NCBI GenBank assembly: GCA_017629575.1
Contig: JAGBWX010000085.1
Span: 1-34,963, forward strand
Source of the DNA: Spirochaetales bacterium
GTDB taxonomy: Bacteria; Spirochaetota; Spirochaetia; Sphaerochaetales; Sphaerochaetaceae
Length of the DNA stretch: 34,963 bases
Reading direction: 5' to 3'
Shown: piece by piece, positions 1 through 34,963 of the stretch
Position numbering within the stretch: position 1 is the first letter of the stretch
Layout of the letters: each line of letters begins with the position of its first letter
Notes under the pieces: generated by a model
The model's input: only the letters and a program-made list of their open reading frames with translations
Database searches by the model: none
What the model was told of the DNA's origin: nothing
Translations under genes and position numbers: made by a program

Positions 1-462
1 AAGGCTCTGACCTGTAGCTTCTGCAATAACCATATCGAGCTTGATTCTCAGCTCAGCAATCTTCTTTGCATAGATATCTACATCCACTGCAACACCCTTA
101 AGCTCTGAAAGTGGCTGATGGATAAGATATGTTGAATTAGGGAATGCGAATCTTCTCTCGGCTGGAACTGAGAGATAGATGAGAGCTGCTGCAGATGCAA
201 CGAGTCCGATTCCAACAACCTTGACTGGACTATTTACAAATCTGATCATGTCATAAATTGCAAAACCGGAATCAACATCTCCACCAGGTGAGTTGATATA
301 TACTGTGATAGGATCAGAGGATTCTGAATCGAGAACAAGCATTCTCTGAGCAAAGTCATTTGAGAGGTCCTTATTGATTTCCCCTGAAATCATAACGCTT
401 CTAGTCTTTAAAAGCTTTTCTCCAAGTGATGGATCTGGAGCTACTGTCTTCTTTTCTTCCAT
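1..462 (-). CDS. clpP: ATP-dependent Clp protease proteolytic subunit ClpP (3' end off window)
   Basis: Reading leftwards from ATG 462 gives 154 residues in one open frame that runs off the window edge. It is the serine peptidase core that assembles into a barrel and degrades proteins fed by ClpX or ClpA. The nucleophile motif is visible as GLVASAAA (Ser90) and the catalytic histidine as LIHQPL (His115). The oxyanion strand INSPGGDV at 56-63 is typical of the family. The N-terminal 20 residues (MEEKKTVAPDPSLGEKLLKT) are a little longer than in E. coli and no propeptide is evident. The catalytic Asp would lie beyond the edge. A promoter ends six bases before the ATG, so the message is probably leaderless. 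It is divergent from the GNAT gene. Confidence 0.95.
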   Translation of the reverse strand, partial: MEEKKTVAPDPSLGEKLLKTRSVMISGEINKDLSNDFAQRMLVLDSESSDPITVYINSPGGDVDSGFAIYDMIRFVNSPVKVVGIGLVASAAALIYLSVPAERRFAFPNSTYLIHQPLSELKGVAVDVDIYAKKIAELRIKLDMVIAEATGQSL

Positions 463-468
463 AGCCTA

Positions 469-497
469 ACTATAAAAGATACACTTTGTTTTGACAA
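469..497 (-). promoter_or_regulatory. Promoter of clpP, leaderless spacing
   Basis: On the minus strand TTGTCA (492-497), a 17-base spacer and TATAGT (469-474) form a near-consensus sigma-70 promoter. Only six bases separate the -10 from the ATG at 462, so the A of the ATG would be about +1. No Shine-Dalgarno fits in that space. Confidence 0.8.
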
Positions 498-647
498 TTG
501 CGTAACAGTGGTCTCGAAGTACAAAGAAACTCCCCACTAGATAAGCAGGGACTTACAAAATTCTTAAATTAGAAACAACAGAAACTGCTATTGAAAAGAC
601 CACTTGGGTAAAAAAAGAAGGTCTCCCCTAAAAAGAAGCACTAGGGA

Positions 648-676
648 TAGTCAAACAATTTCTTTGCATATATCAT
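648..676 (+). promoter_or_regulatory. Promoter of the GNAT gene, leaderless spacing
   Basis: TAGTCA (648-653), 17 bases, then TATCAT (671-676). The ATG at 684 follows the -10 after seven bases. No ribosome binding site is visible. The rest of the 463-683 gap shows nothing else I can support. Confidence 0.65.
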
Positions 677-683
677 AGCGAGT

Positions 684-1121
684 ATGGTCATAGTTAAGAA
701 AATTGAGAATGAAAAAGAGCTAGCTGATTGCTTATACATTAGAAGGATGTCATTCATTGTTGAAAAGAATATCCCAGAGTCCATCGAAGTAGATTCTCTA
801 GATACCTTTCCCTCTTCTATCGCTCATTTTCTGCTCCTTGACGACGACAAGCCAATATCCACATTCAGAGCTTCTGAAGTTAATTCTGAAACCATAAAGC
901 TCCAGAGAATATGTACTCTTAAAGAGCATAGAGGAATGGGCTTTGGCAAAATTTCAATGGAATATGCTGCATCCTACTTTAAAGCAAAAGGATATAAGCG
1001 ACTCTACCTCCATAGCCAGGAAGACTCTGTAGGCTTCTATGAAAAATGCGGTTTTAAGGTAATTTCTGATATGTTCCTAGAGGCTGATATCCCTCACTAT
1101 GAGATGGATAAGGCTCTCTGA
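684..1121 (+). CDS. GNAT-family N-acetyltransferase
   Basis: A 145-residue protein of the GNAT fold, predicted to transfer an acetyl group from acetyl-CoA to an unidentified amine. The acetyl-CoA pyrophosphate loop is clear as HRGMGFGK (about residues 82-89; family motif Q/RxxGxG/A). It is preceded by the strand LQRICTL and followed by the C-terminal FYEKCGFKV motif that closes the fold. The length is normal for a single-domain GNAT. The gene stands 36 bases before era. Era has its own promoter starting at the end of this gene, so the two need not be co-transcribed. The substrate cannot be inferred. Confidence 0.88.
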   Translation: MVIVKKIENEKELADCLYIRRMSFIVEKNIPESIEVDSLDTFPSSIAHFLLLDDDKPISTFRASEVNSETIKLQRICTLKEHRGMGFGKISMEYAASYFKAKGYKRLYLHSQEDSVGFYEKCGFKVISDMFLEADIPHYEMDKAL

Positions 1122-1151
1122 TTGAAGAGAAAGTCCTCTTTTGGATATAAT
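1122..1151 (+). promoter_or_regulatory. Promoter of era, leaderless spacing
   Basis: TTGAAG (1122-1127), an 18-base spacer and a perfect TATAAT (1146-1151) lie six bases before the ATG at 1158. A TTG-initiated reading frame could be opened at 1122, but that triplet is the -35 element, which argues for the 1158 start. Confidence 0.85.
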
Positions 1152-1157
1152 TGGACT

Positions 1158-2042
1158 ATGAAAGTTGCTATAGTATCTGTAATTGGAAGACCATCTTCTG
1201 GAAAATCAACACTTGTTAACACTATCTGCGAGATGAAGGTTTCTATCACATCTCCTGTCCCTCAGACAACTAGAAACAAGATTAGAGGCATCTATACTGA
1301 CCAGAGAGGACAGCTTATCTTCACTGACACTCCTGGCTACCATCTATCTGACAAGGAAATCAACAAGAGAATGCAGGAAGTAACTGTTTCCGCATTGGAA
1401 GACAGTGACATCATCCTCTATCTTCTTGATGGAACAAGAAGCGCAAAGAAAGAGGAAGAGACCATTGCAGATATGATCAAGGCTTCCAAGCGCCCTGTAG
1501 TTGCAGCTATCAACAAAGGAGATATCCTTACAGACAATAACGTTGAGGATGCAAAGTTCTTCATCAAGGAAAGACTTCCAGAGGCTCCTGTATGTGTTTG
1601 CTCTGCTTTAGAGGACAATGGAATTGATGAAGTGCTCATCGAGCTCTTCAAGTTCGCAAAAGAAGGCGAGCTTCTCTATGGCGAAGACCAATATACAGAT
1701 CAGGATTTGGAGTTCAGAATCTCTGAAATCATCAGAGAAAAGGCAATGGCCAATCTCACAGACGAGCTTCCTCATGTAATCTTTGTCGATGTATCTGACC
1801 TTGAATATGATGCCGAGAGCCAGCATGTATGGATTCGTGCGTTCATCAACGTAGAGAGAAATGGACAGAAGGGATTCCTCGTAGGAAAGAATGGCGAAAA
1901 CATCAGAAGAATTGGAACAGAGGCTAGAAAAGAAATCAGAAGAATCTTCCCTGGCTCCTCTGTAAGACTCGATCTTCAAGTAAAGACAGCTGAGAAATGG
2001 AGAAACAACTCCATAGTCCTCGATAGAGTATTCAGAGATTGA
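1158..2042 (+). CDS. era: GTPase Era
   Basis: A 294-residue Era GTPase, which binds the 3' end of 16S rRNA and assists 30S subunit maturation. It has the G1 loop GRPSSGKST near the N-terminus, G3 DTPG, G4 NKGD and a C-terminal KH domain with the GKNGENIRRIG loop typical of Era. The usual GRPNVGKS G1 sequence is replaced by GRPSSGKS, which keeps the P-loop Gly-Lys-Ser. The start is placed at ATG 1158 (MKVAIVSV) because the family begins there and because TATAAT ends six bases upstream. The longer TTG frame from 1122 would add 12 residues unlike Era. A hairpin terminator follows the stop. Confidence 0.96.
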   Translation: MKVAIVSVIGRPSSGKSTLVNTICEMKVSITSPVPQTTRNKIRGIYTDQRGQLIFTDTPGYHLSDKEINKRMQEVTVSALEDSDIILYLLDGTRSAKKEEETIADMIKASKRPVVAAINKGDILTDNNVEDAKFFIKERLPEAPVCVCSALEDNGIDEVLIELFKFAKEGELLYGEDQYTDQDLEFRISEIIREKAMANLTDELPHVIFVDVSDLEYDAESQHVWIRAFINVERNGQKGFLVGKNGENIRRIGTEARKEIRRIFPGSSVRLDLQVKTAEKWRNNSIVLDRVFRD

Positions 2043-2048
2043 TAGTTG

Positions 2049-2078
2049 GCTCATTCCTCTTGGAGTGAGCTCTTCTTT
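2049..2078 (+). terminator. Rho-independent terminator after era
   Basis: A nine-base-pair stem (2049-2057 with 2062-2070, one G-U pair) and a TCTT loop are followed by TCTTCTTT. It starts seven bases after the era stop codon. Confidence 0.75.
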
Positions 2079-2161
2079 AGATAAGATCTTGAATTGCTAT
2101 TTGTGATATGCCTTAATTCACATTCAATTTAAAAAAAAATACTTCAAAAAGATAACATCTA

Positions 2162-2719
2162 TCATATTTTAGCTACAACTCTGCAAGGGAGTCCTGTGAT
2201 TCCAGATATGCTCATTGGATATGTGCTTGCAAGGAATTTGGCGTTGATTGCCAAAACGCTTTCCAAATTGCATAGGTTCTCTATAACAAATACATCATGG
2301 TCTGCACATTTTTGGTCGGCTGGAGTATGCTCTTTGCTTCTGCGTATACCGCCTGCATCTATTCCGATTATGGAGATTTTCTTATCAAGCAGGGCCTCAA
2401 TGAGTTCATTGCTCAGCTGTGGATGAGTCTTGAAATATTCACTAGTCCCATATTCAACTTCATTAATGAAGGCTGTATGGAAAGCGACAAACATATTCTC
2501 TTTCACTAAATCAAGGTTGATATCTGAAACATCAATATCTCTATCGCGGATAGAGGATACATCAAACACAACAGCCTCAAGCTCCGTATATTCCAATGGA
2601 AATTCCTTATCCATTACATCAAAATGCGTGCCTAAATGTCCAACTAGGGATTTTGAAGTATTCGCCCACGCAGTCTGAAGCATAGCAGGAGTAACCTGCA
2701 GCGTTATATCAATCATCAT
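2162..2719 (-). CDS. Cyclase-family (kynurenine formamidase-like) metal-dependent hydrolase
   Basis: A 185-residue member of the cyclase/arylformamidase family, which are metal-dependent amidases or lactonases. The signature HxGTHxD is present as HLGTHFD near residue 28. The later HTPADQKCADHDVFVIENL segment corresponds to the conserved stretch that supplies the second histidine and the IxENLxNL turn. At 185 residues it is slightly short for the family (about 200-220). The start at 2719 is supported by AGGAGG eight bases upstream (a second ATG follows at once). It lies 80 bases downstream of the ABC exporter. A palindrome in that gap may be an operator. No tryptophan-degradation genes are nearby, so the substrate is unknown. 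Confidence 0.75.
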   Translation of the reverse strand: MMIDITLQVTPAMLQTAWANTSKSLVGHLGTHFDVMDKEFPLEYTELEAVVFDVSSIRDRDIDVSDINLDLVKENMFVAFHTAFINEVEYGTSEYFKTHPQLSNELIEALLDKKISIIGIDAGGIRRSKEHTPADQKCADHDVFVIENLCNLESVLAINAKFLASTYPMSISGITGLPCRVVAKI

Positions 2720-2772
2720 GTAGAATACCTCCTATATCTCTTATCTTTGGTCAGTTTAACATAGAAGATTTC

Positions 2773-2788
2773 TTATGAGTTCTCATAA
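2773..2788. promoter_or_regulatory. Perfect inverted repeat upstream of the cyclase gene
   Basis: TTATGAG and CTCATAA flank a two-base centre, giving a 16-base dyad 54 bases before the cyclase ATG. There is no T tract after it, so it looks more like a repressor operator than a terminator. No dedicated regulator is adjacent. Confidence 0.35.
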
Positions 2789-2799
2789 TAAAGACAAAA

Positions 2800-4554
2800 T
2801 CAGGCTTTGACGAACTGACTGTTATAGAGCTCATAGTAGAAGCCCTTTTTAGATATGAGCTCCTCATGACTGCCCTGCTCTATGATATTTCCATCCTTCA
2901 TTACTAAAATGAGGTCTGCATTCCTGATTGTGGATAGTCTATGGGCAACAATGAATGCTGTTCTGCCTTCCATTAGAATATTGAATGCTTTCTGAATCTG
3001 AATCTCTGTTCTGGTATCAATAGAGGATGTTGCCTCATCCAAAATGAGCATATGAGGATCTGAAAGCATTACGCGAGCAATTGAGATAAGCTGCTTCTGA
3101 CCATGGGAGATGGAATCTGTATCCTCACTGATTATCTCATCGTAGCCGTGTGGCAATGTATCAATTAGGGAATCAATGTGACAAAGTCTTGCAGCTTCTC
3201 TAATATCTTCATCAGATGCATTAGGATTTGCATACGCAATATTTTCCCTAACTGTTCCTGTCTTGATCCAAGTATCCTGCAATACCATGCCATAAGCATC
3301 CCTTAGAGATGAGAATGAGATATCTCTCACATCTCTTCCATCGACTGTGATTTTGCCTTTATCAACATCATAGAATCTCATGAGAAGATTAATCAGCGTT
3401 GTCTTTCCGCAGCCTGTTGGTCCAACAATTGCGACCTTCATGCCACTCTTGATATCGATGTTCAGGTTCTCAATGAGAGGAACATCCTTCTTATAAGAGA
3501 ATGAGAGATTCTCTGCCTTGATGTCTCCCTTAGGCGCATCAATTGAAATAGCACCATCTCTATCTACTTCAATGTCTTTCTCTTCAATGAGAGAGAATAC
3601 TCTCTCAGCTGAGGATAGTGCATTTTGAAGTTCTGTCATTACTCCTGAAATCTCATTGAAGGGCTTTGTATATTGAGATGCATATGAAAGAGTTGCAGAC
3701 AGAGCACCAATTGTCATCCTTCCCATCAATGCAGAAAGACCTCCAGAGAGTGCAACACCTGCATAAACAAGGCTATTTACAAATCTTGTAACAGGGTTTG
3801 TCAGCGATGAATAGAATGTTGCAAATAGGGCAAAGCCAGCCCACTTATCATTGAGGGTGTCAAAGCTCTTCTTTACATTCTCCTCCTGACCAAAAGCTGA
3901 AACGATGTTTGATGAAGAAATCATCTCATCGATATATCCAGTCATCTCGCCACGAGCCTTGTTCTGCTTTGAAAAGAGGTTGAAGGTTCTGCCAGCAATG
4001 AAGGAAGCAGTAAAGAGAGAAACCGGAGTTACAAGAACCACAACAAGGGCAACAATCCAATTGATGTAGAAAAGGAATCCCAATGTGCCAAAGATTGTCA
4101 AAATACCAGACAAGAGCTGTGTAAATCCCATCAAAAGACCATCTGCAATCTGCTCAGAGTCTGTGATGATTCTAGAGGCGATATCCCCTTTGAGCTTTCC
4201 ATCTTGATAAGAGAGTTTCACTCTTTGAAGGTTGGCAAAGGCATCCTTCCTTATATCTTTGACTATTGAGTATGTAAGTCTGTTGTTTGCCTTATTCTGG
4301 ATAAATGCAATTAATGCCCAAAGGATAGCAACAGAAAGAAGCACAATCACTTCCCTCTTAAAGGCTGCATAATTCCTTCCAATTATGTAATCAACAGCAT
4401 TTCCTGTGAGCATAGGGAACACAAGAGTAAAGAACACAATCAGAAGTGCGGAGACAATAGAGATTGCGAGACTTGCCTTATATGCTGAGATATAAGACAT
4501 TAGAGTTTTTAGCACCTTCTTTCTCTGGTCTGAGGAAAGCTTTTTCTTAGCCAT
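2800..4554 (-). CDS. ABC exporter half-transporter, subunit B (multidrug type)
   Basis: A 584-residue protein with an N-terminal six-helix exporter membrane domain fused to an ATPase domain. Walker A is GPTGCGKTT (about 378-386), Walker B ends LDEATSS with the catalytic Glu near 507, and the switch His lies in IVAHR (about 538). The signature loop is degenerate: ISHGQ in place of LSGGQ. Paired with the upstream gene it forms a heterodimer with one degenerate nucleotide site, as in TM287/TM288 and BmrCD. This subunit is the TM288-like one, supplying the intact Walker/Glu/His set. The start is set at ATG 4554 because GAGGAGG lies just upstream. An alternative ATG at 4632 would add 26 residues inside the upstream gene. 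Substrate unknown. Confidence 0.92.
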   Translation of the reverse strand: MAKKKLSSDQRKKVLKTLMSYISAYKASLAISIVSALLIVFFTLVFPMLTGNAVDYIIGRNYAAFKREVIVLLSVAILWALIAFIQNKANNRLTYSIVKDIRKDAFANLQRVKLSYQDGKLKGDIASRIITDSEQIADGLLMGFTQLLSGILTIFGTLGFLFYINWIVALVVVLVTPVSLFTASFIAGRTFNLFSKQNKARGEMTGYIDEMISSSNIVSAFGQEENVKKSFDTLNDKWAGFALFATFYSSLTNPVTRFVNSLVYAGVALSGGLSALMGRMTIGALSATLSYASQYTKPFNEISGVMTELQNALSSAERVFSLIEEKDIEVDRDGAISIDAPKGDIKAENLSFSYKKDVPLIENLNIDIKSGMKVAIVGPTGCGKTTLINLLMRFYDVDKGKITVDGRDVRDISFSSLRDAYGMVLQDTWIKTGTVRENIAYANPNASDEDIREAARLCHIDSLIDTLPHGYDEIISEDTDSISHGQKQLISIARVMLSDPHMLILDEATSSIDTRTEIQIQKAFNILMEGRTAFIVAHRLSTIRNADLILVMKDGNIIEQGSHEELISKKGFYYELYNSQFVKA

Positions 4555-6274
4555 TTGAATCCTCCTCAAACTGAGAGAAGTGGATTTCTCTATAGAGAGA
4601 ACATCTATCGAGGAGCTCTGAGTGTGAGCCAATATCTACAATAGCGCCTTTATCAAGGACAATGATTCTATCCATGGAAAGAAGTGATGATGTTCTTTGG
4701 GAAACAACAAATACAGTCATATCCTTGATCTCAGAAATTGTCTTTCTAAGCTCTGAATCTGTCTTGTAGTCCAAAGCTGATGAACTGTCATCGAGTATCA
4801 AGATATCTGGATTCTTTATGAAAGCTCTTGCAATCGAGAGTCTCTGCCTCTGTCCTCCTGAGAAGTTCTTTCCACCCTGACTTACCTCGGCATCAAGCCC
4901 CTTCTCCTTCTCAAGGACAAAGTCCAAAGCTTGAGCTTTTTTGAGAGCAAGCTCCATATCGCTCTCGGATGCATCTTCCTTGCCCCACTTCAGATTCTCC
5001 CTAATCGTTCCTTTAAATAAAACAGCTTTCTGAGGAACTATGCCAACAGAAGCTTTTAGGTTTTCAAGAGGCCAAAGTCTTACATCTGTGCCGAATACAG
5101 CTACACTTCCCTCCGTTGCATCATAAGAGCGTCCAATGAGGCTAACTAGAGTACTCTTTCCAGAGCCTGTTGCACCGATAATGCCAATCTTTTCTCCTTT
5201 CATAGCCTTGAAGGAGATATCTCTGATTGCAGGGGATCCACCTTCTTTGTATGTAAGAGATACTTTGTCAAATGCTACGGCTTCCTCTGAATTCTTATCG
5301 ATTGAGTCAGGATTTGATGCACTCTTTACAGAAGGCTCTATCTCAAAGATGCTCTGGATTCTATTGCCAGATGCGATGCCTTTTGTAATTGTGACAATGA
5401 GGTTTGCGAACTTAACAAGCTCTACGAGAATCTGGCTCATATAGTTCACTAGAGCAACAATTGCACCAGATGCGATAAGGCCAAGTTCAAACTTCTCTCT
5501 ACCAAAGTAGATAATCAGGATAATTCCAAAGTTAATGAAAAACGATGTCAGTGGATTTAAAAGCGCAGAAACTGAGCTTGTAGCAATCTGCTGGGAATAG
5601 AGCTCATCGGAGATTTCGCCAAACTCAACCTTTTCCTCTTCTTCCCTACAGAAAGCCCTAATTACTCTCACTCCATAGAGGTTTTCCCTTGTCTTGAGCA
5701 TAAGCTTATCCAGCTTCTTCTGAACAAGCTTAAACATAGGGAGTGTCTTTCTCATTATCAAGAACACGATGAGAGATAGAACAGGAATGACAAGAGCAAA
5801 GATAACAGCTAGTTCACTATCTACAGTGAATGCCATAATTGCAGCGCCAAGGACTACAAATGGGCTTCTCAAAAAGAGGCGAAGGAACATATTGATGCAA
5901 GACTGCACCTGATTTGTATCATTAGTAAGCCTAGTGATGAGCGTTGATGTACCAATTTGGTCCTTGTCTTTTGCACTGAGCTTTACGATATGGTCAAAAA
6001 GAGCACTTCTTATCTTTGCCGCAGTTCCAATTGCTGCTCGTGCAGAAAAGTACTGCGCTGTTACAGCGGCAATCAATCCAGAGAGCGCCAAAAGTGCCAT
6101 ATAAACAATCATTCTGATAATATGGCTCTTATCTCCACCTAGGATGCCATTGTCGATGATTGAGGCAACGCATAGTGGAACCAAAAGTTCGAGAATAGCT
6201 TCAAAGAGCTTGAAAAGAGGGGCTAGAACAGCCTGTTTTCTATAACCTTTCAGGAATCTTAAGAGTGCGAACAT
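4547..6274 (-). CDS. ABC exporter half-transporter, subunit A (degenerate ATPase site)
   Basis: A 575-residue membrane-plus-ATPase half transporter. Walker A is GATGSGKST (367-375) and the signature FSGGQ is good (471-475). However, Walker B is ILILDD, so Asp496 stands where the catalytic Glu should be, and the switch histidine is Gln526 (VVSQR). This is the TM287-like subunit of a heterodimeric exporter. Its degenerate Walker/H set pairs with the degenerate signature of the downstream subunit, leaving one active and one regulatory nucleotide site. It begins one base after the stop of the FMN reductase-like gene and overlaps the next gene by eight bases, so translation is coupled. Likely drug or lipid-like export, but the substrate is not deducible. 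Confidence 0.92.
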   Translation of the reverse strand: MFALLRFLKGYRKQAVLAPLFKLFEAILELLVPLCVASIIDNGILGGDKSHIIRMIVYMALLALSGLIAAVTAQYFSARAAIGTAAKIRSALFDHIVKLSAKDKDQIGTSTLITRLTNDTNQVQSCINMFLRLFLRSPFVVLGAAIMAFTVDSELAVIFALVIPVLSLIVFLIMRKTLPMFKLVQKKLDKLMLKTRENLYGVRVIRAFCREEEEKVEFGEISDELYSQQIATSSVSALLNPLTSFFINFGIILIIYFGREKFELGLIASGAIVALVNYMSQILVELVKFANLIVTITKGIASGNRIQSIFEIEPSVKSASNPDSIDKNSEEAVAFDKVSLTYKEGGSPAIRDISFKAMKGEKIGIIGATGSGKSTLVSLIGRSYDATEGSVAVFGTDVRLWPLENLKASVGIVPQKAVLFKGTIRENLKWGKEDASESDMELALKKAQALDFVLEKEKGLDAEVSQGGKNFSGGQRQRLSIARAFIKNPDILILDDSSSALDYKTDSELRKTISEIKDMTVFVVSQRTSSLLSMDRIIVLDKGAIVDIGSHSELLDRCSLYREIHFSQFEEDSNG

Positions 6275-6275
6275 A

Positions 6276-6830
6276 TTATCTGATGAAGTTTGTCCTTATT
6301 CTCTTTTCCTTCTCAGGAAGAGGCAGACCTGCCTTTGCAAATGACTTGATTACATAGCTCATATTAGAACCAAGAAGACGCATTGTCTGCATGCCTTCTT
6401 CGTCTCTCTTGACTTCCTCTGGGGTATTGCCATGAACCTGGTTCCAATAGTTTGAAGAAACAACCACCATTTCAGAGATGGTGAAATACTTATTAATCTG
6501 ATCGAAGGTTGCTGTTGCCCCGCCTCTTCTGCAGGAAACAATAGCAGAGGCAGGCATGAGCCTTACCTTACCAGAAATCCTATTAAACAGTTCATCCAAG
6601 AACAATGTGCATAAGCCTGATGCTGATGCATAGTAGACAGGAGAACCAACTACCAGACCATCAGAGGCCAGAATCTTTGAAGCAATCTCATCAATCTCAG
6701 CAGAATCTGCTGTTGCCTGGATAATCTCAGTCTCAATCCCCTCTTTTTCAAGAGATGCCGCTACTTCAGAAAGGGCTGTAAAAGTACAGCCCTCTCTTCT
6801 TGGTGATCCATTTATTAGGATAGCCTTCAT
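6276..6830 (-). CDS. NAD(P)H-dependent FMN reductase-like flavoprotein
   Basis: A 184-residue flavodoxin-fold protein related to NADPH-dependent FMN reductases and iron-sulfur flavoproteins. The FMN phosphate loop is INGSPRREGCTFTA at the N-terminus, and the GSPVYYAS loop around residue 75 contacts the flavin ring. The Cys cluster of true iron-sulfur flavoproteins is not present, so it is a simple flavin reductase or quinone-type reductase. The start is the ATG at 6830, which shares one base with the lysS stop (TAATG), giving coupled translation. Two upstream in-frame codons could extend it to a TTG at 6836, but the family begins at MKAILINGSP. Physiological partner unknown. Confidence 0.82.
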   Translation of the reverse strand: MKAILINGSPRREGCTFTALSEVAASLEKEGIETEIIQATADSAEIDEIASKILASDGLVVGSPVYYASASGLCTLFLDELFNRISGKVRLMPASAIVSCRRGGATATFDQINKYFTISEMVVVSSNYWNQVHGNTPEEVKRDEEGMQTMRLLGSNMSYVIKSFAKAGLPLPEKEKRIRTNFIR

Positions 6831-8419
6831 TAACAATACCTTCTAAGAATTGGAAGAATAGTCTCGCTTCCGATTGACTTTACGAAGTTAGCAAGCTTTG
6901 GTCCCTTTTCCTTTCCGATGAGAACCATATATACAACTCTGAAGAAGTCACCGCTCTCCAAGCCGTTGTCGCCAGCTGCCTGATAGATGTAGTTTGAGAA
7001 CTCCTTCTCTGACATATTGTCGAGGTAGCTTTCGATATAGCCTGCGAAATCCTGAACAGCCTTCTTTTCATTGTCTGCAAGCTCAACAAGAGCATCTGAC
7101 TCTGATGAGAGTGCGAACTTGAAGTCTTCTGGAGCATAGTCTCTGAGCCAGTTCTTTGCACACTGCATTCTAACTCTGAGTCTTTCCTTCTGGCTCTCTG
7201 TGATGCCTTCAAGACGTGAGAATACCTTCTCCTCATCACCGTTGAAGATCTGAAGGAGGTTACAAAGGTGTCTGAATGGAATCTGATAGCCAGCCTCTGT
7301 AGGAATCTTTGAACCATCTACCTGTGAAAGCTCATAAATTCTATCTTCCTTCTCCTTTCTCTGTTCCTTTACAGGAAGGATGCCAAAGTAGATTCTTTCG
7401 CAATTGTCGTAGTCTTCGTAGATCTTGAGAACGTCAAGGTCGAATGAGATTGCGAACTCTGAATTTGGTCTTGTACCAACAAAGAGGTATCTAACAATCT
7501 CTGGTGGATAGATAGCGAGAACATCATAAAGGTCTGCAACCTCACCGCCTGAAGAAGAAATCTTGCCACCCATGCCCTTGAGCTTGATGAAGTCATATCT
7601 CATTGAAACAGGAGCTTCGCCACCAAATACCTTAACAACATTCTTGGATGTGTCGTATGAACCACCTTCTGTGAGATGGTCCTTACCGCCTGGCTCGAAG
7701 TCAACGTTTTCCTCGTTCCATCTCATAGGCCAGTCGATTCTCCAAGGAAGCTTTGTATTTGGAGTTGTTCTGATATCGATAGTCTCTTCCTTGTCGAGCT
7801 CATCATCATGATATGTGAGCATGTAGCCACCATCCCAGCCAGTTACAGTAGTTGTGTCCTTGTCTGTGAATGATGAGAATACAGATACTGGCCACCAGTT
7901 CTCTGGAAGAGGCTCTGTTCTATACTCATTGAGGATTGCTCTAATCTCATCTCTCTTTTCGAGAGCTGTCTTGATGCCCTCTACATACTTGTTTGATCTA
8001 TATCTCTCTGCCTGATAGAGGTACTCTGGGAATACGCCTACTGTTGGGAGAATCTTCTCAACTGCAATCTCATTTGCTCTAGCGTAGTTCTCTGCTCTCT
8101 CTGTTGTGTCAGGAACGAGTGTGATTGGCTTTCTGAGATATGTTGAAAGAAGCTCAGGATTAGGCATGTTCTTTGGAACCTTTCTGAATACATCATAGTC
8201 GTCCCAGCTGTAGATGAATCTTACATTCTTGCCCTTTTCTCTGAGGGCTCTAACTACGAGCTCAACTGTGATGATTTCTCTGAAGTTTCCAATGTGAACT
8301 GTGCCAGAAGGTGTGATGCGTGATGCACATGTGTAACATTCCTTATCACCCTTTTCGCGGATGATTCTATCTGCCATTATGTCTGCCCAGTGGGTACTCT
8401 GATTCTTAATTTCACTCAT
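6830..8419 (-). CDS. lysS: Class I (archaeal-type) lysyl-tRNA synthetase
   Basis: A 529-residue class I LysRS that charges tRNA-Lys. The Rossmann-fold signatures are both visible: HIGN (residues 42-45, within SGTVHIGNF) and the KMSKS equivalent GGKISSS (lysine 286). Most bacteria use the unrelated class II enzyme. The class I form is found in archaea, spirochaetes and some other bacteria, which supports the taxonomic inference. The C-terminal part is helical, as expected for the anticodon-binding cage. It heads a unit continuing into the flavin reductase and ABC genes. A promoter ends seven bases before the ATG. Confidence 0.96.
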   Translation of the reverse strand: MSEIKNQSTHWADIMADRIIREKGDKECYTCASRITPSGTVHIGNFREIITVELVVRALREKGKNVRFIYSWDDYDVFRKVPKNMPNPELLSTYLRKPITLVPDTTERAENYARANEIAVEKILPTVGVFPEYLYQAERYRSNKYVEGIKTALEKRDEIRAILNEYRTEPLPENWWPVSVFSSFTDKDTTTVTGWDGGYMLTYHDDELDKEETIDIRTTPNTKLPWRIDWPMRWNEENVDFEPGGKDHLTEGGSYDTSKNVVKVFGGEAPVSMRYDFIKLKGMGGKISSSGGEVADLYDVLAIYPPEIVRYLFVGTRPNSEFAISFDLDVLKIYEDYDNCERIYFGILPVKEQRKEKEDRIYELSQVDGSKIPTEAGYQIPFRHLCNLLQIFNGDEEKVFSRLEGITESQKERLRVRMQCAKNWLRDYAPEDFKFALSSESDALVELADNEKKAVQDFAGYIESYLDNMSEKEFSNYIYQAAGDNGLESGDFFRVVYMVLIGKEKGPKLANFVKSIGSETILPILRRYC

Positions 8420-8426
8420 ATGAATG

Positions 8427-8455
8427 ATTATGGATAAATCAGACTAATAATTCAA
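8427..8455 (-). promoter_or_regulatory. Promoter of lysS, leaderless spacing
   Basis: Minus strand TTGAAT (8450-8455), 17 bases, CATAAT (8427-8432), then seven bases to the ATG at 8419. No Shine-Dalgarno is present. Confidence 0.75.
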
Positions 8456-8540
8456 CGGTAGAGAGTTACTTTGGTCTTTGTAATACAGAAGATTATTTCT
8501 TTATTGAAAACTGACTATGGCTTTTTTAAACATTCATACT

Positions 8541-8546
8541 TATACT
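8541..8546 (+). promoter_or_regulatory. -10 element of the RlpA-like gene, leaderless spacing
   Basis: TATACT ends six bases before the ATG at 8553. The -35 is poor (T-rich). It selects ATG 8553 over the upstream in-frame ATG at 8517, whose extra 12 residues would spoil the signal peptide. Confidence 0.6.
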
Positions 8547-8552
8547 CAAAGT

Positions 8553-9167
8553 ATGAAATTACACAAAGTCATTGCGCTCATTGCCTTACTCTCAATATCA
8601 ACACTGCTTTATGCAGAGAAAGCTTATTGGTTCACTAATACAGAAAACAATTACATGACAGAGTCAGGCGCCATTTATAGCGATGTGGCCTATAGTGCTG
8701 CATCCAATGATTACAAGCTCAATTCAGTGGTGGAACTCACAGATACCAAGACTGAAAGGAGTGTTGTCGTAATGATAACAGACACTCTTCCAAAGACAGT
8801 AGAGGGAAGAACAATAGCAATCACTCCAATAGCGGCAGAAGAGCTTGGAATACTAAAGAAGGGCCTTACTGATGTTAGCATTAAGCTAATTAAGGGAGAG
8901 ATGATTCTAGATGAAGCTGATGCCGACCTCGAGAGTGGCTGGTATAAGTATGATCTTGGCCTTTTTGATAGCAGCAAGGAAGTTCAGAAGATATATGCAA
9001 GACTTCTCAGAAACAAACTAAAGCCTGAGATTTCAATCGAAGATGATAAGATCAGAATCATCATTCCTTTTGTACGCGAGTTCGAAAGAGATGATGCAGA
9101 GATTGCCATCGCGCTCTCTGGCGTTGCCGATCCTGTAGCATCAAAGACCTACAGCCCATTCATCTAA
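8553..9167 (+). CDS. RlpA-like exported protein (double-psi beta-barrel plus SPOR-like domain)
   Basis: A 204-residue exported protein. Residues 1-21 (MKLHKVIALIALLSISTLLYA) are a classic signal peptide, probably cleaved after YA. The next 100 or so residues fit the RlpA double-psi barrel: a YWFTNTENNYMTESGAIY segment for the usual WYG...TASGE region, then VVMITDTLP for the catalytic-loop VRINDRGP, then the AAEELGI helix and VSIKLI strand. The C-terminal 65 residues (DLGLFDSSKEVQKIYARLL, then RIIIPFVREFERDDAEIAI) resemble a SPOR peptidoglycan-binding repeat. RlpA proteins are lytic transglycosylases acting on denuded septal glycan. The motif here is divergent, so activity is uncertain. It is followed by a CrtO-like gene, probably in the same transcript. 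Confidence 0.68.
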   Translation: MKLHKVIALIALLSISTLLYAEKAYWFTNTENNYMTESGAIYSDVAYSAASNDYKLNSVVELTDTKTERSVVVMITDTLPKTVEGRTIAITPIAAEELGILKKGLTDVSIKLIKGEMILDEADADLESGWYKYDLGLFDSSKEVQKIYARLLRNKLKPEISIEDDKIRIIIPFVREFERDDAEIAIALSGVADPVASKTYSPFI

Positions 9168-9185
9168 TAGCAAGGAAGACATCTT

Positions 9186-9764
9186 ATGCCTCAATGGACC
9201 AGGACTTTATTTCCCCTGGATGGTTGGCCTGTCCCAATTGTCGTAGTTATTACGCAGTTTGCAGCCTCGCTGATAGTCAACTTCCTATCTTACAGCAAGC
9301 TTTCAGCAATCTATCCACTCTTTAAGATCAGGACTCTGGAAAGAAATGGAGAGATATACCAAGAACTTTTCAATGTGAAGTCATGGAAAGAGCATATACC
9401 TTCTATAGGAGCTTTTGACAAAAAGACGCTTACTAAGGAGAAGCTGACAGCAGAATATGTCTCTCAATATCTTTTAGAGGGACTAAGAGCCGAGCTATGC
9501 CATCTTATATCCATCATTCTATCTATGGCTGTTTTGTTGGTATCGATTCCAAAAACATGGTCATTCATATTGGGTTACTCTGCTCTATTGAACCTGCCAT
9601 GCATAATCATCCAACGATACAACAGGCCTAGATTCGAAAGGATTCTTGCTGCAAAAAATGAAAACGGCCAGATAGGCATTACCGTCTTTTGGATAAAAGA
9701 TGATGGCAAAGCATATACTAGCCGTGAAGAAAAGAGGATGCGCCGAAAAGCACGGCACTCCTGA
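9186..9764 (+). CDS. CrtO-like (glycosyl-diaponeurosporenoate acyltransferase family) membrane protein
   Basis: A 192-residue membrane protein whose conserved features match the glycosyl-4,4'-diaponeurosporenoate acyltransferase (CrtO) family: WKEHIPSIGAFDKKTL near residue 67, an acidic YVSQYLLEGLRAELCH helix, and the diagnostic NLPCIIIQRYNRPR stretch about residues 138-151. Three hydrophobic segments are visible (about 16-36, 105-123 and 126-143). In staphylococci the family acylates a carotenoid glycoside. No carotenoid genes are present here, so a different membrane lipid or glycolipid acceptor is likely (inference). AAGGA lies nine bases before the ATG. The stop abuts that of the convergent barrel gene. 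Confidence 0.6.
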   Translation: MPQWTRTLFPLDGWPVPIVVVITQFAASLIVNFLSYSKLSAIYPLFKIRTLERNGEIYQELFNVKSWKEHIPSIGAFDKKTLTKEKLTAEYVSQYLLEGLRAELCHLISIILSMAVLLVSIPKTWSFILGYSALLNLPCIIIQRYNRPRFERILAAKNENGQIGITVFWIKDDGKAYTSREEKRMRRKARHS

Positions 9765-10922
9765 TTAGAAGTCTAGGAATATAGTCATTGAACCTACGAG
9801 GCCAGACTTGCCCTTTGCATAGTTCTCGCCCTCGAAGAGATATGCAAACTGATAACCGAGATCAAGGCCATCAGCGAGTGTAACTGTAGCCTGAACACCT
9901 GCGGAGGAAAGAATATACTTCTCCTTTACATCTGTGTTGAGAACCTTGCCAAATCCATAGCCGAAGTCATAGAAGATATTGATTCTAGGAGCAATGCCAT
10001 CAACGCCAATAAATGGACCTGCGAATCTGATATCTGAGTTGCTTACGATTGAGAATTCAGAATTATATGTTCCCTTTGTAAAGCCTCTAACTCTTCTACC
10101 GAGAGAGTTTGGTTCCTGGAAGAACATAGGAACAGCCTTTCCGCCAATATACTTGATGTTTGTTCTGTTGATAGCGACGATTGAAAGCATTGTTGCATCA
10201 TTTGACTCAAGCTTATAAAGAGTTTTTGCGCTAATAGCATTGAGAGTGAATGCATAGTAATCTGCATAGCCGTCAAGGGCCTTGTTGAGAGCGCTTGGTG
10301 CCCAGAGAGCCTCAGCCTCAAGGATGTAGCCATCGTTTGTATGGATGTCATCAACCATTTCTGCAACCTTGAAAGAAAGTGCAAACTGAGTTCCAAGGAA
10401 CCGCTTGTTTCCATTGATTTCAGGAATTGTTGTTCCTCTATAGTTGTCGCCAATTCCGTAGCCTGCGAGAGTCTTGATTGCATACTCGCCACCATTCTTC
10501 TTAACCTTGCCAACAGAAACAGAATCAACAGCCTTATCGAACTGTCCATTGTATGAAAGACTTACTTCGAGAATGCGATCATCGTCATTTGGCAAGAAAT
10601 CCTGCTTTACAGAAAGGGACCAATCAAGATCGATTGCATCATAGACAACTGGATCTGCCTTGATTACAGCTCCTGTATCAGGATTCTGCCAAACCTTTCT
10701 CTGTGTATAACCACCACCAGCAAGAATTCTGAAGGATGTCTCTGATCCATCTATCAACGAAATGCCATCATATTCAACACCTGCTGTTGCATGGAGAGGA
10801 ACAAAGCCCAAAAGCAAATCAGGATGCATTGTGAACTTTCCAAAAACAAAATTAACTGAGGCAAAAATAGATGAAACTGCAAATAGGAGAACAAAAGCTA
10901 TAGTTAAAATCTTCTTTTTCAT
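9765..10922 (-). CDS. Outer-membrane beta-barrel, Omp85/BamA-C-terminal-like without POTRA domains
   Basis: A 385-residue exported protein. Residues 1-21 are a signal peptide ending SIFA. The mature part is rich in alternating aromatic/hydrophobic strands and ends in a phenylalanine (MTIFLDF), as outer-membrane barrels do. Residues 278-281 read VRGF after GGKAVPMFFQEPNSLGRR, followed by NSDIRFAGP. This is the pattern of the conserved (V/I)RG(Y/F) loop 6 motif and following strand of Omp85 barrels. The size fits a 16-strand barrel with no periplasmic POTRA repeats. It could alternatively be an unrelated barrel with a chance RGF. Promoter TATAAT ends six bases before the ATG. Confidence 0.6.
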   Translation of the reverse strand: MKKKILTIAFVLLFAVSSIFASVNFVFGKFTMHPDLLLGFVPLHATAGVEYDGISLIDGSETSFRILAGGGYTQRKVWQNPDTGAVIKADPVVYDAIDLDWSLSVKQDFLPNDDDRILEVSLSYNGQFDKAVDSVSVGKVKKNGGEYAIKTLAGYGIGDNYRGTTIPEINGNKRFLGTQFALSFKVAEMVDDIHTNDGYILEAEALWAPSALNKALDGYADYYAFTLNAISAKTLYKLESNDATMLSIVAINRTNIKYIGGKAVPMFFQEPNSLGRRVRGFTKGTYNSEFSIVSNSDIRFAGPFIGVDGIAPRINIFYDFGYGFGKVLNTDVKEKYILSSAGVQATVTLADGLDLGYQFAYLFEGENYAKGKSGLVGSMTIFLDF

Positions 10923-10928
10923 AGCCTC

Positions 10929-10934
10929 ATTATA
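10929..10934 (-). promoter_or_regulatory. -10 element of the barrel gene, leaderless spacing
   Basis: Minus strand TATAAT followed by GAGGCT and then the ATG at 10922, a six-base gap. A TTTACA lies 19 bases upstream as a possible -35. Confidence 0.7.
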
Positions 10935-10974
10935 AATCCATTATTGCCAAAGGTGTAAAGGGCTTTATTAGACC

Positions 10975-11003
10975 TTGAATGCCACCCTCTTTTGTGCTAG
11001 ATT
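10975..11003 (+). promoter_or_regulatory. Promoter of the tRNA gene
   Basis: TTGAAT (10975-10980), a 17-base spacer and TAGATT (10998-11003). The tRNA begins ten bases after the -10, leaving room for a very short 5' leader. Confidence 0.7.
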
Positions 11004-11012
11004 TAGTTTTAC

Positions 11013-11085
11013 GGGCCTTTAGCTCAATGGTTAGAGCAAAGGACTCATAATCCTTGGGTTGCCGGTTCAAGTCCGGCAGGGCCCA
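11013..11085 (+). tRNA. tRNA with CAU anticodon, Ile2 (lysidine) type more likely than Met
   Basis: A full cloverleaf is visible: acceptor GGGCCTT pairing with AGGGCCC, D arm GCTC/GAGC, anticodon stem AAGGA/TCCTT around loop CTCATAA, T arm GCCGG/CCGGC with loop TTCAAGT, and discriminator A. The anticodon is CAT. Initiator tRNA is excluded because the anticodon stem lacks the three G-C pairs. The acceptor C4-G69 and C5-G68 pairs and the overall similarity to tRNA-Ile2 (for example the TTAGCTCA and GGTTCAAGTCC stretches) favour the isoleucine isoacceptor, whose C34 becomes lysidine through TilS. Elongator Met remains possible. The 3' CCA is not encoded. A bidirectional terminator follows. Confidence 0.9.
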
Positions 11086-11087
11086 AA

Positions 11088-11119
11088 AAAAGAGGGACTT
11101 TTCCGAAGGTCCCTCTTTT
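11088..11119. terminator. Bidirectional terminator between the tRNA and the methyltransferase
   Basis: Stem AGAGGGAC (11091-11098) pairs with GTCCCTCT (11109-11116). Plus-strand transcripts end in TTTT. Minus-strand transcripts end in seven Us from the A run at 11084-11090. It serves the tRNA on one side and the methyltransferase on the other. Confidence 0.85.
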
Positions 11120-11123
11120 CCTT

Positions 11124-11705
11124 TTACTTGATAAGTATTGCGTTTAGCCAAGTATCGCCACTTCTATCTAAACGGACATCTTTTGATACCCAGGTCTTTT
11201 CAACTCTGAATTTACTGCCCTCAACCAGCTTTTCGAGCTTGCTTTCTGTCATGTCTGTGAAATATCTTTCACCTCTCATGCCCTCTGCATCTCCATATCG
11301 GAAAGAAGCATAGAAAGCCCCGCCTGGCTTTAGGGCTTTATAGATAAGTCCAATTACCCTTTTAAGATTTTCATAAGGAAGATGGAGGACTGATGAACAG
11401 GCCCAAATGCCGTCATACTTGGAAATATCATCCAAGTCCTCAAAATACAAATGCCTTACTTCCTTGTTTAGATATTCAGAAGCAAACTTGCAAATCTCCT
11501 CAGTTCCGTCAACTGCCTCGATTTCGTAGCCCTTCTGAATGAAGATTTTGCTGTCTCTGCCTGAACCACATCCAAAATCAAGGATTAATCCGCCATCCTC
11601 GACATACTTCAGGAATTCATTTATCGCTGCATCCATCATGCATCCTAAAGTACTTTGAATGTAGATACTGGCATTGTCCCTATAGTAATCCAATGTCCTA
11701 GTCAT
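11124..11705 (-). CDS. Class I SAM-dependent methyltransferase
   Basis: A 193-residue Rossmann-fold methyltransferase. Motif I is LILDFGCGSGRDSKIF (about residues 40-55), the acidic end of strand 2 is EAVDGTEE, and the later YDGIWACSSVLHLPYENL and LKPGGAFYASF segments are motifs IV-V as seen in the methyltransferase-11/TehB-like group. The size is that of a stand-alone small-molecule methyltransferase. The substrate cannot be told from sequence. The start at 11705 follows TATCCT by six bases with no Shine-Dalgarno. The gene ends at the shared terminator with the tRNA. Confidence 0.85.
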   Translation of the reverse strand: MTRTLDYYRDNASIYIQSTLGCMMDAAINEFLKYVEDGGLILDFGCGSGRDSKIFIQKGYEIEAVDGTEEICKFASEYLNKEVRHLYFEDLDDISKYDGIWACSSVLHLPYENLKRVIGLIYKALKPGGAFYASFRYGDAEGMRGERYFTDMTESKLEKLVEGSKFRVEKTWVSKDVRLDRSGDTWLNAILIK

Positions 11706-11711
11706 ACCATT

Positions 11712-11717
11712 AGGATA
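11712..11717 (-). promoter_or_regulatory. -10 element of the methyltransferase gene, leaderless spacing
   Basis: Minus strand TATCCT is followed by six bases and then the ATG at 11705. No convincing -35 is seen at 16-18 bases. Confidence 0.5.
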
Positions 11718-11753
11718 ATGCGCTTTTCAGACATTGGATATTTTTTTCTAATT

Positions 11754-12530
11754 TTATTTCATCATCAGAATGGAGAGTTCCTCCAAGAGAACCATGACTC
11801 CAATTCTAGCAAGAATGAGTTTATCCTCATCAAGAATCTTCTCAGAGAATGGAACCAAGAGATTATCTGCTTTTACAGCCATCCAGCTCTTGCTATCCAA
11901 TGTCATTACAGAAACAGGAATTCCTCTTTCCTTAGCATTCTTGATATATGGGCTGAGGTTATTGTTATCTCCTGCTGGAGAGACGATAAACAACATTCCC
12001 TCGATGGTCTTTGGATTAGCTAGGAATTCTGAAATTGACTGATGGTTAACATCATAGTTGAGCGCAATAAGCCTATTGGCAAGGTTTGAGGCAAAGAAAT
12101 TTGCATCAGAGAAGAGAATAGTAATCTTATCAATTGTCTTAAGCTCAGCTGCAATCTTTACAAGGACATTGAGATTGTCCTCATTGAGTGTCTTCTCTGA
12201 AATTCTGCAGATACCCGCATGGAATGTCGCATTGATTTCCTCTGGAGTGCTATCCTTAGATAACTTCTTCAATTTTAATGGGAAAGCGCTCTTGCCAGCC
12301 TCATAATAGATCTTGAAATCCTTAAGTCCCTTGAAGCCAAGAGTCTTGCAGAATCTAACAACAGTAGCCTTGCTTACATCTGAAGCTTTGGCAATATCAG
12401 ATATATCCATTTCCTGAATCTTGTCCTCATGCTTCAAGAGATATGCAGCAACCTTTCTTTCGAGAATGCTAAGTTCCCCCAGGTGTGCAGGCATCATTTC
12501 GGCCAATCTTGATTCATCCTTTATAGCCAT
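11754..12530 (-). CDS. RpiR/MurR-family transcriptional regulator (HTH plus SIS)
   Basis: A 258-residue regulator. The N-terminal RpiR helix-turn-helix is clear: LSILERKVAAYLLKHEDKI, then ISDIAKASDVSKATVVRFCKTLGFKGLKDFK at about residues 43-73. The C-terminal half is a sugar-isomerase (SIS) fold that normally senses a sugar phosphate, though the usual ISxSGxT phosphate loop is only weakly kept (FIVSPAGDNNN). The family controls sugar-phosphate or amino-sugar catabolic genes. No such catabolic gene is adjacent, so the target is unknown. Start 12530 has GAGG about 11 bases upstream and a probable promoter about 75 bases upstream. Confidence 0.88.
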   Translation of the reverse strand: MAIKDESRLAEMMPAHLGELSILERKVAAYLLKHEDKIQEMDISDIAKASDVSKATVVRFCKTLGFKGLKDFKIYYEAGKSAFPLKLKKLSKDSTPEEINATFHAGICRISEKTLNEDNLNVLVKIAAELKTIDKITILFSDANFFASNLANRLIALNYDVNHQSISEFLANPKTIEGMLFIVSPAGDNNNLSPYIKNAKERGIPVSVMTLDSKSWMAVKADNLLVPFSEKILDEDKLILARIGVMVLLEELSILMMK

Positions 12531-12603
12531 TTTTCAGTTTTCCTCATTCTTTAAATTGTTGTTATGTCCCCGCCATATCTTTTGAAAAAGAAACCCGATT
12601 ATT

Positions 12604-12631
12604 ATTATGCAGTATTTTTCATTCACTTCAA
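12604..12631 (-). promoter_or_regulatory. Probable promoter of the rpiR-family gene
   Basis: Minus strand TTGAAG (12626-12631), 16 bases, CATAAT (12604-12609). This gives a leader of about 65-70 bases, unlike the leaderless genes. The rest of the 12531-12745 gap is AT-rich without other recognisable structure. Confidence 0.45.
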
Positions 12632-12745
12632 GTAAGATTTGTATAATAAATCACTTGTGTAAAGAATGAGATTCTATGAAAACTTTTATGAGAAAAGCTG
12701 TAAATATAATGAATTAAGAGTAAACTAGTAATTTTTTTTCGTGTT

Positions 12746-13627
12746 TTATAGCAAATTTAATAATTTTGTACCATTAAATATCAGATCTGAACCAATCATC
12801 ATATCTATTCCATCCTCAAGAGATGAAATGTAACTGCCATAGAAGGAATCCAGATTATTTCTGTTGCTTTTCCTTGCTTTAAAAGTATCGCTAGAAATTG
12901 AAACAGCGCCTTTATCTCCTGAAATGGAGAACTTGCTATGTCTCAATCCATCAGGAGCTTTGAAATTGATTTCAATTGAAGTATCTCTGTCAAAATACGC
13001 TCTATATGATGAATCATTGATTTTATCAAGCTTTGTCACAGGACCAAATAAATGGCAAAGAAGAAGCATCTCAGAATAGGAATCCAAAATATCAATCCTA
13101 CCACCTGAGAGTTCTGGATTGCATTTCCAAGAAGATGCTCTATTGTAGATATCGGAATGTGGAAAAATATCCAGCTTTCCAGAGAGAACTTTTCCAAGCC
13201 TACCATCATCTATGGCTGCTTTTGCATTGATACACTCATCTGAGAAAATTACCTCAGCTGGGGATGATATAAATACGCCCTCGTCTTCTACAATGGAAAG
13301 AAGGTTCTCTACCCTTTCTAATGTGGTTTCCAAAGGACACTCAATTATGAGGCTCCTTCCTGTTTTTGCAATCATTGCTGCGTGCTGGAGATGGAGTGAA
13401 TTGGGTGTTGATAAAACAACGACATCTACCTGCTCATCATCGAGAAGGTATTCTACCTCGTCATAGATTTTTGGAGATCCGTGTCTAGATGCAAATTCAG
13501 CTGCCTTATCTAGCTTCCGGCTGCAGACTGCAGCAAGATAACACCCATTCAGCCTCGATATAGACTCTGCATGTCTTTCAGCCCTTTGGCCTAGTCCGAC
13601 GATGCCAAAGCCTAGCTTATCGCTCAT
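12746..13627 (-). CDS. Gfo/Idh/MocA-like oxidoreductase lacking the EKP lysine
   Basis: A 293-residue protein of the Gfo/Idh/MocA type. The dinucleotide-binding loop GIVGLGQRAERHA (residues 8-20), the VVVLSTPNSLH strand and a sheet-like C-terminal half are as expected. The hallmark EKP motif, which supplies a lysine for catalysis, reads ECP (Cys97). The usual downstream GxxxDxxxH region becomes SGGRIDILDSYSEML, so the catalytic His is not apparent. The length is 40-60 residues below the family norm. It is likely a non-catalytic or altered relative. It is the last gene of a four-gene unit and overlaps the upstream gene by four bases. Confidence 0.75.
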   Translation of the reverse strand: MSDKLGFGIVGLGQRAERHAESISRLNGCYLAAVCSRKLDKAAEFASRHGSPKIYDEVEYLLDDEQVDVVVLSTPNSLHLQHAAMIAKTGRSLIIECPLETTLERVENLLSIVEDEGVFISSPAEVIFSDECINAKAAIDDGRLGKVLSGKLDIFPHSDIYNRASSWKCNPELSGGRIDILDSYSEMLLLCHLFGPVTKLDKINDSSYRAYFDRDTSIEINFKAPDGLRHSKFSISGDKGAVSISSDTFKARKSNRNNLDSFYGSYISSLEDGIDMMIGSDLIFNGTKLLNLL

Positions 13628-14076
13628 ACCTCTTCAGCATCCTCTACAGAATCGAAGCTATCATATACAGCCTCTAAAAAGTATGAAAGAATCGAAGCTT
13701 CATCTCTTGCTCCAGCATATGGACCCAAATCTTCCCTTCTATCATCACCATACATGACAATGTGGTCAGGACCGAAGAATCCCTTTGTGCCATAGTCCTG
13801 CTGAAGTTCCTTAACTGAAACACCAAGCATTGAAGAAAGCACCCTAAGGTCCTCCTTCTCGAGAGAAATAACGTAGATAAGCTCCCCATCGTTCTCGACT
13901 GTCATTGAATAGGAGATAGAGACAACGCTCTGTGGATTCTTTGGGATTGCATTTCTTATAAAGCAAAGATCCATGCCTTCGAGCTTGAAGCGCTTGAGGA
14001 CGCCCTTATCTGTCATTGGTATATTTGGAAAACGATAGAAATCGAGTTCGTCTGCTAAAATCTTAGATATAATCAT
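13624..14076 (-). CDS. Conserved-looking protein of unknown function
   Basis: I do not recognise this 150-residue protein. It is soluble and acidic, with no signal peptide, no transmembrane segment and no cysteine pattern. The middle reads as alternating beta strands (VVSISYSMTVENDGELIYVISL). It is followed by a helix-turn segment (EDLRVLSSMLGVSVKELQQDYG) and an acidic helical tail (ASILSYFLEAVYDSFDSVEDAEEV). The gene overlaps both neighbours by four bases (ATGA type), so it is almost certainly expressed and translationally coupled with YihY and the Gfo/Idh-like protein. A role linked to one of these is plausible, but nothing in the sequence proves it. Confidence 0.75.
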   Translation of the reverse strand: MIISKILADELDFYRFPNIPMTDKGVLKRFKLEGMDLCFIRNAIPKNPQSVVSISYSMTVENDGELIYVISLEKEDLRVLSSMLGVSVKELQQDYGTKGFFGPDHIVMYGDDRREDLGPYAGARDEASILSYFLEAVYDSFDSVEDAEEV

Positions 14077-15329
14077 ATTCTCTCCAAAAGTTTTTCCATT
14101 GTAAGGAATGTGAAGCCCTTTTCTCCCTTCTGATAGAGCTCAATGGCAATAGAATCACCAACATTCTCGATGCTATCAGAGTTTACCTCATCTACTCCAT
14201 ATAGTAGATGAATGACATCCCTTACAGATATTGAACCTAGAGGTCTTCCTGGGACAAAGGATGTATACTGATTGTTGGATGCAATGATAAATCCTGCTTC
14301 ATCAAGCTCTCTAAGGTACTTCATGATTCTTGAAATAGGAATCCTCAAGGTTCTGGATATATCTTTTATAGATGTAACCCCCTCGCCTTTCTGATATCTG
14401 TCGCAAATCATCAAAAGAAGATTTATAGCCTCTGCAATAGTCTTTGCAGGACTCTGGGAAAGACCACTAATTGTGTTTCCATCTGGCTTGAACTGATGAA
14501 TGTATGCAATCTCCGTTATTGCAATCAGGATGTACCAGAAGATGTAAAGGTAGAGAAGAACGAAGAAGATTGATGCAAGTGTTCCATAGATAGTCCAATA
14601 TGAAACAAGTTTAGAAACTAGGAAACTGAATGCAAAATTAACTATTGATATGAATACAAGACCTGTAGTTGCTCCAATTGCTGCACTTGAATTCCTGACC
14701 TTTGTGTTTGGAACAGCTATTAAGAATAAGAAGAAAGAGAACCAAACCAAGGCAAGGGAACCAATCTTTCGCACCACTATTGCCATTGTCATTGTTAACT
14801 CTGTGTTATTTACATAAGCTTCAAATCGTGCCATAAGGGTACTTGAAAGCGCAAAGATCATTGCAATGAGCACGGTGAATACTATGAGGAAAATAACAAA
14901 AGTTCCATACCTCTTGACTACTCCATTCTGTGGCCTTGTCTTGTAAATCTGATTGATTACCATGTAAATTTTGTTTACAAGAAGGATTCCTGTATAAAAG
15001 TATGATACAAGGCCAATAGCGCCAAGGCGCATTGCATTTGCTGAATAGTTCACGAGCTCAGAAAGAATCTCTGCTGAAGCCTCATCGCCAAATGTATTGG
15101 TTAACCAAATCGTCAAGTTTTCGAAAAATGATTGGAGAGCATCAAAAGACGATAAGAAGGTAAACAAGAAGGTAAGACATGGAATAAGGGCAATAAGCGT
15201 TGAATAAACTAGGCCTGATGCCAAAATCGTAATATTCTCAATAGAAAGCCCCTTGAGTACATTCTTCAAGACTTTATAGTAATTTCCCCACCAAGAAGTC
15301 AGCTCTTTTTCTTTTTTTTCGTTACTCAC
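14073..15329 (-). CDS. YihY/UPF0761 membrane protein with C-terminal winged-helix domain
   Basis: A 418-residue protein. Residues 1-280 are the YihY/BrkB membrane domain: about six transmembrane helices and the conserved ASGLVYSTLIALIPCLTFLF start of helix 1. The family was once called ribonuclease BN, but that is a misassignment and its function is unknown. Residues about 290-355 add a winged-helix-like domain (GVTSIKDISRTLRIPISRIMKYLRELDEAGFI), giving a membrane protein with a possible cytoplasmic nucleic-acid-binding or dimerising part. The gene overlaps the hydrolase gene by eight bases and the next gene by four. Confidence 0.88.
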   Translation of the reverse strand: MSNEKKEKELTSWWGNYYKVLKNVLKGLSIENITILASGLVYSTLIALIPCLTFLFTFLSSFDALQSFFENLTIWLTNTFGDEASAEILSELVNYSANAMRLGAIGLVSYFYTGILLVNKIYMVINQIYKTRPQNGVVKRYGTFVIFLIVFTVLIAMIFALSSTLMARFEAYVNNTELTMTMAIVVRKIGSLALVWFSFFLFLIAVPNTKVRNSSAAIGATTGLVFISIVNFAFSFLVSKLVSYWTIYGTLASIFFVLLYLYIFWYILIAITEIAYIHQFKPDGNTISGLSQSPAKTIAEAINLLLMICDRYQKGEGVTSIKDISRTLRIPISRIMKYLRELDEAGFIIASNNQYTSFVPGRPLGSISVRDVIHLLYGVDEVNSDSIENVGDSIAIELYQKGEKGFTFLTMEKLLERI

Positions 15330-16239
15330 TTAAAAATTCCCTATAGAATCCAGCAATGATATCCAAGCTCTCATGCTTTGTATCATCATTGAGAATCTCA
15401 TGTCTTCCATTCTTTATCAGGGCAAGCCTTACATCTTCAATTCCTGCATCTTTATAAAGCTTGCATGACTGCTCAACGCCCTTGGAGAAGTTGCCAACAG
15501 GGTCATCTTCACCAGAAATGAGCAGAATTGGAAGATCCTTTCTGATTTTCTTAGCTACCGCTGGATCGTTGGCGATAATTGTACCTCCAATGAGGTCTTT
15601 ATAGAAGCTAGATGTACAGGTAAAACCACATAGAGGATCTGCAATATACTTTTCAACCATCTCTCTATCCTTGCTGAGCCATGCAAAAGGTCCTTCGCTC
15701 TTGAACTTTGCATTATAGCCGCCAAAGATAATTACATTGAGCATCATATCTTTGTGCTTTGCACCAAAGAGTGCCTGCTTGAAGCTTGCAAGCCCCTTTC
15801 CAATGACACCAATTGCCCCCTGACTGCCTCCGGTACCGCAAATAACCGCAGCATCATAAATATCGCTATGGTCTGCAATATTCTTTCTTGCCATGAAGGA
15901 ACCCATTGAGTGGCCAAAGATGAAGTGTGGGATGCCCTTATATTCCTCGTTGATGATCATATCAATGTCATAGCCATCGATAGATGCATGTTCCCAGCCA
16001 TTCTTTTTGTTGAAATAGCCCTTAAGACCTTCCTCTCCAAGGCTATTGCCATGCCCCATATGGTCGTGGCAGAAAACTGCAAAGCCTTCATTGTTCATGT
16101 ATTCTGCAAATTCGGCATATCTAGCACCATGCTCTGCCATTCCATGATAGATATGGATTGTTGCTCTTGCATTTTCAACTGGCCAAACTCTATAGAAAAT
16201 CTTCTGCCCCAGTCTATTGATGAACTCTCTTTCCAACAT
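15322..16239 (-). CDS. Alpha/beta hydrolase, monoacylglycerol lipase-like
   Basis: A protein of 305 residues (315 if started at ATG 16269) with the serine hydrolase lid family fold of monoacylglycerol lipases/lysophospholipases. The oxyanion region is HIYHGMAEHGARYAEFA, the DHMGHG turn is typical, the nucleophile elbow is GHSMGS, the acid is in LLISGEDDPVG and the histidine is in NGRHEILND. It probably cleaves an acyl-glycerol or lysophospholipid. ATG 16239 is chosen because homologous sequence starts there and GGAGG sits ten bases upstream. ATG 16269 nine bases after a TAGAAT is an alternative. First gene of a four-gene operon. Confidence 0.87.
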   Translation of the reverse strand: MLEREFINRLGQKIFYRVWPVENARATIHIYHGMAEHGARYAEFAEYMNNEGFAVFCHDHMGHGNSLGEEGLKGYFNKKNGWEHASIDGYDIDMIINEEYKGIPHFIFGHSMGSFMARKNIADHSDIYDAAVICGTGGSQGAIGVIGKGLASFKQALFGAKHKDMMLNVIIFGGYNAKFKSEGPFAWLSKDREMVEKYIADPLCGFTCTSSFYKDLIGGTIIANDPAVAKKIRKDLPILLISGEDDPVGNFSKGVEQSCKLYKDAGIEDVRLALIKNGRHEILNDDTKHESLDIIAGFYREFLSE

Positions 16240-16306
16240 CTGCCTTATTCCTCCTTCAAGCAACTTCATGATACCACAATTCTACTCAGAGATAACAATT
16301 CTATTA

Positions 16307-16335
16307 TTTACCTGATTATAAATTAAGCATATTCT
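16307..16335 (+). promoter_or_regulatory. Promoter of the YfcE-type phosphoesterase, leaderless spacing
   Basis: TTTACC (16307-16312), 17 bases, TATTCT (16330-16335), then six bases to the ATG at 16342. Confidence 0.65.
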
Positions 16336-16341
16336 CAGAAT

Positions 16342-16833
16342 ATGCATTATCTCGTGGTATCTGACATACATGGACAGGAAGATGGCATACAGCTCATCAA
16401 AAACGCAATCAAAAGATTCAAGCCAGAGGGGATCATCTCTGCAGGCGATCAATGCCCTTACCCAGGGGAAGATCTATTCTCATCTCTAATTTCAGTCAGG
16501 GGCAACTGCGATAGATTCTACGAATATGGAAGCATTCCCTTTCCTCCGTTGAAGAGAGAACTTACCATATTTGGACGCTCTATATATGTGACACATGGAG
16601 ATTCAATCTGGGTTGACGACTTAATGCTTGAAGAGGGCTCTGTTTTTATCTCAGGCCATACACATGTACCATCAATTAGAAAGGAAGCTGGAATTTATTT
16701 GCTCAATCCAGGATCTGCATCAAGGCCAAGGTCCTCTGATGGCCCCACAGCAGCATTACTATCAGAAGAAGGCTTCACCATCTTTTCCCTGATTGACTTC
16801 ACCATAGTCTCCACCTTGAACTTCTCTGAATAG
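16342..16833 (+). CDS. YfcE/MJ0936-family metallophosphoesterase
   Basis: A 163-residue calcineurin-like phosphoesterase of the small YfcE group, which hydrolyse phosphodiesters with two metal ions. Metal ligands are visible in order: DIHG at the N-terminus, GDQ about residue 40, GNCDR about 54-58, THGD about 88-91 and the final SGHTHVP about 103-109. The GSASRPR segment after it is characteristic of YfcE. The last 139 bases overlap the 3' end of the AOR-like gene on the other strand. The physiological substrate is unknown. Confidence 0.9.
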   Translation: MHYLVVSDIHGQEDGIQLIKNAIKRFKPEGIISAGDQCPYPGEDLFSSLISVRGNCDRFYEYGSIPFPPLKRELTIFGRSIYVTHGDSIWVDDLMLEEGSVFISGHTHVPSIRKEAGIYLLNPGSASRPRSSDGPTAALLSEEGFTIFSLIDFTIVSTLNFSE

Positions 16834-18383
16834 AAGTATTCCTTGAGCTTTCTCATAGGAACTGTTCTATTGTCGATTGCGCTCCTTGGCTCCATCTCAA
16901 AGTACTCTGGGATATCCTCCATCTCAAGCTTGAGCTTATCAAATAGCTCAAGACCCTTAGGTAGGAGTTCCTTCATCTTATGGCCATACAATGTGAATCC
17001 CCTACAGAACATTCTCATCAAAAATGGAACATGATAAGCAATCTCAGGGATTCTGCTCCAATAAAGGGCTGCTGCAGAAAATGGTCTATATCCATACTCC
17101 AGCAGGGCTAGGACATATATGAGCTCATACAATGCCAAGATAGCTGCACACTCAGGATTCATTGGGAATTTTGGAAGCACAGCACCTGCTGGAAGGAATA
17201 TTGGAAGAGACATTGAAGACAAGATAGCAGCTTCATAGTTACCTCTCAAATCAGCAGAAATCGCCTCTCCTCTATCACTCTGGATAGCTTTTGGGAAAGT
17301 CTTAAGCCCCTCTTGGAAAAGAGCTCCAGAGCCTCTATTCTCTCCAATTAGGTAGATGAGCTTCAAATAACTTTCTATTGATAGATCCTTGATTCCAAGC
17401 ATCTCAAGCTCTGTATCTTCAAGTGTGGATGCATATGAAAGCAGTGCACCAAGATGAGTGCTGTCCAAGCCTTGCTCGAAAGCTGCAGATGAAAGTTTTA
17501 TGACCTTTTCTGGCGCAAATATACCCAAGTTGGTTCCAAGCATCATGACATCCTGCCAAGTTGGAAGAACTGAGTTGTCCTTCTTTCTTCTGCCACAGGC
17601 AAGGAAGCAATCCTGACAAGAGTCTGGATAGTTTCCATAGATCTCGACAAAGTTCTTCGATGAAAGTGAGTATGCTCTAGGATCGAAACGGTCTGAATAA
17701 TATCTTACTGGAAGCCAACCAAGTCGGAGGGCATCCTCGACAAAGCAGCAGGCTCCCTGCTTTCTTATCCTTCTAGCAAAGGCTGACTTCTCTACCCTTC
17801 TGGACCACTTAGAAGCATTCTTGACGACATCAACCTTTGCAAAGCCCTGGGCAACGATTCCCTTGAGTCCTTTCTCATGGAATGCATAGCCCAATCCTGG
17901 AGCTGATACAGTCTTTCCCTGTCCCTGGAGAGTTGAGAATTTAATGCCATTATCGGCAGCTCTTGATGTAGAGAGAGCTGAATCTTGCACAGATCTTACA
18001 ATCTTCTCGAACTCTGTAGATGTTGCGCCCTTCAATCCTTCTGCTGCTATAACTTCATATTGTCCCTGATAAAGAGAAACATAGCTTAAACGATGGATTT
18101 TGCCCCTGATGACCAAAGCAGAAAGGCCTAGCTTGTAAAGGCTATAGCCCATTGGCAAATTTGAGTATGCGAAGGACACCTTCTCTGTAATTGGAGATGT
18201 AAAAACAATGGAGAACGCTGCAGAACCTGCATTCTCGATTGCCTCTGAAGATGGGGATGCGATGACAATTGCGTCCTGATTGCATCCGTTATATAAATCT
18301 ATTGCCAGTGCAAGCCCACGCATGCCACCATCAGGATGAAGGCTCATGGTTCCAGCAGTAAGGTCTATCTCCAAATACTCCAT
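16695..18383 (-). CDS. Aldehyde:ferredoxin oxidoreductase-family protein, degenerate
   Basis: A 562-residue protein with AOR family architecture: an N-terminal domain (LEIDLTAGTMSL, then GGMRGLA), a central helical domain and a C-terminal one. The Fe-S motif CxxCxxxC is present as Cys256, Cys259 and Cys263. The GLDSTHLG stretch at 305-312 matches the family's GLDTxSxG. However, the SGR-like pterin contacts, the YATSxRGxCH segment (here AILSSMSLPIFLPAG) and the late DxxGLC motif with the fourth cluster ligand are not recognisable. It may have lost tungstopterin or cluster binding. It is about 50 residues short for the family. Its last 46 codons lie antisense to the phosphoesterase gene. Confidence 0.7.
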   Translation of the reverse strand: MEYLEIDLTAGTMSLHPDGGMRGLALAIDLYNGCNQDAIVIASPSSEAIENAGSAAFSIVFTSPITEKVSFAYSNLPMGYSLYKLGLSALVIRGKIHRLSYVSLYQGQYEVIAAEGLKGATSTEFEKIVRSVQDSALSTSRAADNGIKFSTLQGQGKTVSAPGLGYAFHEKGLKGIVAQGFAKVDVVKNASKWSRRVEKSAFARRIRKQGACCFVEDALRLGWLPVRYYSDRFDPRAYSLSSKNFVEIYGNYPDSCQDCFLACGRRKKDNSVLPTWQDVMMLGTNLGIFAPEKVIKLSSAAFEQGLDSTHLGALLSYASTLEDTELEMLGIKDLSIESYLKLIYLIGENRGSGALFQEGLKTFPKAIQSDRGEAISADLRGNYEAAILSSMSLPIFLPAGAVLPKFPMNPECAAILALYELIYVLALLEYGYRPFSAAALYWSRIPEIAYHVPFLMRMFCRGFTLYGHKMKELLPKGLELFDKLKLEMEDIPEYFEMEPRSAIDNRTVPMRKLKEYFYSEKFKVETMVKSIREKMVKPSSDSNAAVGPSEDLGLDADPGLSK

Positions 18384-18389
18384 GGTTTA

Positions 18390-18395
18390 AGTATA
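18390..18395 (-). promoter_or_regulatory. -10 element of the AOR-like gene, leaderless spacing
   Basis: Minus strand TATACT followed by six bases and the ATG at 18383. The -35 region is weak. Confidence 0.55.
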
Positions 18396-18557
18396 TAACA
18401 AAAATAGAAAATGGAGTATATTCTGACAAAAACAAACAGGGTGTATCGAAAATAATCAAATAAAAGTATTCCCATTAAAAACAACAATATCTCCCCATAT
18501 AGTCTATTAATAAGCCACCTAGATAGGTTTTTCCTTTCTTTCTGAACAAGTTTGAAT

Positions 18558-18563
18558 TATCAT
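18558..18563 (+). promoter_or_regulatory. -10 element of the uridine kinase gene, leaderless spacing
   Basis: TATCAT followed by seven bases and the ATG at 18571. There is no clear -35. The 18384-18570 gap otherwise contains only the divergent AOR -10. Confidence 0.5.
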
Positions 18564-18570
18564 TTTAAGA

Positions 18571-20235
18571 ATGGAAAAGAATACAATACTCTTCAATGGA
18601 GTCTCAGTAGACACCTACACATCAGTAAGGGAAAACGCGATTATTTCGCTCCTAGTCAAGGAAAGAAAGCTCAAATACAAGGACAACCCTCCTGTAGCAG
18701 CAATCGTAAATGGAGAGCTTAAGTCTCTCATGGATGAAATTCCACAGAATGCGCATATTGAAACAGTAAAGCTCTTCTCCTCCCTTGGAAGAAGAGTATA
18801 CAGAAAGACCCTTTGCTTCCTTCTCTGCTATGCATCATCAGTTCTCTTTCCTGAGAGATCTCTTGTAATCGGACATAGCCTTGGAGACGGCTACTACTTC
18901 AGCTATAGAAACAAGGAAAAGCCAGATGTAGCGAAGCTCAAAGCTGTAATGAAGGCTGCAATCAAGGATGATATGAACATCAACATCGTTACAATCACAT
19001 CTGACGATGCGCTCTACTATGCAAAGAGCAAGAACCTTACAGAGACAGAAAAACTCCTCAGTTCCAGAAATGATGGCTCATACCGTTTTTCTAAGCTTGG
19101 AACATGCATGGAGATGTATTACGAGCCAATGCTTCCTTCAACAAAATATCTGGAAGTTTGGGATCTGATTGAGTACGAAGATGGACTCCTCCTCAGATAT
19201 CCACAGTCAAGAAATGACTTTGAATTGATGCCTTTCGAGAACCATCCTCTCTTGTTCTCAGTATTCAGCCAGAATAAGAAGCTTGCTGGACAGATTGACC
19301 TCCAGAGTCTTGGCGCACTCAATGAAAAGCAAACACAAGGACATATTGAAGAAATCATCATGTTCGCTGAGACAATGCAGAGAAGACGTTTCGCAGAGAT
19401 TGGAAAGATGATCCTCGATAAAGAGAAGGTAAAGATTGTCTTCATTGCTGGACCATCATCCTCAGGAAAGACAACATCATCTCTCAAGCTCTGCAATGAA
19501 CTAAAGCTCAATGGATATGCTCCTCTGAAGATTTCAATGGATGACTACTATCTTCCATATGACGAGGTTCCTGTAGACGAAAATGGAGAAAAGAACTTCG
19601 AAGTTCTTGAATCTCTAAACCTTGAACTCTTCAGAACTCAGATTGCATCCCTCCTCAAGGGTGAAGAAGTTCATCTATCATCATTCAGCATCAAGGAACA
19701 GCAGCATCACTTCCGCAGAGAAGGCGTGAGAATGACAGATAAGACCATCCTCGTCATCGAGGGCATCCACGGTCTCAATCCTGACCTTCTTCCAGACATC
19801 GACAGAGATGTATGCTTCAAGATTTACATCTCAGCTCTCACACAGCTTAACCTTGACTCAAGATCAAGAATCTCAACAACTGACAATAGAATTCTAAGAA
19901 GACTTGTAAGAGACTATAGAACAAGAGGAATCTCTGCTGTAGATACACTCTCTCGCTGGCCATCTGTAGAAAGAGGCGAAAAGAGATTCATCTTCCCATT
20001 CCAGAACAATGCAGATGTCATGATCAATAGTGCACTTGAATATGAAATTGGAGTGCTTTCAACATACGCAACTCCACTTTTGAGATCTGTAAAAAAAGAA
20101 GATGGAAGTGCATATACCACAGCTAGAAGACTTCTTAGTTTCCTCAAGCTCGTATATCCAATCCCATCTGAAAGTGTTCCAAACGATTCTCTCTTGAGAG
20201 AGTTCATCGGTGGATCAGTTTATGATGTCTATTAA
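18571..20235 (+). CDS. Uridine kinase-family protein fused to TGS and ThrRS-like editing-fold domain
   Basis: A 554-residue fusion. Residues about 1-70 resemble a TGS domain. Residues about 75-240 resemble the second additional domain of threonyl-tRNA synthetase, including GHSLGDGYYFSY (101-112). Residues about 285-480 are a phosphoribulokinase/uridine kinase domain with P-loop GPSSSGKT (294-301), the DDYYLP substrate loop and VIEGIHGLNP. The same domain order is known in many anaerobes and is usually annotated as nucleoside kinase. Whether it phosphorylates uridine is not shown. Its stop overlaps that of the convergent HTH gene by three bases, and its terminator lies inside that gene. Confidence 0.85.
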   Translation: MEKNTILFNGVSVDTYTSVRENAIISLLVKERKLKYKDNPPVAAIVNGELKSLMDEIPQNAHIETVKLFSSLGRRVYRKTLCFLLCYASSVLFPERSLVIGHSLGDGYYFSYRNKEKPDVAKLKAVMKAAIKDDMNINIVTITSDDALYYAKSKNLTETEKLLSSRNDGSYRFSKLGTCMEMYYEPMLPSTKYLEVWDLIEYEDGLLLRYPQSRNDFELMPFENHPLLFSVFSQNKKLAGQIDLQSLGALNEKQTQGHIEEIIMFAETMQRRRFAEIGKMILDKEKVKIVFIAGPSSSGKTTSSLKLCNELKLNGYAPLKISMDDYYLPYDEVPVDENGEKNFEVLESLNLELFRTQIASLLKGEEVHLSSFSIKEQQHHFRREGVRMTDKTILVIEGIHGLNPDLLPDIDRDVCFKIYISALTQLNLDSRSRISTTDNRILRRLVRDYRTRGISAVDTLSRWPSVERGEKRFIFPFQNNADVMINSALEYEIGVLSTYATPLLRSVKKEDGSAYTTARRLLSFLKLVYPIPSESVPNDSLLREFIGGSVYDVY

Positions 20236-20555
20236 ATAAGAGACGTCTTATCGATTACAGCCCCGCCGTCTAGAAGGATGTCGGGGTTTTTATATGCCAT
20301 CCTCATAAGTCTCAAAGCTGGACCAGATGGTGTATTGATTCCACTCTCCCAAGCCTCAACAGTCTTTGGAGACACACCCAAAAGATCTGCAAACAGACCA
20401 ACAGAAAGCTGAAGATATAGTCTAATCTTCTTAACTTCCTTGGCACTGCTCTCCTCAAGAGGTGCAATTGAAATATATTTGTTTCTTTTAGTAATGACGC
20501 CCTTCCTTTTAGGGTAGAGGGCGTCTTTTACTGCGTCTTTATAGTAGCTCTGCAT
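20232..20555 (-). CDS. HTH protein of NadS/HigA-like antitoxin type, without a toxin partner
   Basis: A 107-residue XRE-type helix-turn-helix protein. The segment VKKIRLYLQLSVGLFADLLGVSPKTVEAWESGINTPSGPALRLM (about 41-84) has the residues typical of NadS/MqsA/HigA-type antitoxins, including the conserved WE.G...PSGPALRL end. The N-terminal 40 residues are short and basic. These proteins normally sit next to a RelE/HigB-type toxin, but here neither neighbour is a toxin. Its ATG overlaps the NifU-like stop (TAATG), so it is the last gene of the isc-like operon and could regulate it (inference). Two hairpins lie within the coding sequence. Confidence 0.8.
   Translation of the reverse strand: MQSYYKDAVKDALYPKRKGVITKRNKYISIAPLEESSAKEVKKIRLYLQLSVGLFADLLGVSPKTVEAWESGINTPSGPALRLMRMAYKNPDILLDGGAVIDKTSLI
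20261..20291 (+). terminator. Terminator of the uridine kinase gene, inside the HTH coding region
   Basis: CCCCG pairs with CGGGG (20261-20265 with 20282-20286), with four to five more pairs inside the stem after one mismatch, then TTTTT. It starts 25 bases after the kinase stop and also encodes the C-terminal residues of the HTH protein on the opposite strand. Confidence 0.75.
20496..20529. repeat. Perfect 8-bp inverted repeat inside the HTH gene
   Basis: GACGCCCT (20496-20503) and AGGGCGTC (20518-20525) flank a 14-base loop and are followed by TTTT on the plus strand. The hairpin covers codons about 11-20 of the HTH protein. It may stop antisense read-through, or act as a control hairpin in the HTH message. 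Confidence 0.5.
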
Positions 20556-21169
20556 TAATGCTTTCCATAGATGTGGAGCAGCTCTTCCAAGAGATCGGAG
20601 AGTCTTCCCTTACATCTTCCACATACTGTTCCAGCACCGGTTTCTGCCTGAAGTGAAGCAAAGTCTGTAATCTTGTCTTCCTTGACGAGCTCCTCAATTC
20701 TCTGGTCTGTGATTCCCATGCATTCGCAGACAACTGTTGCAACTCTGCTCTTGTATGGATTATCCATTCCATTCTTCTCGAGGTAGTCGTCGATTGCAGC
20801 TCTGAGAGCCTTATCGCCAAGAACTGAACAGTGGAACTTATGATCAGGAAGACCGCCAAGCTCTGCCATGATTGCTTCTGGCTTGAGTTCATAGGCCTCG
20901 CCAAGCTCCATGCCAATGGCCATCTCACTCATCATTGATGTTGATGCGATTGCTGATGCACAGCCATATGTAAGCCATCTGAGATCCTTAATCTTTCCAT
21001 CAACAACCTTGATGCCGACTCTCATCTGGTCGCCACAAGCAAGTGAACCAACCTCGCCAACTCCATCTGCTTCAAAATCCTCATCCTCCTTCCAGAGGTT
21101 TCTTGGATTCATGAAGTGCTCTTTAACTGTATCTGTATAGACCCACTGGGCCATAAAGCTATTTGCCAT
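20555..21169 (-). CDS. nifU: NifU-like Fe-S scaffold (IscU domain plus BFD-like [2Fe-2S] domain)
   Basis: A 204-residue Fe-S assembly scaffold. The IscU domain shows its three cysteines in GSLACGDQM, LTYGCASAIASTS and FHCSVLGDKAL. The C-terminal part (VCECMGITDQRIEELV, then AGTVCGRCKGRLSDLLEELL) is a bacterioferritin-associated-ferredoxin-like [2Fe-2S] domain with the CxC...CxxC pattern. The third Nfu domain of classical NifU is missing. The protein receives sulfur from the cysteine desulfurase encoded immediately upstream and passes clusters to apoproteins. The start at 21169 nearly overlaps the iscS stop. A later ATG at residue 6 is also possible. Confidence 0.93.
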   Translation of the reverse strand: MANSFMAQWVYTDTVKEHFMNPRNLWKEDEDFEADGVGEVGSLACGDQMRVGIKVVDGKIKDLRWLTYGCASAIASTSMMSEMAIGMELGEAYELKPEAIMAELGGLPDHKFHCSVLGDKALRAAIDDYLEKNGMDNPYKSRVATVVCECMGITDQRIEELVKEDKITDFASLQAETGAGTVCGRCKGRLSDLLEELLHIYGKH

Positions 21170-21170
21170 A

Positions 21171-22343
21171 TTATGCCTTCCTTGTGCTCATCTGTCTAAT
21201 GCGAGCAATTACAGGAGGAAGCTTCTCGAGTACGTACTCTACATCCTCCTCAGTATTGTATCTTCCAAAGGAGAATCTGACAGAACCATGGGCAAGCTCA
21301 ACAGGAAGTCCTGCTGCCAATAGTACATAGCTTGGCTCAAGTGAGCCCGAAGCGCATGCAGATCCTGTAGATACTTCAATACCTTCCAAATCAAGGTAGA
21401 GGAGAATAGATTCACCCTCTGCTGATGGGAAAGATACATTGAGAGTTCCTGGAAGTGAAAGATTCTCATCATTTGAGCCATTTACAACAACATTTGGGAT
21501 CCTTTCCTCGATGCCCGTTCTGAGCTTTTCCCTCAAAGCCCAAAGCTGCTTGCGCTCTGTTTCAAGATTTTCCCTTGCAATCTCCGAAGCTTTTCCAAGT
21601 CCGATGATTGCCTGATTGTTGTATGTTCCAGCTCTCATGCCATTCTCTTGGTGTCCACCATGAACGAAAGGTGAAACAGGAGCTCCCTTTCTTACATAAA
21701 GTGCACCTACGCCCTTTGGTCCATAGAACTTATGGCCAGAGAGTGAGAGATAGTCTGCATTGATATCCTTTACGTCAACAGCAATCTTGCCAATTGCCTG
21801 TGTTGCATCGGTATGGAAAAATGCACCTGCCTTGTGTGCCAGCTCACTTGCTTCCTTTACTGGCTGAATAACGCCGGACTCATTGTTTCCAGTCATAATG
21901 GAAACAAGAATTACGTCATTAGAAAGAAGAGACTCTAACTGTCCAAGGTCAAGTCTGCCAATATTATCAACTGGAGCATAGCTAACCTTGTAGCCCTTGC
22001 CCTCAAGATACTTTGCAGTCTCGATTGATGCTGGATGCTCAACTGTTGAGATGATGATTCTGTTTCTGTCAGAGCCGCTGTCGATGATATCTCTGAAGAT
22101 ATTGAATACCATGTTGTTTGACTCTGAGGCACCGGATGTGAAATAAATCTCTCCGGAATCCGAATTTATTAATTTAGCAACTTCTTCTCTAGCCCATGAA
22201 ATACCTGCGGCTGATGAACGGCCATAAGTATGCATTGAGGATGCGTTTCCGTAGAGATCCTCGTTGTCGCGCATAATCTCTTTTACTTCATCGGCGATCT
22301 GAGTTGTAGCATTGTTGTCTAGATAGACTATGCGTCTATTCAT
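21171..22343 (-). CDS. iscS: Cysteine desulfurase, IscS/NifS family
   Basis: A 390-residue PLP-dependent cysteine desulfurase that provides persulfide sulfur for Fe-S clusters and tRNA thiolation. The N-terminal YLDNNATT, the VEHPAS histidine, PLP lysine in LSGHKFYGPKG and the catalytic cysteine loop STGSACASGS are all intact. The length is standard. It is followed directly by the scaffold gene. AAGGG eight bases before the ATG is a plausible Shine-Dalgarno. A 42-base gap separates it from the YkgJ-like gene, so they may be one transcript. Confidence 0.95.
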   Translation of the reverse strand: MNRRIVYLDNNATTQIADEVKEIMRDNEDLYGNASSMHTYGRSSAAGISWAREEVAKLINSDSGEIYFTSGASESNNMVFNIFRDIIDSGSDRNRIIISTVEHPASIETAKYLEGKGYKVSYAPVDNIGRLDLGQLESLLSNDVILVSIMTGNNESGVIQPVKEASELAHKAGAFFHTDATQAIGKIAVDVKDINADYLSLSGHKFYGPKGVGALYVRKGAPVSPFVHGGHQENGMRAGTYNNQAIIGLGKASEIARENLETERKQLWALREKLRTGIEERIPNVVVNGSNDENLSLPGTLNVSFPSAEGESILLYLDLEGIEVSTGSACASGSLEPSYVLLAAGLPVELAHGSVRFSFGRYNTEEDVEYVLEKLPPVIARIRQMSTRKA

Positions 22344-22385
22344 ATATTAAACCCTTACAGAATAAAAGTAGTATTATCCTAGTCT

Positions 22386-22691
22386 CTAGTCAAGATTGCC
22401 AAGAACAAGCTCTCTTTTTTTGGCGAATCTGAGGCCCTTTTGCTCCGCCCATCTCACATAGCTGCATGTAGGTGGAAGGATAGGAGAAAACATTGCCATC
22501 TTTAAGTTTATCTTCCTGCATCTATCGCAATACGAGAACCTATCCTCATACACTCTGCAGGACTTTGTATCCTCATCATAGAACTCGCAAGCCTTGTCAG
22601 GATCTATGACTACCATATCATCAAGAACAACCTTCTCGTGGCAGCATAGTCCGCATCGAGAACATATTGCTTCCCACTTCTCATGCTTCAC
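22386..22691 (-). CDS. YkgJ/UPF0153-like Cys-rich metal-binding protein
   Basis: A 101-residue small protein with nine cysteines arranged as CSRCGLCCHEK, then C residues at DKACEFYDEDTKSCRVYEDRFSYCDRC and a final PPTCSYVRWAE. This is the Fe-S/zinc cluster protein pattern of the YkgJ (UPF0153, formerly zinc-chelate) family. Its biochemical role is unknown. It overlaps surE by 11 bases and lies 42 bases upstream of the cysteine desulfurase, so an association with metal or Fe-S cluster handling is plausible by context. Confidence 0.85.
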   Translation of the reverse strand: MKHEKWEAICSRCGLCCHEKVVLDDMVVIDPDKACEFYDEDTKSCRVYEDRFSYCDRCRKINLKMAMFSPILPPTCSYVRWAEQKGLRFAKKRELVLGNLD

Positions 22692-23430
22692 AGAATGCTC
22701 CTGTATGATGCTCTGAAATCTCAGGCAGAATCTTTACAAGAGATACTGCAGCACGACCTGATTTGCAGATTTCCCAATCATGTGGATATGCAGCATTTCC
22801 AAGCTTCTCATATGTCATGACACAAGCTATGTTTGAAATTCTTATTCTTCCATCCTCCATCTTCTCAAGAGAAAACTGATCGTCATAATCAATCAAGCCA
22901 ATTGATGAAAGTTCAAACTCTCCATTGAAGACAGGTGGAACATTGATATTCAGGAATGCAGAAGAATCGAGTCTTGATGCAAAGCTCTCCAAATTTTCCG
23001 CAAGGAACTTTGCAGGAGACTCGAAATCGTACTCCCCGTCTTTGTTCTTGTTCGTAGAGATTGCAATCGCCTTGTAGCCATAGAGACAGGCCTGACGCGC
23101 AGCTGCACATGTTCCTGAGTAAATGATGTCTGAGGATAAGTTATATCCATGGTTGATTCCAGAGACAATCAAGTCTGGCTTGATTGGAAGCAGATTTGAC
23201 TTCAATGAGTAAATTATGCAGTCTGCAGGGGAGCCTGAAAGATGGAAATGACCATCATCAAACTCTGTCGCAAACACATGGCTATTAATTGTCATTGAAT
23301 GGGACTTTGCGCTCTGCTCAACCGATGGAGCTGTCATATATATTCTGTGGCCATAGCTGGAAAGAACTCTTTCAAGAGTCTTAATTCCCTCTGCCATATA
23401 ACCATCATCGTTAACAAGAAGTATATTCAT
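22681..23430 (-). CDS. surE: 5'-nucleotidase SurE
   Basis: A 249-residue SurE, a metal-dependent nucleoside monophosphate phosphatase. The N-terminal MNILLVNDDG holds the metal-binding Asp pair. The conserved SGINHGYNLSSDIIYSGTCAAARQA segment is intact, as is the HLSGSPADCI stretch. The start is fixed by an in-frame stop two codons upstream of the ATG. The nearest GGAGG is 21 bases upstream, too far for ordinary Shine-Dalgarno pairing. It is 56 bases downstream of the galactokinase-like gene. Confidence 0.95.
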   Translation of the reverse strand: MNILLVNDDGYMAEGIKTLERVLSSYGHRIYMTAPSVEQSAKSHSMTINSHVFATEFDDGHFHLSGSPADCIIYSLKSNLLPIKPDLIVSGINHGYNLSSDIIYSGTCAAARQACLYGYKAIAISTNKNKDGEYDFESPAKFLAENLESFASRLDSSAFLNINVPPVFNGEFELSSIGLIDYDDQFSLEKMEDGRIRISNIACVMTYEKLGNAAYPHDWEICKSGRAAVSLVKILPEISEHHTGAFCEA

Positions 23431-23486
23431 AGATTACCGGTATCCCGGCCTCCATTAATCGTATAATTTGGTGGAAAACGAACAAA

Positions 23487-24653
23487 TCAGTCAGCTTCAA
23501 CAATTGAGATTTTGCCTGAAGGGATATAATCTCTAACCTCTGCATGGAAGCCGAAGATTCTCTCATATTCCTCTAGACGATTAGTATAGGCGAGTTTGCC
23601 CTCTTCATCAATCAAAGCAAGGAGAGTTCCAGACAATCCCACATAGACCTGTGAGATGGAACTAACGCCAGTAGTCTCCAATCCACGCCTTACAATCCAG
23701 TCAATCTCTGGGCTTGAAAGCTCTGCCTTTGATGTTATGTTCTTCTGCTGACTATTCAAAAGCTTTGAGAATGCATCGATATCTGATGCATTGATAGCTT
23801 CCCAAGCTTTCTTTGCAAATTCTGAATCCTGTATTACGAACTGAGCGAAGCGTCTCTGACTCTCGCTAAGCCCGAAGAGTATTGGCCTAAGCTCCTTCTC
23901 AGAGAGATCTCTGAGCTTTACAGAACGAGGAAGCTTGGCTTTGAGAGCCTGGAATATGATATCGCATTCATCTCTAAACTCATCTTCCTCAGGAGTGAGG
24001 ACAGAGTAAGGAATAGCTGATGAAATGAGGTAGGAGCCAATGCCTTCAAAGTCATCGAAAGGATACTTTAGGAACTTATATTCATAGCTATCCAAATCGA
24101 AGAATACGACAGAGCCCTTCTCTGCTGAGAAGATTGTCACCAAGTCTCTCAGTCTTGCATTATAGAAAGGAGAGAATCGATTTGCTCCAAAGGCAAGCCT
24201 TACCATATCATCTCCAGAAAGATGAAGCTCAAAGAGATTGTTGAGGCCATAGATTATGCCTGCAAATATTGCTGATGTGAAGCTTGAGTTATCGCCGCCT
24301 GCACTCTGGCCCTTGATTGTGATATTCAACCCAGGAATTGAGATTCCAGAGATAGATACAACTTCATTGAGGATTGCCTTGGCAGCATTTGCCCACCTAT
24401 CTTCTTTTCTATACTTAATGTTAGATATTTGGAATTTCTTCTTGTCCTGCTTACTTACATTGAGGACTCTGACAGCATTGTCCTGTCTTCTGGACATTGC
24501 AACTCTAAGACCATAGTCATTGGTGCTCATCAATGAAAAACCGCTTATAAAGTCCGAAAAAGCTCCAAAGAGGGTCGTCAACTGCGGTACCTCAACTATG
24601 ATTTCTGGATTTTCGGAATACTCCTTAAAGTGGTTACTTTCTATATCTTTCAT
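23487..24653 (-). CDS. Galactokinase-like GHMP protein with degenerate active site
   Basis: A 388-residue protein colinear with galactokinases. Residues 22-34 (VPQLTTLFGAFSD) align without gaps to the galactokinase signature APGRVNLIGEHTD, but the Arg, Glu and His that bind sugar and assist catalysis are replaced. The ATP loop is partly kept (GGDNSS, 119-124, for GGGLSSS). The CGIMDQ loop with the catalytic Asp reads YNARLRD. The third GHMP motif appears as YVGLSGTLLAL. It is a probable pseudokinase or altered-substrate GHMP protein. The frame is intact and length normal, so it is not a decaying pseudogene. It has its own promoter. Confidence 0.72.
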   Translation of the reverse strand: MKDIESNHFKEYSENPEIIVEVPQLTTLFGAFSDFISGFSLMSTNDYGLRVAMSRRQDNAVRVLNVSKQDKKKFQISNIKYRKEDRWANAAKAILNEVVSISGISIPGLNITIKGQSAGGDNSSFTSAIFAGIIYGLNNLFELHLSGDDMVRLAFGANRFSPFYNARLRDLVTIFSAEKGSVVFFDLDSYEYKFLKYPFDDFEGIGSYLISSAIPYSVLTPEEDEFRDECDIIFQALKAKLPRSVKLRDLSEKELRPILFGLSESQRRFAQFVIQDSEFAKKAWEAINASDIDAFSKLLNSQQKNITSKAELSSPEIDWIVRRGLETTGVSSISQVYVGLSGTLLALIDEEGKLAYTNRLEEYERIFGFHAEVRDYIPSGKISIVEAD

Positions 24654-24670
24654 ATCAAAGTGCCTAATAT

Positions 24671-24699
24671 ATTATCCCCCGACATTCCATAAAACGCAA
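24671..24699 (-). promoter_or_regulatory. Probable promoter of the galactokinase-like gene
   Basis: Minus strand TTGCGT, 17 bases, GATAAT, then 17 bases to the ATG at 24653. The leader would be about ten bases and shows no Shine-Dalgarno. Positions are approximate by a base. Confidence 0.5.
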
Positions 24700-24844
24700 C
24701 TTTTTTCGGTTTTCCACAATTTATGGAACAAGATAACCGATTAAATTGGCTAAATTTAATGATTTGATTGATTATATGGGCAAAAAAACAACAGGTTGTA
24801 CCAATTTGGTAAATTAAAAAATACAATTGCATGAATTTTGAGAT

Positions 24845-24877
24845 AAAAAAAAGACCATAGATTTTCCTATGGTCTTT
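24845..24877 (-). terminator. Strong Rho-independent terminator after rpmE
   Basis: An 11-bp perfect stem (24850-24860 with 24867-24877) and six-base loop; the minus-strand transcript continues into a U run (24843-24852 is all A on the plus strand). It starts about 20 bases beyond the rpmE stop. Confidence 0.9.
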
Positions 24878-24896
24878 CTCTCCAGATACAGGTTTA

Positions 24897-25103
24897 TTAC
24901 TTTGAAACCTTGCCGTATCTCTTGTTGAAGCGCTCAACTCTACCTGTTGTGTCAACAAGCTTCTGTGTGCCTGTGAAGAATGGGTGGCAAGCGGAGCAGA
25001 TTTCAACAGTGAGGCTCTTTGATGTGCTCTTTGTCTTGATGACATTGCCGCATGAGCAATGGATTTCCTGAAGCTGGTAGTTAGGATGGATTCCTTCCTT
25101 CAT
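24897..25103 (-). CDS. rpmE: 50S ribosomal protein L31, zinc-binding type
   Basis: A 68-residue L31 of the zinc form: CSCGN at residues 16-20 and [10 protein letters not shown] about 36-45 supply the four zinc ligands (Cys-x-Cys and CxxC type). L31 bridges the subunits on the large-subunit central protuberance. The start ATG at 25103 has a perfect GGAGG six bases upstream. An ATG further upstream at 25154 would add 17 unrelated residues. It lies 58 bases downstream of rho, an arrangement common in bacteria. Confidence 0.96.
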
Positions 25104-25161
25104 TTTTTTCCTCCAAAAGTTATCTATACTTAGTTTGCCTGCTTTCACAGACAAGGCATTT

Positions 25162-27153
25162 CTATATTATTCTTCCTGAGACCGGTGCATTCATCGAGTC
25201 GAGGAACTCCTTATTGTTGTTTGTTTTCTTCATTTTGTCAATAAGTGTAACCGACATATCCATATCATCAAGGTTGCCGAAGGCTGTTCTAAGGAGATAA
25301 ACCCTAGAAAGAACATCCTCAGAGAGGAGAAGATCGTCTCTTCTTGTTCCTGACTTCTTGATGTTGATAGCAGGGAACTTTCTATTGTCTGCCATCTTTC
25401 TATCGAGGATAACTTCGTTGTTGCCTGTGCCCTTGAACTCTTCGAAGATAACTTCATCCATTCTAGAGCCAGTCTCAATAAGTGCTGTTGAAATAATTGT
25501 AAGAGAACCGCCCTGCTCGATGTTTCTAGCAGCACCGAAGAATCTCTTTGGTTTATGGAGTGCGTTTGAATCAACACCGCCAGAGAGGATCTTGCCTGAT
25601 GCAGGAACTGTCTGGTTGTAAGCTCTAGCAAGACGAGTGATTGAATCTAAGAGAATTACAACATCCTTCTTGTATTCAACAAGTCTCTTTGCCTTCTCAA
25701 TTACCATCTCTGCAACCTGAACATGGTGTGTTGCCTGTTCATCGAATGTTGATGCAACAACCTCTGCTCTTACATTTCTTCTCATGTCTGTTACTTCTTC
25801 AGGTCTTTCATCTACAAGAAGAACAATGAGAGTTACCTCTGGATGGTTTTCAGTGATTGCATTTGCAATCTTCTGCATGAGAACTGTCTTACCAGTTCTT
25901 GGAGGAGCTGTCAAAAGAGCTCTTTGGCCCTTTCCGATTGGACAGAAGAGGTCTACTACTCTATTTGACAGATCGGAAGGCTTTCCTTCCTCCACAATCT
26001 CAAGATGGAGTCTCTCATCTGGGAAGAGAGGTGTAAGAGAATCAAATGGTGCACGGATCTTAGCCATCTTTGGCTCCTCTCCATTTACCTTGATTACTCT
26101 AATTACTGCAGCAGACTTCTCACCTTCTCTTGGTGCACGGATCTGACCATAAACAGTATCACCAGTCTTGAGGCCTACTGCCTTGATCATTGATACAGAG
26201 ATATAAACATCCTCAGATCCTGGAAGATAGTTGTTTGAAGCATATCTTAGATAGCCATAGGAACCCTCCTGGAGGATTTCAAGAGTACCTTCTACAAGGA
26301 GTGCGCCACCATTAGCTGAGTGGAGGCGAAGCATCTTTGCAATCAAATCCTGTCTTCTGCAATCGAGAATTACATCCTCAGGGATTCCTGCCTCAGCAGC
26401 TCTTCTTCTGAGTTCTTCGATAGGAAGTTCTGTAAGAACAGAGATAAAAAGCTTTGGAGCATCAGGATTTTCATCCAAGTTAATCTCTGGTGGAAGCTCT
26501 TCCTTTTCCCTCTTCTGGTTCTTGTTCTTATTCTTATTGTTGTTTCTATTGTCCTTGCGATTATTTCTCTGGAATCTTTCGCCCTTGCCTTCCTCGCTTT
26601 CCTCTGCCTTATCCTGCGCATCTTCAGACTTATCTTCCTCTGTTTCTGCTGGAGCTTGAGGCTCTGCGCCTTCGGTATTCTCAACAGCATCTGCTACAAG
26701 TGCGATTTCTGGCTCAGACTCATTATAAGAAATTGGAGCTTCTGCTGCTGGCTCTTCTGCCACAACTTCAGCAATAGGCTCTTCTGCTTCCTTCTTTACA
26801 TCAGGAGTCTTCTTCTTTTTGGTTGTCTTCTGATTATTCTTCTTAGGCTCTCTTTTCTTAGGAGCCTTTTTTGCTGGTTCTTTATTTTCTGGTATCTCCG
26901 CCTCAGAAGAAGCTGCTGGCTCTTCTGCCACAGCTACTGCTACAGGTGCTTCTGCAACAGACTCTTCAGTGTTATAAGCCTTCTCATTTTCCTGATTCTG
27001 GAGATGCTTTTCTGTTGCTGCAGCTGCATTCTTAACAGTAATCTTCTTCTTTACGATAGTTCTTTTGATTTTTGTCTTTGGCTTTGGTGCTTCCTGAGCT
27101 ACTTCCTGAGAAGGAGCAGGAATTGCTGCTTCATCAATGATTTCTGATGACAT
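25162..27153 (-). CDS. rho: Transcription termination factor Rho with a long disordered N-terminal extension
   Basis: A 663-residue Rho, against 419 in E. coli. From about residue 235 it is a normal Rho: N-terminal helical and cold-shock-like RNA site, then P-loop [13 protein letters not shown], Walker B-like [16 protein letters not shown], and the Q/R-loop and catalytic residues in [40 protein letters not shown]. Residues 1-235 are low complexity: alternating acidic Ala/Glu/Pro (AEEPAAEAP, two similar copies), lysine patches ([10 protein letters not shown]) and an Asn/Lys/Arg block at 192-217. A GGAG sits seven bases before the ATG. It precedes rpmE in one transcript. Confidence 0.95.
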
Positions 27154-27252
27154 TAAATACTCCGATTATGCGTCAAGTATAAAGATTTTATGATTCTAAT
27201 TTGTTTGGATATAAAATAATGAATTTTTAAATTACAGACAAATAATATTGTT

Positions 27253-27285
27253 GCTGGAGAGGATTGTCAACTCTCCAGCCTTTTT
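27253..27285 (-). terminator. Hairpin between cinA and rho, probable cinA terminator
   Basis: GCTGGAGAG (27253-27261) and CTCTCCAGC (27271-27279) form a nine-base-pair perfect stem with a nine-base loop, just past the cinA stop. The minus-strand tail is AU-rich but not a pure U run, while the plus side has TTTTT. It is likely a bidirectional or weak minus-strand terminator. Confidence 0.55.
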
Positions 27286-27286
27286 G

Positions 27287-28528
27287 TTAAAAAACAACCC
27301 AAGATTTGGCTATTTCTTCTGTGCTTTCCCCTCTAATGTAACTAGAAAGGAGGATAAATGCTGCTATTGAAGCCCTTCTTCTAACACTTTCCCTGCCCCA
27401 TGAGCGAAGATGAATCTCAATAGACTCACTTTCTCTATAGCGGCTAGAGAATCCAAAGCATAGTGTTCCTACGCTCTTATCTTCCTGCAAGTCAGGGCCT
27501 GCGACTCCAGTAATGGAGAATGAGTAATCAGAATCCATGATGCTTCTGACTCCCTCTGCCATCTCAAGAGCACACTCTTTGGAGATTACTCCATATTTTT
27601 CAATTGTATCATCTGACACCTTGAGAACATTCTTCTTTACGTCAGTTGCATAGCTTGTAACAGCGCCGAGCATGTATGCAGATGAACCTGGAAGCGATGT
27701 AAGAAGTGAAGATGCAAGACCGCCTGTGCAACTCTCTGCACAAGATACTGTTGCACCCCTTTCCTTAAGCTCTGATATAAGGATCTCCAGTGCGCCTGTG
27801 TTGCCATCTACAAGTCTTGTTGGGCCAACCTTAGCTCTAATGGACTCGATTGCCTTATCTCTTGCGGCTTTGTCCTTTCCTGATACATAGAGTGAGATTT
27901 TATAGTCCTGGAATCTAGTTCCCCACTCAAGCTCGCTATCTGCTTCAGAGCAGAGCTCTTCGAGCTTTGCTTCTGGAGTAAGGAATGATGAATACTCATC
28001 CCTCTTCTCCTCTGGGAGATTGAGAACCTTTCTGATAAGAGGGAGAACTGTGCTATAGAACATTGGCTCCATCTCTCTTGGAGGTCCAGGAAGGGAAATC
28101 ATCAGAGTATCCTTTCCATAGCCATAGAAACCAGGTGCTGTGCCATTTGGATTGTCGATGACTTCGAAGCCCTCTGGAATATATGCCTGCTTTTCATTGG
28201 CGCCTCTTGCCCTCTCCTCGCCCATTCTTGATACAAGGTGATTCCAGCATCTCTCATTCTTGATGAGAGGAACGCCCGCAGAAGCTGCTATTACAGAGCG
28301 TGTCATATCATCAGCTGTTGGTCCAAGACCGCCTGTGATGATAAGAATGTCATTGCTCTTCATGAGAGCAGACATGATTGACTGGATTGTTCCATCATCT
28401 GGGATTGCTACAATCTGAGATACATGGACGCCAATCTTTGTAAGTTCCTTAGATACGAGAGGACCGTGCTTATCTTGGATGATTCCTCTTGTAAGCTCGG
28501 TCCCGATTATGATGAGGCTAGCTCTCAT
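27287..28528 (-). CDS. cinA: CinA: competence/damage-inducible protein, nicotinamide-nucleotide amidase
   Basis: A 413-residue two-domain CinA. The N-terminal domain (about 1-170) is the MoCF/ADP-ribose pyrophosphatase-type fold with ELTRGIIQDKHG, the GGLGPTADD loop and SLPGPPREMEPMF. The C-terminal domain (about 255-410) is the nicotinamide mononucleotide deamidase fold with the catalytic VSCAESCTGGLASSLL and SITGVAGP. It recycles pyridine nucleotides. The start codon overlaps the lnt stop by four bases. It is the last gene of the rpsT-hup-lnt-cinA unit. Confidence 0.94.
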   Translation of the reverse strand: MRASLIIIGTELTRGIIQDKHGPLVSKELTKIGVHVSQIVAIPDDGTIQSIMSALMKSNDILIITGGLGPTADDMTRSVIAASAGVPLIKNERCWNHLVSRMGEERARGANEKQAYIPEGFEVIDNPNGTAPGFYGYGKDTLMISLPGPPREMEPMFYSTVLPLIRKVLNLPEEKRDEYSSFLTPEAKLEELCSEADSELEWGTRFQDYKISLYVSGKDKAARDKAIESIRAKVGPTRLVDGNTGALEILISELKERGATVSCAESCTGGLASSLLTSLPGSSAYMLGAVTSYATDVKKNVLKVSDDTIEKYGVISKECALEMAEGVRSIMDSDYSFSITGVAGPDLQEDKSVGTLCFGFSSRYRESESIEIHLRSWGRESVRRRASIAAFILLSSYIRGESTEEIAKSWVVF

Positions 28529-30204
28529 TTCTTTCTTCCCTTGGCATATGTGATAATCTGCAATACAGCACCTAATGCAAGAACTGCAATTGAGATATAG
28601 ATTGCTGCAAAAGCAAAGAGGTCTATATGCTCAACGTAGAATGTATTTTCGTAGTTCTCCTGGTAATATACAGGAACATCATAGATATGCCAATTCATTG
28701 TGAATGGCTCCATGATATCCTGCATCTCACCTGTAGGAGTGATCATACATGTGATTCCGCTGTTTGTACCTCTTACTGTTGCCTTTCTTGTCTCAACTGA
28801 GCGATATGTTGCAATCAATGCATGCTGCATCTCAGCAGATACCTTCTTAGACCAGTTGTCGTTAGTCATGTTTATGATAAGCTCTGCTCCATTTGCAACA
28901 AACTCTGCAGGTATAGATCCAAATGAATCCTCATAGCAGATTGGAGTTGAGAACTTTACGCCATCTGTCTCAAATACAACAGGCTCATAGCCCATCTCCC
29001 ACCAGTTATAGTCATTGGCAAGAAGCATATTATATAGCCATGGGAGCTGCTTTTCATATGGGAAGTGCTCTGTGAATGGAACAAGGTGCTGCTTCTCATA
29101 TTCCTTGATAATCTCACCATCATCGAAGAGGATAACTGTGTTGTAGTCCTTTCTATTCTGGTTGCCCTCTTCATCATAGGCAGGCTTTGTTTCATCGTCG
29201 ATGATTCCCTTTGGGTTGCCTGTGAGAAGTGGTACAGGAAGAGACTTTCCGAATTCAACAAAATCTCTGGTAAGGTTTGCGATATCTTCCCATCCAGAGC
29301 CTTCTTGATAGTAGTTCATGTGCCAAGATACGGATGGAACAAATGCAGTTTCAGACCAAATGATCAAGTCAGGATTCTCAACGAGGGATTCGTATGTCTC
29401 TCTCTTAAGGTTGTTGTAGTTCTTGAGATATGTTGAATAACCACCCTTCCAAGAGTCGTGATTGTGCTGTACAGCAGCAACTCTCAGAGTCTGGTCAGGC
29501 TCTCTGTCATTCCAGTAAGAGAGCTTGATGCCTCCATAGATAAGCGATGCGATTACCAATGCGGCATAGATTGCTACAAAGATAATATTGCTCTTTATCT
29601 CAGACTTGAAGGTTACCTCATCGCGCTTCATCATCTTCCACAGAGTATTTCCAACAAATGCCTGAGGAAGGATCATCAAGAAGATAATTCCCCAAACGCC
29701 TGTAATATCTGCAATCTGGATCATGATTCTATACTGCCAAAGCGCATAGCCAAGATTTCCATATGGATAGCCAGCAAACCAGTTCTCTGCAAGATAGGCA
29801 TAAGCAACCCAAATTACGCCCTGAAGTAGATATCCTCTCTTAGGGAAGAACGTAATAGCTGCCTTGAGAGCCAAAAAGAGGAGAAGCATCTCGCCACCCT
29901 TAATAATTGGCGCAATTAAAATAGCTAGAGGATGGAATCCAGATAGCCAATAGTTGAAAAAGAAGTAATAGCAGAGACCAAATAGGAAACCATAGAACCA
30001 CACACACTTAAATGTTGTGTTTCTGATTACCATGAATACTGGAATGATCGCAAATAGCGCAATGAAGCCAATTCCATTCTTGCTGATGAAGCCTGGGAAG
30101 GAAATGGAAAGAATAAATGCTGATACTAATAAAGTAAGAACCTCAGAACATACAGTCCTGAGGCTCCTATTTGAATTAAGCTTAACCAAATTCAATTTCT
30201 CCAA
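28525..30204 (-). CDS. lnt: Apolipoprotein N-acyltransferase
   Basis: A 559-residue inner-membrane enzyme that adds the third acyl chain to bacterial lipoproteins. The N-terminal 230 residues hold several membrane helices. The C-terminal region is a carbon-nitrogen hydrolase domain: the catalytic Glu in LIIWSETAFVPS, the Lys in the EYEKQHLVPFTE segment and the Cys in FSTPICYEDSFG. A final helix follows at about 528-550. It is slightly longer than E. coli Lnt (512). It begins six bases after the hup stop and overlaps cinA by four. Its presence fits a diderm with many lipoproteins. Confidence 0.94.
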   Translation of the reverse strand: MEKLNLVKLNSNRSLRTVCSEVLTLLVSAFILSISFPGFISKNGIGFIALFAIIPVFMVIRNTTFKCVWFYGFLFGLCYYFFFNYWLSGFHPLAILIAPIIKGGEMLLLFLALKAAITFFPKRGYLLQGVIWVAYAYLAENWFAGYPYGNLGYALWQYRIMIQIADITGVWGIIFLMILPQAFVGNTLWKMMKRDEVTFKSEIKSNIIFVAIYAALVIASLIYGGIKLSYWNDREPDQTLRVAAVQHNHDSWKGGYSTYLKNYNNLKRETYESLVENPDLIIWSETAFVPSVSWHMNYYQEGSGWEDIANLTRDFVEFGKSLPVPLLTGNPKGIIDDETKPAYDEEGNQNRKDYNTVILFDDGEIIKEYEKQHLVPFTEHFPYEKQLPWLYNMLLANDYNWWEMGYEPVVFETDGVKFSTPICYEDSFGSIPAEFVANGAELIINMTNDNWSKKVSAEMQHALIATYRSVETRKATVRGTNSGITCMITPTGEMQDIMEPFTMNWHIYDVPVYYQENYENTFYVEHIDLFAFAAIYISIAVLALGAVLQIITYAKGRKK

Positions 30205-30210
30205 CGCAGT

Positions 30211-30528
30211 TTACTCTGCATCGCTTGGAGCATCTGTGATGTTCCAAACAAAATCCTTGAGTTCCTTTCCTGGGCGGAAGATTGCTACTCCATGCTTATC
30301 AACTGCGACTACGTCACCAGTCTTAGGATTGCGAGCCTTTTCTCTACCCTTTCTGATACGGACCTCAAATGTACCAAAGCCTCTAAGCTCGATTACACGA
30401 TTATCTTTGAGTCCATCCTTGATTTCCTCAAAGAGCTCGTCGATAACAACATGAATATCGGCTCTATTGAGGCCAAGCTTATTATGCAGACTCTCGATAA
30501 TAGCTGCATTAGTAAGTTTATCATCCAT
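30211..30528 (-). CDS. hup: HU-family DNA-binding protein
   Basis: A 105-residue HU/IHF-type nucleoid protein. The signature RGFGTFEVRIRKGREKARNPKTGDVV covers the DNA-binding arm and its conserved RNPKTG tip. The N-terminal helices (DKLTNAAIIESLHNKLGLNRADIHVVIDELFEEI) match the family. The start is taken as ATG 30528 because the family begins near there. A GTG at 30540 could add four residues, and GGGGTGG upstream is a weak ribosome binding site for the ATG. It ends in an acidic ten-residue tail (NITDAPSDAE) beyond the usual C-terminus. It sits between rpsT and lnt. Confidence 0.93.
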   Translation of the reverse strand: MDDKLTNAAIIESLHNKLGLNRADIHVVIDELFEEIKDGLKDNRVIELRGFGTFEVRIRKGREKARNPKTGDVVAVDKHGVAIFRPGKELKDFVWNITDAPSDAE

Positions 30529-30551
30529 AAACGACACCACCCCGGAACTAA

Positions 30552-30812
30552 TTAAGCAAGCTTATTGAAAGCATGAGCAAGTCTACTCTTCTTTCTGTCT
30601 GCAGTATTTCTGTGGACGATGCCCTTACCTACTGCTGCATCAAGGAGCTTGCAGCTCTCTGCGAGTGCTACTGCTGCTGCTTCCTTATCGCCCTTTGCTA
30701 CTGCTGTATCAAACTTCTTAACTGCAGTTCTTACTGTGCTCTTTGCTGCACGGTTGCGGAGACGACGTGTTGCTTCCTGGCGTTCTCTCTTCTCTGCGGA
30801 CTTATTAGCCAT
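30552..30812 (-). CDS. rpsT: 30S ribosomal protein S20
   Basis: An 86-residue S20, a helical protein that binds the 16S rRNA 5' domain early in assembly. It shows the expected basic N-terminus (ANKSAEKRERQEATRRLRNRAAKSTVRTAVKKF) and the C-terminal AVGKGIVHRNTADRKKSRLAHAFN motif. A GGAGG seven bases before the ATG is a standard ribosome binding site. The leader is about 60 bases long, in contrast to the leaderless genes, which leaves room for autogenous control. It heads the rpsT-hup-lnt-cinA unit. Confidence 0.97.
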   Translation of the reverse strand: MANKSAEKRERQEATRRLRNRAAKSTVRTAVKKFDTAVAKGDKEAAAVALAESCKLLDAAVGKGIVHRNTADRKKSRLAHAFNKLA

Positions 30813-30877
30813 ATATTTTCCTCCAAAGGTAAACCTTCTAGTTTATTTAACGCTCCTTAAAGACAGCGCGATTATTG

Positions 30878-30906
30878 ACATTATCATAAACAATAATTTC
30901 GGTCAA
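30878..30906 (-). promoter_or_regulatory. Promoter of rpsT
   Basis: Minus strand TTGACC (30901-30906), 17 bases, TAATGT (30878-30883). The predicted leader is about 60 bases and ends with a GGAGG ribosome binding site. Confidence 0.75.
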
Positions 30907-30943
30907 TATAAAGTTTTATCAATTTAAATAATTGCCAAAAAGA

Positions 30944-31966
30944 CTAATTGGAAAACAGTTCATCCTGGAATTCCTGGCTAACTTCCCAATAGCCGGTTTC
31001 TCCATTAAAGCTTACTTCCTCGAATGGAATGAAGATGGTTCTGCCCTCAGATGCCTGACAAAGAAGTTTTCTAGAAAGAATATTTACTTCCATAACTCTC
31101 CAAAGATCATGCTCAATCTTTAGCCTTGTTCCCTCTGGTGGACAGCCAGCCTTCTCTTCCATATAGTAGTCATATTCATATGCCAAGCAGCAAAGCAATC
31201 TGCCGCATGGACCAGAAATCTTTACAGAGTTCAGGGAAAGATTCTGCTCCTTAGCCATCTTGATGGTAACAGGTTCCATCTCCCTAGATATTGAGTGGCA
31301 GCAATAGTCTCTACCACATACAGAGAGTCCTCCGATCAGTCTAGATTCGTCTCTTACGCCAATCTGCCTAAGCTCGATTCTCATTCTGAATACAGAAACA
31401 AGATCCTTGACCAGGTCTCTGAAGTCTACTCTTTCTTCTGCTGTAAAGAAGAAAATTACCTTAGGCTCACCAAGAAGGAAGTGTGTTGTAACAAGCTTCA
31501 TCTTGAGATTGTGCTTCTGAATCTTCTCTCTGCAGACAAGAAGAGCATCTTCTTCCTTGCTGCAATTCTCTGCATATCTTGCCATCTCAGCAGGTGTTGC
31601 AAGATGGTCTATCCAAGAAACATCTCCAGAAACTTCGATCTTCTGAGGCTCCTTGGAAATCTGGCAACCGAAGCAAGAAGAACACTGATGCTCGTTTTCA
31701 TCTTCAGAGCAAGATGTCTCTTCTTCTCCAAATTTGAGGCATGCACCACGAACTTCTGCACATCCTGGCTCATAGCCTGTTCCAGGAACAGGTGCTGCTC
31801 CAACAATGATTCCAAGGTCTAAGCCGAACTTAGTATCATACATAACAGGAGTGCCAGCATATAAAACACTATCCCAAGCACAAAGACACATGTCATTGTA
31901 CGATGGGTTCTTTACAACATATACATATGCAGAATTGTCTTCCGTCTCGATTCTTTTTTTAGCCAT
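30944..31966 (-). CDS. ricT: RicT/PSP1-domain protein (YaaT-like) with extra cysteine cluster
   Basis: A 340-residue PSP1/RicT protein. In Bacillus this forms the RicAFT complex, which binds [4Fe-4S] clusters and FAD and affects RNase Y-dependent RNA maturation. The diagnostic core is GGLSVCGRDYCCHS followed by SGPCGRLLCCLAYEY (about 221-268). An N-terminal insert at 85-101 is cysteine rich (CSEDENEHQCSSCFGCQ). No ricA or ricF is nearby. A promoter ends seven bases before the ATG, so the message is probably leaderless. It is divergent from the dus gene across an 87-base gap. Confidence 0.9.
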   Translation of the reverse strand: MAKKRIETEDNSAYVYVVKNPSYNDMCLCAWDSVLYAGTPVMYDTKFGLDLGIIVGAAPVPGTGYEPGCAEVRGACLKFGEEETSCSEDENEHQCSSCFGCQISKEPQKIEVSGDVSWIDHLATPAEMARYAENCSKEEDALLVCREKIQKHNLKMKLVTTHFLLGEPKVIFFFTAEERVDFRDLVKDLVSVFRMRIELRQIGVRDESRLIGGLSVCGRDYCCHSISREMEPVTIKMAKEQNLSLNSVKISGPCGRLLCCLAYEYDYYMEEKAGCPPEGTRLKIEHDLWRVMEVNILSRKLLCQASEGRTIFIPFEEVSFNGETGYWEVSQEFQDELFSN

Positions 31967-31973
31967 TACAAAA

Positions 31974-32002
31974 ATGCTAACAATACAATTGACTTTTTAC
32001 AA
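31974..32002 (-). promoter_or_regulatory. Promoter of ricT, leaderless spacing
   Basis: Minus strand TTGTAA (31997-32002), 17 bases, TAGCAT (31974-31979), then seven bases to the ATG at 31966. Confidence 0.7.
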
Positions 32003-32018
32003 GTGAGAGTGTTGATTA

Positions 32019-32047
32019 TTCACCCAAATCGATTACTCCTATATACT
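32019..32047 (+). promoter_or_regulatory. Promoter of dus, leaderless spacing
   Basis: TTCACC (32019-32024), 17 bases, TATACT (32042-32047), then six bases to ATG 32054. It lies back to back with the ricT promoter. It shows that an upstream in-frame ATG at 32003 is not the start. Confidence 0.75.
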
Positions 32048-32053
32048 GGTTGC

Positions 32054-32998
32054 ATGATTGAAGATAAGTTGATTCTAGCTCCTCTTGCGGGCTATACAGA
32101 TAAAGCATTCAGACAGATATGTACATCATTTGGCGCAGACATCACAGTAACAGAGATGGTTAGCGCAGAAGGCCTAAGCAGAGATAGCGTGAAGACAGAA
32201 GAGCTCCTTGAAAGATTCGAAGGCGAGGATAGACTCATTGTGCAGCTTTTTGCTCCAAACGAAGATCCTGTCAGACGCTGCATCAAGAACCTCATGAAAT
32301 ACAACCCAACACAGATCGACATCAACTGTGGCTGTCCTGTCCCTAAAGTTGTTAAGACTGGAGCAGGCTCTGCCCTGATGCTCGAACCTGAGAAAATCAA
32401 GAGAATATGCAAAGTAATCAAAGAAGAGACTAATCTTCCTCTTTCAGTTAAGTTCAGACTAGGCTGGGATTCAAACTCAATCAACTATCTAGAATTTGCA
32501 GATATGGCTGTCGAAGGTGGTGCAGATGCTCTTACCCTACACGCAAGAACAAGAGCACAGGGCTATGCTGGTGTTGCAGACAGGGAAGCTTTCAGAACCC
32601 TTGCACATCACATGATGGGAAGCGGTGTAAAGACCTATGGCTCTGGAGATGTATTTACAGCTGAAGATGCGATTAGAATGATCGAGGAATACAAGATGGA
32701 CGGTGTCATGTTTGCCAGAGGAGCAATTGGCAATCCATTCATCTTCAGAGAAACAAGGTCATATATCGAAAAAGGCGAATACGAAAAGCCAGGTAGAAAC
32801 GAAGTTCTTGAGACTGCTATGAGACACTTTGACCTCATGGTCCACTACTATGGCGAAAATCTCGCAGGAAGGGAGATGAGGAAGCACATGATGGCCTACC
32901 TAAAAGGCATGAGCGGCGCAAAAGAATCTAAAGCTGCCCTAACAAGTGCGCTTACGCGTGACGACTATCTCAGATCAATCGAGCCTTTGATGATATAG
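32054..32998 (+). CDS. dusB: tRNA-dihydrouridine synthase, DusB-like
   Basis: A 314-residue flavoenzyme that reduces uridines in tRNA D loops. FMN barrel motifs are visible: LILAPLAGYTDKAFR at the N-terminus, VQLFAPN, the catalytic cysteine in QIDINCGCPVPKVVKTGAGSALM, VKFRLGW, LTLHARTRAQGYAG and YGSGDVFTAEDAI. The length and DusB-type INCGCPVPKV suit the DusB/Dus family of bacteria. The start is MIEDKLILAPLAG at 32054, as explained under its promoter. A weak T-rich region (33041-33050) after the gene may stop transcription. Confidence 0.94.
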   Translation: MIEDKLILAPLAGYTDKAFRQICTSFGADITVTEMVSAEGLSRDSVKTEELLERFEGEDRLIVQLFAPNEDPVRRCIKNLMKYNPTQIDINCGCPVPKVVKTGAGSALMLEPEKIKRICKVIKEETNLPLSVKFRLGWDSNSINYLEFADMAVEGGADALTLHARTRAQGYAGVADREAFRTLAHHMMGSGVKTYGSGDVFTAEDAIRMIEEYKMDGVMFARGAIGNPFIFRETRSYIEKGEYEKPGRNEVLETAMRHFDLMVHYYGENLAGREMRKHMMAYLKGMSGAKESKAALTSALTRDDYLRSIEPLMI

Positions 32999-33050
32999 AA
33001 GTTCTTAATAAGCAAGACTTTTAACTCAATAAATAAACTTTATTTTTTTC

Positions 33051-33079
33051 TTGAACTCTAAAATCCAGTGAGTTAGCAT
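33051..33079 (+). promoter_or_regulatory. Promoter of purD
   Basis: TTGAAC (33051-33056), 17 bases, TAGCAT (33074-33079). It gives a 15- to 16-base leader carrying GGAGG six bases before the ATG at 33101. It is a contrast case to the leaderless promoters. Confidence 0.75.
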
Positions 33080-33100
33080 TTTTAAATGTAGGAGGCTCTC

Positions 33101-34390
33101 ATGCGTGTTTTAGTGCTTGGTTCCGGTGCAAAAGATCATGCCATTGCTTGGTGGTTCAGTAAGTCCAGTTACATTTCAGCCCTTTTTGTGGCACCTGGAA
33201 ATATGAGCACTGAGGACTTTGCAACAAATCTGCCTCATATCAACCCTGCAAATCCTCAAGAGGTATATGCAACCTGCGTAGAAAACAAAATAGATTTCGT
33301 TTTCATTGGAACAGAAGCACCTCTTTTCACTGGCGTTGTAGAATACATCAGCCACAAGGGAATCACAGTATTTGGAGCACCTTCAAAGTCCATCAAGCTC
33401 GAAGGTGACAGAGCTTTCTCCAGATCATTCACACAAAGACACAACATTCCAGTTCCAAAGAATGCACTTTTCGCAGAAAGCTCAAGCTTGGAGAAATATC
33501 TGAAATTGCACGAGGGTGAACAGTTCATCATCAAGTCAAACTCAGTTGCTCCATCTAGAGTCATGCTCAATTCAGCAGATACAGATGCTCTTCTCGAATA
33601 TGCTAAGCTCCTTTTCACAAAGGGCCCTGTTCTACTTGAAGAGTGCGTACATGGAATTCCTGCAACTTGTACATTGCTTGTAGATAACCATGGCTATTTG
33701 ATGCTCCCAATTACAAGTGACTACACAAGTGTATCAAAGACCAACACTACTCCAACTGGTGGCATGGGTGCTGTATGTCCTGTTCCACTCATTGAAGAAG
33801 TTATAGAGAAGATCATTGAAAAAATCGTTGAGCCTACGCTCTATGGAATGAAGGTCGAACAGCTTGCTTATAGAGGCGTACTTACACTCTCCTTGATCCT
33901 CAAGGAAGGAATGGAGCCTGTCTTAGTTGATTACCATGTAAGATTCAACGATCCTGCTACCCAGGCAATGGTCCCAATCATCAAGACTGACTTGATTGAA
34001 ATTCTGAATGCCATGACAAGAAACGAGGTCAATACTATCAAGCTTGAGACCACAGATGACTGTACAGTTGCCGTAGTTCTTGCATCTCCAGGCTACCCTC
34101 TGAAGCCTATTATGGATATCAAGATTAATGGAATCACAAACGTATTTTTGATGAACGTTGAGGATAAGCCACTCGTATTCTGCGGTGCAATTGGACTTAA
34201 GGATGGCATTCCAGTAACAACTGGTGGAAGAAACCTCACCATCGTTGGAAGAGGAAAGAACATTGAAGATGCAAATAAAAAAGCGTATGCTCTTATTCAG
34301 AACAAACGCTTCTCTGATCTTTGGTATAGAGAGGATATCGGAAATAGCTTCTTCAAAACCTCTACTTTTATTAGCGATGCAACCTTCTAA
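33101..34390 (+). CDS. purD: Phosphoribosylamine-glycine ligase
   Basis: A 429-residue ATP-grasp GAR synthetase of de novo purine synthesis. The N-terminal MRVLVLGSGAKDHAIAWWF is the family's PurD start. The phosphate and ATP region PSKSIKLEGDRAFSRSFTQRHNIP and the TPTGGMGAVCPVP signature are present, with the magnesium-binding DYHVRFNDPATQ near residue 280. Family members usually have RFGDPE, whereas here it is RFNDPATQ, a substitution at the Glu metal ligand. Activity should therefore be treated with some caution. No other pur genes are nearby. A GGAGG precedes the ATG. The 3' end overlaps the convergent methyltransferase by 20 bases. Confidence 0.9.
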   Translation: MRVLVLGSGAKDHAIAWWFSKSSYISALFVAPGNMSTEDFATNLPHINPANPQEVYATCVENKIDFVFIGTEAPLFTGVVEYISHKGITVFGAPSKSIKLEGDRAFSRSFTQRHNIPVPKNALFAESSSLEKYLKLHEGEQFIIKSNSVAPSRVMLNSADTDALLEYAKLLFTKGPVLLEECVHGIPATCTLLVDNHGYLMLPITSDYTSVSKTNTTPTGGMGAVCPVPLIEEVIEKIIEKIVEPTLYGMKVEQLAYRGVLTLSLILKEGMEPVLVDYHVRFNDPATQAMVPIIKTDLIEILNAMTRNEVNTIKLETTDDCTVAVVLASPGYPLKPIMDIKINGITNVFLMNVEDKPLVFCGAIGLKDGIPVTTGGRNLTIVGRGKNIEDANKKAYALIQNKRFSDLWYREDIGNSFFKTSTFISDATF

Positions 34391-34963
34391 ATTCGTAAAG
34401 AAGAATTCCTGTGGCTACTGAAACATTGAGGCTGTCGATATGACCACGCATTGGGATTGATACGATATAATCGCAGTTCTTTCTTACGAGATTTGAAATA
34501 CCATCGCCTTCTGATCCCATGACAATTGCTGTTCTGCCAGAGAACTTCTCCTCATAAGAGTTTGTTCCTGCCATATCTGCACCATAAATCCAGAAGCCAT
34601 TATCCTTGAGTGTCTGAATCTCTCTGTTGAGGTTAGTTACAACAGATACTGGAACATACTGAGCAGCACCTGAAGAAACCTTTACTACTGTCTCATTTGC
34701 CTGAACGCTTCTTCTCTCTGGAATCATTACAAGATTAACTCCGAACTGGTCTGCGCTTCTCAAAATAGCACCAAGGTTATGTGGGTCTGTAATTCCATCA
34801 AGGATGAGAACAAGTGCATCCTGGCCTTCCTCTAAGCTATTGCAGAAAGCCTCTACAGTTGTCTCCTGAAGTCTTGAAGCACCCTTTCTAGCCCCGCCGA
34901 GCTCCAATAGAGCACCTCTGAGGTCTACGCCAGGGAGCATTCTCTCAAGTTCTGGCTTTGAAA
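34371..34963 (-). CDS. rlmB: TrmH/RlmB-family RNA 2'-O-methyltransferase (5' end off window)
   Basis: The frame runs through ATG 34940 to the window edge (upstream residues SKPELER continue the protein), so the N-terminus is missing and 197 residues are seen. It is a SPOUT-fold enzyme methylating ribose 2'-O in 23S rRNA (RlmB, Gm2251) or a related RNA. The three motifs are intact: ILDGITDPHNLGAILRSADQF, then AIVMGSEGDGIS, then IPMRGHIDSLNVSVATGILLYE. Assignment to RlmB rather than another TrmH paralogue is probable, not proven. Confidence 0.85.
   Translation of the reverse strand, partial: SKPELERMLPGVDLRGALLELGGARKGASRLQETTVEAFCNSLEEGQDALVLILDGITDPHNLGAILRSADQFGVNLVMIPERRSVQANETVVKVSSGAAQYVPVSVVTNLNREIQTLKDNGFWIYGADMAGTNSYEEKFSGRTAIVMGSEGDGISNLVRKNCDYIVSIPMRGHIDSLNVSVATGILLYEFRRLHR

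Follow-up and report, generated by a model that had tools for sequence, protein, structure and literature searches.

Four ORFs follow one another on the − strand of the window, by which we mean the whole stretch of 34,963 nucleotides that was analysed, with the first ORF extending over 15322-16269 in the ORF list and the others as given in the table below. Successive ORFs overlap by 8, 4 and 4 bases, as the initial annotation had read from the same coordinates. For the lipase gene at the head of this block we prefer the start at 16239, which has a Shine-Dalgarno-like GGAGG ahead of it, over that at 16269, where no such stretch was seen. Similar stretches precede yihY (AGGGA), p150 (GGAG) and gfo (GAGG), and three of the four sit within the 3′ end of the preceding gene.

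Features of the lipase-yihY-p150 region, in positions of the window
Feature	Position	Strand	Basis
Lipase, predicted monoacylglycerol-lipase/lysophospholipase-type serine hydrolase, 305 aa, first gene	15322..16239	-	PF12146 and monoglyceride lipase profile matches
YihY/BrkB inner-membrane protein, 418 aa, GTG start, C-terminal Rrf2-like module	14073..15329	-	PF03631, TIGR00765, hydropathy
Predicted Rrf2-type winged-helix module of YihY, residues 293-418	14076..14453	-	Structure alignment, weak profile matches
TM3-TM4 loop of YihY, residues 162-188	14766..14846	-	Beta-propeller insert site in other Spirochaetota
p150, orphan acidic protein, 150 aa, pI 4.4, third gene	13624..14076	-	Found in 108/139 family genomes
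Gfo/Idh/MocA-like protein (gfo), ECP instead of EKP, local passenger	12746..13627	-	PF01408; slot comparison
Divergent YfcE-type phosphodiesterase, flanking	16342..16833	+	PF12850 (E 1.4e-23)

The identities first assigned to these genes, namely a lipase-like hydrolase, a YihY protein with a winged helix, an unrecognised 150-residue protein and a Gfo/Idh protein with ECP, are upheld by Pfam and NCBIfam and by the fold of the YihY tail. The lipase matches Hydrolase_4 (PF12146) at E 4.1e-44 (151 bits; curated cut-off 27), is the strongest of six PF12146 matches in the genome, and also gives profile matches to solved monoglyceride lipases. Ser111 (in GHSMG), Asp246 and His280, which we take to be its catalytic triad, are invariant in all 11 aligned rows, and hydrolysis of monoacylglycerol or lysophospholipid is the predicted activity. 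By profile it shares a fold family with MGLL, M. tuberculosis MGL and E. coli PldB (PF12146), and has in common with this group the HGMAEH and GHSMG stretches and the Ser/Asp/His residues. It differs from these named lipases in that the PDB entries closest to it in sequence (5o7g, 5olu, 6khk) bear the generic name of alpha/beta hydrolase, and it scores far under the cut-off of the E. coli PldB equivalog (41 vs 362 bits). The gfo product scores above the cut-off of the Rossmann-domain profile PF01408 (E 1.4e-18; 68 bits vs 24) and carries ECP in the window, so that the lysine of EKP, presumably the catalytic residue in Gfo/Idh/MocA dehydrogenases, is missing.

YihY matches BrkB (PF03631) at E 5.9e-32 (112 bits; cut-off 33.7) and exceeds the cut-off of TIGR00765 (100.7 vs 73.15 bits). 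The YihY/BrkB family is widespread, occurring in 10 of 14 well-known genomes in a control search, and to our knowledge its function is not established. The membrane domain is like that of the PRK04214 fusion, and the alignment reaches the C-terminal ‘unknown domain’ of that protein (profile positions 27-345 of 412), at 108 bits against an equivalog cut-off of 500; unlike in PRK04214, the tail of YihY is identified as an Rrf2-type module and its gene is paired with a lipase gene. E. coli YhjD (TIGR00766) belongs to the same superfamily (E 1.1e-5; 25 bits against a cut-off of 214) and, as far as we know, has no Rrf2 tail. The TM3-TM4 loop lies, by loop charges, on the opposite side of the membrane from the tail, and other Spirochaetota have YihY proteins with a beta-propeller in this loop.

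The initial annotation took the tight coupling of the four genes to imply a common task. Overlaps are, however, common in the window, where 9 of 24 same-strand neighbour pairs overlap by 1-11 bases (a count based on a crude gene model); three of these nine belong to the block, and elsewhere 6 of 21 pairs overlap. The overlaps in the block therefore say little, and we rejected them as proof of a common task. What stands above chance is the conservation of the genes, whereas overlap alone is ordinary here.

To follow this conservation we ran profile searches on 139 Sphaerochaetaceae-like genomes, those of the window's family, which come from 22 genera and include 48 from the window's genus; many are drafts, and a gene counts as absent when it gave no match at the E-values set. 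Of the 123 family genomes with both lipase and yihY, 122 have the lipase gene immediately upstream of yihY and on its strand, and the two occur together in 17 of the 22 genera. Third comes p150, found in 12 of the 22 genera and in none of its 108 genomes without yihY. In the window's genus the 4-base overlap of yihY and p150 recurs in 42 of 48 genomes by profile coordinates, and ORF calls give an overlap of 4-14 bases in the remaining six. Order that failed outside the source strain had been named as grounds for abandoning the operon; the first three genes instead keep their order outside that strain. We conclude that lipase-yihY-p150 is a conserved three-gene unit across much of the family, with gfo as a local neighbour. 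Since lipase and YihY form a conserved pair with p150 as the usual third, a shared task is likely for these three, and the proposal of a common task is supported in part, for them and not for gfo.

Directly after p150, a Gfo-like gene is found in 6 of the 48 genomes of the genus, encoding proteins with 26-35% identity to the window protein, five of the six lacking the catalytic lysine. At E 1e-12 no Gfo-like gene was found in this slot in the other genus genomes, among which the contig of G031 ends inside p150, so that its slot cannot be judged, and G060 and G072 have a Gfo-like match ∼1.5 kb beyond p150, outside the slot. One could still picture all four genes as a true operon, with the Gfo/Idh protein carrying out a redox step on the head-group sugar of a lipid; the 4-base overlap in the window and the six genomes would speak for it, but the slot without a match elsewhere, the low identity and the missing lysine make it exceedingly improbable. 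The ‘four-gene’ unit was accordingly rejected, and gfo is a lineage-specific passenger outside the conserved unit.

In a scan of 12400-16700 we counted six promoter-like sites, where shuffles led us to expect 12.1; four of the six lie within the block on the − strand. The one terminator-like site is located upstream of the block. Internal promoters or terminators were rejected, being fewer than in shuffles. Separate promoters, the other finding held to count against an operon, are thus not seen above chance in the window, but at six loci that were read, in genera g5, g9 and g16, an antisense gene of the ZIP-transporter cluster lies between yihY and p150. Together with yihY-p150 gaps of 400-1300 bases in 20 genomes, this indicates that the two genes are not always co-transcribed.

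The three genes also part company in places. In G078, a true exception, yihY and p150 occupy their usual place beside aor and yfcE without the lipase, which lies on a separate contig with unrelated genes after it; as 1 of 123 genomes, this case hardly moves the odds of the readings. G007 and G079 have yihY and p150 with no lipase at threshold, G137 has yihY alone, eight family genomes have a long YihY without p150, and eight others have the lipase without YihY. In genus g21, all ten YihY proteins identified stop short of the Rrf2-like module and none of the 11 genomes of the genus gave p150, which speaks for the docking of p150 on this module proposed below, although it perhaps reflects one event in one clade. 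Nine genomes sampled outside the family have both lipase and yihY, on the same contig in none of them.

Conserved order might also arise if the genes were neighbours by inheritance only, kept together by the microsynteny of a generally stable region and having no common task. The frequent overlaps in the window and the departure of the G078 lipase from a locus where yihY-p150 stay would fit this, as does an aldehyde-ferredoxin-oxidoreductase-like (aor) gene with no obvious link, which is labelled near the lipase at 25 of 37 loci (the YfcE-type gene at 14). These flank labels come from ORF calls, the 37 loci being those of 41 stretches in which a lipase was labelled; the calls missed or left unlabelled p150 at L042, L043, L054 and L071 and yihY at L041, and overextended p150 at L049. 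Against mere inheritance, order and close spacing are kept at 26-51% protein identity over 17 genera, and p150 is tied to genomes with yihY; the lipase-yihY pair also persists where the labelled flanks differ. We regard inheritance alone as somewhat unlikely. A mirror-tree comparison, for which all three genes were present at 40 of 43 loci, gave partial r values of 0.56 for lipase-YihY, 0.38 for p150-YihY and 0.24 for p150-lipase; in this weak test p150 co-diverges with YihY only a little more than with the lipase, the value for YihY being the higher one in 81% of resamples.

The tail of YihY bears on how the three proteins might act together. Its predicted model aligns with IscR (4hf0_A) at VIA-align Z 13.8 and rmsd 3.2, with 113 of 120 aligned, and there are weak profile matches to Rrf2 regulators. 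Against PF02082 the score is 21 bits, under the gathering score of 30. Judged by the fold of this model, the tail is a complete Rrf2-type winged-helix module. The model is of middling confidence (pLDDT 71.9, pTM 0.53), and its structure matches covered the tail only, leaving the membrane domain barely tested. The whole-domain fold resembles that of the Rrf2 regulators IscR, CymR, NsrR and RsrR (Z 11-14), but unlike these the tail is fused to a membrane domain and lacks both the RGxxGGY wing and a common cysteine column: the RGxxGG wing appears in 0 of 21 aligned YihY rows, whereas RGxxGGY is present in all three aligned solved Rrf2 chains, and no cysteine column is common to at least three of the 21 rows. 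In Rrf2 regulators the RGxxGGY wing contacts DNA, and the missing wing and the lack of a shared cysteine column make classical DNA-binding signalling by YihY doubtful. The Rrf2-like module does give the signalling through YihY suggested by the initial annotation a structural footing.

A 19-base palindrome at 16327-16345 was considered as an operator. At up to three mismatches its pattern matched 15 times in the forward form and 3 times in the reversed control. The operator idea was rejected because we saw no repeat common to 62 stretches upstream of lipase genes (duplicates included); of three further near-copies that were placed, one is intergenic and the other two fall within genes. These results weigh as well on the idea that YihY is a membrane-bound transcription regulator, its membrane domain sensing the envelope and its tail binding DNA to control the lipase operon, with p150 as modulator. 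The complete Rrf2-type fold speaks for such a regulator, as does the propeller-bearing loop of other Spirochaetota opposite the tail, an arrangement expected of a transmembrane sensor; given the absent wing and cysteine column and the lack of a shared operator, we consider it unlikely.

The third protein, p150, has no Pfam or NCBIfam match and no match among PDB sequences at E 10, and its AlphaFold model has a pLDDT of 94.5. Searches of 24 members against Pfam gave scattered matches, at most two members per family, with a best E of 0.005. Structure matches to the model are weak (C1QBP at E 0.03, the Foldseek best; acetate kinase at Z 4.5, the VIA best; uncharacterised giant-virus proteins at E 4e-3 and TM ∼0.5), and we see no convincing fold relative among them. 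Across the phylum 30 of 392 genomes match, 29 of them within the family; the sole match outside, in G250, is weak (E 0.002) and is taken as chance. A contig scan with the single protein gave no match, and one with the p150 alignment gave 25 loci, all with spirochaetal titles; as the latter used one pattern, distant relatives could be missed. p150 represents a family that neither Pfam nor NCBIfam contains, and its fold is predicted with confidence.

We tentatively prefer the reading that the three genes form a membrane-lipid unit. YihY, in the inner membrane with about six helices, would translocate or sense a lipid; the soluble serine lipase would act at the cytosolic face, where it would cleave a mono-acyl lipid (monoacylglycerol or lysolipid); and p150, a cytosolic partner specific to the lineage, would dock on the Rrf2-like cytosolic tail of YihY, which would have lost its normal DNA-binding role. 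YhjD is tied by genetics to lipid export, and YihY is itself a possible transporter. The membrane lipid turnover suggested by the initial annotation fits the lipase and the YhjD link, with lipids as the putative substrates of YihY and the lipase. Alternatively, YihY could export or import a fatty-acid or monoacylglycerol-type compound that the lipase hydrolyses for food or defence, in keeping with an MGL-like lipase and a possible transporter, but families for fatty-acid uptake or beta-oxidation are absent among the scanned flanking proteins, a small sample, and we think this very unlikely.

The membrane-lipid reading could be extended to Rrf2-tailed BrkB/YihY proteins at large, which would act across the envelope as sensors or translocases of lipids, their regulator domain having turned from DNA binding to protein docking, with p150 as a new family coupling YihY to a dedicated lipase in Sphaerochaetaceae and an outer-face beta-propeller in other Spirochaetota; this is speculative and, in our view, quite unlikely. 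The usual partner lipase, the small partner protein and the identifiable tail domain make YihY function testable in cultivable Sphaerochaeta. In the open-access literature we found nothing joining BrkB with phospholipid and inner membrane, YihY with lysophospholipase, or BrkB with winged helix, which is weak evidence of absence. By its title, one study reports that substitutions in YhjD, a relative of YihY, make Kdo-depleted E. coli viable (Mamat 2008, cited in PMC4404585).

The block's overlaps of 8, 4 and 4 bases (lipase/yihY, yihY/p150, p150/gfo; p150 being a 150-aa orphan protein), on which the initial annotation was built, agree with the coordinates of the ORF listing. Its reading of tight overlap as the sign of a common task does not carry over, however: in our crude gene model 9 of the 24 same-strand neighbour pairs in the window overlap, or 6 of 21 without the block, so an overlap on its own is nothing unusual in this stretch. 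Shine-Dalgarno-like stretches precede all four starts, three of them located within the preceding gene. A promoter scan of 12400-16700 gave fewer promoter-like sites than shuffled sequence (6 versus 12.1), four of the six lying on the - strand within the block, and its sole terminator-like site is upstream of the block.

Location of the block genes and of features discussed with them
Feature	Position	Strand	Remark
lipase ORF	15322-16239	-	first gene of block
yihY ORF	14073-15329	-	
p150 ORF	13624-14076	-	
gfo ORF	12746-13627	-	Gfo/Idh/MocA protein
antisense gene between yihY and p150	L044:6358-7161		one cluster; also in loci L035, L037, L045, L046, L071
inverted repeat	16327-16345		divergent yfcE/lipase gap, overlaps yfcE start
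aor-like gene	16695-18383		562 aa

The lipase, yihY and p150 genes are a real conserved three-gene unit, as emerged from the gene-neighbourhood comparison that the initial annotation had proposed. Profiles of the three proteins were run on 139 genomes of the window's own family, with adjacency computed from match coordinates; the lipase is present in 131, YihY in 126 and p150 in 108. Of the 123 genomes in which lipase and YihY are both found, 122 have the lipase no more than 400 bases upstream of yihY in the same orientation, and YihY accompanies p150 in 108 of 108 genomes, on a common contig in 103 (at <400 bases in 83, at 400-1300 bases in 20). The true exception to lipase adjacency is genome G078 (loci L176 and L177): its yihY and p150 still neighbour aor and yfcE, as is usual, but the lipase has moved to a different contig, where unrelated genes follow it; in G007 and G079, both with yihY and p150, no lipase was found at the search threshold. 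Within the window's genus all three genes occur in 48/48 genomes, with the 4-base yihY-p150 overlap in 42 by profile coordinates and an overlap of 4-14 bases by ORF calls in the remaining six, where the profile match stops short. In genera g5, g9 and g16, six loci that were read have an antisense gene in the yihY-p150 gap, the scanned member of this cluster being a ZIP-type transporter, and locus L050 (g20) has there an antisense 279-aa gene without a Pfam match. A mirror-tree test on the unit genes gave a weak result, and that this is an inherited neighbourhood of genes without a common task, conserved as it is, seems to us doubtful.

Among 296 phylum genomes, many of them drafts, lipase and YihY are adjacent in all 12 family genomes with both, and in none of the nine non-family genomes with both do they share a contig. 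Matches to p150 among 392 phylum genomes comprise 29 in the family and one weak match outside it, and the 25 loci from an alignment scan of named collections are all titled uncultured Spirochaetaceae/Spirochaetales, Candidatus Ornithospirochaeta or Sphaerochaeta halotolerans; on the strength of these titles we describe the window's family as Sphaerochaetaceae-like.

The initial idea of a four-gene lipid-signalling operon is half right: the three-gene unit is conserved, but only 6 of the 48 genus genomes (G000, G030, G032, G057, G058, G059) have a Gfo-like gene immediately after p150. The five slot relatives are 26-35% identical to the window protein. At the EKP motif, the catalytic-lysine position of Gfo/Idh/MocA proteins, the window protein has ECP, four slot relatives ETP (G030, G032, G057, G058) and one EKP; judged by this motif, the lysine-less ECP/ETP proteins possibly form a group. 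RpiR-like and methyltransferase-like genes come next in loci L057, L068 and L069 as in the window, which looks like a sub-clade arrangement. Our reading is that gfo rides along with the conserved unit as a passenger, and the true four-gene pathway that the overlaps had suggested is highly improbable.

YihY consists of a BrkB membrane domain, the ends of which loop charges suggest to be cytosolic, and a C-terminal Rrf2-like module (residues 293-418). The predicted model of this module matches whole Rrf2 regulators in structure comparison (IscR 4hf0_A: Z 13.8, rmsd 3.2, 113 aligned; CymR 3t8t: Z 13.6, rmsd 5.0, 121 aligned); sequence support for the Rrf2 identity is weak (best E 0.009; PF02082 21 versus 30 bits), and confidence in the model as a whole is middling (pLDDT 71.9; per block 81-87 over most of residues 301-370, 45-70 beyond). 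Such a likeness might make YihY a membrane-bound regulator. However, three aligned solved Rrf2 chains carry an RGAxGGY wing, whereas the window's tail has NNQYTSF; the RGxxGG motif appears in 0/21 rows of the tail alignment, nor was a column found with cysteine in at least 3 of the 21. Because the wing is replaced and no cysteine column is common, we infer that the module does not serve as a DNA-binding or Fe-S-sensing domain of the standard kind. A regulator is thus unlikely, and the module may be a docking surface.

The p150 proteins are an undescribed small family, with no convincing relative by sequence or fold in Pfam, NCBIfam, PDB sequence and structure searches. The protein is acidic (pI 4.4) and 138-187 aa long across loci, leaving out one ORF truncated at a contig edge and another that was overextended; its AlphaFold model is an alpha/beta protein (pLDDT 94.5), and E73, D76-L77-R78, G85, Q92, Y109, E115, G118 and D139 are at least 90% conserved over 24 rows. 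The ten YihY proteins identified in genus g21 stop short of the Rrf2-like module, judged from profile range or ORF length, and a profile search found no p150 in that genus; a long YihY but no p150 occurs in eight genomes from other genera. Since g21 is one clade, and given those eight genomes, a tie between p150 and the tail is suggestive only.

The lipase matches PF12146 at 151 bits, the strongest of six such matches in the source genome (a 1.41-Mb draft, 85% complete, with the window as its contig 59). Among solved structures, a profile of 11 relatives hits several monoglyceride lipases as well as alpha/beta hydrolases with generic names; Ser111, Asp246 and His280 are invariant in the alignment of relatives, and inspection by eye saw no signal peptide. 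With gene order, protein identities and conservation established, our preferred, though tentative, reading is that the unit handles membrane lipids: YihY would move or sense lipid, the lipase would cleave a mono-acyl lipid on the inner face, and p150 would dock on the Rrf2-like tail. We link YihY to lipid because its superfamily member YhjD has such a link, a substitution in YhjD reportedly making Kdo-depleted E. coli viable (Mamat 2008). This effect can be read as lipid transport. That YihY is a transporter of a fatty compound, paired with its hydrolase, would also suit these identities and is rather improbable.

In Spirochaetota families other than the window's, YihY can be much longer: 39 of 77 matches in the phylum search lie in ORFs of at least 740 aa, and in most of these the match begins near profile position 180. 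Eight were fetched (L160-L167, from G296, G213, G281, G155, G178, G255, G269 and G207; 763-817 aa), and all have two halves some 320-360 residues apart. The insert, between profile positions 163-172 and 178-185, lies within the BrkB domain's TM3-TM4 loop and in 8/8 matches PF14870 (Ycf48-like), a Ycf48/BNR-type beta-propeller; the second half reaches profile position 348-377 of 414 and retains much of the winged-helix tail. Loop charges would place the TM3-TM4 loop outward, and the propeller supports a trans-envelope role of the YihY family; this loop is short in the window's YihY, so such a role is not directly supported for that protein.

The inverted repeat between yfcE (a YfcE-type phosphodiesterase gene) and the lipase has perfect 8-base arms (GCATATTC-TCA-GAATATGC); in relatives, nothing corresponding to it was seen in the stretches before the lipase. 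The flanking aor-like protein (aldehyde ferredoxin oxidoreductase-like) matches AFOR domains only partially, reaching no equivalog cut-off, and 25 of 37 loci have such a gene labelled close to the lipase.
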